Assembly (NCBI RefSeq): GCF_023734135.1
Contig: NZ_AP025730.1
Location: forward strand, 4,588,001-4,652,000
Origin: Sphaerotilus microaerophilus
GTDB taxonomy: Bacteria; Pseudomonadota; Gammaproteobacteria; Burkholderiales; Burkholderiaceae_C
Direction: 5' to 3'
Length of the DNA: 64,000 nucleotides
The notes beneath the pieces were generated by a model. That model worked only from the letters and a program-made list of their open reading frames with translations. It was not told where the DNA came from and did not search any database. The translations under genes and the position numbers were made by a program. Position 1 is the first letter of the stretch, and the number at the start of each line of letters is the position of its first letter. This document shows, in pieces, positions 1-64,000 of this stretch.

Positions 1-1
1 G

Positions 2-880
2 TTGAGCGTGTGGTGGGACCGGGACACGCCGGGCGGGGCGCTGTGGCGGCGGACGATCGAGGCGGAGCTGGACGAGGCCCGTTGCGTGCTGGTGTGCTGG
101 AGCGAGGCGTCGGTCGCTTCCGAGTGGGTGCTGGAGGAGGCCGAGCGGGCCAAGGCGCGGGGCGTGCTGCTGCCGGTCCGCATCGATGCCGTGGAGGCGC
201 CCTTCGGCTTTGCCGGGCGGCAGGTGCTGGATCTGGTGGGCTGGAGGGGCGACCTCGCTGATCCGCGCTGGGAGCGGCTGCTGGCACAGGTGCGGGCGGT
301 GGTCGAGGGCAGAGCACCGCCGCCCCCACCGCCTCCACCGTCCCGTGCACGTTGGCCACGCTGGGCGGCGGCGGGCGGCATGGCGTTGGCCCTGGCAGCA
401 GGGCTTGGATGGCAGCAGCGGGCTGATCCCGCCGAGGGCGCGGCCTGGCAGGCGCTGGTTGGCAAGGAAGCCGCTGGTCAGGCTCTGCAGCGTGCAGACT
501 GGCAGGGCTATCTGCAGCGCTTCGGCCAGGGCCGCCACGCCGACGAGGCCCGCAAACGCTTCGCCGCCTGCCGCGACGAGCCGGTGGTGAGCTGGCAGCG
601 CCAGGACGACCGCCTGCCGCTGGCCGTACCGGCCGAGCGGGGCGCGACCGAGGCGGCGGCCCGCGCTGCGCTGGCGCCCGTTCTGGCCGACGAGGCCCAG
701 CGCGCCTGTGCGCCCTACGCCAAGGACCCGGAGCGCCACCGCCTGCTCGGCAGCCAGGCCGACCCGGCCGGGGTGCGCTGCGAGCGGCGCAGCGACGGGG
801 CCTGGCGCTGTGGCTTCGACGGTCAGGTGACCTGCGCGCTGGAGCTGCGCAGCACGACGACGCGGGAGGTCTGCCCCTGA
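2..880 (+). CDS. TIR-domain membrane protein, 5'-truncated by the window edge
   Basis: The visible 292 residues begin inside a TIR domain: LSVWWDRD, a W-rich helix and SEASVASEW are typical of bacterial TIR folds, and the N-terminal FISY-type strand must lie upstream of base 1. By alignment with NAD-cleaving TIRs, Glu46 (four residues after Trp42) is the candidate catalytic acid. Residues 106-113 are eight prolines, and about 122-137 is one membrane segment. The remaining ~150 residues, with a YLQRFGQGRHADEA-like helical stretch, would then be extracytoplasmic and carry six cysteines (190, 236, 260, 270, 278, 291). TIR domains act in NAD+ hydrolysis or signalling, often in antiphage defence. 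The C-terminal part is not a family I recognise. It lies next to a toxin-antitoxin pair. The domain call is firm; function is inferred. Confidence 0.75.
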   Translation: MSVWWDRDTPGGALWRRTIEAELDEARCVLVCWSEASVASEWVLEEAERAKARGVLLPVRIDAVEAPFGFAGRQVLDLVGWRGDLADPRWERLLAQVRAVVEGRAPPPPPPPPSRARWPRWAAAGGMALALAAGLGWQQRADPAEGAAWQALVGKEAAGQALQRADWQGYLQRFGQGRHADEARKRFAACRDEPVVSWQRQDDRLPLAVPAERGATEAAARAALAPVLADEAQRACAPYAKDPERHRLLGSQADPAGVRCERRSDGAWRCGFDGQVTCALELRSTTTREVCP

Positions 881-941
881 TGAGAGGAGCGAAGAGCACC
901 GCCCCGCCCGATGCTCCTGCGACCGCCGACGGGTTACCGCG

Positions 942-963
942 TTTCTGCGCTATCTTTCTGCGC
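942..963 (+). promoter_or_regulatory. Candidate vapB promoter/operator with direct repeat
   Basis: TTTCTGCGC occurs twice (942-950 and 955-963), 13 bp apart, with a TATCTT -10-like hexamer overlapping the gap. The next gene starts at 990. The spacing is compatible with autoregulation by an antitoxin complex, as in many type II toxin-antitoxin loci. This rests on sequence pattern only. Confidence 0.3.
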
Positions 964-989
964 AGCACACCACTTCCGCAGGAGCCCGC

Positions 990-1238
990 ATGAACTACGC
1001 CGATGCGATCTACCGCCGCAGCCTGTCCCTTCCCGATCCGGCGGCGCGTGAGGCGCTGGACTTCATCGACTTCCTGCTCCAGCGCTACGGCACGACGCCT
1101 TCGGCGGCCGGTTATTCCGCTACCCACCGGGATTCGGCGGCGCTGATCCAGGCGGTGGCGGGCGGATGGGGGCCGGACGTTCCGGATGACATCGACGATG
1201 CCGACTTGGCTCAGGATGCGCTGCGGGACGAGATCTGA
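990..1238 (+). CDS. Antitoxin of a VapBC-type toxin-antitoxin module (putative)
   Basis: An 82-residue acidic protein whose first half (YRRSLSLPDPAAREALDFIDFLLQRYG) resembles the DUF2281/VapB-like antitoxins that precede PIN toxins, and whose acidic tail (DVPDDIDDADLAQDALRDEI) is the expected toxin-wrapping segment. No clear AbrB or RHH DNA-binding motif is visible. AGGAG at 979-983 sits 6 nt before the ATG and fixes the start. The PIN-domain gene follows after 38 bp, so the pair reads as one operon. The antitoxin role is inferred mainly from size and partner. Confidence 0.6.
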   Translation: MNYADAIYRRSLSLPDPAAREALDFIDFLLQRYGTTPSAAGYSATHRDSAALIQAVAGGWGPDVPDDIDDADLAQDALRDEI

Positions 1239-1276
1239 CGGCGGCGCGACCTACCAGCGACACCCAGGCAGAAGCC

Positions 1277-1684
1277 ATGCAGTTCCTGCTCGACACCAAC
1301 ACGGTGATTGCCTTCATGAAGGGTCAAGCCGCTGTGGTCGACCGCATCCGGACGCTCGATCCGGCCCAATTGGCGCTGTGTGCGCCGGTCGAGGCCGAGC
1401 TCTGGTTCGGCGTGGCGCGCAGTGATCCGCAGCGGCAGGAGCACAACCGGCAGAAGCTGGTCACGCTGCTTGAGTGGCTGCCGTCACTGCCGTTTGCTGG
1501 CGAGGCAACCCGGCGATGTGGCGACCTGCGTGCGCACCTGGCTGCGGCGGGTACACCGATCGGCCCTTACGACCTGCAGATTGCCGCCATTGCGCTGGCT
1601 CATGACCTGACGGTGGTCACGCGCAACCTGCGTGAGTTCGAGCGCGTTCCGTCGTTGCGGCTGGAGAACTGGATCGACGGCTGA
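1277..1684 (+). CDS. vapC: PIN-domain endoribonuclease toxin, VapC family
   Basis: A 135-residue, full-length PIN domain. The acidic Mg2+ site is present: Asp6 in LLDTN, Glu41 in EAELWFG and Asp99 in GPYDLQIAA, with TRN at 115-117 as the fourth conserved region. VapC toxins cleave RNA (often tRNA or rRNA loops) when freed from their antitoxin. The gene follows the small acidic ORF at 990-1238 and ends at a strong hairpin terminator. It belongs to the short-VapC group with PIYD/PYD-type third acid. Family call is confident; the RNA target cannot be read from sequence. Confidence 0.88.
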   Translation: MQFLLDTNTVIAFMKGQAAVVDRIRTLDPAQLALCAPVEAELWFGVARSDPQRQEHNRQKLVTLLEWLPSLPFAGEATRRCGDLRAHLAAAGTPIGPYDLQIAAIALAHDLTVVTRNLREFERVPSLRLENWIDG

Positions 1685-1699
1685 GGGGCTGAAACGCGA

Positions 1700-1735
1700 G
1701 AAAAGCCCGACCGGCTCGCGCCGATCGGGCTTTTC
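1700..1735. terminator. Bidirectional intrinsic terminator between vapC and lpd
   Basis: A 16-bp stem (1700-1715 with 1720-1735, one mismatch) closes over the loop TCGC. The arms end in AAAA and TTTT, so either strand yields a GC stem followed by U residues. It separates convergent vapC and the aceE-aceF-lpd operon. Confidence 0.88.
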
Positions 1736-1740
1736 ATTGC

Positions 1741-1771
1741 CTGGATACCCGCCTTTGCGGGTATGACAGGT
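1741..1771. repeat. REP-like extragenic palindrome
   Basis: TACCCGC-CTTT-GCGGGTA is a perfect 7-bp stem inside the phrase GGATACCCGCCTTTGCGGGT. It closely matches the dispersed GGATnCCCGCCTTCGCGGGnATGAC palindrome seen in many beta- and gammaproteobacterial genomes. It lies just beyond the terminator, in the usual location of such elements, between convergent genes. Confidence 0.55.
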
Positions 1772-1776
1772 TCAGC

Positions 1777-3648
1777 TCACCTCTTCTGCGGCGGCAAATC
1801 CGTGCACGAGCCATGCGCCACTTCCGCGGCCATGCCGATGCTCTCGCCCAGCGTGGGGTGCGGGTGGATGGTCTTGCCGATGTCCACGGCGTCGGCGCCC
1901 ATCTCGATGGCCAGCGCAATCTCGCCGATCATGTCGCCGGCATGGGTGCCGACGATGCCGCCACCCAGGATGCGGCCGTGGCCGTGGGCCTCGGGGGAAT
2001 CGTCGAAGAGCAGCTTGGTGAAGCCTTCGTCGCGGCCGTTGGCGATGGCGCGGCCCGAGGCCGTCCAGGGGAACAGGCCCTTCTTGACCTTGATGCCCTG
2101 CGCCTTGGCTTGGTCCTCGGTCAGGCCGACCCAGGCCACTTCCGGATCGGTGTAGGCCACGCTCGGGATCACACGGGCGTCGAACTGGGCCTTGGCCAGG
2201 GCGGCGTCACCCTTGATCTCGCCGGCGATGACTTCCGCCGCCACGTGCGCCTCGTGCACCGCCTTGTGGGCGAGCATGGGCTGGCCGACCAGGTCACCGA
2301 TGGCGAAGATGTTCGGCACGTTGGTGCGCATCTGCACGTCCACCGGGATGAAGCCGCGGTCGGTCACGGCCACGCCCGCCTTGTCGGCAGCGATCTTCTT
2401 GCCGTTGGGCGTGCGGCCCACGGCCTGCAGCACCAGGTCGTACACGCCTTCGCTCTTCGTGCCATCCAGGCCTTCGAACTGCACCTTGATGCCGTCCGGC
2501 GTGGCCTCGGCGCCCACGGTCTTGGTCTTCAACAGGATGTTGTCGAAGCGGTGGGCGTTCATCTTCTGCCAGACCTTGACGAGGTCGCGGTCGGCGCCCT
2601 GCATCAGGCCGTCGAGCATTTCGACCACGTCCAGGCGTGCGCCCAGTGTCGAGTACACCGTGCCCATTTCCAGGCCGATGATGCCGCCGCCGACGATGAG
2701 CATCTTCTTCGGCACCGACTTGAGCGCCAGGGCGCCGGTCGATTCGACGATGCGTTCGTCATCGGGGAAGAACGGCAGGCGCACCGCCTGGGAGCCGGCG
2801 GCGATGATGGCGTTCCTGAACTTGACGACCTTGGTCGTGCCGGTCTTGTCCTGGCCCGTGCCGGTGGTCTCTTCGACCTGGACGTGGTACGGGTCGAGGA
2901 AGGCGCCGTAGCCGCGCACGGTGGTGACCTTGCGCATCTTGGCCATCGCCGCCAGGCCGCCGGTCAGCTTGCCGATGACCTTTTCCTTGTGGCCGCGCAG
3001 CTTGTCGATGTCCACCTGCGGGGCACCGAAGCTCACGCCCAGGTCACCGAGGTGGCTGACCTCGTCCATCACTGCTGCGACGTGCAGCAGCGCCTTGGAC
3101 GGGATGCAGCCCACGTTCAGGCACACGCCGCCCAGCGTCGCGTAGCGCTCGACGATGACGACCTTCAGGCCCAGGTCGGCGGCGCGGAAGGCCGCCGAGT
3201 AGCCGCCGGGGCCGGCGCCGAGCACGAGCACGTCGCACTCGACATCGGCCGGGCCGCTGTAGGTGGATGCGGGAGCGGTTTCACTCCCTCCCCTGGCAGG
3301 GGAGGGTTGGGGTGGAGTCGAGCCTGCAAGAGCCACTGGCGCCTCATTGCTCGACTCCCTCCCCGACCCTCCCCCTGCCAGGGGGAGGGAGGAAGAGGCT
3401 GCCGCAGCTCCGGCCGCTTCCAGCGTCAGGATCACGCTGCCCTGGTTGACCTTGTCGCCCAGCGCAACCCGCAGTTCCTTGACCACGCCGGCGGCCGAGG
3501 ACGGGATCTCCATCGAGGCCTTGTCGGACTCGACGGTGATCAGGCTCTGCTCGGCCTTCACCGTGTCGCCCGGCTTGACCAGGATCTCGATGACGCCGAC
3601 GTCCTTGAAGTCGCCGATGTCCGGCACTTGCACTTCGATCAATGCCAT
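1777..3648 (-). CDS. lpd: Dihydrolipoyl dehydrogenase (E3) with N-terminal lipoyl domain
   Basis: The E3 subunit reoxidises dihydrolipoamide on E2 with FAD and NAD+. At 623 residues it is longer than classical E3 (~475) because residues 1-80 form a lipoyl domain with lipoyl-lysine Lys43 in [10 protein letters not shown]. The core shows FAD motif GAGPGG (144-149), redox disulfide Cys176/Cys181 in CLNVGC, NAD motif GGGIIG (320-325) and the catalytic HPHPTLGE (His597, Glu602). Residues ~86-126 ([10 protein letters not shown] to ARGGSE) are encoded by a 121-bp palindromic repeat, also present in aceF. It starts 13 bp after aceF and is the last gene of the operon. E3 with a lipoyl domain is common in Burkholderiales and Neisseria. 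Confidence 0.96.
3276..3396. repeat. 121-bp double-hairpin repeat inserted in frame in lpd (copy 1)
   Basis: The element consists of two small palindromes, CCCTCCCCTG-G-CAGGGGAGGG and CCCTCCCCCTG-C-CAGGGGGAGGG. These are joined by arms GGAGTCGAG and CTCGACTCC, so the whole unit is one large imperfect inverted repeat around a variable centre. Copy 2 at 4996-5116 has the same length and nearly the same sequence outside the central ~20 bp. Both copies are read in the same frame, giving [20 protein letters not shown] then [12 protein letters not shown] in the proteins. Confidence 0.85.
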
Positions 3649-3661
3649 GTCGTGCTCCCGG

Positions 3662-5380
3662 TCACAGCACGATGCGGCGGAAGTCCGCCAGCAGGGATGC
3701 GAAGTAGACGTTGAAGCGGGCTGCGGCCGCGCCGTCGATGACGCGGTGGTCCCAGCTCAGCGACAGCGGCAGGATCAGGCGCGGCACGAACTGCTTGCCG
3801 TCCCAGCGCGGTTCCATGCTGCTCTTGCACACGCCCATGATCGCGACTTCCGGCGCGTTGATGATGGGGGTGAAGTAGCGCCCGCCGATGCCGCCCAGCG
3901 AGCTGATGCTGAAGCAGCCGCCGCTCATGTCGGCGGGCCCCAACTTGCCGTCGCGCGCCTTCTTGGCCAGCTCGCCCATTTCCTGGCTGATCTGGAAGAT
4001 GCCCTTCTTGTCGGCGTCCTTGATCACCGGCACCACGAGGCCGTTCGGCGTGTCCGCCGCAAAGCCGATGTGGAAGTAGTTCTTGTAGACGAGCTGGTCG
4101 CCATCCAGGCTGGCGTTGAACTCGGGGAACTTCTTCAGCGCCGCGACGGCCGCCTTGATCATGAAGGCGAGCATCGTGACCTTGACGCCCGACTTCTCGT
4201 TCTCCTTGTTGGTCGCCACGCGGAAGGCTTCCAGGTCGGTGATGTCCGCGTCGTCGTGGTTGGTGACGTGCGGGATGACGACCCAGTTGCGGTGCAGGTT
4301 GGCGCCGGAGATCTTCTTGATGCGCGAGAGGTCCTTGCGCTCGACCGGGCCGAACTTGCTGAAGTCCACCTTCGGCCAGGGCAGCAGGCCGGGGAAGGCT
4401 TCGCCGCCGGCCGCAGCGGCAGCGGCAGGTGCGGGCGCCTTGGCCTTCTGCGCGGCGGTCTGCACCGCGCCGGCCATCACGCCCTTGACGAAGGACTCGA
4501 TGTCGGTCTGTGTGATGCGGCCCTTGGGCCCGGAGCCGCTCACCTCGGCCAGCGGCACGCCGAGTTCGCGGGCGAACTTGCGGATGCTCGGGCTGGCGTG
4601 CGGCAGGCTGGCGCTCGGGGTGCCGGGGTTGTGGGCGGGCAGTGCGGCAGCAGCTGCCACCGGTGCGGGGGCGCTGGCCGTTGCGGCGGCGGGTGCCGCG
4701 GCAGCCGGAGCGGCTGCAGTTGCAGTTGCCGCAGGTGCCGGTGCGACGGCAGCGGGTGCGCCCACACCTTCGATGACCGCGATCAGCGAGCCGATGTTGA
4801 CCTTGTCGCCCAGGGCAACCTTGATCTCCTTGACCACGCCGGCGTGGCTCGACGGGATCTCCATCGACGCCTTGTCCGATTCCACCGTGATCAGGCTCTG
4901 CTCGACCTTCACCGTGTCACCGACCTTGACCAGCAACTCGATCACCGCGACGTCCTTGAAGTCGCCGATGTCGGGGACCAGCACCTGGATCGGGCCGGTT
5001 TCACCCCCTCCCCTGGCAGGGGAGGGCTGGGGAGGAGTCGAGCCCGATGGCACTGCGGGTGCCTCATTGCTCGACTCCCTCCCCGACCCTCCCCCTGCCA
5101 GGGGGAGGGAGGAAGACGGGGCCGCAGGCGCAGCGGCCTCGCCAGCCGTCTCCAGCAGCAGCACCAGCGAGCCCTCGCCGACCTTGTCGCCCAGGCCGAC
5201 CTTCAGCTCCTTGACCACGCCGGCGTGCGAGCTGGGGATCTCCATCGAGGCCTTGTCGCTCTCGACGGTGATCAGGCTCTGCTCGGCCTTGATGCTGTCG
5301 CCGGGCTTGACCAGCACCTCGATGATGGCCACTTCCTTGAAGTCCCCGATGTCGGGGACCTTCACTTCAACCAATGCCAT
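3662..5380 (-). CDS. aceF: Pyruvate dehydrogenase E2, dihydrolipoyl acetyltransferase, two lipoyl domains
   Basis: E2 forms the core of the pyruvate dehydrogenase complex and transfers acetyl from lipoyl arms to CoA. Its 572 residues show lipoyl domain 1 (1-78, Lys43), a repeat-derived linker (~88-128), lipoyl domain 2 (~130-205, Lys170), an Ala/Pro hinge (~207-250), a peripheral subunit-binding domain (~263-298), a second Ala/Pro hinge and the catalytic domain ending in DHRVIDG (His545, Asp549). The linker between the lipoyl domains is not the usual Ala/Pro type but the product of the 121-bp repeat. The gene lies 21 bp after aceE and 13 bp before lpd, so the three form one operon. Confidence 0.97.
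4996..5116. repeat. 121-bp double-hairpin repeat inserted in frame in aceF (copy 2)
   Basis: Same structure and length as the copy in lpd: paired mini-palindromes around CCTGGCAGG and CCTGCCAGG, flanked by GGAGTCGAG/CTCGACTCC arms. The central ~20 bp differ, giving APAVPSGS instead of APVALAGS. Both copies follow a lipoyl domain directly. I saw no third copy in this window. Confidence 0.85.
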
Positions 5381-5401
5381 GGTGTTTGTCTCCTGCGTCG
5401 C

Positions 5402-8110
5402 TCAGGCGTACAGCGGGTTGATCTTGTCGGCCTTGATGCCGTACTTCGTGATCGCCTCGGCCACCTTGGCGGCCGGGACCTTGCCCTCGTCGGCCAGGGC
5501 CTTGAGTGCGGCCACGACGATGTAGTGGCGGTTGATCTCGAAGTGCTCACGCAGCTTGCCGCGGAAGTCGCTGCGCCCGAAGCCGTCGGTGCCCAACACC
5601 TTGAAGGCGCGGCCGGCCGGGATGAAGGGGCGGATCTGCTCCGCGTAGTTCTTCATGTAGTCGGTCGAGGCGATCACCGGGCCAGCGTGCGGTGCCAGCT
5701 GCTCGGCCACGAAGGAGACCTTCTGCGCGTCGGTCGGGTGCAGCAGGTTCCAGCGCTCGGCGGCCTGGCCGTCACGTGCCAGCTCGTTGAAGCTCGGGCA
5801 GCTCCAGACGTTTGCGGACACGCCCCAGTCGGCAGCCAGCAGGGTGCGCGCGGCCATCGACTCGCGCAGGATGGTGCCCGAGCCCAGCAGGTTGACCTGC
5901 AGGGGGGTGCCCGCCGGTGCTTCTTCCAGCAGGTACATGCCCTTGAGGATCTGCTCCTCGGTGCCGGCGCGCAGGCCGGGCATGGCGTAGTTCTCGTTGA
6001 GCAGCGTCAGGTAGTAGAAGACGTTTTCCTGCTTCTCGACCATGCGCTTGAGGCCGTGCTGCATGATCACCGCCACCTCGTGCGCGAAGCTGGGGTCGTA
6101 GCTCACGCAGTTGGGGATGGTGCCGGCCAGGATGTGGCTGTGGCCGTCCTCGTGCTGCAGGCCTTCGCCGTTCAGCGTGGTGCGCCCGGAGGTGCCACCC
6201 AACAGGAAGCCGCGCGCCTGCATGTCGCCGGCCGCCCAGGCGAGGTCGCCGATGCGCTGGAAGCCGAACATCGAGTAGTACACGTAGAACGGCACCATGA
6301 TGCGGTTGCTCGTGCTGTAGCTCGTGGCCGCGGCGATCCAGCTGGCCATGCCGCCGGCCTCGTTGATGCCTTCCTGCAGGATCTGGCCGTTCTCGGCCTC
6401 GCGGTAGTACATCACCTGGTCCTTGTCGACCGGGGTGTACTTCTGCCCTTCGGGGTTGTAGATGCCGACCTGGCGGAACAGGCCTTCCATGCCGAAGGTG
6501 CGCGCCTCGTCCACCAGGATGGGCACCACGCGCGGGCCCAGCGCCTGGTCGCGCAGCAGCTGCGTCAGGAAGCGCACATAGGCCTGGGTGGTGGAGATCT
6601 CGCGGCCCTCGACGGTGGGCTCCAGGATGGCCTTGAAGGTCTCCAGCGAGGGCACGGTGAAGCTCTCTTCGGCCTTCACGCGGCGCTTGGGCAGGTAGCC
6701 GCCCATGGCCTGGCGGCGCTCGTGCAGGTAGCGCATCTCCGGCGTGTCGTCGGCCGGCTTGTAGAAGGGGATCTTCGGCAGCTCGCTGTCGGGGATGGGA
6801 ATGTTGAAGCGGTCGCGGAAGTACTTGATGTCGTCGTCGGTCAGCTTCTTGGTCTGGTGGACGGTGTTCTTGCCCTCGCCCGCCTTGCCCATGCCGAAGC
6901 CCTTGACGGTCTTGACCAGCAGCACGCTGGGCTGGCCGACGTGGTTGACCGCGCGGTGGAAGGCCGCGTAGACCTTCTGCGGGTCGTGGCCGCCGCGGCG
7001 CAGGTTCCAGATGTCGTCGTCGCTCATCTTGGCAACCATCTCCAGGGTGCGCGGGTCACGGCCGAAGAAGTGCTTGCGCACGTAGGCGCCATCGTTGGCC
7101 TTGAAGGACTGGTAGTCGCCGTCCAGCGTCTCCATCATGACCTTGCGCAGGGCGCCGTCCTTGTCGCGCGCCAGCAGCGGATCCCAGTTGCTGCCCCACA
7201 GCAGCTTGATGACGTTCCAGCCCGAGCCGCGGAACTCGCCTTCGAGCTCCTGGATGATCTTGCCGTTGCCGCGCACCGGGCCGTCCAGGCGCTGCAGGTT
7301 GCAGTTGATGACGAAGATCAGGTTGTCCAGCTTCTCGCGCGCGGCCAGGCCGATGGCACCCAGCGACTCCACCTCGTCCATCTCACCGTCGCCGCAGAAC
7401 ACCCAGACCTTGCGGTTGGACGTGTCGGCAATGCCGCGGGCATGCAGGTACTTCAGGAAGCGCGCCTGGTAGATCGCCATCAGCGGGCCCAGGCCCATGC
7501 TGACGGTGGGGAACTGCCAGAACTCGGGCATCAGCTTGGGGTGCGGGTAGCTCGACAGGCCCTTGCCGTCGACTTCCTGTCGGAAATGCAGCAGCTGTTC
7601 CTCGGTCAGACGGCCCTCCAGGAAGGCACGCGCATACACCCCCGGCGCCACGTGGCCCTGGATGTAGATGCAGTCGCCGCCGTGCCCGGCATCCTCGGCG
7701 TGCCAGAAGTGGTTGAAGCCGGCTCCGAACAGGTGCGCCAGCGAGGCGAAGGAACCGATGTGGCCGCCCAGGTCACCCCCATCCTCGGGGTTGTGGCGGT
7801 TGGCCTTGACCACCATCGCCATGGCGTTCCAGCGCATGTAGGCGCGCAGGCGCTCTTCGATCTCGATGTTGCCGGGGCAGCGCTCTTCCTGGTCGGTCGG
7901 GATCGTGTTGACGTAGGCGGTGTTGGCCGAGAAGGGCAGGTCGATGCCGCTCTGGCGCGCGTGCTCCAGCACCTGCTCCAGCAGGTAGTGCGCGCGTTCG
8001 CCACCTTCAGTGCCGATGACCGCACTGAGGGCATCCAGCCACTCGCGGGTTTCCTGGCTGTCGCTGTCCTGGGGGGCCGAGCTCGGCTGGCTCGACGGCA
8101 TTGCAGACAT
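5402..8110 (-). CDS. aceE: Pyruvate dehydrogenase E1 component (homodimeric type)
   Basis: A 902-residue thiamine-diphosphate enzyme that decarboxylates pyruvate and reductively acetylates the lipoyl arm of E2. The length matches the single-chain AceE family (~890). The ThDP/Mg2+ motif GDGEMDE...N is near residue 236, and the transketolase-like pyrimidine-binding and C-terminal domains are complete. It is the first gene of aceE-aceF-lpd. Upstream lies an AT-rich region with an ATTTCA/TGAAAT dyad, the probable control region, shared with the divergent sensor kinase gene. Confidence 0.98.
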   Translation of the reverse strand: MSAMPSSQPSSAPQDSDSQETREWLDALSAVIGTEGGERAHYLLEQVLEHARQSGIDLPFSANTAYVNTIPTDQEERCPGNIEIEERLRAYMRWNAMAMVVKANRHNPEDGGDLGGHIGSFASLAHLFGAGFNHFWHAEDAGHGGDCIYIQGHVAPGVYARAFLEGRLTEEQLLHFRQEVDGKGLSSYPHPKLMPEFWQFPTVSMGLGPLMAIYQARFLKYLHARGIADTSNRKVWVFCGDGEMDEVESLGAIGLAAREKLDNLIFVINCNLQRLDGPVRGNGKIIQELEGEFRGSGWNVIKLLWGSNWDPLLARDKDGALRKVMMETLDGDYQSFKANDGAYVRKHFFGRDPRTLEMVAKMSDDDIWNLRRGGHDPQKVYAAFHRAVNHVGQPSVLLVKTVKGFGMGKAGEGKNTVHQTKKLTDDDIKYFRDRFNIPIPDSELPKIPFYKPADDTPEMRYLHERRQAMGGYLPKRRVKAEESFTVPSLETFKAILEPTVEGREISTTQAYVRFLTQLLRDQALGPRVVPILVDEARTFGMEGLFRQVGIYNPEGQKYTPVDKDQVMYYREAENGQILQEGINEAGGMASWIAAATSYSTSNRIMVPFYVYYSMFGFQRIGDLAWAAGDMQARGFLLGGTSGRTTLNGEGLQHEDGHSHILAGTIPNCVSYDPSFAHEVAVIMQHGLKRMVEKQENVFYYLTLLNENYAMPGLRAGTEEQILKGMYLLEEAPAGTPLQVNLLGSGTILRESMAARTLLAADWGVSANVWSCPSFNELARDGQAAERWNLLHPTDAQKVSFVAEQLAPHAGPVIASTDYMKNYAEQIRPFIPAGRAFKVLGTDGFGRSDFRGKLREHFEINRHYIVVAALKALADEGKVPAAKVAEAITKYGIKADKINPLYA

Positions 8111-8208
8111 GGTGTCTCCTCTTGCTGCACAAAGATGCGGTTGGGCGCCTCGGGTGGTGGGCGCAGAAAGCGCCCCGGTGCTTCAGGCGCGGGGCGAAGT
8201 CTCGCACA

Positions 8209-8280
8209 TCATTCGTCAAATTTCAAATGGTGCTTTTCAATTTCATTATGTGAAATAAATGCACGATCGTTCGATGAAAC
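8209..8280. promoter_or_regulatory. AT-rich control region between aceE and the sensor kinase gene
   Basis: This is a ~70-bp AT-rich island in an otherwise GC-rich sequence. It contains the perfect dyad ATTTCA-TTATG-TGAAAT (8240-8256), plus further TTTCA-type half-sites at 8221-8225, 8236-8239 and, inverted, 8274-8278. CATAAT read on the minus strand (8250-8245) could serve as an aceE -10 and would be covered by the dyad. TTTCA-N5-TGAAA dyads are typical operator shapes for bacterial one-component regulators. Which regulator binds cannot be told. Confidence 0.5.
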
Positions 8281-8358
8281 CTCCGATCCGGACCTGCTGC
8301 ACTGCAGCAAGCACGCTCGCCGCCCCGCTGAGGGCGGGCCATGCCGGCAGGGCCCGCG

Positions 8359-8364
8359 GATAAT
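8359..8364 (+). promoter_or_regulatory. -10-like hexamer GATAAT close to the sensor kinase start
   Basis: GATAAT ends 6 nt before the ATG at 8371, so transcription from it would start about at the start codon. No good -35 was found. See the finding on possible leaderless transcripts. Confidence 0.35.
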
Positions 8365-8370
8365 CCGGGC

Positions 8371-10899
8371 ATGCAGCTGAGTCCCCCGGAGCACCTCGTG
8401 AGCCAGGCCCACCGTTCACGCCCGAAGCGCTGGTTCTGGTCCTGGTGGCGACGCCAGTCACCGGCCCGACAGGACCGGGTCGCCACGCTCGCTCCGCTGG
8501 CGTCGGTGCTGCTGTTCCTGGCCGCCATCGTTGCGGCTTTCTGGTACCTGCGCAACGAGGAGGTCGAGCGCGAGGTCGAGTCCGTCAAGCGCGATGCCGA
8601 GCTGGTGCAGCAGCAGATCCGCCTGCGCCTGATCGAGAACCAGGAGCAGCTGATCCGGCTGGCACGCGAGGTGGGCACCCACGCCATCGACCGTGCGCAG
8701 TTCCTCGCCCAGGCCGAAGGCATGGTGCGCAATCGGCCGGAGATGATCGCCATCTCCTGGCTCAATCCCCGCCAGCAGGTGCTGGCACGACACGTCACGG
8801 CCAACCTCGTGGAGGCGATGCCACGCGACCTGGCCGCCTCGGAGGCCAGCAGCGAGGCCCCGCGCCCGAAAGAGACGACCGACGCCTTCAAGGACGCACG
8901 CGACCTGCGCCAGCCAATCTATTCGCGCCCCTTCCGGCAGAACCCGCACCTGGTGGTCTTCCAGGTGCATGTGCCGCTGATCGAGCAGGGCGCCTTCGCA
9001 GGCACGCTGGTGGCCGAGTACTCGCTGGAATCGATGCTGCGCTATTTCGTGCCCGCCGAGGTGTCGCGCCGGCACGTCGTGAGCCTGGTCGATGAGGACG
9101 AGGAGATGCTCGCCAGCACGGTAACGCCCCAGCGCGGGCGCGCCGCCCCCACGCTGGTCTACAGCGTGCCCTTCTCGCCGGTGGACCACGGCGTGATGCT
9201 GCGTGGCGAGGGCTACCGCACCTCCTTCGGACTGATCGGCAACACGCTGTTCTGGATGGTGCTGGCCCTGTCGGTGCTGACGGTGTGGATGCTGCTGGGC
9301 ACCTGGCGGCACATGCGGCGGCGCTCGCAGATCCAGGGCGCCTTGGTGCAGGAGACCAACTTCCGCCGGGCCATGGAGAACTCCATGCTCACCGGCATGC
9401 GCGCCATGGACATGGAGGGCCGCATCAGCTACGTGAATCCGGCCTTCAGCGCGATGACGGGCTTCACCGAGGCCGAGCTGATCGGGCGGCTGCCGCCCTA
9501 CCCGCACTGGGCCCCGGAACTGCTCGATGAAAGCGCCCGGCTGCTGCGCCAGGAATTGGCCGGCCTGAGCCCGGCCGGCGGCTTCGAGGTGCGGGTGATG
9601 CGCAAGGACGGCACGCGCTTCGACGCGCGCATGTACGTCTCGCCGCTGATCGACGCGCGCGGCCACCAGACTGGCTGGATGACCTCGATGACCAACATCA
9701 CCGAGGCCAAGCGCGTGCGCGACCAGCTCACCGCCTCGCACGAGCGCTTCACCACCGTGCTGGAGGGGCTGGACGCGGCGGTGTCGGTGCTGTCGGTGCA
9801 GAACGGCGAACTGCTGTTCGCCAACCGCTCCTACAAGCTCTGGTTCGGCAGCGATGCGCGCTGGCATGCGCAGCTGGCGGGCGAACCCTCGGCAACCTCC
9901 CGCGGCGATCGCGACGACGCGGTGGACAACCTCTCCGGCCTGCCCACCGCCGAACTGACGGAGCTGGGCGCCGATGCGCGCGAGGTCTTCGTCGACACGC
10001 TGCAGAAGTGGTTCGACGTGCGTGCGCGCTACCTGCAGTGGACCGACGGCCGGCTCGCGCAGATGCTGATCGCCACCGACATCACCGCCCGCCGCCGCAT
10101 GGAGGAGCAGGCCTCGCAGCAGGCCGAGCGCGCCCAGGTGACCAGCCGGCTGGTGACGATGGGCGAGATGGCCTCGTCGGTCGCGCACGAGCTGAACCAG
10201 CCGCTGGCGGCCATCGCCAACTACTGCAACGGCATGATCTCGCGCGCCAAGGCGGGCACGCTGCAGCAGGAGGACCTGCTGATGGCGCTGGAGAAGACCT
10301 CGCGCCAGGCGCACCGCGCCGGCCAGATCATCCACCGCATCCGCAACTTCGTGAAGCGCAGCGAGCCGCAGCGCACGCCGTCGCGTGCGGCCGACCTCGT
10401 CGAGGACACCCTGGAGCTGGCCGGCATCGTGCTGCGCCGGCACAACGTGGCGATCCACAGCTATGTGGCCCAGCGGCTGCCGCAGCTGATGGTCGACCCG
10501 ATCCTGATCGAGCAGGTGCTGCTCAACCTGATCAAGAACGCCGCCGAGGCGATCGACCAGGCGCAGCGGCCACCCCAGCGGCGCACCATCGAGCTGCGCG
10601 TGGTGCCGCGCCACACCCCCGAGATCGGCGGCGTGATCGAGTTCACCGTCACCGACACCGGCCCCGGTCTGAAAGAGGAAGTCATCAGCCGGCTCTACGA
10701 GGCCTTCTTCTCCACCAAGACCGATGGCCTGGGGATCGGGCTGTCGTTGTGCCGCTCCATCGTCGAGTCGCACCACGGCCGGATCCGGGCGGAGAACCTC
10801 TACAATGGAACACACATCAGCGGCTGCCGTTTCACCGTCTGGTTGCCCGTCGGCAACCTGGGTGCCTCGGAGCCCTCCCAGTTCGCAGAGCATCTATGA
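8371..10899 (+). CDS. Membrane sensor histidine kinase with two PAS domains
   Basis: A DctS/FixL-like kinase of about 842 residues. Order: TM1 (~38-60), an extracytoplasmic sensor region of ~230 residues, TM2 (~290-312), PAS (~330-440), PAS (~455-575), HisKA with phospho-acceptor His606 in VAHELNQPL, and HATPase_c with N box NLIKNAAEAID, DTGPG and GLGIGLSLC. The HELNQPLAAI box is that of FixL/DctB-type kinases. Its stop overlaps the regulator's ATG (ATGA), so the two are co-translated partners. An alternative GTG start at 8398 has GGAG six bases before it, while ATG 8371 has a GATAAT just upstream. The ligand is unknown. Position opposite aceE suggests, but does not show, a link to pyruvate or organic acids. 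Confidence 0.88.
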   Translation: MQLSPPEHLVSQAHRSRPKRWFWSWWRRQSPARQDRVATLAPLASVLLFLAAIVAAFWYLRNEEVEREVESVKRDAELVQQQIRLRLIENQEQLIRLAREVGTHAIDRAQFLAQAEGMVRNRPEMIAISWLNPRQQVLARHVTANLVEAMPRDLAASEASSEAPRPKETTDAFKDARDLRQPIYSRPFRQNPHLVVFQVHVPLIEQGAFAGTLVAEYSLESMLRYFVPAEVSRRHVVSLVDEDEEMLASTVTPQRGRAAPTLVYSVPFSPVDHGVMLRGEGYRTSFGLIGNTLFWMVLALSVLTVWMLLGTWRHMRRRSQIQGALVQETNFRRAMENSMLTGMRAMDMEGRISYVNPAFSAMTGFTEAELIGRLPPYPHWAPELLDESARLLRQELAGLSPAGGFEVRVMRKDGTRFDARMYVSPLIDARGHQTGWMTSMTNITEAKRVRDQLTASHERFTTVLEGLDAAVSVLSVQNGELLFANRSYKLWFGSDARWHAQLAGEPSATSRGDRDDAVDNLSGLPTAELTELGADAREVFVDTLQKWFDVRARYLQWTDGRLAQMLIATDITARRRMEEQASQQAERAQVTSRLVTMGEMASSVAHELNQPLAAIANYCNGMISRAKAGTLQQEDLLMALEKTSRQAHRAGQIIHRIRNFVKRSEPQRTPSRAADLVEDTLELAGIVLRRHNVAIHSYVAQRLPQLMVDPILIEQVLLNLIKNAAEAIDQAQRPPQRRTIELRVVPRHTPEIGGVIEFTVTDTGPGLKEEVISRLYEAFFSTKTDGLGIGLSLCRSIVESHHGRIRAENLYNGTHISGCRFTVWLPVGNLGASEPSQFAEHL

Positions 10900-11519
10900 G
10901 CCTGATTCCCAAGCGCGGCACGGTGTACGTGGTGGACGACGACGAAGCGGTGAGGGACTCGCTGCAGTGGTTGCTCGAAGGCAAGGACTACCGCGTCAAG
11001 TGCTTCGACTCCGCTGAAGCCTTCCTGTCGCGTTTCGACCCCCGCGAGGTCGCCTGCCTGATCGCCGACATCCGCATGGACGGCATGACCGGCCTGGAAC
11101 TGCAGGACCGCCTGCTGGAGCGCAAGAGCCCTCTGCCGATCGTCTTCATCACCGGTCACGGCGACGTGCCAATGGCGGTGACCACGATGAAGAAGGGCGC
11201 CGAGGACTTCATCGAGAAGCCCTTCAAGGAAGAAGAGCTGGTCGCCCTGGTCGAACGCATGCTGGAGCGCGCCCGCTCTGCCTTCTCGCACCACCAGGAG
11301 CAGGTCAGCCGCGACGCGCTGCTGGCACGCCTGACCACGCGTGAGGCCCAGGTACTGGAGCGCATCGTCGCCGGCCGGCTGAACAAGCAGATCGCCGACG
11401 ACCTGGGCATCAGCATCAAGACGGTGGAGGCGCACCGCGCCAACATCATGGAAAAGCTCAACGCCAATACCGTGGCCGATCTGCTGAAGATCGCCCTCGG
11501 CGCGCAGGCCAAGACCTGA
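10896..11519 (+). CDS. FixJ/NarL-type response regulator
   Basis: A 207-residue two-domain regulator. The receiver domain (~8-122) has acidic pocket DDD (14-16), phospho-acceptor Asp58 in LIADIRMDG, Thr86 and Lys108 (EKPF). The C-terminal LuxR-type helix-turn-helix (~144-200) reads LTTREAQVLERIVAGRLNKQIADDLGIS in outline, as in FixJ and TtrR. Its ATG overlaps the stop of the sensor kinase gene, and a strong terminator follows. It should bind DNA when phosphorylated by the adjacent kinase. Targets are unknown; the divergent pyruvate dehydrogenase operon is one candidate. Confidence 0.93.
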   Translation: MSLIPKRGTVYVVDDDEAVRDSLQWLLEGKDYRVKCFDSAEAFLSRFDPREVACLIADIRMDGMTGLELQDRLLERKSPLPIVFITGHGDVPMAVTTMKKGAEDFIEKPFKEEELVALVERMLERARSAFSHHQEQVSRDALLARLTTREAQVLERIVAGRLNKQIADDLGISIKTVEAHRANIMEKLNANTVADLLKIALGAQAKT

Positions 11520-11537
11520 TCGCCCCCCTCTTCACCC

Positions 11538-11567
11538 AGGCCGCTGCATTCAGCGGCCTTTTGTTTT
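11538..11567 (+). terminator. Intrinsic terminator after the response regulator gene
   Basis: AGGCCGCTG-CATT-CAGCGGCCT forms a perfect 9-bp stem followed by TTTGTTTTT. It isolates the two-component operon from folD. Confidence 0.92.
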
Positions 11568-11591
11568 TCCGCCTGCCCTAGGAACCCGACC

Positions 11592-12446
11592 ATGACCGCG
11601 CAGCTCATCGACGGCAACGCCCTCTCCAAACAGATCCGCGCCGAGGTGGCGCAGCGCGCGGCGGCGCTGACGGCCCGCGGCGTCAAGCCGGGGCTGGCGG
11701 TGATCCTGGTGGGCGACAACCCGGCCAGCCAGGTCTACGTGCGCAACAAGGTCAAGGCCTGCGAGGACAGCGGTCTGCACTCGGTGCTCGAAAAGTACGA
11801 CGCCGCGCTGACCGAGGCCGAGCTGCTCGCGCGCATCGACGCGCTCAACCGCGACCCGGCCATCCACGGCATCCTGGTGCAGCTGCCACTGCCCAAGCAC
11901 ATCGACGATCACCAGGTGATCGAGGCGATCTCCCCAGCCAAGGACGTGGACGGCTTCCACGTCTCGTCGGCCGGCGCGCTGATGGTGGGCGAGGTCGGCT
12001 TCAAGGCCTGCACGCCCTATGGCTGCATGAAGATGCTGGAAAGCATCGGCATGAAGGACCTGCGCGGCAAGCATGCGGTGGTGATCGGGCGCAGCAACAT
12101 CGTCGGCAAGCCGATGGCGATGATGCTGCTGGCGGCCAACGCCACCGTCACCGTCTGCCACAGCGGCACCGCCGACCTGGGCGCGATGACGCGCCAGGCC
12201 GACGTGGTGGTGGCCGCGGTGGGCAAGCGCAACGTGCTGACCGCCGACATGGTCAAGCCCGGCGCGGTGGTGATCGACGTCGGCATGAACCGCAACGACG
12301 AAGGCAAGCTCTGCGGCGACGTGGACTTCGCCGGCGTGAAGGAAGTCGCCGGCTGGATCACCCCCGTGCCAGGCGGGGTCGGGCCCATGACCATCACAAT
12401 GTTGCTGGTCAACACGATCGAGGCTGCCGAGCGCTGCGCTGCATGA
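11592..12446 (+). CDS. folD: Bifunctional methylenetetrahydrofolate dehydrogenase/methenyltetrahydrofolate cyclohydrolase
   Basis: A 284-residue cytosolic enzyme that interconverts 5,10-methylene-, methenyl- and 10-formyl-tetrahydrofolate using NADP+. Family length is exact. Motifs seen: active-site Tyr49/Lys53 in [13 protein letters not shown], PxKDVDGFH, the dinucleotide motif GRSNIVGKP and C-terminal [10 protein letters not shown]. It follows a terminator, so it has its own promoter. The final ATGA overlaps the start of the M3 peptidase gene, implying translational coupling. Confidence 0.97.
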
Positions 12447-14518
12447 AGTCCCCCGCCCTGAACACCCCGTCCAGCCTGCTCGCCCGCCCGCAGGCCAACC
12501 CGCTGCTGGCGGCCACCGACCTGCCGGCCTTCGACGCGATCCAGCCCGAGCACGTCACGCCGGCCATCAGCGCCCTGCTGGCCGCCGCCAACGCAGCGTT
12601 GGAAGCCGCGGTGAGCGAGGCGACACCGGCGGATTACGACGCGCTCTCGCGCACGCTGTCGGTGGCCACCGAACGGCTCGGGCGCGCCTGGGGCGCCGTC
12701 AGCCACCTCAAGAGCGTCAAGGACACGCCCGAACTGCGCGCGGCCTACAACGAGAACCTGCCGGCCGTCACCGAGTTCTACACCCGCCAGGGCGCCGATG
12801 AGCGGCTGTACGCCAAGTACAAGACCATCGCCGCCAGCCCGGCCGCGGCCACGCTGAAGCCGGCGCGCCGTCAGGCGCTGGCGCACTGGCTGCGCGACTT
12901 CGTGCTCTCCGGCGCCGAGCTGCAGGGCGAGGACAAGGTGCGCTACGCGCAGATCCAGGAGGAGCTGGCACGCTTGTCGCAGCAGTTCTCCGAGCACGTG
13001 CTGGACGCCACCGATGGCTTTGCCTACATCGCCCAGGCCGACGAACTGGCGGGCGTGCCCGCCGATGTGCTCAGCGCGACCCAGACCGAAGGTGGTCACA
13101 AGCTCACGCTGCACATGCCGGTCTACCTGCCGGTGATGCAGTACGCCGAGAACCGCGCGCTGCGCGAGCGGCTCTACACCGCCTACGTGACCCGCGCCTG
13201 CGAGGCCGGCCCCAGCGAGCGCGACAACAGCGCGCTGATGGCCGACATCCTGCGCCTGCGCCAGGAGGAAGCGAAGCTGCTCGGCCACGCCCATTACGCC
13301 GAGGTCTCGCTGGTGCCCAAGATGGCGAGCGATGCCGCCGAGGTGCTGCACTTCCTGCGCGACCTGGCCACGCGGGCGCGCCCCTACGCGGAGCGGGACC
13401 TGGCCGAGCTGCGCGAGTTCGCCGCGAAGGAACTCGGCCTGGTCGACCTGCAGGCCTGGGACGTGCCCTACGCCAGCGAGAAGCTCAAGGAGGCGCGCTA
13501 CGCCTTCAGCGACCTGGAACTCAAGCAGTACTTCACCGAGCCCAAGGTGCTCGACGGGCTGTTCCGCATCATCGAGACGCTGTTCGACGTGCGCATCCGC
13601 CCCGAGAAGGCGGCGGTCTGGCACGAGAGCGTGCGCTTCTTCCGCATCGAGCGCCCCTGCCCGCAGCCCGATGGCGTGCCCACCGTGGTCGGCCGCTTCT
13701 ACCTCGACCCCTACGCCCGCCCCGGCAAGCGCCCTGGCGCCTGGATGGACGATGTGCGCAGCCGCTGGCAGCGCCCGGACACGAACCGGCTGCAGACCCC
13801 CGTGGCGCACCTGGTGTGCAACTTCTCCGCCCCGGTGGACGGCCGCCCCGCGCTGCTGACGCACGACGAGGTGCAGACGCTGTTCCACGAGTTCGGCCAC
13901 GGCCTGCACCACATGCTCACGCAGGTGGACGAGCTGGGCGTGTCCGGCATCTCCGGCGTCGAGTGGGACGCGGTGGAGCTGCCCAGCCAGTTCATGGAGA
14001 ACTTCTGCTGGGAGTGGGAGGTGCTGCGGCACATGACCGCCCACGTCGACACGGCTGCGGCGCTGCCGCGCGGGCTGTTCGACAAGATGATCGCGGCCAA
14101 GAACTTCCAGAGCGGGCTGATGACGCTGCGCCAGGTGGAGTTCGCGCTCTTCGACATGCGCCTGCACAGCGAGCCGGGCTCCGAGGCCAGGGTGCAGCAG
14201 GTCATCGACGAGGTGCGCCGCGAGGTGGCGGTGCTGGTGCCGCCGGCCTTCAACCGCTTCCAGCACACCTTCTCGCACATCTTTGCCGGCGGCTATGCGG
14301 CGGGCTACTACAGCTACAAGTGGGCCGAGGTGCTGAGCGCCGATGCCTGGAGCGCCTTCGAGGAAGAAGGCGTGCTCAACCCCGAGACCGGCCTGCGCTA
14401 CCGCCAGTGCATCCTCGAAGCCGGCGGCGCGCGTGACGCGATCGACAACTTCAAGGCCTTCCGCGGCCGCGCGCCGACCATCGACGCCCTGCTGCGCCAC
14501 CAGGGCATGGCGGACTGA
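12443..14518 (+). CDS. prlC: M3-family oligopeptidase A
   Basis: A 691-residue zinc metallopeptidase of the thimet/oligopeptidase A family, which degrades signal peptides and short peptides in the cytosol. HEFGH (482-486) supplies two zinc histidines and the catalytic Glu483, followed by the typical GLHHML. The downstream conserved [20 protein letters not shown] motif, with the third zinc ligand region, is present. No signal peptide is seen. Start overlaps the folD stop by 4 bp. Confidence 0.95.
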
Positions 14519-14537
14519 GCCTGGCGGCATGGCCGGC

Positions 14538-14555
14538 TGGCGGGCACGGACCCGC
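14538..14555. terminator. Possible hairpin between convergent prlC and M16 genes
   Basis: GGCGGG-CACGGA-CCCGCC is a 6-bp GC stem in the 62-bp gap between two convergent genes. There is no U tract, so terminator function is uncertain. Confidence 0.3.
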
Positions 14556-14580
14556 CGGTTGTGCTCGTGCCGCGGCAGGT

Positions 14581-16080
14581 TCAGCGCCGCGGCGAGCGCA
14601 GGCCAGGCTGGTCCAGGTCGAGCTCGGCCGCGTTCAGGCGCAGGGCCTGGGGGTCGAAACCAGGTTCTGGCGCCACCTCGGCCAAGTCACCCACCACCAC
14701 GGCCCGCAGCGTCGCCGCCGCCCAGCGTCGCCGGGCGTAGTCCGCTACCTGGCTGGCCTGCACCGCTTCGATCTGCGCGGGCAGCTCTGACAGCGTGTGC
14801 AGCGGCCGACGTTGCACCCACAGGTCACCATGGGCGCCGCCCAGGCCCGACGTGGTTTCGAGCTGGCGCGCAAAACCGCCAATCAGGCTGGCCTTTCGCG
14901 CCGCCAGTTCCTCCGCACCCGGCGGCTGCTCGGCCAACCTGACCACCTCGGCGCGCATGAGCTGCAGCACCTGCGCCGCGTTGCGGTGGTCGGTCTGGGT
15001 CCTGGCCAGCCACATGCCGCCGCGCTCGGTGGCCTCACCCCGGCTGCCGGCACCGTAGGCCAGGCCACGGCGGATGCGCACCTCCTGGTTCAGGCGCGAC
15101 GAGTAGCCGCCACCCAGCACCGCGTTGGCCACCTGGCCGATGCGCCGGTCGTCATCCCCCTGGGCGCTGAAGCCACCGACCAGCGCCACGCTGGACTGCC
15201 CTGCCCCGGGCAGCTGCAGGAGCACCGTCGACGCGGCCTGCGACACCGGCTCCCGGGCCATCACCACCGGCGCAGGCCCGCGCGGCTGCGGCCAGGACCC
15301 GAACCAGCGCTGCGCCAGCCGGCGCGCCCGCGGCAGGTCCACGTCACCGCTGAGCAGCAGTGCAGCCTGGTCGGGCCGCGCCCAGCGGCGGTGGAAGGCG
15401 CGCACGTCGCCGGAGGTCAGCCGCGCCAGGCTGGCCGGGGTGGTGACCACCCCCTCGGGGCTGGCGCCCCAGTGCACGCGCCGCGCCACCATCGAGGCCA
15501 GCGCGGAGGGGTCGGCCAGCGCCAGGCGCAGGCCATCGGCCATCTGGGCGCGGCTGCGCTCCAGCTCGTTGGCCGCCAGCAGCGGCCGGCGCACCACGTC
15601 GGCGATCAGCGCCAGCGCCTCGTCCAGGTGCGGCGTGGTCACCGTCATCGCCACGCCGAGCGAGACGGCACCCGCGCCAGTGTCCAGGTTGCCACCCAGC
15701 GCCTCGGCCTGGCGTGCCAGCGTGGCCGCATCGACCCGCCTCCCGCCGCGCCAGGCACCCTTGCCCAGCAGGTTGGCGGTCAGCTCGGCCAGCCCGGCGC
15801 GCTGGGGCGGGTCGGCCAGCGCACCGCCACGCAGCAGCAGGCGTGCACTCACCAGCGGCACGCCCGGGCGGGGCACGACGATCAGCGTCAGGCCGTTGGG
15901 CAGGCGCTCCTCATGGACCTGCGGCACCGCCACTGGCGGTGTCGGGCCGGGCAGCGGTGGCAGGTCGACACCGGGCGTGCCCGCCACGACCACGCGGGCC
16001 AGGCCCGCGAGCAACAGCGCGGCCAAGGTCCACCGCGGGAACCCGGGCCGGCGCGCGGCCCTGAGCGGGGCGGGGTGCAT
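14581..16080 (-). CDS. M16-family peptidase subunit lacking the zinc motif
   Basis: A 499-residue protein with an N-terminal hydrophobic export signal (~18-40). The M16 N-domain reads RLPNGLTLIVVPRPGVPLVSARLLLRGGALADP in outline, followed by an M16C domain. Where active members have HxxEH, this one reads GLAELTANLL, so it cannot bind catalytic zinc that way. Such inactive homologues pair with an active partner, as in mitochondrial processing peptidase. The active partner is the gene immediately upstream, with stop and start sharing one base. Probably periplasmic. Family call is good; substrate unknown. Confidence 0.9.
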   Translation of the reverse strand: MHPAPLRAARRPGFPRWTLAALLLAGLARVVVAGTPGVDLPPLPGPTPPVAVPQVHEERLPNGLTLIVVPRPGVPLVSARLLLRGGALADPPQRAGLAELTANLLGKGAWRGGRRVDAATLARQAEALGGNLDTGAGAVSLGVAMTVTTPHLDEALALIADVVRRPLLAANELERSRAQMADGLRLALADPSALASMVARRVHWGASPEGVVTTPASLARLTSGDVRAFHRRWARPDQAALLLSGDVDLPRARRLAQRWFGSWPQPRGPAPVVMAREPVSQAASTVLLQLPGAGQSSVALVGGFSAQGDDDRRIGQVANAVLGGGYSSRLNQEVRIRRGLAYGAGSRGEATERGGMWLARTQTDHRNAAQVLQLMRAEVVRLAEQPPGAEELAARKASLIGGFARQLETTSGLGGAHGDLWVQRRPLHTLSELPAQIEAVQASQVADYARRRWAAATLRAVVVGDLAEVAPEPGFDPQALRLNAAELDLDQPGLRSPRR

Positions 16081-17636
16081 CAGCGGCCCTCCTTCGTCAC
16101 GGCAGGCCCCTTCGCCGGGTCGGCCTCCTGGCGGTAGTCGAGGCGCACCGCATGGCCCTGGCCGACGTACCGGCGCAGCACGCGCTGCACATCCTCGGCG
16201 CGCACGGCCTGCAGCTCGGCCAGCTCGCGGTCGGCCGCAGCGGCATCGCCGCGCTGCACGATCGCCCAGCCCACCGCGGTGGCCCGGCCCTCGGGCGTCT
16301 GCCGCCCGGCGATCGCCTGGGTCACCAGCCCGGTGCGCACCTTGTCCAGCTCGGCCGTGGCGATCGGCGCGTCGGCGAGCCGGGCGATCTCGCGCCGCAG
16401 GCTGCGCTCCAGCCGGTCCAGCACGGCCCCGGGCGCTGCGGCGGCCGCTGCAGCAGGCTCACCCGCCGCAATTGCCCAGGCCACCAGCATGCCGCCATCG
16501 GCGAGCAAATCGGCCGAGAAGCCCGCCGATTGGGCGATGCGCTGGCGGTAGACGAGCGCCTCGTTCAGCCGTGCCGACTCACCGCTGGCCAGCAGCGCAG
16601 CCGCCACGTGCAGTGCCGCCGCATCCACATGCCCGGCACCCGGGCCTTGCCACATCAGCGCCAGGGCCGGCAGCGGCACGCGCGGCCCCTGCAGGCGCAG
16701 GTGCTCGCTGCGCTCGCGCCGCGGCTCGCGCACCTGCACCCGCGGCAGTGGCGCGGCTGGCCGTGCCAGCACGCCGAAGTAGCGGTCCACCCAGGCCTGC
16801 GCCTGCGCGGGATCGAAGTCGCCAGCCACGATCAGCACCGCGTTGTCGGGCCGATAGTAGGTGGCGTGGAAGCGCCGCACGTCGTCCAGCGTGGCCGCCT
16901 CCAGGTCCTCGATGCTGCCGATCACCGGGCGTCGGTAGGGATGGCGCTGCCAGAAGGCCGCAGGCAACCCGTTGAAGAGCCGCCCATAGGGATCGGCCAG
17001 CACGCGCTCGCGGAACTCCTCCTTCACCACCGCACGCTCGCTGTCGAAGTTGGCCTGGTCGACGTTGAGGTGCGCCATGCGCTCGGCCTCGGCCCAGAGC
17101 AGGCGCTCCAGGTGGTTGGCCGGCACCTCAGCGTGGTAGACCGTGACGTCCTCGGCCGTGAAGGCGTTGTTGGCGCCACCGACGTCTTCGGTGAGGCGGT
17201 CGAACTGCTCGTTGGCCAGGTGGCGCGCCCCCTTGAACATCATGTGCTCGAACAGGTGCGCGAAGCCGCTGCGGCCCACCGGATCGTCCTTGCCCCCGAC
17301 CTGGTACCAGACCTGCACGCTCACCGTGCCACTGCCGGGCCGGCCCCTGCCCGCGGCCTGCGCTCCGCCGGACTCCGGCAGCAGCACCAGCGCCAAGCCA
17401 TTGCCGAGGCGGCGCTGCTGCAGCGCCAGGGGCGGCACGGCCAGCAGCGGCACCCGCCCGGGCGCAGCGCCAGCCCAGGCCGGCCACAGCGAGGCGCCTG
17501 CGAGGGCGAGCCAGTGCCGCCGCGCCAACCGAGGCAATGCGGCAGAGGGGTCGGGGAACCGTTTCGGGAATGGTCTCGGCTCAGGCAAGGGCAAGGGCAA
17601 CGGCATGGGTCGAGGGTGCGGCAGGAGAACGGCCAC
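16080..17636 (-). CDS. M16-family zinc metallopeptidase, active subunit
   Basis: A 518-residue pitrilysin-family protease with the inverted zinc motif HLFEH (His127, Glu130, His131) and Glu207 at the expected distance in VVKEEFRER. Residues ~39-57 read ARRHWLALAG...AWAGA, a plausible Tat-type signal peptide, giving a periplasmic enzyme. The first ~35 residues are a Pro/Leu-rich low-complexity stretch. Met11 is an alternative start with the same composition. It is translationally joined to the inactive M16 gene, and the two probably form a heterodimer. The substrate is unknown. Confidence 0.9.
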   Translation of the reverse strand: MAVLLPHPRPMPLPLPLPEPRPFPKRFPDPSAALPRLARRHWLALAGASLWPAWAGAAPGRVPLLAVPPLALQQRRLGNGLALVLLPESGGAQAAGRGRPGSGTVSVQVWYQVGGKDDPVGRSGFAHLFEHMMFKGARHLANEQFDRLTEDVGGANNAFTAEDVTVYHAEVPANHLERLLWAEAERMAHLNVDQANFDSERAVVKEEFRERVLADPYGRLFNGLPAAFWQRHPYRRPVIGSIEDLEAATLDDVRRFHATYYRPDNAVLIVAGDFDPAQAQAWVDRYFGVLARPAAPLPRVQVREPRRERSEHLRLQGPRVPLPALALMWQGPGAGHVDAAALHVAAALLASGESARLNEALVYRQRIAQSAGFSADLLADGGMLVAWAIAAGEPAAAAAAAPGAVLDRLERSLRREIARLADAPIATAELDKVRTGLVTQAIAGRQTPEGRATAVGWAIVQRGDAAAADRELAELQAVRAEDVQRVLRRYVGQGHAVRLDYRQEADPAKGPAVTKEGR

Positions 17637-17693
17637 CAGCGTAGCAGCAAGCCCCAGCCGCCGCTCACGCCGTGCCGCTCACCCCCCGCACGG

Positions 17694-20045
17694 TCAGGCC
17701 GGCGCCTCGCCTTCGTCGACTGCCCCCATGGCCGCGCTGGCCCCGCCGTGGAAGCGGTACTGGTTGCGCCCCCCCTGCTTGGCCCGGTACATCGCCGCAT
17801 CGGCGTGGCGCATCAGCGCCTCGTCGTCATCGCCATCGTGCGGGTAGACGGCGACGCCGATGCTGAAGCTGGCACTCAGCCACTGGCCGCCGATCTCGTA
17901 GGGGCGCACCACCTCGCGCAGCACGTGACGGGCAGCCCCACCCGCGTCGTCGATGCGATCGATCTGCGGCAACAGCACGACGAACTCGTCTCCCCCCAGG
18001 CGGCAGGCGGTGTCGCTGGCGCGCAGCGTGCTGGTGATGCGCTGTGCCACCTGGCGCAGCAGCTCGTCGCCGCAGGCGTGGCCGAGCCGGTCGTTGACCT
18101 GCTTGAAGTGGTCCAGGTCCATGAACAGCAGCGCAAAGAGGTGGCCGTTGCGCCGCGCCATCTGCAGGCACTGCTGCAGGCGGTCGCGCAGCAGCAGGCG
18201 GTTGGGCAGGCCGGTGAGGCCGTCGTGCTGGGCCTGGTGGGCCAGCTGCACCGCCAGCGCGTGGGCCTGGGAGACGTCCTGGAAGGTGGCCACCGCGCCG
18301 ATCAGCCCGCCCGCGGCATCGATCATCGGCGCCACCGATTCGTGGATCGGGTGCTCGCCGCCATGGCGGTCGCGCAGCATCACGGTGTGGGGCAGCGCCG
18401 GCCGATCGCGCAGGTGCAGGCACAGCGCCACGGGGTCGGGCAGCTCGGCGCCGCTGTCGACGTCGCGGCGCAGCATCACCTCGCCGTAGAGCGTGCCGCG
18501 CACCAGCTCCGGCGGCCAGCCGGTCATCACCGTGGCCACCGGGTTGAGGTACTCGATGCGCCCGCTGGCGTCGGTGGTGATGACCGCGTCGGCCACGCTC
18601 TCCAGCGTGACGCGGCTGCGCTCGTGCTCGCGGGCCAGCTGCTCGGCCAGGCGCTTGCGCGTCACGTCTTCCAGCACCGCATGGAGGCGCACCACCTGGC
18701 CGTCGTCGTCGCGCTCGCAGGTGGCGGCGAAGAGCACGTCCAGCCGGCGCCCGTCGCGGGTCAACAGCCCGTACTCGATGTCGCGGCAGGCGCCGCTGGC
18801 CAGCAGGGCGGGCCAGTGGACCTGCATCGCCCGCTGGCGCGAGGGCTCATCGAAAAAATCCGTGGCCCGCCGGCCGATCACTTCCTCGCGCCGCCAGTCC
18901 AGGCGCTCCAGCCAGAGCTCGCTGACGCCCAGCACGCGGCCATCGGGCTCGCAGGACATCATCATCGCTGGGGTGCCCTCGTAGAGCGAGCGCAGGCGGT
19001 TGCGGCTGCGGTCGAGCACCTCGTTGTGGCGACGCGATTCGGCCACGGCGGCCGAAAGCAGCAGCGGCGGTACCAGCGCGGCCAGCAGCGGCAGGTAGAG
19101 CTGCACTGCCTGCCACTGCGCCGTCCAGGCCGGCAGCGGCAGCAGCGCAAAGGCCACCATCACACCCACGGCCATGGACAGCAGCAGCACCAGCGCGGCC
19201 ACCGCGACGAAGTCCAGCGCCAGCGCCGCCAGCACCAGCGGCAGCACCAGGTAGACGAAGGGAAAGGGCAGTTGCGTCAGCGCCACCAGCGCCGTGCCCA
19301 CCGAGAGCAGCGCCAGCGGCAGCAGCTCCCAGGACAGCAGCCGGCGGCGCAGCTCGCTGCCCGTGGACGCCAGCAGCGCCAGGCCGAGCGGCAGCAACGA
19401 CACGCTGCCCAGCAGCGAACTGGTGAACCAGGTCGGCCCGATGGCCAGCCAGTCACCCTGCCCCCGCAGCGAGAGCACCGCCGAACCCAGCACCGCCCCG
19501 ACCAGCGCGGGCAGCACCCCGCCCTGCAGCAGCACCAGGCCGCAGCGCCGCGGGCCCGCCTCGATGTGCCGGTAGGCACCGCTGGCCGACAGCCCCCAGG
19601 CCGCCACCCACGATTCAGCCACGTTCGCCGGCACGAAGGCAAAGGCGGCCAGCCAGCCATCACCGTGCCCGACGTTGGCCAGGCCGATCGCGGCGCCCTG
19701 CAGCACCAGCAGGGCCGGCCAGTAGCGCCGCGGGGCAAACAGCAGCCAGCAGGTGCCCCAGGCATTGGGGAACCACATCATCGCGATGTGCCCGGGCGCA
19801 CGCGACAGCTCCAGCGCCAGCCAGGCCAACCCCAGGGTGCCCAGGAACTGCAGCAGCAGCGCCGGCAGCGGCGCGCGCGCCAGCCAGGCGAGGGCACGCG
19901 CCTCCAGCACCACGCCACGCTGGAACCGGGATTGGACCTGTGGCGGCAGCGCCCCAGGTTCGAGCACGCCCCTGTGCAGTCTCCCTCCCTGCCCCGTGGC
20001 TGGCGCCTGGTCGGGATCCCCTGGCGAGGGCAGCACGCGGCTCAT
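17694..20045 (-). CDS. MASE1-PAS-PAS-GGDEF diguanylate cyclase
   Basis: About 783 residues. The N-terminal third is a MASE1-like membrane sensor (multiple TM helices including APGHIAMMWFPNAWGTCWLL). Two PAS domains follow, then a GGDEF domain with intact GGDEF at 684-688 and a canonical RASD product-inhibition (I) site five residues before it. It should make c-di-GMP from two GTP and be feedback inhibited. The start chosen is the ATG at 20045, which overlaps the stop of the solute-binding protein gene (ATGA) and has GGAG upstream. The longer in-frame start at 20099 would overlap that gene by 58 bp. Confidence 0.92.
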   Translation of the reverse strand: MSRVLPSPGDPDQAPATGQGGRLHRGVLEPGALPPQVQSRFQRGVVLEARALAWLARAPLPALLLQFLGTLGLAWLALELSRAPGHIAMMWFPNAWGTCWLLFAPRRYWPALLVLQGAAIGLANVGHGDGWLAAFAFVPANVAESWVAAWGLSASGAYRHIEAGPRRCGLVLLQGGVLPALVGAVLGSAVLSLRGQGDWLAIGPTWFTSSLLGSVSLLPLGLALLASTGSELRRRLLSWELLPLALLSVGTALVALTQLPFPFVYLVLPLVLAALALDFVAVAALVLLLSMAVGVMVAFALLPLPAWTAQWQAVQLYLPLLAALVPPLLLSAAVAESRRHNEVLDRSRNRLRSLYEGTPAMMMSCEPDGRVLGVSELWLERLDWRREEVIGRRATDFFDEPSRQRAMQVHWPALLASGACRDIEYGLLTRDGRRLDVLFAATCERDDDGQVVRLHAVLEDVTRKRLAEQLAREHERSRVTLESVADAVITTDASGRIEYLNPVATVMTGWPPELVRGTLYGEVMLRRDVDSGAELPDPVALCLHLRDRPALPHTVMLRDRHGGEHPIHESVAPMIDAAGGLIGAVATFQDVSQAHALAVQLAHQAQHDGLTGLPNRLLLRDRLQQCLQMARRNGHLFALLFMDLDHFKQVNDRLGHACGDELLRQVAQRITSTLRASDTACRLGGDEFVVLLPQIDRIDDAGGAARHVLREVVRPYEIGGQWLSASFSIGVAVYPHDGDDDEALMRHADAAMYRAKQGGRNQYRFHGGASAAMGAVDEGEAPA

Positions 20046-21049
20046 CGCGGCAGCTCCGGGCGAGCGCGTCGCCTGCGCCGCCAATGCAGCCACGACCACA
20101 GGCCCGCCCCCAACAACACGGCCACGACCCCGGCACGGGCCAGGCGCTGCCGATGGGAATCGGGCGCCTCCGCCAGCCCGCCGGCCATCCAGCGCTCGAC
20201 CAGGGCATCGCGCTCGGCCAGCGGCAGCTCCGCCAGGGCACGCTCCAACGTGGCGCCCAGCTCCGGCCGGTCACGCCGCCAGGCGAAGCTCAGCGGGTAG
20301 TCAAAGCCCACTGGCGGCCCCAGCTGCAGCCCCGGCAGTCCGAGCCGGCGCATCAGGAAGCGCGCACTGGCCACGTCCATCACCGCGCCGGCGACCTGGC
20401 CCTCGCTCAGCAGCCTCAGCGCGCGGGCATCGTCAGGCACCGCGAGCCAGCGCACGCGGGGGTGCGCTGCCTGCACATGGGCCTGCACTGCGTAGCCGGC
20501 ACCGACCGCCACCGGCTGGCCGGTGTAGGCCGACAGGTCATCGCTGCCCGGCCCGGCGCGGCGCACCAGCACCGCCGGCACCACCAGGTAGGGCGAGGTG
20601 AAGCCCAGGTAGGCCGCCCGCTCCGTGGTCGGTCGTAGGGAGGAGAGCAGGTCCACCTCGCCACGCTGGGCGGCCGCGAGCTGCTCGGCCAGCGGCCGCG
20701 CCGGCAGGACCTCCAGCTGCCAGCCGGTGGCAGGCGCGAGCCGCCGCAGCAGGTCCATCGACAGGCCCTGGATGCTGCCGTCCTCGGCACGAAAGACGAA
20801 AGGGCCGTAATCTGCCTCCGGAGCAAAGCGCACGACGGTGGCGGGCTGGGCCGCAGCCACCGGCAGCGCAGGCGCCTCGGCGCCCGAGGCGCCAAAGGTG
20901 ACGCAGGCAGCCAAGGCGCCGAAGGCGGCGAACGGAACGTACCCAGCCACGCCGAGCCAAGGCCGGGGCCGAGGTGGGCCGCAGCGATTCAGCCGCCGCC
21001 CCGCATCTCGCCGGTCGGGTGCGCCGTCGCAGGCCGCGTACATCGCCAT
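20042..21049 (-). CDS. Family 3 solute-binding (PBPb) protein with C-terminal membrane anchor
   Basis: A 335-residue protein with an N-terminal hydrophobic segment (~34-52) and a type-3 periplasmic binding fold: VVRFAPEADYGPFVFRAEDGSIQGLSMDLL, then RGEVDLLSSLRPTTERAAYLGFTSPYL. The C-terminus has a second hydrophobic segment (AGVVAVLLGAGLWSWLHW) followed by a basic tail, so it is probably membrane tethered rather than ABC-transporter bound. No transporter genes are adjacent. Instead it is translationally coupled to the downstream diguanylate cyclase. The ATG at 21049 is preceded by GGGGGA. Likely a ligand sensor feeding c-di-GMP signalling (inference). Confidence 0.82.
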   Translation of the reverse strand: MAMYAACDGAPDRRDAGRRLNRCGPPRPRPWLGVAGYVPFAAFGALAACVTFGASGAEAPALPVAAAQPATVVRFAPEADYGPFVFRAEDGSIQGLSMDLLRRLAPATGWQLEVLPARPLAEQLAAAQRGEVDLLSSLRPTTERAAYLGFTSPYLVVPAVLVRRAGPGSDDLSAYTGQPVAVGAGYAVQAHVQAAHPRVRWLAVPDDARALRLLSEGQVAGAVMDVASARFLMRRLGLPGLQLGPPVGFDYPLSFAWRRDRPELGATLERALAELPLAERDALVERWMAGGLAEAPDSHRQRLARAGVVAVLLGAGLWSWLHWRRRRRARPELPR

Positions 21050-21188
21050 GCAGGTCCCCCGGGAAGACTTAAAGTGGCGAATCCCGCCCGGTCGATCGGG
21101 CCGGATCCAGCCGCCAAGCATGGCGGGCCCGGCGCGCTTTGGCAAGCCACCCCCCGTGGGTCGGCGCACAGACGCCGATGTGAAGCGT

Positions 21189-22250
21189 TCAGCGCCCCCG
21201 ACGTCGAGCCGGTTTGGCAGCGGCGGCAACGCGCCGCGGGTCGGCCGGCCAGTCGGCTGGCGGCGCTGCCGCAGCGGGCGCCGTCGGCACAGGGTCGCCC
21301 GGCTCGCCGGAACCGCCCGCCTGGGCATCGCGCCAGGCCAGCGCCTGCTCGTACAGGGCGTTGCGCGCCAGCCCGGTGGCCTGGGCCGTGAGCGCCACCG
21401 CCTGCTTCAGCGGCAACTCGGCCAGCAGCGTGTGCAGCAGCCGGCGCGCGCCCACCGTGGCGGCATCGCCGGTGGCCTCGTCGGCCTGGGCGGCGCTGCG
21501 CCCGTGCAGCACCAGCACGAACTCGCCGCGGCGGTGGTCGGCATCGGCCGCCAGCCAGCCGGGCAGCGCGTCGCAGTCCAGCGGTTGCACCTGCTCGAAC
21601 TGCTTCGTCAACTCGCGGCAGACCGTCAGGCGCCGCCCGGGCAGGGCCTCGGCCAGCGCGGCGGCCAGCGCCTCGATGCGGTGGGGCGCCTCGAACAGCA
21701 CCACGCTGGCGCGCTCGTCGGCCAGCTCGGCCAACCGGGCCAGCCGCGCCGCGGCCTGCGGGGGCAGGAAACCCTCGAAGCGGAAGCCCGCCGCGCGGGC
21801 ATCGCCGGCCACGCTCAGTGCGGTGACCACGCTGCTGGCACCGGGCACCGGCACCGCACGCAGGCCGGCGGCCTGCACCGCGGCCACCAGGCGGGCGCCG
21901 GGGTCGGACACCGCGGGCGTGCCGGCGTCGCTGATGTAAGCGATGCGCTCGCCACGCTGCAGGCGCAGCACCACCTGGGCGGCGGCAGCCTCCTCGTTGT
22001 GCTCGTGCAGCGCCAGCAGCGGCCGGTGCAGGCCCAGGCGCTGCAGCAGTGTGCCGCTCAGGCGGGTGTCCTCGCAGGCCACCGCATCGACCTGGCCGAG
22101 CACGTGGACCGCGCGCAGGGTCAGGTCGGCGAGGTTGCCGATCGGCGTGGCGACCACATACAGTGTGCCCGGGGGCAGGTGCTGCGCACCGGCCACCTGG
22201 GCGGCGGCTTGCTGCAGGACGAGGGAGGTGGCGGTGGTATCCAGACTCAC
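21189..22250 (-). CDS. rsmI: 16S rRNA 2'-O-methyltransferase RsmI
   Basis: A SAM-dependent tetrapyrrole-methylase-fold enzyme that 2'-O-methylates C1402 of 16S rRNA. It has [36 protein letters not shown] and [13 protein letters not shown], all diagnostic. The GTG at 22250 gives 353 residues, with ~25 before the fold and an Ala/Pro-rich tail. An ATG at 22400 in the same frame would run into yraN on the other strand and add an unrelated Arg/Pro-rich stretch. No good Shine-Dalgarno precedes the GTG. It is divergent from yraN, as in many proteobacteria. Confidence 0.92.
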
Positions 22251-22260
22251 GGGCTTGGTC

Positions 22261-22309
22261 GAAGGCAAGGGGAACAAGGGGAACGAGCGGGACGGGACAG
22301 GCAACGACC
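22261..22309. repeat. Low-complexity GGGGAAC/GGCAAG tract
   Basis: Degenerate short repeats (GGCAAGGGGAACAAGGGGAA and onward to GGCAACGACC) between divergent rsmI and yraN. Similar tracts lie upstream of pilT, cheW and the M16 gene. No promoter is obvious inside it. Confidence 0.45.
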
Positions 22310-22323
22310 CCGCGGCCCAGCGG

Positions 22324-22683
22324 ATGCGAACCGGCCAGGCCGGCGAGGCCCGGGCGCTGGCCCACCTGCTCTCACAGGGCCTGCGACTGCTGACGCGCAA
22401 TTATCGAGTGGCCGCCGGCCCGTCCGCCCGCGGCGGCGAGGTGGACCTGATCATGCGCGCAGGCGACGGCACGCTGGTCTTCGTCGAGGTGCGAGCGCGC
22501 GCCAGCCGCAGCCAGGGTGGCGCCGCAGCCAGCATCGGCGCCGCCAAACGTCGGCGCATCGTCTACGCCGCGCAGCACTACCTCGCCCGCTGGCGCGGGC
22601 CGCTACCGCCCTGCCGCTTCGACGTGGTGGCCATCGACGGCGACGAGCTGGCGTGGCTGCCAGCGGCCTTCGACGCGGCCTGA
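22324..22683 (+). CDS. yraN: YraN/UPF0102 family endonuclease-like protein
   Basis: A 119-residue restriction-endonuclease-like fold protein: [22 protein letters not shown], then the PD-(D/E)xK-like core [21 protein letters not shown], all as in UPF0102. The biological role is unresolved in the family. The ATG at 22324 starts the conserved region; the frame is open further upstream through low-complexity codons. It heads the yraN-diaA-BON run. Confidence 0.9.
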
Positions 22684-22782
22684 ACCCCGCCCCCTCGCGC
22701 CGCGGCCCGCGCCGCAAGCCGCGGGATCTGGCAGAAACGGCTCTGAAACAGGACACCCAGGGGGCTCGAATATCATCGACCC

Positions 22783-23370
22783 ATGCTTGAACAACGCATT
22801 CAACAGCATTTTTTCGACAGCGCCGACCTCAAGTACGCGGCGGTGGACGTCCTCAGCCGGCCCATCCACGATGCGGCCCACGCCCTGCTGGGCTGCATCA
22901 CCTCGGGCGGCAAGGTGCTGGCCTGCGGCAGCGGCGGCGCGGTCCTGCTGGCCCAGCATGCGGCGGCGCAGCTGGTTGGGCAGTTCGAGCGCGAGCGGCC
23001 CTCGCTGGCCGCGGTGGCGCTGGGCGCCGATGCAGCGCTGTTGAACGCGCTGGCACGCAGCGGCCAGGGCGAGCAGATGCTGGCCCGCCAGGTGCAGGCG
23101 CTGGGGCACCCGGGCGACCTGCTGCTGGCCATCAGCACCGGCGACTCCGCACCGGACGTGCTTGCCGCCATCGAGGTGGCGCATGACAAGGAGATGGCCG
23201 TGATCGCCCTCACCGGTGAAGCCGGTGGCGACCTGGCCGGCGTGCTGACGGACACCGATGTCTGCATCGCCGTGCCGAACCAACGGGCCGCGCGCGTACT
23301 CGAAGCCCAACTGCTGGTGATCCACTGCCTGTGCGACACCGTCGATCTGCAATTGCTTGGAGACCACTGA
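22783..23370 (+). CDS. diaA: SIS-domain protein, DiaA/GmhA-like
   Basis: A 195-residue SIS-domain protein with the N-terminal helical part typical of DiaA and phosphoheptose isomerases, and the sugar-phosphate loops GGKVLACGSGGA and AISTGDSAPDVL. In DiaA the protein binds DnaA and promotes timely replication initiation; GmhA makes heptose-7-phosphate epimers for LPS. The neighbours (rsmI, yraN, BON lipoprotein) are those of E. coli diaA, favouring that assignment. TATCAT ends 6 nt before the ATG and no Shine-Dalgarno is visible. Confidence 0.87.
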   Translation: MLEQRIQQHFFDSADLKYAAVDVLSRPIHDAAHALLGCITSGGKVLACGSGGAVLLAQHAAAQLVGQFERERPSLAAVALGADAALLNALARSGQGEQMLARQVQALGHPGDLLLAISTGDSAPDVLAAIEVAHDKEMAVIALTGEAGGDLAGVLTDTDVCIAVPNQRAARVLEAQLLVIHCLCDTVDLQLLGDH

Positions 23371-23372
23371 AG

Positions 23373-24032
23373 ATGTCGCAGCCGAACACCCCCACCACCG
23401 CCCGCCCCGCCACCCCTGCCACCCCGGCCCCCCTGCGCGCGCTTGCCCTGGCGCTCGGCCTGGTGGCTGGCGCCACCGCACTGTCGGGTTGCGCCCCGTT
23501 GATCGTCGGCGGCGCGGCACTGGGCAGCGCGCTGGTGGTCACGGACCGGCGCAGCTCCGGCGTCCAGTTCGACGACCAGGCGCTGGAGGTCAAGGCCGGC
23601 AACCGCATCCGCGAGGCGGTTGGCGAGCGCGTGCGCGTGAACGTCAACAGCTACAGCCGCCTGATCCTGCTCACCGGCGAGGTGCACAAGGAAGAGGACC
23701 GGGCCGCTGTGGAAGCCGCCGTGGCGAAGCTGGACAACGTCAAGGTCATCAACGAGCTGGTGGTGGACTGGCCGCGCACCAGCGGCGAACAGTCCAGCGA
23801 CCTGATGCTGGCCAGCAAGGTCAAGGCCAAGTTCGTCGACACCCGCGGCATGGAGTCCAACGCCTTCAGCGTCGTCACCAACCGGGGCGTGGTCTACCTG
23901 ATGGGCAAGGTGACCGAGGAAGAGGCCGGCATCGCCGTCGAGGTGGCGCGCACCGTGCCCGGCGTGAAGAAGGTGGTGCGCGTGCTCGACATCATCACGC
24001 CCGAGCAGCTCGCGGCCATCAAGGGACGTTGA
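23373..24032 (+). CDS. dolP: BON-domain outer-membrane lipoprotein (DolP/YraP-like)
   Basis: 219 residues with a signal peptide ending in lipobox LSGC (ALALGLVAGATALSGC) and two BON domains (~60-130 and ~140-205), the layout of E. coli DolP (YraP), a lipoprotein supporting outer-membrane integrity. Ala/Thr/Pro-rich residues occupy the first ~20 positions. It starts 2 bp after diaA. Its stop is immediately adjacent to the stop of the convergent dehydrogenase gene with no gap. The symbol follows the gene neighbourhood and architecture. Confidence 0.87.
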   Translation: MSQPNTPTTARPATPATPAPLRALALALGLVAGATALSGCAPLIVGGAALGSALVVTDRRSSGVQFDDQALEVKAGNRIREAVGERVRVNVNSYSRLILLTGEVHKEEDRAAVEAAVAKLDNVKVINELVVDWPRTSGEQSSDLMLASKVKAKFVDTRGMESNAFSVVTNRGVVYLMGKVTEEEAGIAVEVARTVPGVKKVVRVLDIITPEQLAAIKGR

Positions 24033-24953
24033 TCACCGCAAGCGGCGGATGAGGCTGGAGGTGTCCCAGCGCCCGCCGCCCTCGGCCTGCACATCGGCGT
24101 AGAACTGGTCCACCAGGGCGGTGACTGGCAGGCGTGCACCGTTGCGGCGCGCCTCGTCCATCACCAGGCCCAGGTCCTTGCGCATCCAGTCGACCGCGAA
24201 ACCGAAGTTGAACTGGTCGTCCACCATCGTCCGGCCGCGGTTGTCGAGCTGCCAGCTCTGCGCCGCGCCCTTGCCGATCACGTCCAGCACCTGCTTCATG
24301 TCCAGGCCGGCCTTCTGGCCGAAGGCGATGGCCTCCGATAGCCCCTGCACCAGCCCGGCGATGCAGATCTGATTGACCATCTTGGCCAGCTGACCCGCCC
24401 CGCTGGCACCCAGCAGCGTCACCGCACGCGAGAACGCCATCGCCACCGGCTGCATCGCCGCGAAGGGCTCGGCATCGCCGCCGCACATCACCGTCAGCAC
24501 GCCATTGACGGCACCGGCCTGGCCGCCGGAGACCGGCGCATCGACGAAGTGCAGCCCCCGCTCACGCGCGGCGGCGTGCAGGTCGCGCGCCACCTCGGCC
24601 GAGGCGGTGGTGTGGTCGATGAAGACCGCGCCTTCGGCCATGCCGGCGAAGGCGCCATCGGCGGCCCGCTGGCCGCCACCCAGGTCAGCACCCAACGTGA
24701 CCGAACGAAGGTCGTCGTCGTTGCCCACGCAGGCGAAGACGAACTCCGCGCCCTGGGCCGCCTCGCGCGGCGTGGCCGCCGCTTGGCCGCCGTACTGCGC
24801 CACCCACTGCGCCGCCTTGGCCGCCGTGCGGTTGTAGACCGTGACTTGGTGGCCGGCACGCGCCAGATGGCCCGCCATCGGCCCCCCCATCACGCCCAGA
24901 CCGAGGAAGGCGACGCGGCGCGCCGGGATGGGTTCGTAGACCTTGGTGTTCAT
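24033..24953 (-). CDS. NAD(P)-dependent beta-hydroxyacid dehydrogenase (3-hydroxyisobutyrate dehydrogenase family)
   Basis: A 306-residue oxidoreductase with the Rossmann motif FLGLGVMGGPMAGHL, the substrate-binding signature DAPVSGGQAGA and catalytic Lys in GQLAKMVNQ. Members oxidise 3-hydroxyisobutyrate, tartronate semialdehyde or related acids; the sequence alone does not decide which. The ATG at 24953 has GGAG six bases upstream. The frame extends further 5' but without family similarity. It lies 73 bp downstream of pilU without an evident functional link. Confidence 0.9.
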   Translation of the reverse strand: MNTKVYEPIPARRVAFLGLGVMGGPMAGHLARAGHQVTVYNRTAAKAAQWVAQYGGQAAATPREAAQGAEFVFACVGNDDDLRSVTLGADLGGGQRAADGAFAGMAEGAVFIDHTTASAEVARDLHAAARERGLHFVDAPVSGGQAGAVNGVLTVMCGGDAEPFAAMQPVAMAFSRAVTLLGASGAGQLAKMVNQICIAGLVQGLSEAIAFGQKAGLDMKQVLDVIGKGAAQSWQLDNRGRTMVDDQFNFGFAVDWMRKDLGLVMDEARRNGARLPVTALVDQFYADVQAEGGGRWDTSSLIRRLR

Positions 24954-25026
24954 TGCTCGCTCCGAAGAAAGACCGCGCATTGTCACCAAGGCGCGTCCCG
25001 GCCGGGCGGCCCGGGTCGGACGAGGG

Positions 25027-26169
25027 TCAGACGATCGCCAGGTGCTCGGTACCGGCGCCGAAGTCGGTGTTGCGGGCGCGCCGGCTGTGCAGCTTGATCT
25101 GCAGGCGCAGGTCGTTGACCGAATCGGCGTTGCGCAGGGCATCGGCGTAGCCGATGTAGTGGCCTTCGTAGAGGTCGAACAGCGACTGGTCGAAGGTCTG
25201 CATGCCGTGCTCGCGGCTCTTCTTCATGATCTCCTTGATGGCAGAGACCTCACCCTTGAAGATCAGCTCGGACACCAGCGGCGTGTTCAGCAGCACCTCC
25301 ACCGCGGCGATGCGCCCGGCGCCTTCCTCGCGCGGCAGCAGGCGCTGCGAGATCATGGCGCGCAGGTTCAACGACAGGTCCATCAGCAGCTGGTCGCGCC
25401 GTTCTTCGGGAAAGAAGTTGACGATGCGGTCCAGCGCCTGGTTGGCGCTGTTGGCATGCAGGGTGGCCATGCACAGGTGACCGGTCTCGGCGAAGGCCAC
25501 CGCGTGCTCCATCGTCTCGCGGTCGCGGATCTCGCCCATCAGGATCACGTCGGGCGCCTGGCGCAGGGTGTTCTTCAGCGCGGACTCCCAGTTCAGGGTG
25601 TCGATGCCGACCTCGCGCTGAGTGATGATGCAGTTCTTGTGCGGGTGCACGAACTCGACCGGATCCTCGATGGTGATGATGTGGTCGTAGGCGGTTTCGT
25701 TGCGGTAGTCCACCATCGCCGCCAGCGAGGTGCTCTTGCCCGAGCCGGTGGCGCCCACCATGATGACCAGCCCGCGCTTGGACATGGTCACGTCCTTGAG
25801 CACCGTCGGCAGGCCGAGCTTGTCGATCGTCGGCAGCTCGCGCGGGATGGTGCGGAACACCATGCCCACCTGCCCCTGCTGCATGAAGGCATTGACCCGG
25901 AAGCGCCCCACCGCGGACGGCGAGATGGCGAAATTGCACTCCTTGGTGCGCTCGAACTCGGCCGCCTGCTTGTCGTTCATCACCGAGCGGGCCAACGCCA
26001 GCGTGTGCTGGCCGGTCAGCGGCTGCGGCGACACCTTGGTCACCTTGCCGTCCACCTTGATCGCCGGCGGGAAGTCACAGGTCAGGAACAGGTCCGACCC
26101 GGCACGCGACACCAGCAGCCGCAGCAAGTCATTGATGAATTTCGAAGCCTGATCGCGTTCCATCTGCAC
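25027..26169 (-). CDS. pilU: Type IV pilus retraction ATPase PilU
   Basis: A 380-residue PilT paralogue. It has Walker A GATGSGKSTSLA, the Asp box, Walker B GEIRDRETMEHA and His box ETGHLCMATLHAN. PilU acts with PilT in pilus retraction under load. It follows pilT by 69 bp on the same strand, the standard pilT-pilU order. The N-terminus (MERDQASKFINDLLRLLVSRAGSDLFLT) matches PilU rather than PilT. Confidence 0.95.
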   Translation of the reverse strand: MQMERDQASKFINDLLRLLVSRAGSDLFLTCDFPPAIKVDGKVTKVSPQPLTGQHTLALARSVMNDKQAAEFERTKECNFAISPSAVGRFRVNAFMQQGQVGMVFRTIPRELPTIDKLGLPTVLKDVTMSKRGLVIMVGATGSGKSTSLAAMVDYRNETAYDHIITIEDPVEFVHPHKNCIITQREVGIDTLNWESALKNTLRQAPDVILMGEIRDRETMEHAVAFAETGHLCMATLHANSANQALDRIVNFFPEERRDQLLMDLSLNLRAMISQRLLPREEGAGRIAAVEVLLNTPLVSELIFKGEVSAIKEIMKKSREHGMQTFDQSLFDLYEGHYIGYADALRNADSVNDLRLQIKLHSRRARNTDFGAGTEHLAIV

Positions 26170-26238
26170 ATCCTTTGAAGGACTTACCCGGACGCAGCAA
26201 GCGCCCTGTCCCGCTCACGGCCTGTCGATCCGCTGCCA

Positions 26239-27282
26239 TCAGCCCGGGAAGTTCTCGGGGCTGCGGGCCTTGCTGCGGGCCTCGGCGGGCGTGATCACCC
26301 CTTTGCGCACCAGCTCGGTCAGGTTCTGGTCCAGCGTCTGCATGCCCTGGGCCTGCCCGGTCTGGATGATCGAGTACATCTGGGCCACCTTGTTCTCGCG
26401 GATCAGGTTGCGGATGGCCGCCGAGCCCAGCATGATCTCGTGCGCCGCCACCCGTCCGGTGCCGTCGCGGTTCTTGCACAGCGTCTGCGAGATCACCGCC
26501 ACCAGCGACTCCGAGAGCATCGCGCGCACCATCTCCTTTTCGGCCGCGGGGAAGACGTCCACCATCCGGTCGACGGTCTTGGCCGCGCTCGAGGTGTGCA
26601 GCGTGGCAAAGACGAGGTGGCCGGTCTCCGCCGCGGTGAGTGCGAGGCGGATGGTCTCCAGGTCGCGCAACTCGCCCACCAGGATGGCGTCCGGATCCTC
26701 GCGCAGCGCGGCACGCAGCGCATTGGAGAACGACAGCGTCTGCGGCCCCACCTCGCGCTGGTTGATCAGGCACTTCTTCGACTCGTGCACGAACTCGATC
26801 GGGTCTTCGACCGTCAGGATGTGCCCATGCTCGTTGTCGTTGCGGTGATCCACCATGGCCGCCAGCGTGGTGGATTTGCCCGAGCCGGTCGGCCCGGTCA
26901 CCAGCAGCAGCCCGCGCGGCTTGAGCGACAGGTCGGCGAAGACCTTGGGCGTGCGCAGCTCCTCCAGGCTCTGGATCTTGCTCGGGATGGTGCGGAACAC
27001 CGCGCCGGCGCCCCGCTGCTGATTGAAGGCGTTGACGCGAAAGCGCGACAGGCCCTGGATCTCGAAGGAGAAATCGCATTCCAGCGTCTCCTCGTAGACC
27101 TTGCGCTGGGCGTCGTTCATCACGTCGTAGATCATCTCCCGGACCTTCTTGTGGTCCAGCGGGTCGACGTTGATGCGCCGCACGTCGCCGTGCACGCGGA
27201 TCATGGGCGGCAGGCCGGCCGAGAGGTGGAGGTCAGAGGCCTTGTTGCGCACCGAGAACGCGAGCAACTGAGTGATGTCCAT
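26239..27282 (-). CDS. pilT: Type IV pilus twitching motility ATPase PilT
   Basis: A 347-residue hexameric retraction ATPase. MDITQLLAFSVRNKASDLHLSAGLPPM opens the protein exactly as in known PilT, so the ATG at 27282 is chosen over an upstream in-frame ATG at 27393. Walker A GPTGSGKSTT, Walker B GELRDLETIRLA and ETGHLVFATLHT are intact; the AIRNLIRE segment of the retraction signature is present. The transcript upstream of the start is pyrimidine-rich low complexity. Cotranscribed with pilU, divergent from yggS. Confidence 0.96.
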   Translation of the reverse strand: MDITQLLAFSVRNKASDLHLSAGLPPMIRVHGDVRRINVDPLDHKKVREMIYDVMNDAQRKVYEETLECDFSFEIQGLSRFRVNAFNQQRGAGAVFRTIPSKIQSLEELRTPKVFADLSLKPRGLLLVTGPTGSGKSTTLAAMVDHRNDNEHGHILTVEDPIEFVHESKKCLINQREVGPQTLSFSNALRAALREDPDAILVGELRDLETIRLALTAAETGHLVFATLHTSSAAKTVDRMVDVFPAAEKEMVRAMLSESLVAVISQTLCKNRDGTGRVAAHEIMLGSAAIRNLIRENKVAQMYSIIQTGQAQGMQTLDQNLTELVRKGVITPAEARSKARSPENFPG

Positions 27283-27321
27283 GCTGGAAGGGGGCGGCCC
27301 CCGGGGGGGTGGCCGCTGATC

Positions 27322-27363
27322 AGGTGGAAACGGGGAAACAGGGAACCGGTGAAGCGGAGAAAC
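27322..27363. repeat. Low-complexity tract upstream of pilT
   Basis: Degenerate repeats of GGGGAAAC, GGGAACC and GGAGAAAC on the plus strand. The pilT mRNA leader would therefore be pyrimidine-rich with repeated GTTTCC or GTTCCC. Compare the tracts at 22261 and 61010. Confidence 0.45.
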
Positions 27364-27445
27364 TTGCAGCTGCATCTTCCCACCTTCGGCCAAGGCGGGC
27401 TAGCCACGGACGCGCCGCGGACGGATTGCTCTAAGCTCGTCGATT

Positions 27446-28135
27446 ATGACGACGATCACAAATCGGCTTCAAGCTGTGCACCAACGGCTTACGAACGCTT
27501 GCACCCGGGCGGGGCGAAGTGCCGACAGCGTCACGCTGCTGGCCGTGAGCAAGACGCAACCGGCCGCGGCGGTGCGCGCGGCCCATGCCGCCGGGCAGAG
27601 CGCCTTCGGCGAGAACTACGTGCAGGAGGGCCTGGCCAAGATCGAGGCGCTGGCTGACCTGCGGCCGGAGCTGGAATGGCACCTGATCGGCCCGCTGCAG
27701 AGCAACAAGACCCGGGTGGTGGCCGAGGCCTTTGACTGGGTGCACAGCATCGATCGCCTGAAGATCGCCCAGCGCCTGAGCGAGCAGCGCCCCGCCTGGG
27801 CCGCGCCGCTGCAGGTCTGCCTGCAGGTCAACGTCAGCGGCGAGGGCAGCAAGAGCGGTGTCGCGCCCGCCGGATTGCCGGCGCTCGCGCAGGCGGTGGC
27901 GGCCCTGCCCCGTCTGCGCCTGCGCGGCCTGATGGCGATTCCCGAGCCTGCCGGCGACGAAGCGGCGCAGCGCCAACCCCACCGCGCGCTGCGGGAGCTG
28001 CTGGAGGCCCTGCGCCAGCAAGGCCTGGCGCTCGACACCCTGTCGACGGGCATGAGCGCCGACCTGGAGGCCGCCGTGCTCGAAGGTGCCACCCTCGTGC
28101 GGGTGGGCACCGCCATCTTCGGGGAACGCGCCTGA
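27446..28135 (+). CDS. yggS: PLP-binding protein of the YggS/PROSC family
   Basis: A 229-residue fold-type III PLP protein. The PLP-lysine is in LLAVSKTQP, and the family motifs FGENYVQE, WHLIGPLQSNK and the STGMSADLEAAV loop are complete. It buffers pyridoxal phosphate and amino-acid homeostasis rather than catalysing a defined reaction. TAAGCT ends 8 nt before the ATG and no Shine-Dalgarno is visible. It precedes proC by 31 bp, a widely conserved pair. Confidence 0.95.
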   Translation: MTTITNRLQAVHQRLTNACTRAGRSADSVTLLAVSKTQPAAAVRAAHAAGQSAFGENYVQEGLAKIEALADLRPELEWHLIGPLQSNKTRVVAEAFDWVHSIDRLKIAQRLSEQRPAWAAPLQVCLQVNVSGEGSKSGVAPAGLPALAQAVAALPRLRLRGLMAIPEPAGDEAAQRQPHRALRELLEALRQQGLALDTLSTGMSADLEAAVLEGATLVRVGTAIFGERA

Positions 28136-28152
28136 TCCCCGCACGCCCTGCC

Positions 28153-28158
28153 TACACT
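28153..28158 (+). promoter_or_regulatory. -10-like TACACT directly before proC
   Basis: TACACT ends 8 nt before the proC ATG. Transcription from it would give a leader of one or two bases. The -35 region is poor. Confidence 0.35.
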
Positions 28159-28166
28159 GCAGCCCC

Positions 28167-28988
28167 ATGAACACCTCTTCCTCCCTCCTGGCCTTCATCG
28201 GTGGTGGCAACATGGCCAGTGCCATCATCGGCGGGCTGATCCGCAGCGGCACGCCCACCGACCAACTGCTGGTGATCGAGCCCTGGGACGTGCAGCGCGA
28301 CAAGCTGCGCGCCGAGTTCGGCATCGAGGCCCTGCCGGCCGCCGACGAGCGCCTGGCTCGCGCCGGTACCGTCGTCTGGGCGGTCAAGCCGCAGAGCTTT
28401 GCCGAGGCCGCCGCGCCCTGCGCGGGCCATGTCGGCGCCGCGCTGCACCTGTCGGTGATGGCCGGCATCCGCAGCGATGCGATCGCCCGGGCCACCGGCA
28501 GCGAGCGCGTCGTGCGCGCCATGCCCAATACGCCCGCGCTGATCGGCCAGGGCATCACCGGCCTGTACGCCCGGGTGGACGTCACCCCCGCCGAGCGCGA
28601 GCGCATCCAGGCGCTGCTGGCGCCGACGGGCAGCGTGCTGTGGGTGGAGCGCGAGGCCGACCTCGACGCGGTGACCGCGCTGTCGGGCTCTGGCCCGGCC
28701 TATGTGTTTTATTTTGTTGAAGCGATGGTGGCCGCGGCCGAGCGCATGGGGCTCAGCGCCGAACAGGGCAAGCAGCTGGCGCTGGCCACCTTCACCGGCG
28801 CGGCCGAACTGGCCCGCCGCTCGCCGGACAGTCCGGCCACCCTGCGTGAACGCGTCACAAGCAAGGGCGGTACCACCTACGCCGCACTGTGCTCGCTGGA
28901 GGCCAGCGGCGTCGCCACCGCCTTCATCGCGGCACTCGACGCCGCCTGCCAACGGGCCCGCGAATTGGGGGACGAGTTCGGCCGCTGA
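28167..28988 (+). CDS. proC: Pyrroline-5-carboxylate reductase
   Basis: A 273-residue enzyme for the last step of proline synthesis, reducing P5C with NAD(P)H. N-terminal dinucleotide motif AFIGGGNMASAIIGGL, VWAVKPQ, RAMPNTPALIGQG and the C-terminal signature (ALSGSGPAYVFYFVEAM; SPDSPATLRERVTSKGGTT) are all present. The length is standard. The gene has a TACACT hexamer just before its ATG, so it may have its own promoter as well as read-through from yggS. Confidence 0.97.
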   Translation: MNTSSSLLAFIGGGNMASAIIGGLIRSGTPTDQLLVIEPWDVQRDKLRAEFGIEALPAADERLARAGTVVWAVKPQSFAEAAAPCAGHVGAALHLSVMAGIRSDAIARATGSERVVRAMPNTPALIGQGITGLYARVDVTPAERERIQALLAPTGSVLWVEREADLDAVTALSGSGPAYVFYFVEAMVAAAERMGLSAEQGKQLALATFTGAAELARRSPDSPATLRERVTSKGGTTYAALCSLEASGVATAFIAALDAACQRARELGDEFGR

Positions 28989-29097
28989 CAACTCTTGTCA
29001 CATTCAGGCCCGGCCTGTCGCAGAGTTGAAACATTTGGGCTTCACAGTGAGACCGTGGTGGTCGAAATGACCCCCACGAGTCACACGGGAGCCCCAC

Positions 29098-29316
29098 ATG
29101 AAACGCATCGCACACACCCTCGCCTCCGCCCTGCGCCGCCGTCCGTCCCTGCGCGCCGGCGCCAGCAAGCCCGTGTCGAGCAGCCCACCGGCAGAAGACG
29201 TTCTGGATCTGCTGCGCCGCAGCGAGGCCTTCGCGGAAGACTTGGCCGATCTCGTGAGCCGGCGCCCCTCGGTACTGGCCAAGCGCGAACTTCGGGAGCT
29301 TCGCGCGCTGCGCTGA
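29098..29316 (+). CDS. Small basic hypothetical protein
   Basis: A 72-residue ORF (MKRIAHTLASALRRRPSLRAG...) rich in Arg and Leu, with no family I recognise. GGGAG precedes the ATG by about 8 nt, supporting translation. The C-terminal half (AEDVLDLLRRSEAFAEDLADLVSRRPSVLAKRELRELRALR) looks helical and amphipathic. Its TGA lies at the left edge of the insertion sequence. Since CTGAG is present on both sides of the element, the stop codon appears native, so the gene is probably intact. Coding status moderate. Confidence 0.5.
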   Translation: MKRIAHTLASALRRRPSLRAGASKPVSSSPPAEDVLDLLRRSEAFAEDLADLVSRRPSVLAKRELRELRALR

Positions 29317-29317
29317 G

Positions 29318-30959
29318 AAGCCGTGAACGAACCACAGAGAGGCAAGCCCGACGCAGGCAAGACGTGGCCTTCGCGAGATGGGCGGTGCGGCGCGGACGGC
29401 GGTGGGCAGCGCGCGCTGGGCGTGTGGGTGCGCGCGGCAGCCAGGGCTGGCGCGCCGCGCAGGTGCTGCTGGGCGGCCAGATCAGGCCATGAAGGCGAAA
29501 TTCAGGCTTCGCATGCGCATCAGGTTGTGCGCCAGGGCGTGCCAGAGCAGCACCGCACGCGCCTTGACCAGGCCGCACACGTTCAGGCGCGTGAAGCCGC
29601 GCCGTCGCAGCTGCGCGTTGGCGCACTCCACGCTGGCACCGCGCCAGACGTACAGGTCCTTGCCCCAGTGGCTGGCCATGAGGCTGCGCCACTGGGCTTG
29701 CGCCGGGGAATCCGAGGGCTTGGGCGCCAGTGCATTGATATCGGGGTTGCGGCTGCGCGCAGCGGGCAGCACGGGCTGCGTGCCGCGCTCGGTGAGCGCA
29801 TCAATGGCGGCCAGCTTGGTGTAGCCGCCATCGGCCAGCCAATGGTCGGGCGTGAGGCCGTAGCGCTGCTGCACGGCCTGATGCAGGGGGTCCATCTGCC
29901 CCATGTCCGAGCCGCTGTTGACCAAGTCCACGGCGGCAATGAGCTGCGTTGCCGCATCGACAGCCAGTTGGGCGTTGAAGGCCGGGCGGAAGCCCCCGTC
30001 GGCCATCTTCATGACGCGCGCATCGACGTCGGTGCTGCTCACGCGCGGCTCGGGCGGCACCTTGGGTTCGGGGGCGGGCGGCGCGGGAGGATCGCCGTCG
30101 TGGTCGCGCCCGCGTCGTTTGGAGGGCTTGGCCTTCTTGGGCTCGGCCGCCGGCTTGATCCGCTCCATCGTCGCCAGCGCGGCAGCCAGGCGCTGCTCGC
30201 GCTCACGTGCCGCGCGTTCCTGGGCGGCCTGCTTGCGCCGCGAACTGGCCCCGGCGTCCTCGGCCAGTTCGCGCTTGAGGGCCTGGACCTGCGCCTGGGC
30301 CTGGGCATGCAGTTGCGCGAGCTTGTCGCGCCGACGAAAGCTCGACGCCTTGGCCGAGGCACGCACGCGCAGTCCGTCCTGCGCCACCACGTTGAGCGTG
30401 ACCAGCCGGCGATCGAGCAGTGCGGCAATCGAGCGCGTGAGCTGCGCATCCAGCCACGCCTCGTGCTGGGTCCGAAAGTCCGCCAGCGAGTGGTAGTTCA
30501 CCCCCACGCCGCCGCAGATCCAGCGGTAGGCATCGTCGCGCTCGCACAGCCGGTCGACTTCGCGCGCCGAGCCCACCCCGTCGATGGTGGCCCATAGCCA
30601 CAGTGCCACCAGGATCGCCGGATCGATGGCCGGCGCGCCCCCGCGCCCGTCCACCGACTTGATGCGCGCATACAGCGGCGCCAGGTCCAGCGACTGCACG
30701 AAGGCCCACACGGTGCGCGCCGCATGGTCATCTGCCAGTACCGAATCCAGATCGCACGCTCGCAATTCGACCTGATCGCGCTGTGCCGACATCACCCGCG
30801 CGGCGCGCGGTGCCTCTTGCCTGGGCTGCTGCGCAGCCACCTCGAGCAGCTCCCCTTCGCCGAACAGCCCCGTTTGGGCCTGTTGTTCTTCTTCCGGTCT
30901 TGTCGTCGCTGCGCTCATGCCCCGCTTAACGATTCAGACCCAACGTTCGTTCACACCTT
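29318..30959 (-). mobile_element. IS1182-like insertion sequence
   Basis: Left end AAGCCGTGAACGAAC (29318-29332) and right end GTTCGTTCACACCTT (30945-30959) are 15-bp inverted repeats with two mismatches. The sequence CTGAG occurs immediately outside both ends (29313-29317 and 30960-30964), a candidate 5-bp target duplication. One transposase gene fills the element. The ends were deduced here from the sequence and could shift by a few bases. Confidence 0.78.
29482..30918 (-). CDS. IS1182-family transposase
   Basis: A 478-residue DDE transposase. The N-terminal DUF772-like part is clear (DGRGGAPAIDPAILVALWLWATIDGVGSAREVDRLCERDDAYRWICGG). First catalytic Asp is in VAQDGLRVR, then a long charged insert rich in Arg, Ala and Pro. 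STDVDARVMKMADGGFRPAFNAQLAVD and the ADGGY second Asp region follow. The final Glu is probably in GASVECANAQLRRRG. The frame is uninterrupted, so the element may be active. Unlike IS5 transposases, it carries the coiled Arg-rich insert typical of IS1182 members. Confidence 0.88.
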   Translation of the reverse strand: MSAATTRPEEEQQAQTGLFGEGELLEVAAQQPRQEAPRAARVMSAQRDQVELRACDLDSVLADDHAARTVWAFVQSLDLAPLYARIKSVDGRGGAPAIDPAILVALWLWATIDGVGSAREVDRLCERDDAYRWICGGVGVNYHSLADFRTQHEAWLDAQLTRSIAALLDRRLVTLNVVAQDGLRVRASAKASSFRRRDKLAQLHAQAQAQVQALKRELAEDAGASSRRKQAAQERAAREREQRLAAALATMERIKPAAEPKKAKPSKRRGRDHDGDPPAPPAPEPKVPPEPRVSSTDVDARVMKMADGGFRPAFNAQLAVDAATQLIAAVDLVNSGSDMGQMDPLHQAVQQRYGLTPDHWLADGGYTKLAAIDALTERGTQPVLPAARSRNPDINALAPKPSDSPAQAQWRSLMASHWGKDLYVWRGASVECANAQLRRRGFTRLNVCGLVKARAVLLWHALAHNLMRMRSLNFAFMA

Positions 30960-31173
30960 CTGAGCCCCCCGGCCCGGCTGGGCCGTGCATCACTGCTCAC
31001 AGCACCAACCTGGTGCGGTGCGGGCGCAGATTCGATGCAAAGCCTGCATGAAGCGGGCGACCCAGGCCGCCGCAAAGCCCCTAGAGTGCGCCGCTTGCAC
31101 AGTGTGCGCACGGGTCGATCTGGCTGGTGAGCGCACCGACGTGTGTCCGCTCCCACCACCGAGGCCCGCCCGC

Positions 31174-32499
<1,326 letters not shown>

Positions 32500-32631
32500 G
32501 CCGGTCCTGGCCGAACCGCGTTCCCGCTCCGCCCAGCTTGATGCCGAGCAAGCCAGGATGGACCCTGATTTGCTAGGCTCGCGGTTCCATATCGCCGGCC
32601 GCGGGCCGGTGTTTCCTTGCCTCGACGCGCC

Positions 32632-33111
32632 ATGACCCTCCTCGCCTGGAACGACCAAATCGCCAACAACCATCCGCAGATGGACCAGACGCACCAGGAG
32701 TTCGTCGTGCTGCTCAACGAGCTGGAAGCGGCCCGGCTGGATGGTGCGCCGGATGTGCTGGCGCGCTATGACGCGTTGGTGGAGCACACCGTCGAGCACT
32801 TTGCACAGGAGGATCGCTGGATGGCCGCCACCGGTTTCACACCGGAGAACTGCCACAGCAACCAGCACAAGCAGGTGCTCGATCTGCTGCGCGAGGTGCG
32901 CCGCCGGGTGGTCGAAGAGGGCCAGGAGGAGCTGATCCCGCGCCTGCTGCCCGAGTTGGCACAGTGGTTCGAGCAGCATGCCCAGATGATGGATGCCGCC
33001 CTGGTGTTCCACATGGGCGAGGTGGGCTATGACGCGGCCAGCGGCCGCATCGACCGCCCGGTCCAGCCCGAGGCGGCCATCTCCGGCTGCGGCGGCAGCA
33101 CCTGCGCCTGA
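32632..33111 (+). CDS. Hemerythrin-domain protein
   Basis: 159 residues. The diiron pattern is present: HPQMDQTHQEF, EHTVEHFAQEDRWM, HSNQHKQVLD and QHAQMMDAAL supply the His, Glu and Asp ligands of a bacteriohemerythrin. Such single-domain proteins bind O2 or sense it. The tail ends CGGSTCA with two cysteines. The ATG at 32632 is preferred over a TTG five codons upstream. The family call is clear; role is unknown. It converges on a chemoreceptor gene. Confidence 0.88.
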   Translation: MTLLAWNDQIANNHPQMDQTHQEFVVLLNELEAARLDGAPDVLARYDALVEHTVEHFAQEDRWMAATGFTPENCHSNQHKQVLDLLREVRRRVVEEGQEELIPRLLPELAQWFEQHAQMMDAALVFHMGEVGYDAASGRIDRPVQPEAAISGCGGSTCA

Positions 33112-33130
33112 AGCCGGACCTGATCCTGCG

Positions 33131-33146
33131 CCTGGCGTTCGCCAGG
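33131..33146. terminator. Hairpin between convergent hemerythrin and chemoreceptor genes
   Basis: CCTGGCG-TT-CGCCAGG is a perfect 7-bp stem in the 42-bp gap. There is no U tract on either strand. Probably a bidirectional stop or mRNA 3' protector. Confidence 0.4.
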
Positions 33147-33153
33147 ACGCGGG

Positions 33154-34515
33154 TCAGAACTGGTAGGCCAGCCGCATGCCGCCCCAGTGGCGGCCGGCCA
33201 CGGTGATCGGGGCGGCGGCTTCCTTCATCAGCACATGCTTGCCACCGCCCATGTCGCGGCGGTAGGTCTGCAGCAGGAAGGGCCTCTGGTTGCGCGCCGA
33301 CGCCAGCCCGGTGCGGTCGTCGAAGATGCGTCGGTAGCGGCTGTTGGCGGTGTCCCAGGCCAGGTCACCACGCTGCGGCTGGCAGTACTTGCGGTTGTGC
33401 GTGGCGATGTAGCCGTTGCGGTCGGCGGCGATGCAGAACGCGACCTTGGGGCTGAAGGCCAGCATCGCTTCCTGGATCGGCGGCAGCAACCGGTCGGTCA
33501 GCTGGGCGAAGCGGGTCAGGTGCTGCGCCGGGCGGGTGTTCGGGATCGGCCGGTAGGCCTCGTCGAACAGATCGGCCGCCGAGATGTCGCCACGTGCCAG
33601 CGCCTGTTCCAGCGCCGCGCCCACCTGGGCGGCCACGCGCTGCACGGCCTCGATGTAGGGCGTGTCGTCGGTGGCCACGTCACTGGCGGCCAGCTCGTCG
33701 ATGAGCTGCTCGGACACCCGCAGGAAGCGGTCGCTGCAGGACATCGCGGTGTCCAGCCCGATCATCGCGGCCTGCATGTCCTGGCCGAGCCCTTCGGTGC
33801 GCTCGCTCACGCGCAGGCAGATGTCGCGGCTGCCCTGGGCTGCGACATTGATGCGCTGGACGTCGGTCTCGACATCGGCAAAGGCCCGGTGGATGGACCC
33901 CTGGGAGGCACCCGACCTGACCGCCGGGCCGGTGTCGATGCGGATCTCGCGCGAGAAGGCCTCGATGCGCTGGTCCAACTGGGCCAGCGTGCCCATGATG
34001 GTCTTGGAGGACACCTCCACACGCCCGGCCAGGTCCTTCACCGCATCGGCCACCACGCCAAAGCCACGGCCTGCCTCGCCAGCGCGCTTGGCCTCCACCG
34101 AGGCATTGAAGGCCACCAGGCGGGTCTGCAGCGCGATCTGGGTGATGTCGCCGGCCGCGGCCGACACCTCGTGCAGCACATGCACGATGCCGGCCACCTC
34201 GCTGGCCACCTCGGCCACCACGGCGCGGGCGCGGGTCACGGCCTCCAGGCTGGCACTCGTGGCCTGGCCGATGGCGTCCTGCGCGGTCTGCACCTGCGCA
34301 AGCTGATCGGTCAGCGCGTGCATCGCCTCGACCTGGGAGACCACCACGCGCTGGGTGTCCTCGATCACGCCGCGCGCCTCGGCGGCATCGCGACCGATGG
34401 TCGACACCTTGCCGGCGAGTCTGCGTACGATGGCCCCACCATCGACCGCCGGCGCGGCGGCCAGCGGTGCATCGGCGGTGGGCGCGGGACGGCGGGGGCG
34501 CAGCAGGCTCAGCAT
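33154..34515 (-). CDS. Soluble methyl-accepting chemotaxis-type protein with C-terminal sensor region
   Basis: 453 residues without membrane segments. The coiled-coil signalling region comes first (hairpin-like ITQIALQTRLVAFNASVEAKRAGEAGRGFGVVADAVKDLAGR around residues 138-178). A ~100-residue C-terminal region with FCIAADRNGYIATHNRKYCQP and RPFLLQTYRRDMGGG is Cache-like in feel. The hairpin departs from consensus (EAKRAGE for EAARAGE, DAVKDLA for DEVRxLA). The ATG at 34515 has GGAG nine bases upstream. It is downstream of fliA at the end of the flagellar cluster. Likely a cytosolic redox or energy-state receptor, but the ligand is unknown. Confidence 0.8.
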   Translation of the reverse strand: MLSLLRPRRPAPTADAPLAAAPAVDGGAIVRRLAGKVSTIGRDAAEARGVIEDTQRVVVSQVEAMHALTDQLAQVQTAQDAIGQATSASLEAVTRARAVVAEVASEVAGIVHVLHEVSAAAGDITQIALQTRLVAFNASVEAKRAGEAGRGFGVVADAVKDLAGRVEVSSKTIMGTLAQLDQRIEAFSREIRIDTGPAVRSGASQGSIHRAFADVETDVQRINVAAQGSRDICLRVSERTEGLGQDMQAAMIGLDTAMSCSDRFLRVSEQLIDELAASDVATDDTPYIEAVQRVAAQVGAALEQALARGDISAADLFDEAYRPIPNTRPAQHLTRFAQLTDRLLPPIQEAMLAFSPKVAFCIAADRNGYIATHNRKYCQPQRGDLAWDTANSRYRRIFDDRTGLASARNQRPFLLQTYRRDMGGGKHVLMKEAAAPITVAGRHWGGMRLAYQF

Positions 34516-34567
34516 GATCGGGGTCTCCAAATCGTGACGGTCTTGCGGGAGTGGCACTGCCTCGCCA

Positions 34568-34620
34568 TCGGCTCGTCGTCTTGTTGTCGTGTTGTCTGGT
34601 GGTCTTGCTGTCTTGTGTCT
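34568..34620. repeat. Low-complexity CTTGT/GTCTTG tract
   Basis: The gap between fliA and the chemoreceptor gene holds degenerate repeats of TCTTG, TTGTC and GTGTTGTC, unlike the surrounding GC-rich DNA. No sigma-28 promoter was recognised in it. Confidence 0.4.
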
Positions 34621-34667
34621 GGGTGCAGCCTGCCGCGGGATCCGTCACCTCCTGCGCGGCTGCAGGC

Positions 34668-35381
34668 TCACCAGGCGCGCAGCTTCGAGCGCAGCCGGGC
34701 AATCGACTGGCTGTGCAGCTGGCACACGCGCGACTCGGTCACGCCCAGCACCGCCGCGATTTCCTTGAGGTTCATGTCCTGCTCGTAGTACATGCTCATC
34801 ACGAACTGCTCGCGCTCGGGCAGGTTCTTGATCGCCTCGACCAGGGCCTCGCGCATGCGGTAGTCGTTCAGGCGCGCCAGCGGGTCGGCGCCCTCCTCGG
34901 CCACGTGGCGGTCCAGGAAGTCGTTGTCGCCCTCGTCGCCGCCCATGTCCTCCAGGTAGATCAGCTGGGTGCCGCGCACCTTGTTGAGCAGGTCCTGGTA
35001 GTCGGTCAGCGTGATGCCCATTTCCTTGGCGATCTCGCTTTCGTGGGGCGCGCGGCCCAGGCGCTGCTCCAGGCGGTGCACGGCCCCCTCGATGTCGCGC
35101 TGGTGCTTGCGGTTGCCGCGGCTCATCCAGTCGGCGCCGCGCAGCTCGTCGAGCATCGCGCCGCGGATGCGCTGGGTGGCGAAGGTCTCGAACTGCACCC
35201 CCTGGCCGGTGTCGAAGCGGGTCAGCGCATCGGTCAGACCGATCATGCCGACCTGGATCAGGTCATCCAGCTCCACATTGGCCGGCAGCTTGGCGATCAT
35301 CTGGTGCGCCAGCCGCCGCACCAGCGGGCTGTACTGCTTGAGCATGGCGTTGGCGTCGAGACGACCCTTGGCGGTGTACAT
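34668..35381 (-). CDS. fliA: Flagellar sigma factor sigma-28
   Basis: A 237-residue group 3 sigma factor with region 2 (LVRRLAHQMIAKLPANVELDDLIQVGMIGLTDAL), region 3 and region 4 (LPEREQFVMSMYYEQDMNLKEIAAVLGVTESRVCQLHSQ) intact. It directs RNA polymerase to late flagellar and chemotaxis genes. The ATG at 35381 has GGAG seven bases upstream; the frame extends 77 codons 5' but without sigma similarity. It lies 19 bp after the FlhG-like gene, in the same operon as flhBAF. Confidence 0.97.
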   Translation of the reverse strand: MYTAKGRLDANAMLKQYSPLVRRLAHQMIAKLPANVELDDLIQVGMIGLTDALTRFDTGQGVQFETFATQRIRGAMLDELRGADWMSRGNRKHQRDIEGAVHRLEQRLGRAPHESEIAKEMGITLTDYQDLLNKVRGTQLIYLEDMGGDEGDNDFLDRHVAEEGADPLARLNDYRMREALVEAIKNLPEREQFVMSMYYEQDMNLKEIAAVLGVTESRVCQLHSQSIARLRSKLRAW

Positions 35382-35400
35382 ACCGAGGCTCCGGGGAAAT

Positions 35401-36216
35401 TCAGAGGTAGGCCTGGCGCGGCGAAGGCAGGGCGGCACGCTGGCTGCCGCAGACCATGTCGTCGCTCGCGGTGCAGGCCGCGGCACTTTCCAGCAGGCCT
35501 TCGACGAGGCGCACCAGCGACCGCGAGGGCGCGGCGGTGGGCGGCTCAGCCGGATCAACCTGCACAGCGGCATGTTGCACCCCGCCCAGGAAATGATCGG
35601 CGCAATAAGCAAGGCGCGAAGCCACCATCTCCCCTTGCGGGAATTCCGGCGGCGAGCACATCAGCAGGTCGTGGGACAGCCAGTCGGCCCGCTGGGCGAA
35701 CAGCTTCATGGCGGCGTAGGCATGCTTCATCGACTCGGGCCGCTCGTCGCAGAGCACCACCGGGCGCGGGCGCGACAGGCCCTCGTCACCGCGACCGAAC
35801 AGGCGCACCAGGTCCACCGCGGTGCCAAGCACCAGCACGACCTGACTGGAGGGTGCGGCGTCCACCACCGCATCGAGGAAGGCCCGGGTCGAGCCCCGGC
35901 TGTCCACCCAGCGCACCGGCAGGCCGCGCGCAGCGAGGTAGGACACCCGCTGCGACAGCGGTTCGATCCCCTCGGAGAGGTCGAAGCTGGCCAGCTCGCG
36001 TGGCGGGCCGCCACGCTCGGAGGCGTCCACCAGCAGGGTATCGAGGTCCATCTCCTCCAGCACGCTGCACAGGCGCTCGATCAGCACGCCGCCGTGGGCG
36101 ATGAAGGGGTTGGAAACCACCGGCACGAAGCGGGCCGCGCGGGTGGAGAACAGACGGCGCAGTCCGTCGGCCTGGTCGGCCGGCATGGTGCGACGAAAGC
36201 GAGGCGGGTAGGACAT
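35401..36216 (-). CDS. FlhG/FleN-like protein without a P-loop
   Basis: A 271-residue protein in the position of flhG (after flhF, before fliA). The N-terminus keeps an FlhG-like opening (DQADGLRRLF) and a MinD-like core, but where MinD/FlhG ATPases have SGKGGVGKT it reads SNPFIAHGGVLIERL, with no lysine. LLVDASERGG retains the Walker-B-like strand. ATP hydrolysis as in FlhG therefore looks unlikely. FlhG normally limits flagellar number together with FlhF. The reading frame is clean, so this is not a frameshift. Homology is based on context and weak similarity. Confidence 0.7.
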   Translation of the reverse strand: MSYPPRFRRTMPADQADGLRRLFSTRAARFVPVVSNPFIAHGGVLIERLCSVLEEMDLDTLLVDASERGGPPRELASFDLSEGIEPLSQRVSYLAARGLPVRWVDSRGSTRAFLDAVVDAAPSSQVVLVLGTAVDLVRLFGRGDEGLSRPRPVVLCDERPESMKHAYAAMKLFAQRADWLSHDLLMCSPPEFPQGEMVASRLAYCADHFLGGVQHAAVQVDPAEPPTAAPSRSLVRLVEGLLESAAACTASDDMVCGSQRAALPSPRQAYL

Positions 36217-36250
36217 CTTCAGGCTCCCTGGGCGCTGATGAGTGTCGGCA

Positions 36251-38182
36251 TCACTGGCCGGATCCGGGGGCGGGCGACGCGGAACGCGAGCGGCGTGCGC
36301 CTGACGCCGGCGACGGCGGCGCCGAGAACAGCAGGTTCACGTCGTTGGCATCCATGCGCCAGGCCTGGGCACCGGCCGTGCGCAGCGCACGGTGCATCAG
36401 GGCCTGGGCGGTCAGGCGGTGCCAGTCCTCCGGCACGCGCTGGCCATTGGCCACCGCGACCACCTTGAGGCGGTGGCGGATCAGCGCGTCCAGCGCCGGG
36501 CCGAGCTTGACGGCCTCGTCGAGCTTGGACAGCACGATGCCCTTGGCCTGCGCCCCCTTGTAGGCCACCAGCACGTCCTCGATGGTCTCGCCCTGCTGGG
36601 CGGCATTGACCACCAGCAGGCGCTGGATGCTGGCGTGCGAGAGCATCTCCAGCAGCTCGCGCGTGCGCGTGTCGCGCTGCGCCAGGCCGGCCGTGTCGAT
36701 CAGCACCATCTTCTTGGCCGAGAGCAGGTCCAGCAGGTCCTCCAGCGCCACGCGGTCATGCGCGGTGTGCACCGGCACGCCCAGGATGCGGCCGTAGGCG
36801 CGCAGCTGCTCGTGCGCACCGAGCCGGTAGGCATCCAGCGTGATCAGGCCCAGGTTGGCCGCGCCGTGGCGGGTCGCGAAGGCCGCCGCCAGCTTGGCCG
36901 TGGACGTGGTCTTGCCCACGCCGGTGGAGCCCACCAGCGCGAACACGCCGCCCTGGTCTTCCAGCGCCGCGTCGGACTCGCCGGTGAGCAGGTTGCGCTG
37001 CAGCACCTCGCCGGCCCAGGCCAGCTCGTCGACGACCTCGTCACCCAGGCTGTCGACCAGCTTGCGGATCAGCGCGGGCGAGAAGCCGCAGCCCAGCAAC
37101 CGGGTGGTCAGCTGGGCCTGCTTGGGGCTCTTCTGCAGCCGCTCCATGAAGGCCAGGGCACCGAAGCGCTCCTCGATCAGGCCCTTCATCGCGCGGATCT
37201 CGTTCATCATGTCCGACTGCTGGCGGCTGTCCGGCGCGGCCTCCACGGGCTGTGGCACGGGCGGCAGCACCTTGCGTGCGGCAGGCCGGGCCCGCGGGGC
37301 CGGCTCGTGCGGCGCGGCCGCATCGGCCAGGGCAAAGTCGGTGTCGCCATAGTCGGGCGGCGCGGCATGGTGGCTCTCGTGGCGGCCGTCTTGACGGCTG
37401 TCCTGGCGGTGTTCGCGGCGCGGCTCCGGGCGCGGCTCGTGGCGCGGCTCGTGGCGCAGCTCTTGACGGGGCTCCTGGCGGGCCTGCGGTGCGGGCGCAG
37501 GGGCCGTGGCGGCAGAACGTGCCGAGCTGCGGCCGCTGCCCAGCAGGGCCTCATGCATCACCGGCGTGGCAGCCTGCGACGCAGCGGGGGCGGGCCTGTC
37601 CAGCGGGAGGCCATCGGCCTGGGCGGCCGCGATCAGCTCGGGGTAGCTCGGCATCGACACCGCCTCACGCTGGGCCAGGCGCTGCTCGATGGCCTGGGGC
37701 GACACGGGCACCGGCTTCGTGGCCTGCTCGCGCAACTCGGCCTGGCGCTTCTTGAGCATGCGCTCGCGCACATAGTCCTGGAAGGACAGCGTGCTCATCG
37801 CCAGCGTGCCCACGTCCTCCTGGATCGGATCGGGGGGCGGCTTCAGGCTGCTGCGGGCCTCCTGCTCGGCCACCCGCGCACGCAGGGAGCCGGAACGACC
37901 TTCCCCCGACGATGCGGACCGGGCCGCAGGCGCCTCGGACGGGGCAGCAGGGCGCGACGGGCGGCGCTCGGGTGCCGGCTCGGCACGGGCCGCGGCGGCA
38001 GCGGCCGGGGCCTGTTCGCCAAAGCGCTCGATCGCCGCCAGCGTCTCGGGGGGCATGGCCAGCACCTCGATGCCGTCGCTGCAGGGCTTGGTGGACAGCA
38101 CCACGGCGTTGTCGCCGAAGGCCAGGCGCACCTTCTGCATGGCCTCGCGCGAGTTGCGACCGACGAAGCGTTTGACGTTCAT
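36251..38182 (-). CDS. flhF: Flagellar biosynthesis SRP-type GTPase FlhF
   Basis: 643 residues. A short conserved N-terminal segment (MNVKRFVGRNSREAMQKVRLAFGDNAVVLSTK) is followed by a ~280-residue low-complexity region. Part of that region is rich in RxEPRHEPR-type repeats (about 230-275). The NG GTPase domain has G1 GSTGVGKTTSTAKLA, the LITLDAYRLGAHEQL box, DTAGLAQRD and LSKLDEA. FlhF positions the flagellum at the pole. The disordered middle is longer than in most FlhF proteins (~430-500 residues total). It lies between flhA and the FlhG-like gene. Confidence 0.95.
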   Translation of the reverse strand: MNVKRFVGRNSREAMQKVRLAFGDNAVVLSTKPCSDGIEVLAMPPETLAAIERFGEQAPAAAAAARAEPAPERRPSRPAAPSEAPAARSASSGEGRSGSLRARVAEQEARSSLKPPPDPIQEDVGTLAMSTLSFQDYVRERMLKKRQAELREQATKPVPVSPQAIEQRLAQREAVSMPSYPELIAAAQADGLPLDRPAPAASQAATPVMHEALLGSGRSSARSAATAPAPAPQARQEPRQELRHEPRHEPRPEPRREHRQDSRQDGRHESHHAAPPDYGDTDFALADAAAPHEPAPRARPAARKVLPPVPQPVEAAPDSRQQSDMMNEIRAMKGLIEERFGALAFMERLQKSPKQAQLTTRLLGCGFSPALIRKLVDSLGDEVVDELAWAGEVLQRNLLTGESDAALEDQGGVFALVGSTGVGKTTSTAKLAAAFATRHGAANLGLITLDAYRLGAHEQLRAYGRILGVPVHTAHDRVALEDLLDLLSAKKMVLIDTAGLAQRDTRTRELLEMLSHASIQRLLVVNAAQQGETIEDVLVAYKGAQAKGIVLSKLDEAVKLGPALDALIRHRLKVVAVANGQRVPEDWHRLTAQALMHRALRTAGAQAWRMDANDVNLLFSAPPSPASGARRSRSASPAPGSGQ

Positions 38183-38240
38183 GGGGCCTCCTGGCGGGTC
38201 GGCTCAGCGGGATTCCGCACGGCGGATGGGGCGGTTGACT

Positions 38241-40346
38241 TCATGCGTTGCCTCCGATGAGGGACCCGATGCGGATCGAATGGGTGTCCGGGATCTCGCT
38301 GTGGCCGAGCACGCGCAGGCGCGGCGAGGCGCGCTTGAGCAGGCGCGCCACCGGGCTGCGGATGGCATCGGGCACCAGCAGGCAGGCTGGCAGGCCGAGG
38401 TCCTCCTGGCGCCGCGCGGCATCGGCCGCGCCGCGGCTGAGGTGATCCGCCACGCCCGGGTCGAGCACCGCGCCGTTGGCCGAGTTCAGCGCCTGGCCGA
38501 GCAGGCGCTCCAGCTCGGGGGCGATGGCGATGACATCCAGCTCGCGCTGGCTGCCGTAGATCTGCTGCACGATGGCCGGGGCCAGCGCGATGCGCAGGCG
38601 CCGCGACAGCTCCTGCGGGTCGTTGAGGCCGGAGCCGGCGTGCTCGGCCAGCGCCTCGACGATCGAGCGCATGTCGCGGATGTGCACGCCCTCTTCCAGC
38701 AACAGCTGGAGGACCTTCTGCAGGGTGGGAATGCCAACCATCTTGGGAACCACGTCTTCGATCAACTTGGGGGCCAGCTTGGTCACGTGCTCGACCAGTG
38801 CCTGGGTCTCGGTGCGGCCCAGCAGGCGGGCTGCATGGGTCTGCATCAAGTGTGAGAGATGGGTGGCCACGACGGTCGAGGAATCAACCACGGTGTATCC
38901 AGCCATTTGAGCTGTTTCTTTTTGTCTATCGTCGATCCAGATCGCCGGCAGGCCGAAGGCCGGGTCGGTGGTCGCCTGCCCCTGCAGCGGCGTCTTCACA
39001 TGGCCGGGGTTGATCGCCAGGTGCATGCCCGGGAAGGCCTCACCCTCGCCCACCACCGCACCGCGCAGCGTCAGGCGGTACATGCTGGGCTTGAGTTCCA
39101 GGTTGTCGCGGATGTGCACCGCTGGCGGCAGGAAGCCGACTTCCTGGGCAAACTTCTTGCGTACGCCCTTGATGCGGTTGAGCAGGTCGCCGCCACGGTC
39201 CTTGTCCACCAGCGCAATCAGGCGGTAGCCCACCTCCAGGCCCAGCGTGTCCACCGGCTGCAGGTCGTCCCAGCTGGCCTCGGCGTTGGGGTTGGGGGCA
39301 TCGGGCGCGTCGGCGGCCGGCTCGGCGGGCTTGGGTGCCTGCGCCTGCCGGTGCATCCAGCGCGCCAGCGCCGCCAGGCCACCCGCGATCAGCAGGAAGA
39401 CGAAGTGCGGCATGCCCGGCACCATGCCCAGCAGGGCCACCAGCGTGGCGGCGATGCCCACCGACTGCGGCGACTTGAACATCTGGCCCAGGATCTGGGT
39501 GCCGACGTCCTGCTCCTTGCCCACGCGCGAGACCACCAGCGCCGCGGCCACCGAGATCAGCAGCGCCGGGATCTGCGCCACCAGCGCATCGCCCACCGCC
39601 AGCACGATGTAGGAGTTGGCCGCCTCGCTGGCCCCCAGGCCGTGCTGGGCCACGCCGATGATGAAGCCGCCAACGATGTTGATGAACAGGATCAGGATGC
39701 CGGCAATGGCGTCGCCGCGCACGAACTTGCTGGCACCGTCCATGGAGCCGAAGAACTCCGCCTCGTTGCCCACCTCGGCGCGGCGGCGCTTGGCCTCCTT
39801 CTCGTCGATCAGGCCGGCGTTCAGGTCGGCGTCGATCGCCATCTGCTTGCCGGGCATCGCGTCCAGGGTGAAGCGCGCACCGACCTCGGCAATGCGCTCG
39901 GCGCCCTTGGTGATCACCACGAAGTTGATGACCACCAGGATGGCGAAGACGATCAGGCCGACGGCGAAGTTGCCGCCGATCAGGAAGTGGCCGAAGGCCT
40001 CGATCACCGCGCCCGCGGCCCCCGGGCCGGTGTGGCCGTCCATCAGCACCACGCGGCTGGAGGCCACGTTCAGCGACAGGCGCAGCAGCGTGGTCAGCAG
40101 CAGCACGGTCGGGAAGGCGGCGAAGTCCAGCGGCCGGACCATGTAGGACGCCACCAGCATCACCATCAGCGCCGTGGCGATGTTGAAGGTGAAGAACAGG
40201 TCGAGCGCGAAGGCCGGCAGCGGCAGCACCATCATGGCCAGGACCATGAGGATCAGGATCGGCGCGGCCAGCGCCTTGGCGGCCCCGGCATGCGGGCCCA
40301 GGCGGGCCTGCAGCTGCTGCTGGAAGGATTGGATCAGCGGGTTCAT
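38241..40346 (-). CDS. flhA: Flagellar export gate protein FlhA
   Basis: A 701-residue inner-membrane component of the flagellar type III export gate. About eight TM helices occupy the first ~330 residues, including the FHIPEP signature region (AERIAEVGARFTLDAMPGKQMAIDADLNAGLI), and a cytosolic docking domain follows. The length is standard. The start overlaps the flhB stop by 4 bp (ATGA), so translation is coupled. An Ala/Pro-rich segment of ~25 residues joins the two parts. Confidence 0.97.
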   Translation of the reverse strand: MNPLIQSFQQQLQARLGPHAGAAKALAAPILILMVLAMMVLPLPAFALDLFFTFNIATALMVMLVASYMVRPLDFAAFPTVLLLTTLLRLSLNVASSRVVLMDGHTGPGAAGAVIEAFGHFLIGGNFAVGLIVFAILVVINFVVITKGAERIAEVGARFTLDAMPGKQMAIDADLNAGLIDEKEAKRRRAEVGNEAEFFGSMDGASKFVRGDAIAGILILFINIVGGFIIGVAQHGLGASEAANSYIVLAVGDALVAQIPALLISVAAALVVSRVGKEQDVGTQILGQMFKSPQSVGIAATLVALLGMVPGMPHFVFLLIAGGLAALARWMHRQAQAPKPAEPAADAPDAPNPNAEASWDDLQPVDTLGLEVGYRLIALVDKDRGGDLLNRIKGVRKKFAQEVGFLPPAVHIRDNLELKPSMYRLTLRGAVVGEGEAFPGMHLAINPGHVKTPLQGQATTDPAFGLPAIWIDDRQKETAQMAGYTVVDSSTVVATHLSHLMQTHAARLLGRTETQALVEHVTKLAPKLIEDVVPKMVGIPTLQKVLQLLLEEGVHIRDMRSIVEALAEHAGSGLNDPQELSRRLRIALAPAIVQQIYGSQRELDVIAIAPELERLLGQALNSANGAVLDPGVADHLSRGAADAARRQEDLGLPACLLVPDAIRSPVARLLKRASPRLRVLGHSEIPDTHSIRIGSLIGGNA

Positions 40347-41506
40347 GCCGGTTCAGCCGTCGCTGGCTGTGCCTTCGGGTTGTGCGGGTCAAGCTCGGGT
40401 GGCACCGGGATCACGGGCAGGTCGGCCGGCCAGGGCGCGCGCCCGGCCAACGCGGCGCGCAGCTGGAACACATGCGCCAGCACCTGCGCCACCGCGCTGT
40501 ACAGCGCATAGGGAATCTCGCGGTCGAGCTCGCCGTGGGCATACAGCGCCCGCGCCAGCGGCGGCGCCTGCAGCACGGGCACCTTGGATTCGCGGGCGAT
40601 GTCGCGGATCTTCAGCGCCAGCAGGTCGGCGCCCTTGGCCACCAGGCGGGGGGCGCCGTCGCGGCCGTCGTCGTACTTCAGCGCCACGGCGTAGTGGGTC
40701 GGGTTCATCACCACCAGATCAGCGCCGGGCACCGCGGCCAGCATGCGCCGGCGGGCCACTTCACGCATGCGCTGGCGGATGCGGCCCTTGACCTCGGGGC
40801 TGCCCTCCTGCTGCTTGTGCTCTTCCTTGACCTCCTGCACGCTCATCTTCAGGCGCGAGGTGTGCAGGAAGCGCTGCAGCGGCACGTCGACCAGCGCAAA
40901 GGCCGCCAGCACCAGCACCAGCAGCCACAGGCCGGAAACGATGCGGTCACTCGCCGCCACGAAGGCCGCCGGCAACCCCACCGACTGCGTCAGCGCGAAA
41001 TCCTGCAGGTGCGCCCAGAGGTAGGCCGCCCCGACGCTGCCCAGCAACAGCGCCAGCAGCACCGCCTTGAGCATCTCGCCAATCTGCGCCTTGGAGACGA
41101 TGCGGCCCAGTCCGGCGAGCGGATTGAGCTTGCCGAAGTTGGGCATCACCGGCTTGAGCGTGAACACCCAACCGCCGGACAGGATGGCCGTGGCCAGTGC
41201 CACCACCGCCATCGCGCTGCCCAGCCCCAGCGACAGCAGCAGCGCCGGCATGAAGAGCTGGCCGAGCCGATCGAGCATCGCCGCGGGCGTGGCCACTGTG
41301 CGCACGTCGAAGCGCAGGCCGGCGCCCAGCAGGTCACGCAGCCACTGCGCCAGCGACGGCGCTGCCGCCATCAACAGCGCGAGGCCCGCCGCAACCACCG
41401 CGAAGTGGCCCAGGTCGCGTGAGCGCGCAACCTGGCCTTCCTCCCGCGCTTTCTGGAGTCGTCGCGCGGTCGGTGGCAGGTGCTTGTCTTGAGCGCTGTC
41501 GGCCAT
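40343..41506 (-). CDS. flhB: Flagellar export switch protein FlhB
   Basis: A 387-residue protein controlling substrate specificity of flagellar export. Four TM helices lie within residues ~33-210, and the cytosolic domain carries the autocleavage site Asn268-Pro269-Thr270-His271, at the usual position. The N-terminal ERTE-like opening (TARRLQKAREEGQVARSRDL) is intact. First gene of the minus-strand flagellar block visible here. No clear sigma-54 or sigma-28 promoter was found upstream. Confidence 0.97.
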   Translation of the reverse strand: MADSAQDKHLPPTARRLQKAREEGQVARSRDLGHFAVVAAGLALLMAAAPSLAQWLRDLLGAGLRFDVRTVATPAAMLDRLGQLFMPALLLSLGLGSAMAVVALATAILSGGWVFTLKPVMPNFGKLNPLAGLGRIVSKAQIGEMLKAVLLALLLGSVGAAYLWAHLQDFALTQSVGLPAAFVAASDRIVSGLWLLVLVLAAFALVDVPLQRFLHTSRLKMSVQEVKEEHKQQEGSPEVKGRIRQRMREVARRRMLAAVPGADLVVMNPTHYAVALKYDDGRDGAPRLVAKGADLLALKIRDIARESKVPVLQAPPLARALYAHGELDREIPYALYSAVAQVLAHVFQLRAALAGRAPWPADLPVIPVPPELDPHNPKAQPATAEPA

Positions 41507-41632
41507 GGCAGGGGGATGAGGGGTGGCTCGTCATTCTTCCGAGCCCCCTGCCAGACTTGAGCGCGATAAGCGCCGTGAATCGGGCGGTATTCCGCCCTGG
41601 TCGACCAACGCCGTTTCCGACTCGGCCGAAAA

Positions 41633-41657
41633 TGGAAAAAGCGGCCGATGGGCCGCT
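41633..41657 (-). terminator. Intrinsic terminator downstream of copZ
   Basis: On the minus strand AGCGGCC-CATC-GGCCGCT forms a perfect 7-bp stem followed by TTTTTCC. It separates copZ from flhB. Confidence 0.88.
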
Positions 41658-41697
41658 CTTCTTGATCTTCTGGGTCTTCTTCGGTCAGGCTTCCGCG

Positions 41698-41892
41698 TCA
41701 GGTCGCGGCCGGGTAGCCTTCTTCCTCCAGCGCCAGACGCACCTGCTCCTCGCTGGCGCTGGTGTCGAACTTCACGCGGTGGGCGCTCAGGTCCACATCC
41801 ACGCGCGCCTGCGGATCGAGCGCCTGCACGGTGCGCTGGACATTCGCCACGCAGTGACCACAGGTCATGTCGGGCAGGGTGAGTTCAAACAT
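41698..41892 (-). CDS. copZ: Copper chaperone, heavy-metal-associated domain
   Basis: A 64-residue single HMA domain (MFELTLPDMTCGHCVANVQRTVQAL). Cys-x-x-Cys in MTCGHC binds Cu(I), and the protein should deliver copper to CopA. The ATG at 41892 has GGAG five to six bases upstream; the longer in-frame ORF from 41976 lacks similarity. It is divergent from copA and ends at a strong terminator. Confidence 0.9.
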   Translation of the reverse strand: MFELTLPDMTCGHCVANVQRTVQALDPQARVDVDLSAHRVKFDTSASEEQVRLALEEEGYPAAT

Positions 41893-42078
41893 GGCAGCTC
41901 CACAAACTTGAGCAAGATCACGATCTGGCCGCGCGACACCGCGGCGGCAACCCTCTCGCCCAGTCAGGATGCGCACCAGCGTGCATCATTGCACGGCCCT
42001 GCACACACCCCCACCGGTACCGAAGGCAACTATCTTCGCAGAATCGGATGCCACCAACTTGATGCAGGACAAGACTGA

Positions 42079-44664
42079 ATGGCCATGATGCCCTCCCCGC
42101 CGCCCCAGACTCCCGCCCCTGCGGCCACGACGCCCGTGGCACGCACCGCTGCGGCGGCCGTGCAGACCTGGCAGCTCCCCGTCCAGGGCATGAGCTGCGC
42201 CACCTGCGCCACCCGCATCGAGCGGGCACTGCTCAAGCTGGACGGTGTCGAGGCGGCGGCCGTCAACCTGGCCACCGACAGCGTCACCGTGCAGGCCACG
42301 CGCGGCCTGGCACCCGCCCGCTTGGCGAGCGCCATCGAGGCGGCGGGCTACCAGGTGCCGCAGCTGGAGCTGGATGTGGCGGTGGGCGGCATGACCTGCG
42401 CCTCCTGCGTCGGGCGGGTCGAGCGGGCGCTGCGCAAGCTGCCCGGCGTGCTGGACGCCGAGGTCAACCTCGCCACCGAGCAGGCCCACGTGCGACTCGC
42501 GGCGGGCAGCCAGGATGCGGCGGGCGTGCTGGCCGCCATCGGGAAGGCGGGCTACGAGGCCCGCCTGCTCGGAGACGCTGCGCCCGGCACGGCTGGAGGT
42601 ACCGCGCCGGCCGGCGCAAACCTCGCAGACCGCCTCGGCCTCGCCGCCCGCCTGGGCGAGGGGCCGCGCGTGGTCATCGCCGCGCTGCTCGCCGCACCGC
42701 TGGCGTTGCCGATGGCCGGCGACCTGCTCGGCGCGCACTGGATGCTGCCCGGTTGGCTGCAGTGGCTGCTCGCCACCCCCGTGCAGTTCTGGCTCGGCGC
42801 GCGCTTCTACCGGGCCGGCTGGCATGCGCTGCGCGCCGGCACCGGCAACATGGACCTGCTGGTGGCCATCGGCACCAGCGCGGCCTATGGGCTGTCGGCC
42901 TGGCTGCTGCTGCGCGCCGAGCCGGGTGGGATGCCGCACCTCTACTTTGAGAGCGCCGCGGTGGTGATCACCCTGGTGATGCTGGGCAAGTGGCTGGAGG
43001 CGCGCGCGCGCCACCGCACTGTGGACGCCATCCATGCGCTGCGCGCCCTCGCCCCGGAAACGGCCCATGTGCGCCGGCCCGACGGCCAGGAGGAAGACCG
43101 GCCGCTCGCTGCGCTGCGTGTGGGCGACGTGGTGGTGGTGCGCCCCGGCGAGCGCGTCCCGGTGGACGGCGAGGTGATCGAGGGCGCCAGCCACGTCGAC
43201 GAATCGCTGCTCACCGGTGAGAGCCTGCCCGTGGCCCGCGAGGTAGGCCAGCGCGTCACCGGCGGTGCCGTCAACGGCGAAGGCCGGCTGATCGTGCGCA
43301 CCCGCGCGGTGGGCGCGGAAACCACGCTGGCGCGCATCGTGCGGCTGGTGGAATCGGCGCAGGCGAAGAAGGCGCCGATCCAGCGCCTGGTGGACCAGGT
43401 GGCCGCGGTGTTCGTGCCGGTGGTGGTCGGCATCGCTGCGCTCACGCTGCTGGGCAGCGGCTGGCTGCTGGGTGACTGGACCGAGGCGCTGCTGCGCGCG
43501 GTGGCGGTGCTGGTGATCGCCTGCCCCTGCGCGCTGGGCCTGGCGACGCCGGCTGCGATCATGGTAGGCACCGGCGTGGCGGCCCGCCACGGCATCCTCA
43601 TCAAGGACGCCCAGGCGTTGGAACTGGCCCACGCGGTGCGCACAGTGGCCTTCGACAAGACCGGCACGCTCACCGCCGGCCGGCCGGCACTGGTGGGCTT
43701 TGCCGCTGCACCCGGCGTCGACGAACGCGAGGCGCTCACCTGGTGCGCCACCCTGCAGGCCGGCAGCGAGCACCCGCTGGCGCGTGCAGTGCTGGCCGCC
43801 GCGCGGACGCAGGGCCTGTCCACCGGCACGGCCACCGAGCTGCGTGCGCAGGCGGGCCGCGGCGTGGCCGGGAGCGTCGAGCAGCACGCGCTGCGCCTGG
43901 GCAGTCGGCGCTGGATGGAGGAGCTGGGGGTAGGGCTTGGGCTGGGCCAAGGGCGGAGCGAGGCGGCCTTCGCGCCGCTGGCCGGATCCGCCCAGGCCTG
44001 GCAGGCCGCCGGGCACACGCTGGCGTGGCTGGCCGACGTGAGCGATGCCGCAGCGCCGCGCCTGCTCGCGGCGCTGGCCTTTGGCGACACGGTCAAGCCG
44101 ACGGCGCGCGATGCCATCGCACAGCTGCACGCGCTGGGGGTGCGCACCCTGCTGCTCAGCGGCGACAACCACGACGCGGTGCAGGCGGTGGCACGCGAGA
44201 TCGGCATCGACGAGGTGCGCGCCGAGGTGCTGCCAGGCGACAAGGCCGGCGTCATCAATGCACTGAAGGCCGCTGCAACGCCGGGCGAACGCGTCGCCAT
44301 GGTGGGCGACGGCCTGAACGACGCCCCGGCGCTGGCAGCCGCCGATGTGGGACTGGCGATCACGCACACCGACGGCAGTGGCACCGACGTGGCGATGCAG
44401 GCCGCCGGCATCACGCTGATGCGCGGCGACCCGCGCGCGGTGGCCGACGCCATCGACATCTCGCGCCGCACGACGCGCAAGATCCGCCAGAACCTGTTCT
44501 GGGCCTTCTTCTACAACGTGATCGGCATCCCGCTGGCGGCGCTGGGCTTCCTGAGCCCGGTCATCGCCGGGGCCGCGATGGCGGCCAGCAGCATCAGCGT
44601 GCTGACCAACGCGCTGATGCTGGCACGCTGGCGGCCGCGTGGCCAGTCAGCCCGCCGGGCCTGA
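42079..44664 (+). CDS. copA: Cu(I)-exporting P1B-type ATPase
   Basis: An 861-residue ion pump with two N-terminal HMA domains ([10 protein letters not shown] and [10 protein letters not shown]) and eight TM helices with the transport motif CPC (482-484). The phosphorylation loop DKTGTLT, phosphatase motif (LTGES) and hinge GDGLND are complete. CPC with twin GMxCxxC points to Cu(I)/Ag(I). It is divergent from copZ over 186 bp. I found no convincing CueR-type ACCTTCC/GGAAGGT operator there, only a weak CGAAG-N8-CTTCG dyad (42021-42038). Confidence 0.96.
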
Positions 44665-44679
44665 CTTTGGCACGCCATT

Positions 44680-44704
44680 GCGCCAGCATGCCTCAAGCTG
44701 GCGC
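44680..44704. terminator. Hairpin between convergent copA and HD-GYP genes
   Basis: GCGCCAGC (44680-44687) and GCTGGCGC (44697-44704) form a perfect 8-bp stem over a 9-nt loop, overlapping the stop of the HD-GYP gene. No U tract. Possible bidirectional terminator. Confidence 0.4.
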
Positions 44705-45916
44705 CGCCGTCCCCAACCACAGCGAGTTGAGGTCCTGGAAGCCCCAGCGCTCGGCCAGTTCCACCCCGACGATGCGGTCACTGCAGCCGGGCTGGGCCAG
44801 GTCGACCAGCTCGGGCGGGAAACGCGTCATGGCCAGCGTCGAGAAGAAGACCTTGACCTGCGGCGTCAGCAGCGAGCCCCCGTGCTGCTCGATCACCACG
44901 CCCAGGCGGCCGGACTGCAGCCGCACCAGCGTGCCGATCGGGTAGATGCCCACCGTCTTGACGAAGGCCTGGAACAGCTTCGGGTCGAAATGCCCCTTCC
45001 ACTGCGCCATCTGGCGCACGGCGTCGCCCGCATCCCAGGGTGCCTTGTACGGCCGCGCAGAGGTGATGGCGTCGTAAACATCGCAGACCGCCCCCATGCG
45101 CGCATGCAGCGGGATGGCGTCAGCAGCCAGCCCGCCGGGATAGCCGCTGCCGTCGAACTTCTCGTGGTGGCGCAGGCAGACGTCGAGCATCAAGGTCGAC
45201 ACGCCGTCGCTGGCGGTCAGCATCTCGTGGCCCCAGTCCGGGTGCAGCTTCATCAGCTGCCACTCGGCATCGGTGAGCCGGCCCGGCTTGTTCAGCACCT
45301 CCAGCGGCACGCGTGCCTTGCCCATGTCGTGCAGCAGGCCGGCCAGGCCGACCTCGCGCAGCTGGTCCGGCCCAAGGCCCAGGGTGCGCCCCAGCGCCAC
45401 CATCAGCGTGCACACCGCCACCGAATGGAGGTAGGTGTACTCGTCCTGTGTCTTGAGCCGCACCAGGCTGGCCAGCGCGCCCTGGTTGCGCGCCACCGAG
45501 CCGATGATCTCGTCAACCAGTGGCAGGCAGCCGTCGGGCTCGATCACCCGCCCCAGCCGGGCCTCCTGGTACAGGGACTGCACTTGCTGCTTGGCCTGGC
45601 GGCACAGCTGGGCGGCGCGCGCGTACTCCTCGCGTGCGCTCACCGGCATCTCGGGCATGGGGGCCTCGACCACCGCCACCAGTTCGCGCTCCACCGCCTC
45701 GACCGCCTCGGCCTCGCTGACGCCGCCAACCACATCCAGCCCGCGGGCGGTGTCGATCCAGACTTCGCGGATGCCGCAATTGCACAGCCGCTTGAGGTCC
45801 TGGGCGTCGTCGAGCAGGAAACGGCTGCGCCAGAACGGATGGTCCATCCAGGACCCGCACAACTCGTGGATGTGCATGCCCAGGCGCAGCTGTTCAGTGG
45901 GAATACGTTTGAGCAT
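44693..45916 (-). CDS. HD-GYP domain cyclic-di-GMP phosphodiesterase
   Basis: 407 residues. The N-terminal DUF3391-like region (IPTEQLRLGMHIHELCGSWMDHPFWR) precedes a complete HD-GYP domain: LLHDMGKARVPLEVLNKPG, HPDWGHEML, HHEKFDGSGYPGG and DVYDAITSARPYK. HD-GYP proteins hydrolyse c-di-GMP to GMP. The metal ligands look intact, so activity is expected. The ATG at 45916 starts the DUF3391 module. The gene is divergent from oxyR. Confidence 0.94.
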   Translation of the reverse strand: MLKRIPTEQLRLGMHIHELCGSWMDHPFWRSRFLLDDAQDLKRLCNCGIREVWIDTARGLDVVGGVSEAEAVEAVERELVAVVEAPMPEMPVSAREEYARAAQLCRQAKQQVQSLYQEARLGRVIEPDGCLPLVDEIIGSVARNQGALASLVRLKTQDEYTYLHSVAVCTLMVALGRTLGLGPDQLREVGLAGLLHDMGKARVPLEVLNKPGRLTDAEWQLMKLHPDWGHEMLTASDGVSTLMLDVCLRHHEKFDGSGYPGGLAADAIPLHARMGAVCDVYDAITSARPYKAPWDAGDAVRQMAQWKGHFDPKLFQAFVKTVGIYPIGTLVRLQSGRLGVVIEQHGGSLLTPQVKVFFSTLAMTRFPPELVDLAQPGCSDRIVGVELAERWGFQDLNSLWLGTAAPA

Positions 45917-45956
45917 CGGACAGGAAGCGGGCGAGCAAGGCGTAGCAGCGGTGAGC

Positions 45957-46013
45957 GATACAGGCGCAGTATCACCGACACCCGGAGGGTGGATTTTGCA
46001 TATATCGCCCTCC
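45957..46013. promoter_or_regulatory. Dyads in the HD-GYP/oxyR divergent region
   Basis: GATAC-AGGCGCA-GTATC (45957-45973) is a perfect 5-bp dyad with a 7-nt spacer, resembling the ATAG-N7-CTAT half-site geometry of OxyR. GGAGGG (45984-45989) and CCCTCC (46008-46013) flank an AT-rich core. Either could be operators for the two divergent genes. This is pattern evidence only. Confidence 0.35.
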
Positions 46014-46147
46014 TCAGTGGGATGTACAGCATGGTACTTCCGGGCTATACGGGTAAAAGCCATGAAAAGCGCTCCATCCCACCCCGTGAATTTGTGCCCA
46101 CAATCGATGCTCCCAGCGCGCCCACGCCGCGACGGCAGGAGAACGAC

Positions 46148-47083
46148 ATGACCCTCACCGAGTTGCGATACATCGTGGCGGTAGCCCGTGAACGACACTT
46201 CGGCCGAGCCGCCGAGGCCTGCTTCGTCTCCCAGCCGACGCTGTCGGTGGCCATCAAGAAGCTGGAGGAGGAGCTGGAAATCAAGCTCTTCGAGCGCGGT
46301 GGCAGCGAGGTGAGCGTCACCCCGCTGGGCGACGAGATCGTGCGCCAGGCCCAGGCGACGCTGGAAAGCGCCGCCTCGATCAAGGAGATCGCCCGGCGCG
46401 GCAAGGACCCGCTGGCTGGCCCGCTGCGCCTGGGGGTGATCTACACCATCGGCCCCTACCTGCTGCCCGAGCTGGTCCGCCACACCATCGAGCGCGTCCC
46501 GCAGATGCCGCTGCTGCTGCAGGAGAACTTCACCGTGCGGCTGCTGGAGATGCTGCGCACCGGCGAGCTGGACTGCGCCATCCTGGCCGAGCCCTTTCCC
46601 GACACCGGCCTGGCGATCGCACCGCTGTACGACGAGCCCTTCATGGTGGCCGTGCCGGTGAAACACCCGCTCGCGACCCGATCGGGCATCTCGTCGGCCG
46701 AGCTGAAGCAGGAGACCATGCTGCTGCTGGGCAATGGCCACTGCTTCCGCGACCACGTGCTGGAGGTCTGCCCGGAATTCGCCCGCTTTGCCAGCGACGC
46801 GGAGGGCATCCGCAAGAGCTTCGAGGGCTCCTCGCTGGAGACCATCAAGCACATGGTCGCCTCGGGCATGGGTATCACCGTGGTGCCGCAGCTGTCGATT
46901 CCACGGCCCGAAGCCAGCCAGGGTGCACCGCTGGTGGGCTACATCCCCTTCACCGATCCGGTGCCCACGCGCCGGGTGGTGCTGGCCTGGCGGCGCAGCT
47001 TCACGCGCTACGAAGCGATTGCCGCCCTGCGCAACGCGATCTACGCCTGCCGGCTCAGTGGCGTGAAGCGGCTCACCGCCTGA
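46148..47083 (+). CDS. oxyR: Hydrogen-peroxide-sensing LysR-type regulator OxyR
   Basis: A 311-residue LysR-family activator. N-terminal winged helix-turn-helix MTLTELRYIVAVARERHFGRAAEACFVSQPTLS, then the LysR substrate domain. Cys199 (GNGHCFRDH) and Cys208 (LEVCPEF) fall at exactly the numbers of the E. coli OxyR peroxide-sensing disulfide, so the identification is strong. AGGAGA precedes the ATG. No catalase or peroxidase gene is adjacent; the neighbours are c-di-GMP enzymes. Confidence 0.97.
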   Translation: MTLTELRYIVAVARERHFGRAAEACFVSQPTLSVAIKKLEEELEIKLFERGGSEVSVTPLGDEIVRQAQATLESAASIKEIARRGKDPLAGPLRLGVIYTIGPYLLPELVRHTIERVPQMPLLLQENFTVRLLEMLRTGELDCAILAEPFPDTGLAIAPLYDEPFMVAVPVKHPLATRSGISSAELKQETMLLLGNGHCFRDHVLEVCPEFARFASDAEGIRKSFEGSSLETIKHMVASGMGITVVPQLSIPRPEASQGAPLVGYIPFTDPVPTRRVVLAWRRSFTRYEAIAALRNAIYACRLSGVKRLTA

Positions 47084-47256
47084 GTTTGGTGCGGCTGCGG
47101 CGCTGGGATGGCGCCGGGATGGCGCGACAGGCAGCCACGCCCCCCGTGGACAGGGGATGGACGGCGAGGCGGCCCCTGGCGGCGCTCAAGGTCGCCGGGC
47201 CGGCGCCGAAACAAGCGGAGCCGGGAAGGACGCGTCCTGGCGTTTACCCCGCTGCC

Positions 47257-49737
47257 ATGACCGCCTCACGCCCACTCACCGCCCCATCCTCTGCGCCGGC
47301 CCGTCGCGTCTCCCAGCGTCGGAGCACCGATCGGCGCCGCTCGGTACAGGCCACGGACGAGTCCATCGCCGCGCGCGTGCGGGGACGGCAGTACGCGGCG
47401 CTGATGCGCGCCCAGCCCTACGCCGCCGGGGCCAGCCTGCTCAACATGCTGGTGGTGGGGCTGACCTCGCCACAGACCCTGTCCAACCTGCTGCTGCTGG
47501 GCTGGATGGTGGCCGTGCTGATGCTCAATGGCGTGCAGCTGGAGCGCTGGAACCGCTGGAACAAGAAGAGCGCCAAGAGCAAGACCGGCGTCGACGTCTC
47601 GACCAAGGACCTGAACCTGCAGGTGGCGCAGGCCGCCGCACTGGGCGCGATGTGGGGCGCGGTACCGGTGCTGCTGCTCAACCACGTGGCGCACCCGCAG
47701 CAGACGCTGGTGATGATGAGCCTGGCCAGCATGCTGTGCATCGGTGCGCTGGGGCTGGCGACGCTGCCGCGGGCCGCTTGGGCCTACATGGGCACCCTCA
47801 GCCTGGGCAGCCTGATCTCCCTGGCCATCAGCCCGCAGCTGGTCTACGGCATCGGGGCCCTGCAGTGGGCCACCCTCGCGGGCGTGGCGGTGGTGCTGGG
47901 CGGCACGGTGACCAAGGCCCTGCACGCGAGCGTGAGCGCTGAGGTCAAGGGCGAGCACCAGAACCAGCTGATCGGACTGCTGCTGCGCGACTTCTCCGAG
48001 CAGGGCAGCGACGTGATCTGGGAGATCGACGGCGGCGGGCGCCTACGCCACGTCACCAAGCAGTTTGCCTTTGCCATGGGCCGCGACACGGCCGCCCTGG
48101 AGGGCAAGGGGCTGATGAGCATCCTCGGCGAGATGCAGAAGGGCATGAGCGACAGCGACCGCGAGTCCACGCTGGCGCTGCACGAGAAGCTCACCGAGGG
48201 CCACCCTTTCCGTGACGTCCAGGTCAGCCTGCTGCTGGACGGCAAGCAGCGCTGGTGGTCCCTCACCGCCAAGCCACTGGTGGACGAGCGGGGCCGCCCG
48301 CTGGGCTGGCGCGGCGTGGCCCGCGACGTGACGCAGGCGCGCATGGCTGACCGCAAGCTGGCCTGGCTGGCGCACTTCGACACCCTCACCGGCCTGACCA
48401 ACCGCGCCCATTTCCGCGTGCTGCTGGAGAAGGCGCTGCAGCACACCCGGCGCTACGGCGGCGGCGGCGCGGTGATGTGCCTGGACCTGGACGGCTTCAA
48501 GAACGTCAACGACACGCTGGGGCACGCCACCGGCGACGTCCTGCTCACCGAAGTGGGCAAGCGCCTGCGCGATGCGGTGGGCAACGGCCGCAGCGACGTG
48601 GTGGCCCGCCTGGGCGGCGACGAGTTTGCCGTGCTGCTGCGCACCGCCACCACCGAGGCCGACGTCGCAGGCATCGCCCAGCAGATCCTCGATGCGATGA
48701 AGCCGCCCTGCGTCACGCAGGGGGCCGAGATCCCCGTGCGCGCGAGCATCGGCATCGCGCGCTTCCCGGAAGACGGCCTGAGCGTCGACGAGATGATGCA
48801 GCACGCCGACCTGGCGCTGTACGACGCCAAGGCCAACGCCACCGGCTCGATGCGCTTCTTCGCGCAGCGCATGGGCGAGCAGGTGCGCCGCCGCCTGATC
48901 CTGGAGCGCGACCTGCGCGAGGCGCTGGAGCGCAAGCAGCTGCACCTGCACTTCCAGCCCAAGGTGGACCTCAACACCTGGCGCGTGCTGGGCTTCGAGG
49001 CCCTGCTGCGCTGGAACCACCCCGAGCACGGCGACATCCCGCCGGCCGAGTTCATCCCGGTGGCCGAGGAGGCCGGCCTGATCCTGGCCATCGGCGAATG
49101 GGCCATGCTGGAGGCCTGCGTGCACGCTGCGCGTTGGCCGGAGGAGCTGCAGGTGGCGGTGAACATCTCGCCCGTCCAGGTGATGGCGCAGAACCTGCCC
49201 GACGCGGTCCAGAACGCCCTGCGCGTGTCCGGCCTCGCGGCGCACCGGCTGGAGCTGGAGATCACCGAGTCGGTCTTCATCAACGAGACGCGCGGCACGG
49301 TGGGGCGCCTGCATGCGCTGCGCCGCCTGGGCGTGGCCATCGCGCTGGACGACTTCGGCACCGGTTACTCGTCGCTGGCCTGCCTGCGGCGCTTCCCCTT
49401 CGACACGCTCAAGATCGACCGTGCCTTCGTGCGCGAGCTGCTCGTCAGCCGGGATGCCCGCGCCATCGTGCGCAACATCCTGGCGCTGGCCAAGGCGCTG
49501 CGCATGTCCACCGTCGCCGAGGGCGTGGAGGAGCCGGCCCAGGTCAAGGTGCTGGAGGCCGAGGGCTGCGACATCGTGCAGGGCTACTACGTGGCCAAGC
49601 CGCTGCCGGCCGACCAGGTACTGCATTTCGCGATGACCTGGACCGGCCGTGACCGCCCGACGCTGCCGCGCGACTTCTCGCTCGGCCACACCCAGACCGC
49701 CGACCTCGCGACGATGATGCCGGCCACGATCATCTGA
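47257..49737 (+). CDS. Membrane GGDEF-EAL protein with PAS domain
   Basis: 826 residues. About six TM helices occupy ~55-220, then a PAS domain (~235-365), GGDEF at 453-457 and an EAL domain (EAL at 581-583, DDFGTGYSSL, QGYYVAKPLP). Both catalytic motifs are intact. The cyclase lacks the RxxD inhibition site (it reads GRSD five residues before GGDEF). It may be bifunctional or act as a phosphodiesterase stimulated by GTP binding. The ATG at 47257 begins a basic, Ser/Arg-rich N-terminus. The in-frame extension to 47086 is low-complexity. Confidence 0.93.
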   Translation: MTASRPLTAPSSAPARRVSQRRSTDRRRSVQATDESIAARVRGRQYAALMRAQPYAAGASLLNMLVVGLTSPQTLSNLLLLGWMVAVLMLNGVQLERWNRWNKKSAKSKTGVDVSTKDLNLQVAQAAALGAMWGAVPVLLLNHVAHPQQTLVMMSLASMLCIGALGLATLPRAAWAYMGTLSLGSLISLAISPQLVYGIGALQWATLAGVAVVLGGTVTKALHASVSAEVKGEHQNQLIGLLLRDFSEQGSDVIWEIDGGGRLRHVTKQFAFAMGRDTAALEGKGLMSILGEMQKGMSDSDRESTLALHEKLTEGHPFRDVQVSLLLDGKQRWWSLTAKPLVDERGRPLGWRGVARDVTQARMADRKLAWLAHFDTLTGLTNRAHFRVLLEKALQHTRRYGGGGAVMCLDLDGFKNVNDTLGHATGDVLLTEVGKRLRDAVGNGRSDVVARLGGDEFAVLLRTATTEADVAGIAQQILDAMKPPCVTQGAEIPVRASIGIARFPEDGLSVDEMMQHADLALYDAKANATGSMRFFAQRMGEQVRRRLILERDLREALERKQLHLHFQPKVDLNTWRVLGFEALLRWNHPEHGDIPPAEFIPVAEEAGLILAIGEWAMLEACVHAARWPEELQVAVNISPVQVMAQNLPDAVQNALRVSGLAAHRLELEITESVFINETRGTVGRLHALRRLGVAIALDDFGTGYSSLACLRRFPFDTLKIDRAFVRELLVSRDARAIVRNILALAKALRMSTVAEGVEEPAQVKVLEAEGCDIVQGYYVAKPLPADQVLHFAMTWTGRDRPTLPRDFSLGHTQTADLATMMPATII

Positions 49738-49749
49738 CCGGCCAGCCCC

Positions 49750-49775
49750 CATCGGCCGGATAATGCCGGCCGATG
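49750..49775 (+). promoter_or_regulatory. Palindrome enclosing the ubiA -10 and start codon
   Basis: CATCGGCCGG (49750-49759) and CCGGCCGATG (49766-49775) are perfect 10-bp arms over the loop ATAATG. GATAAT lies at the top of the palindrome, and the ubiA ATG is the last three bases of the right arm. It could be an operator over a promoter that gives a leaderless transcript, or a terminator-like hairpin after the GGDEF-EAL gene. Confidence 0.45.
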
Positions 49776-50651
49776 GATGCCACCGCCCTGCGCCCCCCCC
49801 GTCTTGCGCTGTACCTCGACCTGATCCGCTGGAACCGCCCGGCCGGCTGGCTGCTGCTGCTGTGGCCGACGCTGGCGGCGCTCTGGCTCGCTGCCCGCGG
49901 CTTCCCGGGTTGGCACCTGGTGATCGTCTTCACGCTGGGCACCATCCTGATGCGCAGTGCCGGCTGCTGCATCAACGACGTGGCCGACCGCGAGTTCGAC
50001 CGCCACGTCAAGCGCACCGCCCAGCGCCCGGTCACGAGCGGCGCGCTGGCCCCCAGCGAGGCGCTGGCCGTCGGCGCCGTGCTGGCGGCGCTGGCCTTCG
50101 TGCTGGTGCTCACCACCAACGCGCTGACCATCGCCTGGTCCTTTGCGGCGCTGGGCATCGCCCTGGCCTACCCCTACGCCAAGCGGCTGGTCGCGATGCC
50201 GCAGGCGGTGCTGGGGGTGGCCTTCAGCTTCGGCATCCCGATGGCCTACGCCGCCACCCGCAACGAGGTGCCCGCCGAGGCCTGGTGGCTGCTCGCCGGC
50301 AACCTGTTCTGGGTGCTGGCCTACGACACTGAGTACGCGATGGTCGACCGTGACGACGACCTGCACATCGGCATCCAGACCTCCGCGCTGACGCTGGGCC
50401 GCTTCGACGTGATCGGGGTGATGGCCTTCTACGCCATCTACCTGCTCGCCTGGGCCTGGCTGGGCGCAAGCGCCGGGTTGGGCTGGCCCTACGCGCTCGG
50501 GCTGGGTGTGGCCGCGGGCCAGGTGGTGTGGCACTACGGCCTGATCCGCGACCGCAGCCGCGACGGCTGCTTCCGCGCCTTCCGCCTCAACCACTGGGTC
50601 GGCTTCGCGGTCTTCGCCGGCACTGCGGCGGACTTCTTCCTGCTGCGCTGA
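49773..50651 (+). CDS. ubiA: 4-hydroxybenzoate polyprenyltransferase
   Basis: A 292-residue membrane prenyltransferase in ubiquinone synthesis. It attaches the polyprenyl chain to 4-hydroxybenzoate. The two Asp-rich Mg2+ sites are present: [19 protein letters not shown] and [16 protein letters not shown]. About eight or nine hydrophobic helices. Length equals the family norm. Convergent with pdxA. The chorismate lyase gene ubiC is not in the window. Confidence 0.96.
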
Positions 50652-50668
50652 GAACCTGATCCGCCCGA

Positions 50669-51802
50669 TCAGGCTGCCACACGCCCCTGCACCAGGCGGC
50701 GCGCCATGCGCAGCGCGGCCACCAGGCTCGATGCATCAGCGCGGCCCGTACCGGCCAGGTCGAAGGCCGTGCCGTGGTCGGGGCTGGTGCGCACAAAGGG
50801 CAGGCCCAGCGTCACGTTGACGCCCTCCTCCACGCCCAGGTACTTCACCGGGATCAGCCCCTGGTCGTGGTACATCGCGATCACCAGGTCGAACTCGCCG
50901 CGCCGGGCCCGCATGAACACCGTGTCGGGCGCAAAGGGCCCGCGCGCGTCGATGCCCTCGGCCCGCGCTGCCGCGATGGCCGGCGCGATCACCTCGATCT
51001 CCTCGCGGCCGAACAGCCCGCCCTCGCCTGCATGCGGGTTCAACCCCGCCACCGCGATGCGCGCGGCGGCCTGGCCCCAGGTCCGCGCCGCGGCATGCGA
51101 AATGCGCAGGGTCGACAGCACGGCCTCCACGTCGATGCGCTCGATCGCCTCACGCAGCGCGCAGTGCACCGTCACCAGCACCGTTTTCAGCTCCTGGTTG
51201 GCCAGCATCATGCGCACATCGGCCGGCTGGCCATGCCAGCCGCTCTCGGCCGCCAGCATCTCGGTGTGGCCGGGGTAGGGCTCACCGGCTGCGGCCAGCG
51301 CCTCCTTGTGGATCGGTGCGGTCACCACACCGGCCGCCGCGCCGGCCATCGTCCAGGCCACCGCCTGGCGGATGCAGGCCGCCGCCGCGCGCCCCGCACG
51401 GGCATCGACCTGGCCCCAGGGCAGCCCGGCCAGCCCGTCCCAGCCCTCGGGTCTCGCTTCGGGCTCCAGCACGGCCAAGGCCCCCGCCGGCACGTCGGGC
51501 AGGTCCGCCGGGTGATCGATGCGCGCGATCACCAGCCCGGGCACATCGGCACGTTGGCGCAGCACGGCCGCGGCGCGCTGCAGCACCGCCGACGAGCCCA
51601 GCACCGCCACCGGACCCTGGGCATCCGGCGCAAAGGCCCCTTGCAGCGCAGCCCGCACGATGATCTCCGGCCCGATGCCCAGGGCATCGCCCATCGTGAC
51701 GAGCAGGGGAGAGGAGCCTGTCCGACGCAGGCCGTCGGACAGGGCCGAGGCGACGGACGCGGTGGAAGCTGCTGCGGCGGCGGGAGCGGCAATCGAGGTC
51801 AT
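50669..51802 (-). CDS. pdxA: 4-hydroxythreonine-4-phosphate dehydrogenase
   Basis: A 377-residue NAD-dependent enzyme of pyridoxal phosphate synthesis. [28 protein letters not shown], the metal His in PGHTEMLA, the second His in [10 protein letters not shown] and the third in [15 protein letters not shown] are all visible. About 30 extra Ala/Ser-rich residues precede the fold. On its strand GACAAT ends 6 nt before the ATG at 51802, with no Shine-Dalgarno. It is divergent from hisI by 78 bp. Confidence 0.96.
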
Positions 51803-51867
51803 GGCCGCATTGTCGCGAAACGGCCCGACGGGCAGGCCCGGCGTGGCGCCTGTCACATCCCGCCGGA

Positions 51868-51873
51868 TACACT
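51868..51873 (+). promoter_or_regulatory. -10-like TACACT directly before hisI
   Basis: TACACT ends 7 nt before the hisI ATG in the 78-bp gap to divergent pdxA. A transcript from here would have almost no leader. No good -35. Confidence 0.35.
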
Positions 51874-51880
51874 CGCCGCC

Positions 51881-52270
51881 ATGGATTGGCTCGACAAGGT
51901 GGCCTGGACGGCCGACGGCCTGGTGCCGGTGATCGCTCAGGAACTCGGCAGCAAGGACGTGCTGATGTTCGCGTGGATGAACCGCGAGGCACTGGCACGG
52001 ACCGTCGAACTCGGCGAGGCCGTGTACTTCAGCCGCTCGCGCGCGCGGCTCTGGCACAAGGGCGAGGAATCCGGCCATGTGCAGAAGGTGCACGACATCC
52101 GCCTGGACTGCGACGAGGACGTGATCCTGCTGACCGTCGAGCAGCGCGGCCACGAGCCCGGCATCGCCTGCCACACCGGCCGGCACTCCTGCTTCTTCCA
52201 GCGCCTGGAGGGCGACGAGTGGCACAGCGTCGAGCCGGTGCTGAAAGACCCGAAGAGCATCTACCGATGA
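51881..52270 (+). CDS. hisI: Phosphoribosyl-AMP cyclohydrolase
   Basis: A 129-residue monofunctional HisI, third step of histidine synthesis. [28 protein letters not shown] and the metal motif [13 protein letters not shown] with [10 protein letters not shown] are all present. HisE is a separate gene 7 bp downstream, the usual betaproteobacterial split of hisIE. Other his genes are not upstream; pdxA is. Confidence 0.97.
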
Positions 52271-52277
52271 TTGATCG

Positions 52278-52658
52278 ATGAGCGACACCCCGACGCTGCC
52301 CGCCCTCGGCACCCTGGGCCCCCTCGACTCGGCCGACGTGCTGGCCCGCGTGGCCGAAGTGATCGCCTCGCGCCGCGGCGGCGACCCCGAGAAGAGCTAT
52401 GTCGCCCGCCTGTTCCACAAGGGCACCGACACCATCCTGAAGAAGGTCGGCGAAGAAGCCACCGAGGTGGTGCTGGCCGGCAAGGACGGCGACGCCGCCA
52501 AGATCGTCTATGAGGTGGCCGACCTGTGGTTCCACTCGATGGTGGCCCTGGCGCACTTCGGCCTGACGCCCGCCGACGTGGTGGCCGAGCTGGCGCGCCG
52601 CGAGGGCCTGTCGGGCCTGCAGGAGTTTGCCCAGCGCAGCGCGAAACCCGCCACGTGA
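52278..52658 (+). CDS. hisE: Phosphoribosyl-ATP pyrophosphatase
   Basis: A 126-residue MazG-like all-helical enzyme, second step of histidine synthesis. [29 protein letters not shown] and [13 protein letters not shown] carry the acidic Mg2+ ligands. It starts 7 bp after hisI and precedes hinT by 47 bp. Confidence 0.96.
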
Positions 52659-52705
52659 CAGGAACCTCAACGCCCCTTTCTTCCCTTCCCGTTTGAAGCG
52701 AACGA

Positions 52706-53059
52706 ATGACCATGAACCGCGACCCTGACTGCATCTTCTGCAAGATCGCTGCCGGAGAGATCCCCTGCCAGAAGGTCTACGAGGACGACGAGCTGCTCGC
52801 CTTCAAGGACATCCGCCCGGCGGCCCCGGTGCACCTGCTGATCATCCCCAAGCTGCACCTGCCCAGCCTGGACGAGGCGGATGCCTCACACCATGCCCTG
52901 CTGGGCCGCATGCTGACGCTGGCGCCGAAGCTGGCACGCGAGCAGGGCGCGGACAACGGGTTCCGCACCGTCATCAACACCGGCCGCGACGGCGGGCAGG
53001 AGGTCTACCACCTGCACCTGCACGTGATGGGCGGCCCGCGGCCCTGGAAACACGGCTGA
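52706..53059 (+). CDS. hinT: HIT-family nucleotide hydrolase HinT
   Basis: A 117-residue histidine-triad protein. DPDCIFCKIAAGEIPCQKVYEDD and the triad HLHLHVMGG (His-x-His-x-His) are diagnostic. It hydrolyses adenosine phosphoramidates. It is part of the common betaproteobacterial hisI-hisE-hinT-tatABC string. A second Met two codons downstream is an alternative start. Confidence 0.95.
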   Translation: MTMNRDPDCIFCKIAAGEIPCQKVYEDDELLAFKDIRPAAPVHLLIIPKLHLPSLDEADASHHALLGRMLTLAPKLAREQGADNGFRTVINTGRDGGQEVYHLHLHVMGGPRPWKHG

Positions 53060-53081
53060 CACGAGGCAGAACCGCCTGACC

Positions 53082-53087
53082 TAGAAT
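53082..53087 (+). promoter_or_regulatory. Candidate -10 hexamer of tatABC
   Basis: TAGAAT lies 54 nt before the tatA ATG, in the 82-bp hinT-tatA gap. A CTGACA at 53056-53061 is 20 bp upstream, longer than the ideal spacing. Confidence 0.35.
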
Positions 53088-53101
53088 CTCCCGCTCTCCG
53101 G

Positions 53102-53134
53102 CCGGTATGGCCGGTGGCGTTTCCCATACCGGAG
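53102..53134 (+). promoter_or_regulatory. Hairpin overlapping the tatA ribosome binding site
   Basis: CCGGTATG (53102-53109) and CATACCGG (53125-53132) form a perfect 8-bp stem over 15 nt. The right arm supplies the GG of the tatA Shine-Dalgarno GGAG (53131-53134), 7 nt before the ATG. A folded leader would partly hide the ribosome binding site. Confidence 0.5.
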
Positions 53135-53141
53135 CAGTCTC

Positions 53142-53390
53142 ATGGGCGCTTTCTCGACCACCCACCTGATCATCTTCCTCGTCATCATCGTGCTGATCTT
53201 CGGTACGAAGAAGCTCAAGAACATCGGCTCCGACCTCGGCGGCGCCGTCAAGGGTTTCAAGGACGGCATGAAGGACGGCGACAAGGCCGCGGCCGAATCC
53301 TCCGCTGCGGCAGCCCCTGCCCAGCAGGTCACCGCCGAACGGCGTGCCGATGGCCAGACCATCGACGTCGAAGCCAAGACGAAGTCCTGA
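53142..53390 (+). CDS. tatA: Twin-arginine translocase subunit TatA
   Basis: An 82-residue protein: N-terminal TM helix ([19 protein letters not shown]), the FG-hinge, then an amphipathic helix ([17 protein letters not shown]) and an acidic/Ala-rich tail. TatA oligomers form the pore for folded Tat substrates. First of tatABC. Confidence 0.95.
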
Positions 53391-53432
53391 CTTCACGTCG
53401 CCGTCGCCCCCTTGGCCTGAGGACCTGAGCGC

Positions 53433-53924
53433 ATGCTCGACATCGGCGTTTCCAAGCTGTTGCTGATCGGCGGCATTGCCTTGGTCGTGATCGGCCCGGA
53501 GCGGCTGCCGCGCGTGGCCCGCATGGCTGGCACGATGCTCGGGCGTGCCCAGCGCTACGTGTCCGACGTGAAGGCCGAGGTCAACCGCTCGATGGAGCTC
53601 GACGAACTCAACCGCGTCAAGCGCGAGTTCGAGACCGCTGCGCGCGACGTGGGTGACTCGGTCAACCAGGGGCTGAACCAGGCGACCCAGGACGTGAACG
53701 ACGCCGTGGGCAGCCTGGAGCCGCCCTCACCGTCGGCCAGCACGGACGACGACACCTTCCGCTGGGAAGACCCACCGCCGGTGTACCAGCGCCCGAACAA
53801 GCACTGGCGCGTCAAGCGCGGTGCCATGCCGCGCTGGTACAAGCAGCGCCAGGGTGTGCGCCAGCACGTGCAATCCGGCGCAGCGCGGGTTGCACGTCAC
53901 CGGCCGCGGCGCAGCCCCGGCTGA
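53433..53924 (+). CDS. tatB: Twin-arginine translocase subunit TatB
   Basis: 163 residues starting MLDIGVSKLLLIGGIALVVIGPERLPRVAR: TM helix, Glu8-equivalent replaced by a Ser/Lys stretch, GPERLP hinge and the amphipathic helix. TatB forms the substrate receptor with TatC. The tail is longer than average and ends in a basic, Arg/His-rich segment. 42 bp after tatA. Confidence 0.94.
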   Translation: MLDIGVSKLLLIGGIALVVIGPERLPRVARMAGTMLGRAQRYVSDVKAEVNRSMELDELNRVKREFETAARDVGDSVNQGLNQATQDVNDAVGSLEPPSPSASTDDDTFRWEDPPPVYQRPNKHWRVKRGAMPRWYKQRQGVRQHVQSGAARVARHRPRRSPG

Positions 53925-54015
53925 TGCACGAGCACCAGCGACCCGTGCCGCTCGCCGGTTGCGAGCCGGTGCGCCGCCCATCCCCCACCCCTGAGCCCGC
54001 CGCCGGGCGCCTGCC

Positions 54016-54834
54016 GTGAGTTCGAGCCCCTCTTCCCAAGATCCCGGCAAGCATGATGACGAACTGGCCGGCACCGAACAGCCCTTCGTCAGCCACCTGA
54101 TCGAGCTGCGCGATCGCCTGCTCAAGGCGGTCTATGGCGTGGCGGCGGTCTTCGCACTGCTGTGCCTCTATCCCGGCCCCTCGGGCATGTACGACCTGCT
54201 GGCCCGCCCGCTGGTGGCCGCGCTGCCCTCCGGGTCGAAGATGATCGCCGTCGGCGTCGTCTCGCCCTTCCTGATTCCCATCAAGGTCACGCTGCTGGCC
54301 GGCTTCGGTGCCGCGCTGCCCTGGGTGCTCTACCAGGTCTGGGCCTTCGTCGCGCCCGGCCTGTACAAGCACGAGAAGCGCCTGGTGATGCCGCTGGTGG
54401 TGACCAGCACGCTGCTGTTCTACACCGGCGTGGCGTTCTGCTACTTCTTCGTCTTCGGCCAGGCCTTCCCAGCCATCCAGTCGATGGCGCCCACCTCGGT
54501 GGCCGTGAGCCCGGACATCGAGGCCTACCTCGACTTCGTCATCACGATGTTCCTGGCCTTCGGCGTGGCCTTCGAGGTGCCTGTAGCAGTCATCATCCTG
54601 GCGCGCCTGGGCATCGTCACCGTCGAGCAGTTGCGCGAGTGGCGGCGCTACTTCTGGGTCGCGGCGGCTGCCGCAGCCGGCTTGGTGACACCGCCCGATG
54701 CCGTGTCGATGGTGGCCCTGCTAATCCCGATGGGCCTGCTTTACGAGTTCGGCATCATTGGCGCGCAGTTCTTCATCCGCCACACGAAGGCGCCGGACGA
54801 CGAGGCTGCCGCCGACAAGGCGCAATCAAGCTAG
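54016..54834 (+). CDS. tatC: Twin-arginine translocase subunit TatC
   Basis: A 272-residue six-TM protein that recognises Tat signal peptides. PFVSHLIELRDRLLKAVYG, the Pro-rich loop and FEVPVAVIILARLGI are typical. It starts at GTG 54016, 91 bp after tatB. The gap contains an Arg/Pro-coding, GC-rich stretch with nothing recognisable. The C-terminus ends 30 bp from the convergent protease gene. Confidence 0.96.
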   Translation: MSSSPSSQDPGKHDDELAGTEQPFVSHLIELRDRLLKAVYGVAAVFALLCLYPGPSGMYDLLARPLVAALPSGSKMIAVGVVSPFLIPIKVTLLAGFGAALPWVLYQVWAFVAPGLYKHEKRLVMPLVVTSTLLFYTGVAFCYFFVFGQAFPAIQSMAPTSVAVSPDIEAYLDFVITMFLAFGVAFEVPVAVIILARLGIVTVEQLREWRRYFWVAAAAAAGLVTPPDAVSMVALLIPMGLLYEFGIIGAQFFIRHTKAPDDEAAADKAQSS

Positions 54835-54864
54835 GCAGCCGCGCGCTGCGCCACCACTGCTGCG

Positions 54865-56028
54865 TCACTGGCCCTCGTCGTCGGCGCGCCGGTTGGAGGC
54901 GACGGCCTTCGGCCGCTGCGCGATCTGCACAGTCAACTCGATCGAACGACCTTCGCGCACGACCGAGAGCTTGGCGGGTTGCTTCGGCTTGAGCGCCGCC
55001 ACCGCGTTCAGCAGCTGGCCTGTGTTGGCCACCGGCCGGCCGGCCACGCGCACCACCACGTCGCCCGGACGCACGCCTGCGGCGCTGGCCGGGCCGTCGT
55101 TGAGCACCCCACTGATCAACACGCCCTGCTCGGTGCCGAGCTTGAGCGCCGCCGCGCGCTCGGCGCTGAGGTCGCTGGGCTGCACGCCGATCCAGCCACG
55201 CGTGACCACGCCATCGCGGATCAGGCCGTCCATGACCTGGCGCGCGGTGGTCACGGGGATCGCGAAGCCGATGCCCATGCTGCCGCCCGAGCGCGAGTAG
55301 ATCGCGGTGTTGATGCCCATCAGGTGTCCGCCGGTGTCCACCAGCGCGCCACCCGAGTTGCCCGGGTTGATGGCGGCATCGGTCTGGATGAAATTCTCGA
55401 AGGTGTTCAGCCCCAGCCCGTTGCGGCCCAGCGCACTGACGATGCCTGCCGTCACCGTCTGCCCGACGTTGAAGGGGTTGCCGATGGCCAGCACAACGTC
55501 GCCCACCTGCAGCGCCTCGGCATCGCCGAAGGTGATGGCCGGCAGGCCCTGTGCCTCGATCTTCAGCACCGCGAGGTCGCTCTCCGGGTCGGTGCCCACC
55601 ACCTTGGCCGGTGTGCGGCGTCCATCCGCCAGCACCACCTCGATGCGCTGGGTATCTTCGACCACGTGGTTGTTGGTCAGCAGGTAGCCATCCGCACTGA
55701 CGATCACCGCCGAGCCCATGCCCGACTCGGGCTCGCCGAAGTAGCGCTTGAACCAGGGCTCCGCGGCGTGCGGCGACCGGGTCTGCGCGCCCTGCGTCAG
55801 CACGCTGACCACCGACGGTGCCGCCTGGCGCGCCGCCAGGGCATGCCCCGTCACCGGCGCGTCGGCCGAGGCGCCCCGTGCGCCCGCTGGCGCGCTGTGC
55901 ACCATCACCTGCACGCCCGCCGCGCTGCTGCGCCCGGCCAGCCACTGCGGCTGCAACGTGGCCAGCACGAAGACCACCGCCACCGCCACGGTGACGGCTT
56001 GCGAGAATACGAGCCAGAGCCTGCGCAT
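54865..56028 (-). CDS. DegS-like periplasmic serine protease (S1C, one PDZ)
   Basis: 387 residues. One N-terminal membrane anchor (~9-27), a trypsin-like domain with catalytic triad His121 (TNNHVVED), Asp151 (ESDLAVL) and Ser225 (GNSGGAL), and a single PDZ domain (~275-365). One anchor plus one PDZ is the architecture of DegS, the site-1 protease that senses misfolded outer-membrane proteins; DegP and DegQ have two PDZ domains. The ATG at 56028 is chosen because it opens the anchor helix. The Nif3-family gene starts in the opposite direction only ~25 bp away. Confidence 0.9.
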   Translation of the reverse strand: MRRLWLVFSQAVTVAVAVVFVLATLQPQWLAGRSSAAGVQVMVHSAPAGARGASADAPVTGHALAARQAAPSVVSVLTQGAQTRSPHAAEPWFKRYFGEPESGMGSAVIVSADGYLLTNNHVVEDTQRIEVVLADGRRTPAKVVGTDPESDLAVLKIEAQGLPAITFGDAEALQVGDVVLAIGNPFNVGQTVTAGIVSALGRNGLGLNTFENFIQTDAAINPGNSGGALVDTGGHLMGINTAIYSRSGGSMGIGFAIPVTTARQVMDGLIRDGVVTRGWIGVQPSDLSAERAAALKLGTEQGVLISGVLNDGPASAAGVRPGDVVVRVAGRPVANTGQLLNAVAALKPKQPAKLSVVREGRSIELTVQIAQRPKAVASNRRADDEGQ

Positions 56029-56053
56029 GTCAGGAAATGAAGGATCTACCGCC

Positions 56054-56809
56054 GTGGAAACCCGTCGCGACGCACTCACTGCCCACCTGGACCAACTGCT
56101 GGAGGTGCCTCGCTTCAGCGATTATGGGCCGAACGGCCTGCAGGTGGAGGGGCGGGAGACGATCCGCCGCCTCGTCACCGGGGTGACCGCCAGCGTGGCC
56201 CTGATCGACGCGGCCATCGCGGCCGGGGCAGACGCTCTCCTGGTCCACCACGGCCTGTTCTGGCGCGGCCAGGACGGGCGCGTCACTGGCTGGATGAAGC
56301 AGCGCCTGGCCCGGCTGCTGCAGCATGACATCAACCTCTACGCCTACCACCTGCCGCTGGACGCGCATGCCGAGCTGGGCAACAACGCACAGCTCGGCCA
56401 GCGGCTGGGCTTCACGGCGCAGGGCCGCTTTGGCGAGCAGCAGCTGGGCTGGCTGGGTAGCCCGCCGGCGGGCATCGGCGACGCTGCCCAGCTGGCCCGC
56501 CACGTCGGCGAGCGGCTGGGGCGCACCCCCGTACTGCTGCCCGGCGACGGCCGGCCGCTGCAGCGGGTGGCCTGGTGCACCGGCGGCGCGCAGGGCTGGT
56601 TCGAGTCGGCCATCGCGGCGGGGGCGGACGTCTACCTGACCGGCGAGATCTCCGAACCGCAGGCGCACTACGCCCGCGAGACCGGCGTGGCCTACCTGGC
56701 CTGCGGCCACCACGCCACCGAGCGCTACGGCGCCGAGGCGCTCGGCGCCCATCTGGCGCAGCACTTCGGGCTGGCGCACCAGCACATCGACATCGACAAC
56801 CCGGCCTGA
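56054..56809 (+). CDS. Nif3/YbgI-family dinuclear metal-binding protein
   Basis: 251 residues with the family metal motifs: LLVHHGLFWRG, YAYHLPLDAHAELGNNAQL and, near the C-terminus, GHHATERYGAEALG. In E. coli the homologue YbgI (RadD-unrelated) is a GTP-cyclohydrolase-like fold of uncertain function. The GTG at 56054 is preceded by AAGGA and gives the usual length (E. coli 247); ATG at 56027 is an alternative that would touch the protease start. Ends near the 13-bp tandem repeats. Confidence 0.9.
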   Translation: METRRDALTAHLDQLLEVPRFSDYGPNGLQVEGRETIRRLVTGVTASVALIDAAIAAGADALLVHHGLFWRGQDGRVTGWMKQRLARLLQHDINLYAYHLPLDAHAELGNNAQLGQRLGFTAQGRFGEQQLGWLGSPPAGIGDAAQLARHVGERLGRTPVLLPGDGRPLQRVAWCTGGAQGWFESAIAAGADVYLTGEISEPQAHYARETGVAYLACGHHATERYGAEALGAHLAQHFGLAHQHIDIDNPA

Positions 56810-56824
56810 GCAGGGTGCCGACGC

Positions 56825-56876
56825 GGCGGGTCGATCAGGCGGGTCGATCAGGCGGGTCGATCAGGCCGGTCGATCA
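56825..56876. repeat. Four tandem copies of a 13-bp unit
   Basis: GGCGGGTCGATCA is repeated three times exactly and once with a single change (GGCCGGTCGATCA). The array fills the gap between the Nif3-family gene and the dioxygenase gene, and the last TCA is the dioxygenase stop codon on the minus strand. Confidence 0.85.
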
Positions 56877-57698
56877 GGCAGCGAGCTGCGTCGCGGCCGG
56901 GCCGAAGGCAAAGCCGTCCATCGCCAGCAGGCCGGCGTCGACGCTGTCATGGATGCGCAGCGCGGCGTGGTCGGCACCGCCCGCTCCGGCCGCCACGTAG
57001 AAGGGCAGCCAGTGCTCGTCGGTGGGGTGCTGCTCGGCCGCGTGGGGCGCCTGGCGGCGGTAGTCCCACAGCGCCTCCCAGTCGCGCGCCGCGCCGCGCT
57101 CGACCACCCAGTCGCGGAAGGCCGCCACATCGGGCTCGACCGACCGCTCCACGGCCCCGCGGTGGCCAAAGAAGCGCCGCAGGTTGTGCGTCATCGCGCC
57201 GCTGCCGATGATCAGCACGCCCTCGGCGGCCAGCGGGGCCAGGGCCGCGCCGATGGCCCACTGCTGGCGCGGCGTCCAGTTCGGCACCAGCGACAGCGGC
57301 ACCACCGGCACCTCGGCGGCGGGCCACATGCGCTTGAGCAGCGTCCAGATGCCATGGTCCAGGCCGCCAGCGGCCACCGCTTCGGTGGCGATGCCCGCCT
57401 CGGTCAGCCGCCGCGCCACATCGACCGCCAGCTGCGGGTCGCCCTGGGCGTCGTACTGCTGTTCGTAGAGCTCGGCCGGGAAGCCGCCGAAGTCGTGGAT
57501 CGCCCCGTGCTTGCGCTCGGCCAGCACCACCGGGCGGCGCGTCGCGGTGTGCGGCGAGACGACCAGCGCAGCGCGCGGACGGCCAAACTCGCGCTCGATG
57601 CGCGCACCGAGCCCGTCGAGGAAGTCACTGGCCGGCGAACGCTCGATCGCGATCATCGGCGAGCCGTGGGAGAGGTAGAGGGTGGGCAGGACGTTCAT
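56874..57698 (-). CDS. DODA-type class III extradiol ring-cleavage dioxygenase
   Basis: 274 residues of the LigB-like, YgiD/4,5-DOPA dioxygenase family. Metal-site histidines appear in LYLSHGSPM, VVSPHTATR, GGLDHGIWTLL, and the catalytic-site His in SGAMTHNLRRF. E. coli YgiD (271 residues) cleaves L-DOPA. The substrate here is not known. ATG 57698 opens the conserved NVLPTLYLSHGSP; ATG 57710, four codons upstream, is equally possible and neither has a Shine-Dalgarno. The stop falls in the 13-bp repeat array. Confidence 0.85.
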   Translation of the reverse strand: MNVLPTLYLSHGSPMIAIERSPASDFLDGLGARIEREFGRPRAALVVSPHTATRRPVVLAERKHGAIHDFGGFPAELYEQQYDAQGDPQLAVDVARRLTEAGIATEAVAAGGLDHGIWTLLKRMWPAAEVPVVPLSLVPNWTPRQQWAIGAALAPLAAEGVLIIGSGAMTHNLRRFFGHRGAVERSVEPDVAAFRDWVVERGAARDWEALWDYRRQAPHAAEQHPTDEHWLPFYVAAGAGGADHAALRIHDSVDAGLLAMDGFAFGPAATQLAA

Positions 57699-57796
57699 GA
57701 TGATTGACATTGCAACACGCCGACCCTGAGGCGACATTCGGCGGCTTTGCACGCTCCATTCGGCGCTGTCACCGCGCATGGTGTACCTTGGCGGCC

Positions 57797-60427
57797 ATGT
57801 CTGCCACGCCCCTGAGCCCGGCCCTGCCGCGCCCCGCCACCCGCGCCGATCGCCCCCCTTCCGTCCTCCGCCTGGCCTGGCGCCAGCTGCTGCGCGACTT
57901 CCGCGCCGGCGAGCTGCGCCTGATCGGACTGGCGGTGATCCTGGCGGTCGCCGCGCTCAGCTCGGTGGGTTTTTTCTCCGACCGCCTGCAGGGTGGCCTG
58001 GCCCGCGACGCACGCTCGCTGCTCGGCGGCGACGCGGTGGTGGCGAGCGACCAGCCTCTGCCGCCTGACTTTGCGCGCACCGCTGCGCAGATGGGGCTGA
58101 AGCAGGCGGTCACGGCGAGCTTCCCGAGCATGGCGCGCGCGCCCGAGGAACGTGGCGAGCGCACCCTGCTGGTGGCGGTCAAGGCGGCCAGCGCCGGCTA
58201 TCCGCTGCGCGGCGCGCTGCGCATCAGCGATGCGCCGGCCACTGCGCAAGGTGCCACACCAAGTGGGGCCGCCTCGGCCCACCGCGAGGTTGCCCAGGGC
58301 CCGGCACCCGGCAGCGTCTGGGTCGATGCCGCGGTGCTCGATGCGCTGCAACTGCGCCTGGGCGACACGCTGATGCTGGGCGAGGCGGGGCTGCGCGTGG
58401 CCGCCGTGCTGCGGGTGGAGCCCGACCGGGGCGCCGGCTTCATGAACTTTGCCCCGCGGGTGCTGATGCACACCGCCGACCTGGACGCCACCCGGCTGAT
58501 CCAGCCGGCCAGCCGCGTGACCTGGCGTCTGGCGGTGGCAGCGTACGACGGGCGTGGCGCCAGCACCGCGGTGAAGGGCTACGTCAGCTGGGCCGAGGAG
58601 GCGCTGCAGCGCGAGCGGGTACGCGGCGCGCGCGTCGAATCGCTCGACAGTGCCCGCCCGGAAATGCGCCAGACGCTGGACCGCGCCGGCCAGTTCCTGC
58701 AGCTGGTGGCCGTGCTGGCTGCGCTGCTGGCCGCCGTGGCCGTGGGCATTGCCGCGCGCGGCTTTGCGCTGCGCCACCTGGACGCCTGCGCCATGCTGCG
58801 CGTGCTCGGCCAGCCGCAGCGGCGCATCGCTGCCACCTATGCGCTGGAGCTGCTCTGGGTCGGGCTGCTCGCCAGCGCCCTGGGGGTGCTGCTGGGCCTG
58901 GTGGTGCACCAGGGCTTCGTCTGGCTGCTGGCCGGGTTGATCGACGCCCAGCTGCCGGCGCCGACTGCGTGGCCGGCGGCGCTGGGTGGTGGCGTCGGGC
59001 TGATCCTGCTGGCCGCCTTCGGTCTGCCGCCGGTGCTGCAGCTCGCCAGCGTGCCGGCGCTGCGGGTGATCCGGCGCGACCTGGGCGAGCCCCGCGCCGC
59101 CTCGCTGCTGGTGCTGGCCACCGGCATCGCCGGCTTTGCCGGACTGCTGATGCTGGCCGCTGCCGACCTGAAGCTGGGCGGCATCGCCGTGGGCGGCTTT
59201 GCCGCCGCCTGGCTGTTCTTTGCCGGCAGTGGCTGGCTGGCCGTGCACCTGCTGCGCCGCCTGGTGCCCGAGGTGGGCGCGCCACGCTGGCTGACGCTGG
59301 CCAAGCGCCAGCTGGCGGCACGCCCGGGGCTGGTCGTGCTGCAGGTCAGCGCCCTGGCGGTGGGCATGATGGCGCTCGTCCTGCTGGTGATGCTGCGCAC
59401 CGATCTGGTCCGCAGCTGGCGGGCGGCGACGCCGCCGGACGCACCGGACCGCTTCGTCATCAACGTGCTGCCCGAGCAGGGCGAGGCCTTCCGCGCCACG
59501 CTGCGCGACGCGGGCGTGGCTCGCTACGACTGGTACCCGATGATCCGCGGCCGGCTGGTGGCGGTGAACGGCCGCGAGGTGAAGCTGGAGGACTACGCCG
59601 CCGACCGCGCCAAACGGCTGGTCGACCGCGAGTTCAACCTCAGCCACGATGCCGCGCTGCCGGCGCACAACCAGGTGGTGGCGGGGCGCTGGCAGGCCGA
59701 CGAGGCGGACGCCCTCAGCGTCGAGGAGGGCCTGGCGCAGACCCTGGGGCTGAAGCTGGGCGACCGGCTGCGCTTCGACATCGCCGGCAGCCCGGTGGAG
59801 GGCCGTATCAGCAGCCTGCGCAAGGTGGACTGGGCCTCGATGCGGGTCAACTTCTTCGTGCTGTTCCCGCGCGCCCGGATGACGGACCTGCCGGTGACCT
59901 ACATCGCGGCCTTCCGCGCGCCCGACGGTGCGGGCCAACGCGGCTTCGACGCCACGCTGGCGCGGCAGTACCCGAACATCACCAGCGTGGACGTGTCCGC
60001 GCAGATCGCCCAGGTGCAGCGGGTACTGGACCAGGTGGTGCAGGCGGTGGAGTTTCTGTTTGCCTTCACGCTGGCGGCCGGTCTGCTGGTGCTGTTCGCG
60101 GCGGTGAGCGCCAGCCGTGAGGCGCGCGCGCGCGAATTCGCGCTGCTGCGGGCGATGGGCGCGGGCAGCCGACTGCTGGCGCAGGTGCAGCGCGCGGAGC
60201 TGCTGTCGGTGGGGGCCCTGGCCGGCCTGCTGGCCAGCGCTGCCGCGATGGGCGTGGGCTGGGCACTGGCGCGCCAGGTGTTCAACTTCGACTGGAACGC
60301 GCCGCTGTGGGTGCCGCTGGCCGGCACGGCCGCCGGTGCGCTGCTGGCGCTGGGGGCCGGCTGGTGGAGCCTGCGCGAGCTGCTGCAGCGCCCGGTGGTC
60401 GAAACGCTGCGCCGCGCGGCGGACTAG
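57797..60427 (+). CDS. FtsX/MacB-like ABC transporter permease (YbbP-like)
   Basis: An 876-residue permease with two FtsX modules and about ten TM helices: RLAWRQLLRDFRAGELRLIGLAVILAVAALSSVGFFSDRL at the start, and repeated FtsX signatures in the middle and at the C-terminus (ASREARAREFALLRAMGAGSRLL). Between TM1 and TM2 lies a MacB-type extracytoplasmic domain. YbbP partners the ATPase YbbA, but no ATPase gene adjoins here. TACCTT ends 7 nt before the ATG at 57797. Earlier ORF start at 57704 lacks similarity. Confidence 0.9.
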   Translation: MSATPLSPALPRPATRADRPPSVLRLAWRQLLRDFRAGELRLIGLAVILAVAALSSVGFFSDRLQGGLARDARSLLGGDAVVASDQPLPPDFARTAAQMGLKQAVTASFPSMARAPEERGERTLLVAVKAASAGYPLRGALRISDAPATAQGATPSGAASAHREVAQGPAPGSVWVDAAVLDALQLRLGDTLMLGEAGLRVAAVLRVEPDRGAGFMNFAPRVLMHTADLDATRLIQPASRVTWRLAVAAYDGRGASTAVKGYVSWAEEALQRERVRGARVESLDSARPEMRQTLDRAGQFLQLVAVLAALLAAVAVGIAARGFALRHLDACAMLRVLGQPQRRIAATYALELLWVGLLASALGVLLGLVVHQGFVWLLAGLIDAQLPAPTAWPAALGGGVGLILLAAFGLPPVLQLASVPALRVIRRDLGEPRAASLLVLATGIAGFAGLLMLAAADLKLGGIAVGGFAAAWLFFAGSGWLAVHLLRRLVPEVGAPRWLTLAKRQLAARPGLVVLQVSALAVGMMALVLLVMLRTDLVRSWRAATPPDAPDRFVINVLPEQGEAFRATLRDAGVARYDWYPMIRGRLVAVNGREVKLEDYAADRAKRLVDREFNLSHDAALPAHNQVVAGRWQADEADALSVEEGLAQTLGLKLGDRLRFDIAGSPVEGRISSLRKVDWASMRVNFFVLFPRARMTDLPVTYIAAFRAPDGAGQRGFDATLARQYPNITSVDVSAQIAQVQRVLDQVVQAVEFLFAFTLAAGLLVLFAAVSASREARAREFALLRAMGAGSRLLAQVQRAELLSVGALAGLLASAAAMGVGWALARQVFNFDWNAPLWVPLAGTAAGALLALGAGWWSLRELLQRPVVETLRRAAD

Positions 60428-60446
60428 CGCCGCGGGCAGGGGCGGA

Positions 60447-60995
60447 TCAGAAGCTGGCGTCGAGCGCGCCGAGCTCGTCGCCGGTCAGCACCGACTCGAT
60501 GTCCACCAGGATCAGCATGCGCTCGGCGACGTTGGCGATGCCGCGGATGTAGCGGGTGTCGACCAGGGCATTCATCGCCGGGGCAGGCTGCACCAGCGCC
60601 GCGTCGAGCTGGATCACGTCCGACACGGCATCAACCACCGCGCCGATGACCCGCCCACGCATGTTCAGCACGATGACCACGGTCATGGCGTTCAGCTCGG
60701 CGCTGTCGCAGCCCAGCTTCAGGCGCAGGTCGATGATCGGCACGATCACGCCGCGCAGGTCCACCACCCCCTTCAGGAAGGCCGGTGAGTTGGCAATGCG
60801 CGTGGGTGCCTCGTAGGAGCGGATCTCCTGCACCTTGAGGATGTCGACCCCGTACTCCTCGCCGCCCAGGCGGAAGGTGAGGAACTCACCCGCACTGGCA
60901 GCGGCACCGCGGGCGGCGTTGGCCGACTGACGACCGTAGGACGCGAGGGATTGTTCGGCGAGCGCGCTGCGCGGCCGGTCCTGGACGATGCTCAT
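60447..60995 (-). CDS. cheW: Chemotaxis coupling protein CheW
   Basis: A 182-residue CheW-like domain (~37-170): FLTFRLGGEEYGVDILKVQEI, FLKGVVDLRGVIVPIIDLRLKLG, VGxVVDAVSDV-like segment GAVVDAVSDVIQL. It links CheA to receptors. About 35 extra N-terminal residues are low complexity. AGGAG precedes the ATG. It lies 158 bp downstream of a chemoreceptor gene in the cheA-mcp-cheW order. Confidence 0.96.
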   Translation of the reverse strand: MSIVQDRPRSALAEQSLASYGRQSANAARGAAASAGEFLTFRLGGEEYGVDILKVQEIRSYEAPTRIANSPAFLKGVVDLRGVIVPIIDLRLKLGCDSAELNAMTVVIVLNMRGRVIGAVVDAVSDVIQLDAALVQPAPAMNALVDTRYIRGIANVAERMLILVDIESVLTGDELGALDASF

Positions 60996-61009
60996 GGGGG
61001 ACTCCTGTC

Positions 61010-61070
61010 GAACAGGGAAGGCAGTGAACGCTGGGAACGCGGTGGACGCGGGGAAGGCAGAACGGGCAGG
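61010..61070. repeat. Low-complexity GGGAAGGCAG/GGGAACGC tract upstream of cheW
   Basis: Repeats of GGGAAGGCAG, TGGGAACGC and GGGGAAGGCAG in the mcp-cheW gap. The cheW leader mRNA would be pyrimidine-rich (CTGCCTTCCC, GTTCCC). Confidence 0.45.
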
Positions 61071-61153
61071 TTCGGCCGCTGGCAGCCGGTGCGCTGGCCG
61101 AGCCCCGCAGGAGGGTTATCGGCAGGCACCGGGGATTCAGTAGGCGGCAGGAT

Positions 61154-62875
61154 TCAGAAGGTGGTCCAGTCGTCGCCTGCCGTCGCGACCTGGGTTGCGG
61201 CGGCCTGGGTTGGCACGGCAGGCTGGGCGCGGGGAGGCTTCGGCGCGGGGGCCGCCGCCGCACGCGCTGCCTGTGCAGGGGCCGGCTGCGCACGGGCTGG
61301 CTCCGCGTGACCACCGGCCACGTGGAAGGCCGCCACGACCTCGGTCAGGCGCCGGGACTGCTCGCGCAGGCTCTCTGCCGCGGCGGCACTCTGCTCGACC
61401 AGCGCCGCGTTCTGCTGCGTCATCTGGTCGAGCTGGGTGACCGCGCCGTTGACGTGGCCCAGCTCGACGCTCTGCTCGCTCGCCGCCGAGGTGATCTCGC
61501 CGATGATGTGATTGACCCGCTGCACATCGGCAACCAAGGCACCGATGGTGGTCCCGGCAGCGTGGACCAGCCGCCCGCCACTGTCCACGGTCTCGACGCT
61601 GGCAGCGATCAGGCCCTTGATCTCGCGCGCCGCATCGGCGCTGCGCTGCGCCAGGCTGCGCACCTCGCCAGCCACCACCGCAAAGCCACGGCCCTGCTCG
61701 CCAGCACGCGCGGCTTCCACCGCCGCGTTGAGCGCCAGGATGTTGGTCTGGAAGGCGATGCTGTCGATCACGCCGATGATCTCGCCGATCTTGCGGCTGG
61801 AGCCGCTGATCTGCTCCATGTTGTCAACCACCTGGGCCATCACCTGCCCGCCCCGCTGGGCGGCCTCGGCCGCGGCGCTGGCGAGCTGGTTGGCCGCGCG
61901 GGCGGAATCCGCCGTCTGCCGCACGGTGGTGGTGAGCTGCTCCATGGAGCTGGCGGTTTGCTGCAGCGAGCCGGCCGTCTGCTCGGTACGGCTGGACAGG
62001 TCCTGGTTGCCACTGGCGATCTCGCTGCTGGCGGTGCCGATGGCCTCGGTGGTCTGGCGGATGTTGCCGACCATGCCCGCCAGCGCCCCCTGCATCTCTG
62101 CCAGCGCCGCCAGCAGGTGAGAGCACTCGTCGCGGCCGGTGACGACGATCTGGCGGGTCAGATCGCCCCGCGCAATCGCCAGCGCGGTGGCCTCGGCCCG
62201 CCTGACCGGCTCGACGATGCTGCGCGAGTTCATCAGCGTGAGTGGGGCCACCAGGATGAACGCCACCGCGAGTGCCGCGGCGAGCGACCACCAGGCCATT
62301 TGCACCGTCCGCTCCTGCACGCGGACCGCCGCAAGCGTCTCCGCATCGAGAGCCGACGCCAGGATCTCGACCTGCGCGTCCACGTCACGGACCAGATCCT
62401 TGGCAGAAGCCATCGCCTGGTTTGCCGCCGGCGCGTCGTTGAAGCCACCGATCTCGACCGCCTGAAAAACCGGCTTCGCCTTGTCGGCATACTGGGTCAT
62501 CAAGCTGCTGATCTTGCGCGCCGGATCACCCCTGCCGGCCGCCTCGGCACCTTCCAATCGATGCGCACTGTCCAGGACCTGCGCGACCGCAGCCTGCCAC
62601 TTCGGGCGATAGGCTCGTTGCTGCTCGGCACTGTCGTAGTTGATCAGCAAATCCTTCTCATACCGGCGCACATTTCCCAAGGCGGTACGCAGGCCCGCCA
62701 AGATCACCGTGCTGCCGTGGGTCGACTCCATGTGACGGGACGCGCCGGCCGTGACCTCATTCAGTCCCCACAGAGCCGTTCCGCCGACCAGGGCGAGAAG
62801 ACAGAGCACCATCGCGATGGCGCCCAGCATGCGCAAGCGGATCGTGAACGACCGCAGCAGGTTCATCGGGCTCAT
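61154..62875 (-). CDS. Methyl-accepting chemotaxis protein, Tsr/Tar-like
   Basis: 573 residues. TM1 (~11-35), a ~155-residue four-helix-bundle periplasmic domain, TM2 (~195-217), HAMP, methylation helices, and the signalling hairpin [49 protein letters not shown]. The tail is an Ala/Pro-rich flexible linker ending DDWTTF, which matches the WxxF-type CheR/CheB tether of high-abundance receptors. The class (with Q in GEQGRGF) is as in E. coli Tsr. It lies between cheA and cheW. The ligand is unknown. Confidence 0.95.
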
Positions 62876-62926
62876 GGCGTCTCCCCGGCGCAGGACGGCG
62901 ACAGGGCGCCGCCTGCGAAGTCAGCG

Positions 62927-64000
62927 TCAGTGACGCGAGCGGCGCACCAGCGAGCCGGTGTCCAGGATCAGCGCGACGCGGCCATCGCCCATGATGGTGG
63001 CGCCGGACACATCCGTCACCTTGCGGTAGTTGGCTTCGAGGTTCTTGACCACCACCTGCTGCTGGCCGAGCAGCTCATCGACCAGCAGAGCCACGCGCCC
63101 GCCCTCGGCCTCCACCACGACCATGATCGAGGAGACCCGCTCGAAGTCGAAGCGCGGCACGTCGAACACCCGCTCCAGCTCGATCACCGGCATGTACTCC
63201 TCGCGCACCTGCACCACGCGGCCCGTGCCGCCGATGGTCTTGATGGTCTTGTCGGTGACCTGGAAGCTCTCGACCACCGAGGCCAGCGGCAGGATGTAGA
63301 CCTCGTCGCCCACGCCCACGCTCATGCCGTCCATGATCGCCAGCGTCAGCGGCAGCCGCACCTTGACACTCATGCCGTAGCCTTCGGCGGAGTCGATCTC
63401 CACCGAGCCGCCCAGCGAGGTGATGTTCTTCTTCACCACGTCCATGCCCACGCCCCGGCCGGACACGTCGGTCACCACCTCCGCGGTGGAGAAGCCGGGC
63501 GCGAAGATGAGCCCCCAGACGTCCTGGTCACTCATCGAATCGGGGGCGTCCAGGCCGCGTTCGCGCGCCTTGTTCAGGAGCTTCTCGCGCGACAGACCCT
63601 TGCCGTCGTCGCGCACCTCGATGACGATCGAGCCGCCCTGGTGCGAGGCCGACAGCGTGATCGTGCCCACGTCCGGCTTGCCCTTGGCGAGGCGTTCGTC
63701 GGGCATCTCGACGCCGTGGTCGCAGGAATTGCGCACCAGGTGCGTCAGCGGGTCGGTGATCTTCTCGATCAGGCCCTTGTCCAGCTCGGTGGCCTCGCCC
63801 TGAGTGACCAGCTCCACCTTCTTGCCCAGCTTGCTGGCCAGGTCGCGCAGCATGCGGGGAAAGCGGTTGAACACCGTCGACATCGGGATCATGCGGATCG
63901 ACATCACCGCTTCCTGCAGGTCGCGGGTGTTGCGGTCGAGGTCGTTCAGCCCGGCCACCAGCTGCTGGTAGACCACCGGGTCGAGGTCGCGGCTGTTTTG
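62927..64000 (-). CDS. cheA: Chemotaxis histidine kinase CheA, C-terminal part (runs off the window)
   Basis: At least 357 codons are visible, open to the last base; the N-terminal Hpt and P2 domains lie beyond 64000. Present: the end of dimerisation domain P3, the P4 ATPase (N box HLVRNSCDHGVE, G1 VRDDGKGLS, G2 GRGVGMDVVKKNI) and the CheW-like P5 domain. The protein ends ...GSLVRRSRH. It autophosphorylates and feeds CheY and CheB. It is the first visible gene of cheA-mcp-cheW. Confidence 0.97.
   Translation of the reverse strand, partial: QNSRDLDPVVYQQLVAGLNDLDRNTRDLQEAVMSIRMIPMSTVFNRFPRMLRDLASKLGKKVELVTQGEATELDKGLIEKITDPLTHLVRNSCDHGVEMPDERLAKGKPDVGTITLSASHQGGSIVIEVRDDGKGLSREKLLNKARERGLDAPDSMSDQDVWGLIFAPGFSTAEVVTDVSGRGVGMDVVKKNITSLGGSVEIDSAEGYGMSVKVRLPLTLAIMDGMSVGVGDEVYILPLASVVESFQVTDKTIKTIGGTGRVVQVREEYMPVIELERVFDVPRFDFERVSSIMVVVEAEGGRVALLVDELLGQQQVVVKNLEANYRKVTDVSGATIMGDGRVALILDTGSLVRRSRH

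Follow-up and report, generated by a model that had tools for sequence, protein, structure and literature searches.

The window analysed here is a 64-kb stretch of Sphaerotilus microaerophilus DNA (GCF_023734135.1, contig NZ_AP025730.1, positions 4,588,001 to 4,652,000, forward strand) that carries pyruvate dehydrogenase genes in a row on its minus strand. The gene for the E1 component, aceE (5402..8110), lies upstream of aceF (3662..5380), which encodes a 572-aa dihydrolipoyllysine-residue acetyltransferase (E2) that contains two lipoyl domains, and of lpd (1777..3648), which encodes a 623-aa dihydrolipoyl dehydrogenase (E3) carrying a lipoyl domain at its N terminus. Pfam PF00364 places the lipoyl domain of Lpd at residues 5–76 (3421..3636, minus strand) and the first one of AceF at residues 5–74 (5159..5368, minus strand). 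Downstream of each of these domains is a 121-bp element, also on the minus strand, at 3276..3396 in lpd and 4996..5116 in aceF. Both copies are in frame within their ORFs, where they are read as Lpd residues 85–124 and AceF residues 89–128, a 40-residue stretch rich in Ser, Gly, Pro and Ala. The original prediction had the positions, the length and the single reading frame right; its statement that each copy begins right after a lipoyl domain holds in that the element follows the domain and is slightly loose in that the element starts 8–14 residues past the Pfam end (Lpd residue 76, AceF residue 74).

The two copies are identical at 108 of 121 positions, and 10 of the 13 mismatches fall within a 16-bp central block, in agreement with the predicted divergence of the centre. 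These differences are distributed over codon positions 1, 2 and 3 as 2, 3 and 8, numbers too small to establish selection acting on the peptide. Each copy contains two inverted repeats, as expected from the two-hairpin structure proposed earlier, with folding z values of -7.9 and -7.6 relative to 200 shuffles. The core hairpin, allowing up to three mismatches, occurs at only two sites in the window, the two copies themselves, where shuffling predicts 0.00. A search of the whole 6.06-Mb genome for the 121-bp unit, one of the checks originally suggested, found three copies only: the two in lpd and aceF and a third that is intergenic, between two transporter genes. An Rfam search with 2.2 kb returned 84 matches (E up to 1), nearly all to microRNA hairpin models and all below the gathering score, which we took as noise because the query contains inverted repeats. 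The source genome also contains two Y1 transposase genes.

Each 121-bp copy consists of two BoxC/PIT-like class II intrastrand-triplex motifs arranged as an inverted pair. In Holder 2015 (PMC4666352), the class II rule reads Y-loop-R-loop-R with stems of 6–15, loops of 1–6 and at most one mismatch; our scan used our own script rather than the Holder program and required stems of at least 7. Unit 1 of the lpd copy lies at 3354..3389 on the minus strand (stem 10, loops 3 and 3, one mismatch) and the inverted unit 2 at 3286..3318 on the plus strand (stem 9, one mismatch), and in aceF the units are found at 5074..5109 (minus, stem 10, one mismatch) and, inverted, at 5006..5038 (plus, stem 9, one mismatch). 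Both gene copies and the intergenic copy conform to the class II ITxF/PIT rule with stems of 10 and 9, loops of 3 and 3 and one mismatch. All class II motifs in the window are inside the two elements; ten simulated windows yielded 0 or 1. The BoxC/PIT/TM motifs (PMC4666352) share the Y-loop-R-loop-R class II arrangement, are likewise G/C-rich and dispersed, and occur in inverted tandem pairs, of which E. coli MG1655 has five sites (PMC4666352). Unlike E. coli BoxC, the window copies give no match to the strict TMECO/BoxC consensus CCCTCNCCC N3-6 GGGNGAGGG N3 GGGNGAGGG (PMC4666352), and we therefore call the element BoxC-like rather than filing it as TMECO. The strict consensus is matched in three linkers of relatives (G027 aceF, L193 aceF and L193 lpd), and the L193 aceF element differs from motif no. 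3 in Table 1 of PMC4666352 at 1 of 36 bases.

In the E2 components of 2-oxo acid dehydrogenases, the swinging-arm linkers are Ala/Pro-rich, flexible and functional. The element peptide sits at the same place in the protein and is of nearly the same length; unlike those linkers it is Ser/Gly/Pro-rich and is derived from a DNA repeat. Alignment of lpd and aceF across the genus, another check put forward in the original prediction, covered 11 other genomes readable at both genes, the twelfth (G007) being too incomplete. A plain Ala/Pro linker is found in 10 of the 11, and the remaining one, G004, has different inserts of its own. The sister species G012 (E3 body 97% identical) lacks an insert both in lpd and in the first aceF linker, and carries an Ala/Pro linker where the inserts stand; the linkers measure 72 vs. 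61 aa in lpd (+11) and 62 vs. 55 aa in aceF (+7). G004 provides a second such pair: it has different elements in three linkers and its sister G005, 99% identical in E3 across 336 columns, lacks any element, with linker lengths of 67/56, 50/50 and 75/64. Since 121 bp is 40 codons plus one base and not a multiple of three, the element cannot have arrived as precisely 121 bp inserted into an otherwise unaltered linker. As read from these alignments, the insert replaces much of the old linker at near-constant length. That length is not fully constant, as the eight lpd linkers with an insert slightly exceed 100 others in length (median 63.5 vs. 57, Mann-Whitney p 0.008). AlphaFold2 predicts residues 81–124 of Lpd with pLDDT below 50 (block means of 26–31 over residues 81–120) and without secondary structure, and gives the lipoyl domain blocks of 76–93, in a model that is shallow (30 sequences) and in which the C-terminal E3 domain also scored low.

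Similar elements recur in lipoyl linkers of relatives. We screened 376 lipoyl linkers of 141 genomes, drawn from 60 relatives (own genome counted; lpd readable in 45 and aceF in 43), 76 named loci that remained of 80 after four duplicates were dropped (aceF in 70), and 20 hand-picked extra genomes, 11 with the hairpin pattern and 9 without (lpd from 17, aceF from 18). With the two copies described here included, 18 of the 376 linkers conform to the class II rule and 16 retain intact pyrimidine-arm hairpins; the great majority have no such structure. The three extra genomes with class II inserts (G071, G085 and G094) all belong to the hairpin-bearing group. On the E3 tree, 13 carrier genomes, among them G028 and L168 with a peptide trace only and with G085 left out, need 13 changes, at least 11 of them forced by well-supported branches, in a count that does not tell gains from losses. 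In those two genomes (aceF and lpd of G028, and L168) the peptide trace is kept and both the hairpin and the class II motif are gone. Across the 76 named loci (674,216 bases), all eight class II motifs fall in lipoyl linkers, which make up 37,059 bases or 5.5%, a concentration relative to coding DNA and not to intergenic DNA, as the named loci are mostly coding. One hairpin pattern has matches in 31 of 100 genomes (own included), with up to 72 per genome against the three elements here. In Vandammella, two of three genome-wide pattern matches are in aceF/lpd. Of the 19 hairpins in G004, five lie in aceF/lpd and nine outside identified genes, apparently intergenic; further in-frame copies in this genome are in uvrA (at two sites), hrpA and galT, which makes lipoyl linkers a preferred but not exclusive location. 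In a sucB control, 33 loci contained no class II motif; at the PDH rate, zero in 32 linkers has a probability of 0.21, so the control carries little weight. Of 128 genomes readable at lpd and aceF, 6 carry an element in both (Fisher p 2e-6), a joint carriage that is partly explained by element load, as carriers tend to be element-rich. Candidates under looser rules (e.g., G035, L151, L198 and L199) were discarded as ordinary GC-rich hairpins or false alarms of the peptide motif, as was a candidate repeat in L132 lpd, GCGAGCGAAGCGAAGCAATCC, which has only two sites in its genome at up to two mismatches and was not counted as dispersed. A single reading frame fixed everywhere was also dropped, since G000 and G004 use different frames for the first unit.

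These observations suggest that triplex-type repeats are captured recurrently in permissive swinging-arm linkers, and we think it likely that in this Sphaerotilus/Leptothrix-group genome such a capture included both replacement of the old linker and a linker role for the new peptide. A dispersed BoxC/PIT-like inverted pair would have been captured in the Ala/Pro-rich linkers of Lpd and AceF after the split from the nearest species compared, displacing most of the old sequence, so that a 40-residue stretch, predicted to be disordered, would be translated in its stead. This peptide may have taken over the job of letting the lipoyl domain swing. Captures could recur because lipoyl linkers tolerate nearly any sequence that is open and flexible, and because, with the old linker gone, the insert cannot simply be lost. 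Merely tolerated junk would look the same as a functional linker. The identity of the element as a motif pair, the replacement of much of the old linker and the recurrence in many relatives go beyond the original prediction, whose view of an extragenic-type repeat read in frame is borne out by the intergenic third copy and the plain linkers in 10 of the 11 other genomes of the genus.

We considered whether the element is instead kept for its structure as DNA or RNA, a triplex or hairpin in the pdh transcript that might, for example, pause ribosomes between domains, the peptide being a by-product. Both copies here fold strongly and 16 linkers retain the hairpin arms, yet the peptide trace outlives hairpin and motif in G028 and L168, most linkers lack such structure altogether, and earlier work on PIT elements, as summarised in PMC4666352, detected neither promoter nor terminator activity and no effect on polymerase in vivo; this reading seems very improbable. 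An element that actively targets GC-rich Ala/Pro-coding DNA would make lipoyl linkers true insertion hot spots and not tolerant sites. The restriction of all eight named-locus motifs to so small a share of the bases fits that view, which the G004 copies in uvrA, hrpA and galT, and the nine hairpins there that are apparently intergenic, speak against; no link to a transposase and no target duplication is established, and we regard active targeting as improbable. We know of no mobilising enzyme for BoxC. That the segment is an ancestral linker that only resembles a repeat has next to no chance of being correct: the position of the linker is itself ancestral, but the segment is missing in the sister species and in 10 of the 11 other genomes of the genus that were readable, the G004 inserts are different and an intergenic copy exists. 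We rejected it on the sister species G012, and the adverse outcome the original prediction had named, a segment ancestral in homologues and without other copies, did not occur.

Within the recurrent capture that we favour, the two copies could have come by two insertions or by one that was copied, a choice the original prediction had left between them. Two stretches, the left-hand spacer segment AATGAGGC and the terminal word TGAAACCG, are common to the lpd and aceF copies and absent from the intergenic copy, which favours copying or a common source without proving it. Similarly, the lpd and second aceF-linker inserts of G004 have the whole spacer in common with few base changes. The lpd and aceF copies are thus probably sisters, judging from these words, whether spread by recombination between lipoyl segments or of one common origin. 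Independent arrival at equivalent sites is unlikely in this genome. It does happen elsewhere, as L183 and L193 have clearly different elements in the two genes, and here the lpd and intergenic copies agree at three bases at which aceF departs from them, and on its right side the aceF spacer is closer to the intergenic copy than the lpd spacer is. In a wider reading, Burkholderiales PDH linkers would be in steady turnover, with capture of dispersed triplex repeats in one lipoyl linker, displacement of Ala/Pro sequence with little change in length, spread to the partner subunit through recombination of lipoyl segments and decay into ordinary linker; we put this forward tentatively, as somewhat less likely than not. 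If it were true, DNA structure motifs of non-coding origin would provide a lasting supply of new disordered protein sequence.

Rickettsia and some other genomes are already known to carry palindromic repeats in frame within many genes unrelated to one another, with effects that are unclear. Here, one class of functional site with a well-understood mechanical job appears to have taken up triplex-type repeats many times, with different elements, frames and partner genes of a central enzyme complex, illustrating clearly how non-coding DNA could give rise to disordered protein sequence. Linker length, flexibility and complex activity are all measurable, which makes the question of tolerated versus functional repeats testable. 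None of the open-licence matches listed reports this case in its title or at the start of its abstract, which is weak evidence of novelty, and the main text of PMC4666352 contains none of the terms 'in-frame', 'linker', 'pyruvate dehydrogenase', 'intragenic', 'within genes' or 'in genes'. The BoxC row of a repeat survey (PMC2267715), in the portion available, is labelled neither intergenic nor genic, and the word 'extragenic' is therefore not to be read in a strict sense. Rickettsia palindromic elements are repeats of ~150 bp that also occur in frame within unrelated genes, as described in PMC10969869. They likewise combine in-frame gene copies with intergenic ones, two and one, respectively, in our genome; the bacteria are different, and here a single site class, the lipoyl linker, was struck repeatedly. 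The likeness lies in the mode of working, by description only, and we do not claim membership.

A further parallel is provided by the intragenic GTAG/CGTC REPs (Di Nocera 2013, PMC3733652). These palindromic repeats occur within genes in several species, and the authors suggest that the insertions could be neutral, being located in flexible linkers or loops. GTAG and CGTC are absent from both strands of either 121-bp copy, which are thus not REPs of this kind. The words 'dehydrogenase' and 'lipoyl' do not occur in the main text of that paper, whose supplementary list of targets may include lipoyl proteins. One gene is common to both systems: uvrA is a target of the GTAG/CGTC REPs (PMC3733652) and also of the G004 element.

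The pyruvate dehydrogenase (PDH) genes of this genome (G000; 6.06 Mb, two contigs) lie on the minus strand of the window as aceE (E1, 5402-8110), aceF (E2 with two lipoyl domains, 3662-5380) and lpd (E3 with its own lipoyl domain, 1777-3648). A 121-bp unit follows the lipoyl domain of lpd (3276-3396) and a lipoyl domain of aceF (4996-5116), in frame in both genes, as the original prediction held; its claim that the copies diverge chiefly in the centre was also confirmed, as 10 of the 13 differences over 121 positions fall inside a 16-bp central block. Each copy is an inverted pair of half-units in which a pyrimidine arm, a short loop, a purine arm, a short loop and a second purine arm follow one another, an order that matches the class II intrastrand triplex as laid out by Holder et al. 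(PMC4666352). When the rules of that paper were applied in our own script (stems ≥7, ≤1 mismatch), every class II motif in the 64-kb window lay within one or other of these units, with stems of 10 and 9 and loops of 3 and 3. Simulated sequence (first-order Markov, ten runs) contained 0 or 1 motif per run. In Escherichia coli, motifs of this class go by the name of BoxC or PIT elements (PMC4666352). Because the strict E. coli BoxC consensus matches neither window copy, we name them BoxC-like here. In relatives, elements that occupy the equivalent protein position do match it (G027 aceF, and both aceF and lpd of L193); the one in L193 aceF is a single base out of 36 away from a motif in Table 1 of PMC4666352.

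The same-genus comparison at both genes covered 11 genomes besides G000, with G007 left out as too incomplete. Comparison with close relatives, proposed with the original prediction, revealed that the sister species G012 (97% identity to G000 in the E3 body) lacks the inserts and has an Ala/Pro linker in both lpd and aceF. A second sister pair behaves similarly: three linkers of G004 hold elements of this class that differ from those of G000, and G005 carries none, their E3 proteins being 99% identical over 336 columns. Because of these absences, the arrivals in G000 and G004 both look recent and separate. The lpd linker has 72 residues in G000 versus 61 in G012, the first aceF linker 62 versus 55, and the three G004/G005 linkers 67/56, 50/50 and 75/64, so that the inserts mostly take the place of the old linker.

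A search of the whole G000 genome for the unit, also proposed at the outset, found one further copy, so that there are three: lpd, aceF and an intergenic copy at C1:105236-105343, flanked by genes for an ABC-transporter permease and a solute-binding protein, with 86% identity to the aceF copy. Scattered insertion would hardly place two of three copies in the pair of PDH genes with lipoyl domains. The adjacent solute-binding-protein gene contains an in-frame stop codon towards its 3' side (about position 3136 of locus L007); the piece upstream of the stop matches solute-binding families, and the 88-residue piece downstream has no Pfam match. G000 also encodes two Y1 (IS200/RAYT-type) transposases (C1:5312667-5312999 and 1576117-1576356).

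The original prediction left a choice between two insertions and one insertion copied between the genes. In G000 the lpd and aceF copies have in common the left part of their spacer, AATGAGGC, and an end word, TGAAACCG, both absent from the intergenic copy, which suggests that they are sisters: either one was the template for the other, or both go back to a single source since lost. Separate insertion into each gene would better account for the right part of the aceF spacer, which resembles the intergenic copy more closely than the spacer of lpd does, and for three bases common to lpd and the intergenic copy at which aceF differs; given the shared words, and a spacer likewise common to lpd and the second aceF linker of G004, we regard it as unlikely in G000. 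Independent capture in both genes does also occur, since lpd and aceF hold different elements in L183 (Vandammella animalimorsus) and L193. Joint carriage, among 128 genomes with both genes readable (6 with elements in both, 5 and 2 in one gene, 115 in none; Fisher p 2e-6), is a signal biased by element-rich genomes.

Lipoyl linkers were parsed from 141 genomes (lpd, 138 genomes and 141 linkers; aceF, 131 genomes and 235 linkers) after removal of duplicates N123, N129, N133 and N153; for lpd, 45 of the 60 relatives contributed, along with 76 named loci and 17 from a further 20 genomes picked partly for hairpin carriage. With stems ≥8, the class II rule is satisfied by 18 of 376 linkers in 12 genomes: aceF and lpd of G000, G071, L183 and L193, lpd and two aceF linkers of G004, lpd alone in G017, G085, L180, L184 and L190, and aceF alone in G027 and G094. 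G028 (aceF and lpd) and L168 retain a peptide trace only. When the picked genomes are excluded, an intact pyrimidine-arm hairpin is present in 8 genomes versus 121 with a readable lpd. A FastTree phylogeny built from 138 E3-body rows requires 13 changes, either gains or losses, for its 13 carriers (G028 and L168 included, G085 excluded). Shuffled labels give a mean of 12.6, so the carriers are equally scattered; strongly supported branches force at least 11. The lpd linker of L294 (G085, another family) has a more diverged class II element (peptide ...NPPTPSFSKGGS...). In L183 a tandem Ser-Pro-Gln-Pro run of CCCTCACCCCAA-type units adjoins the lpd element and looks like an expansion of a BoxC third-strand segment. 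The lpd linkers of L159 and L164 contain pieces of another dispersed repeat with core CCTGAGCTTGTCGAAG (48 and 93 sites in the respective genomes, ≤1 mismatch), so that lipoyl linkers take up repeats of more than one family.

The named loci, 76 without duplicates, span 674,216 bases and contain eight class II motifs. All eight fall in the 37,059 bases of aceF and lpd linkers, and the scan of the remaining 637 kb, mostly coding, returned none. A looser hairpin rule placed 7 within linkers versus 5 outside (Fisher p 9e-7), the latter not BoxC-like to our eye. This concentration holds against coding neighbours, where most insertions would be harmful, and does not demonstrate an excess over intergenic DNA. 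The sucB control (33 loci, 108,933 bases), another E2 with a lipoyl linker, contained no motif, and 0 of 32 at the PDH rate has a probability of 0.21. Genome-wide, aceF and lpd account for two of three pattern matches in Vandammella (L183) and 5 of 19 in G004. The lipoyl linker site is not exclusive, since G004 also has the element in frame in uvrA (two places), hrpA and galT (G004:C135, C77, C154; L213, L214, L209, L216). In other bacteria uvrA is a target of unrelated palindromic repeats, the GTAG/CGTC REPs, a likeness to the G004 element; these REPs too occur in frame, and the authors of that work suggest that flexible linkers would tolerate them (PMC3733652). Nine of the 19 G004 hairpins lie outside identified genes and are apparently intergenic, as judged without annotation.

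Lipoyl linkers are functional flexible arms. Such a linker has to be long, flexible and soluble, and in the G000 frame the element encodes an open stretch with a high content of Ser, Gly, Pro and Ala; AlphaFold2 predicts residues 81-124 of Lpd as unstructured (block-mean pLDDT 26-31, from a shallow alignment in which the C-terminal domain is low too). The element probably acts as the swinging arm that the lost Ala/Pro tract once provided, its recurrence reflecting tolerance plus retention, as an insert could not simply be deleted once the old tract is gone. We consider it likely that the translated element serves as a swinging-arm linker, with recurrent capture of triplex repeats; we infer that the element is translated, is disordered in the cell and has this function, and our confidence is slightly reduced because the sucB control is weak and the concentration is relative to coding DNA only. 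The proposal of an extragenic-type repeat domesticated as a protein linker gains from the in-frame copies, the intergenic copy and the absence from G012. Its word 'extragenic' describes a tendency rather than a rule, since the available text of a stem-loop family survey gives BoxC without an intergenic or genic label (PMC2267715). In-frame palindromic repeats are already known, as in Rickettsia (PMC10969869). In the open-licence literature, judged from titles and abstract openings, we found no report of BoxC-type elements as protein linkers or of repeated repeat capture at one linker class, and these are apparently the new part. An open frame of 1705 residues on the plus strand (3263-8380), antisense to aceE, aceF and part of lpd, probably results from high G+C codon usage.
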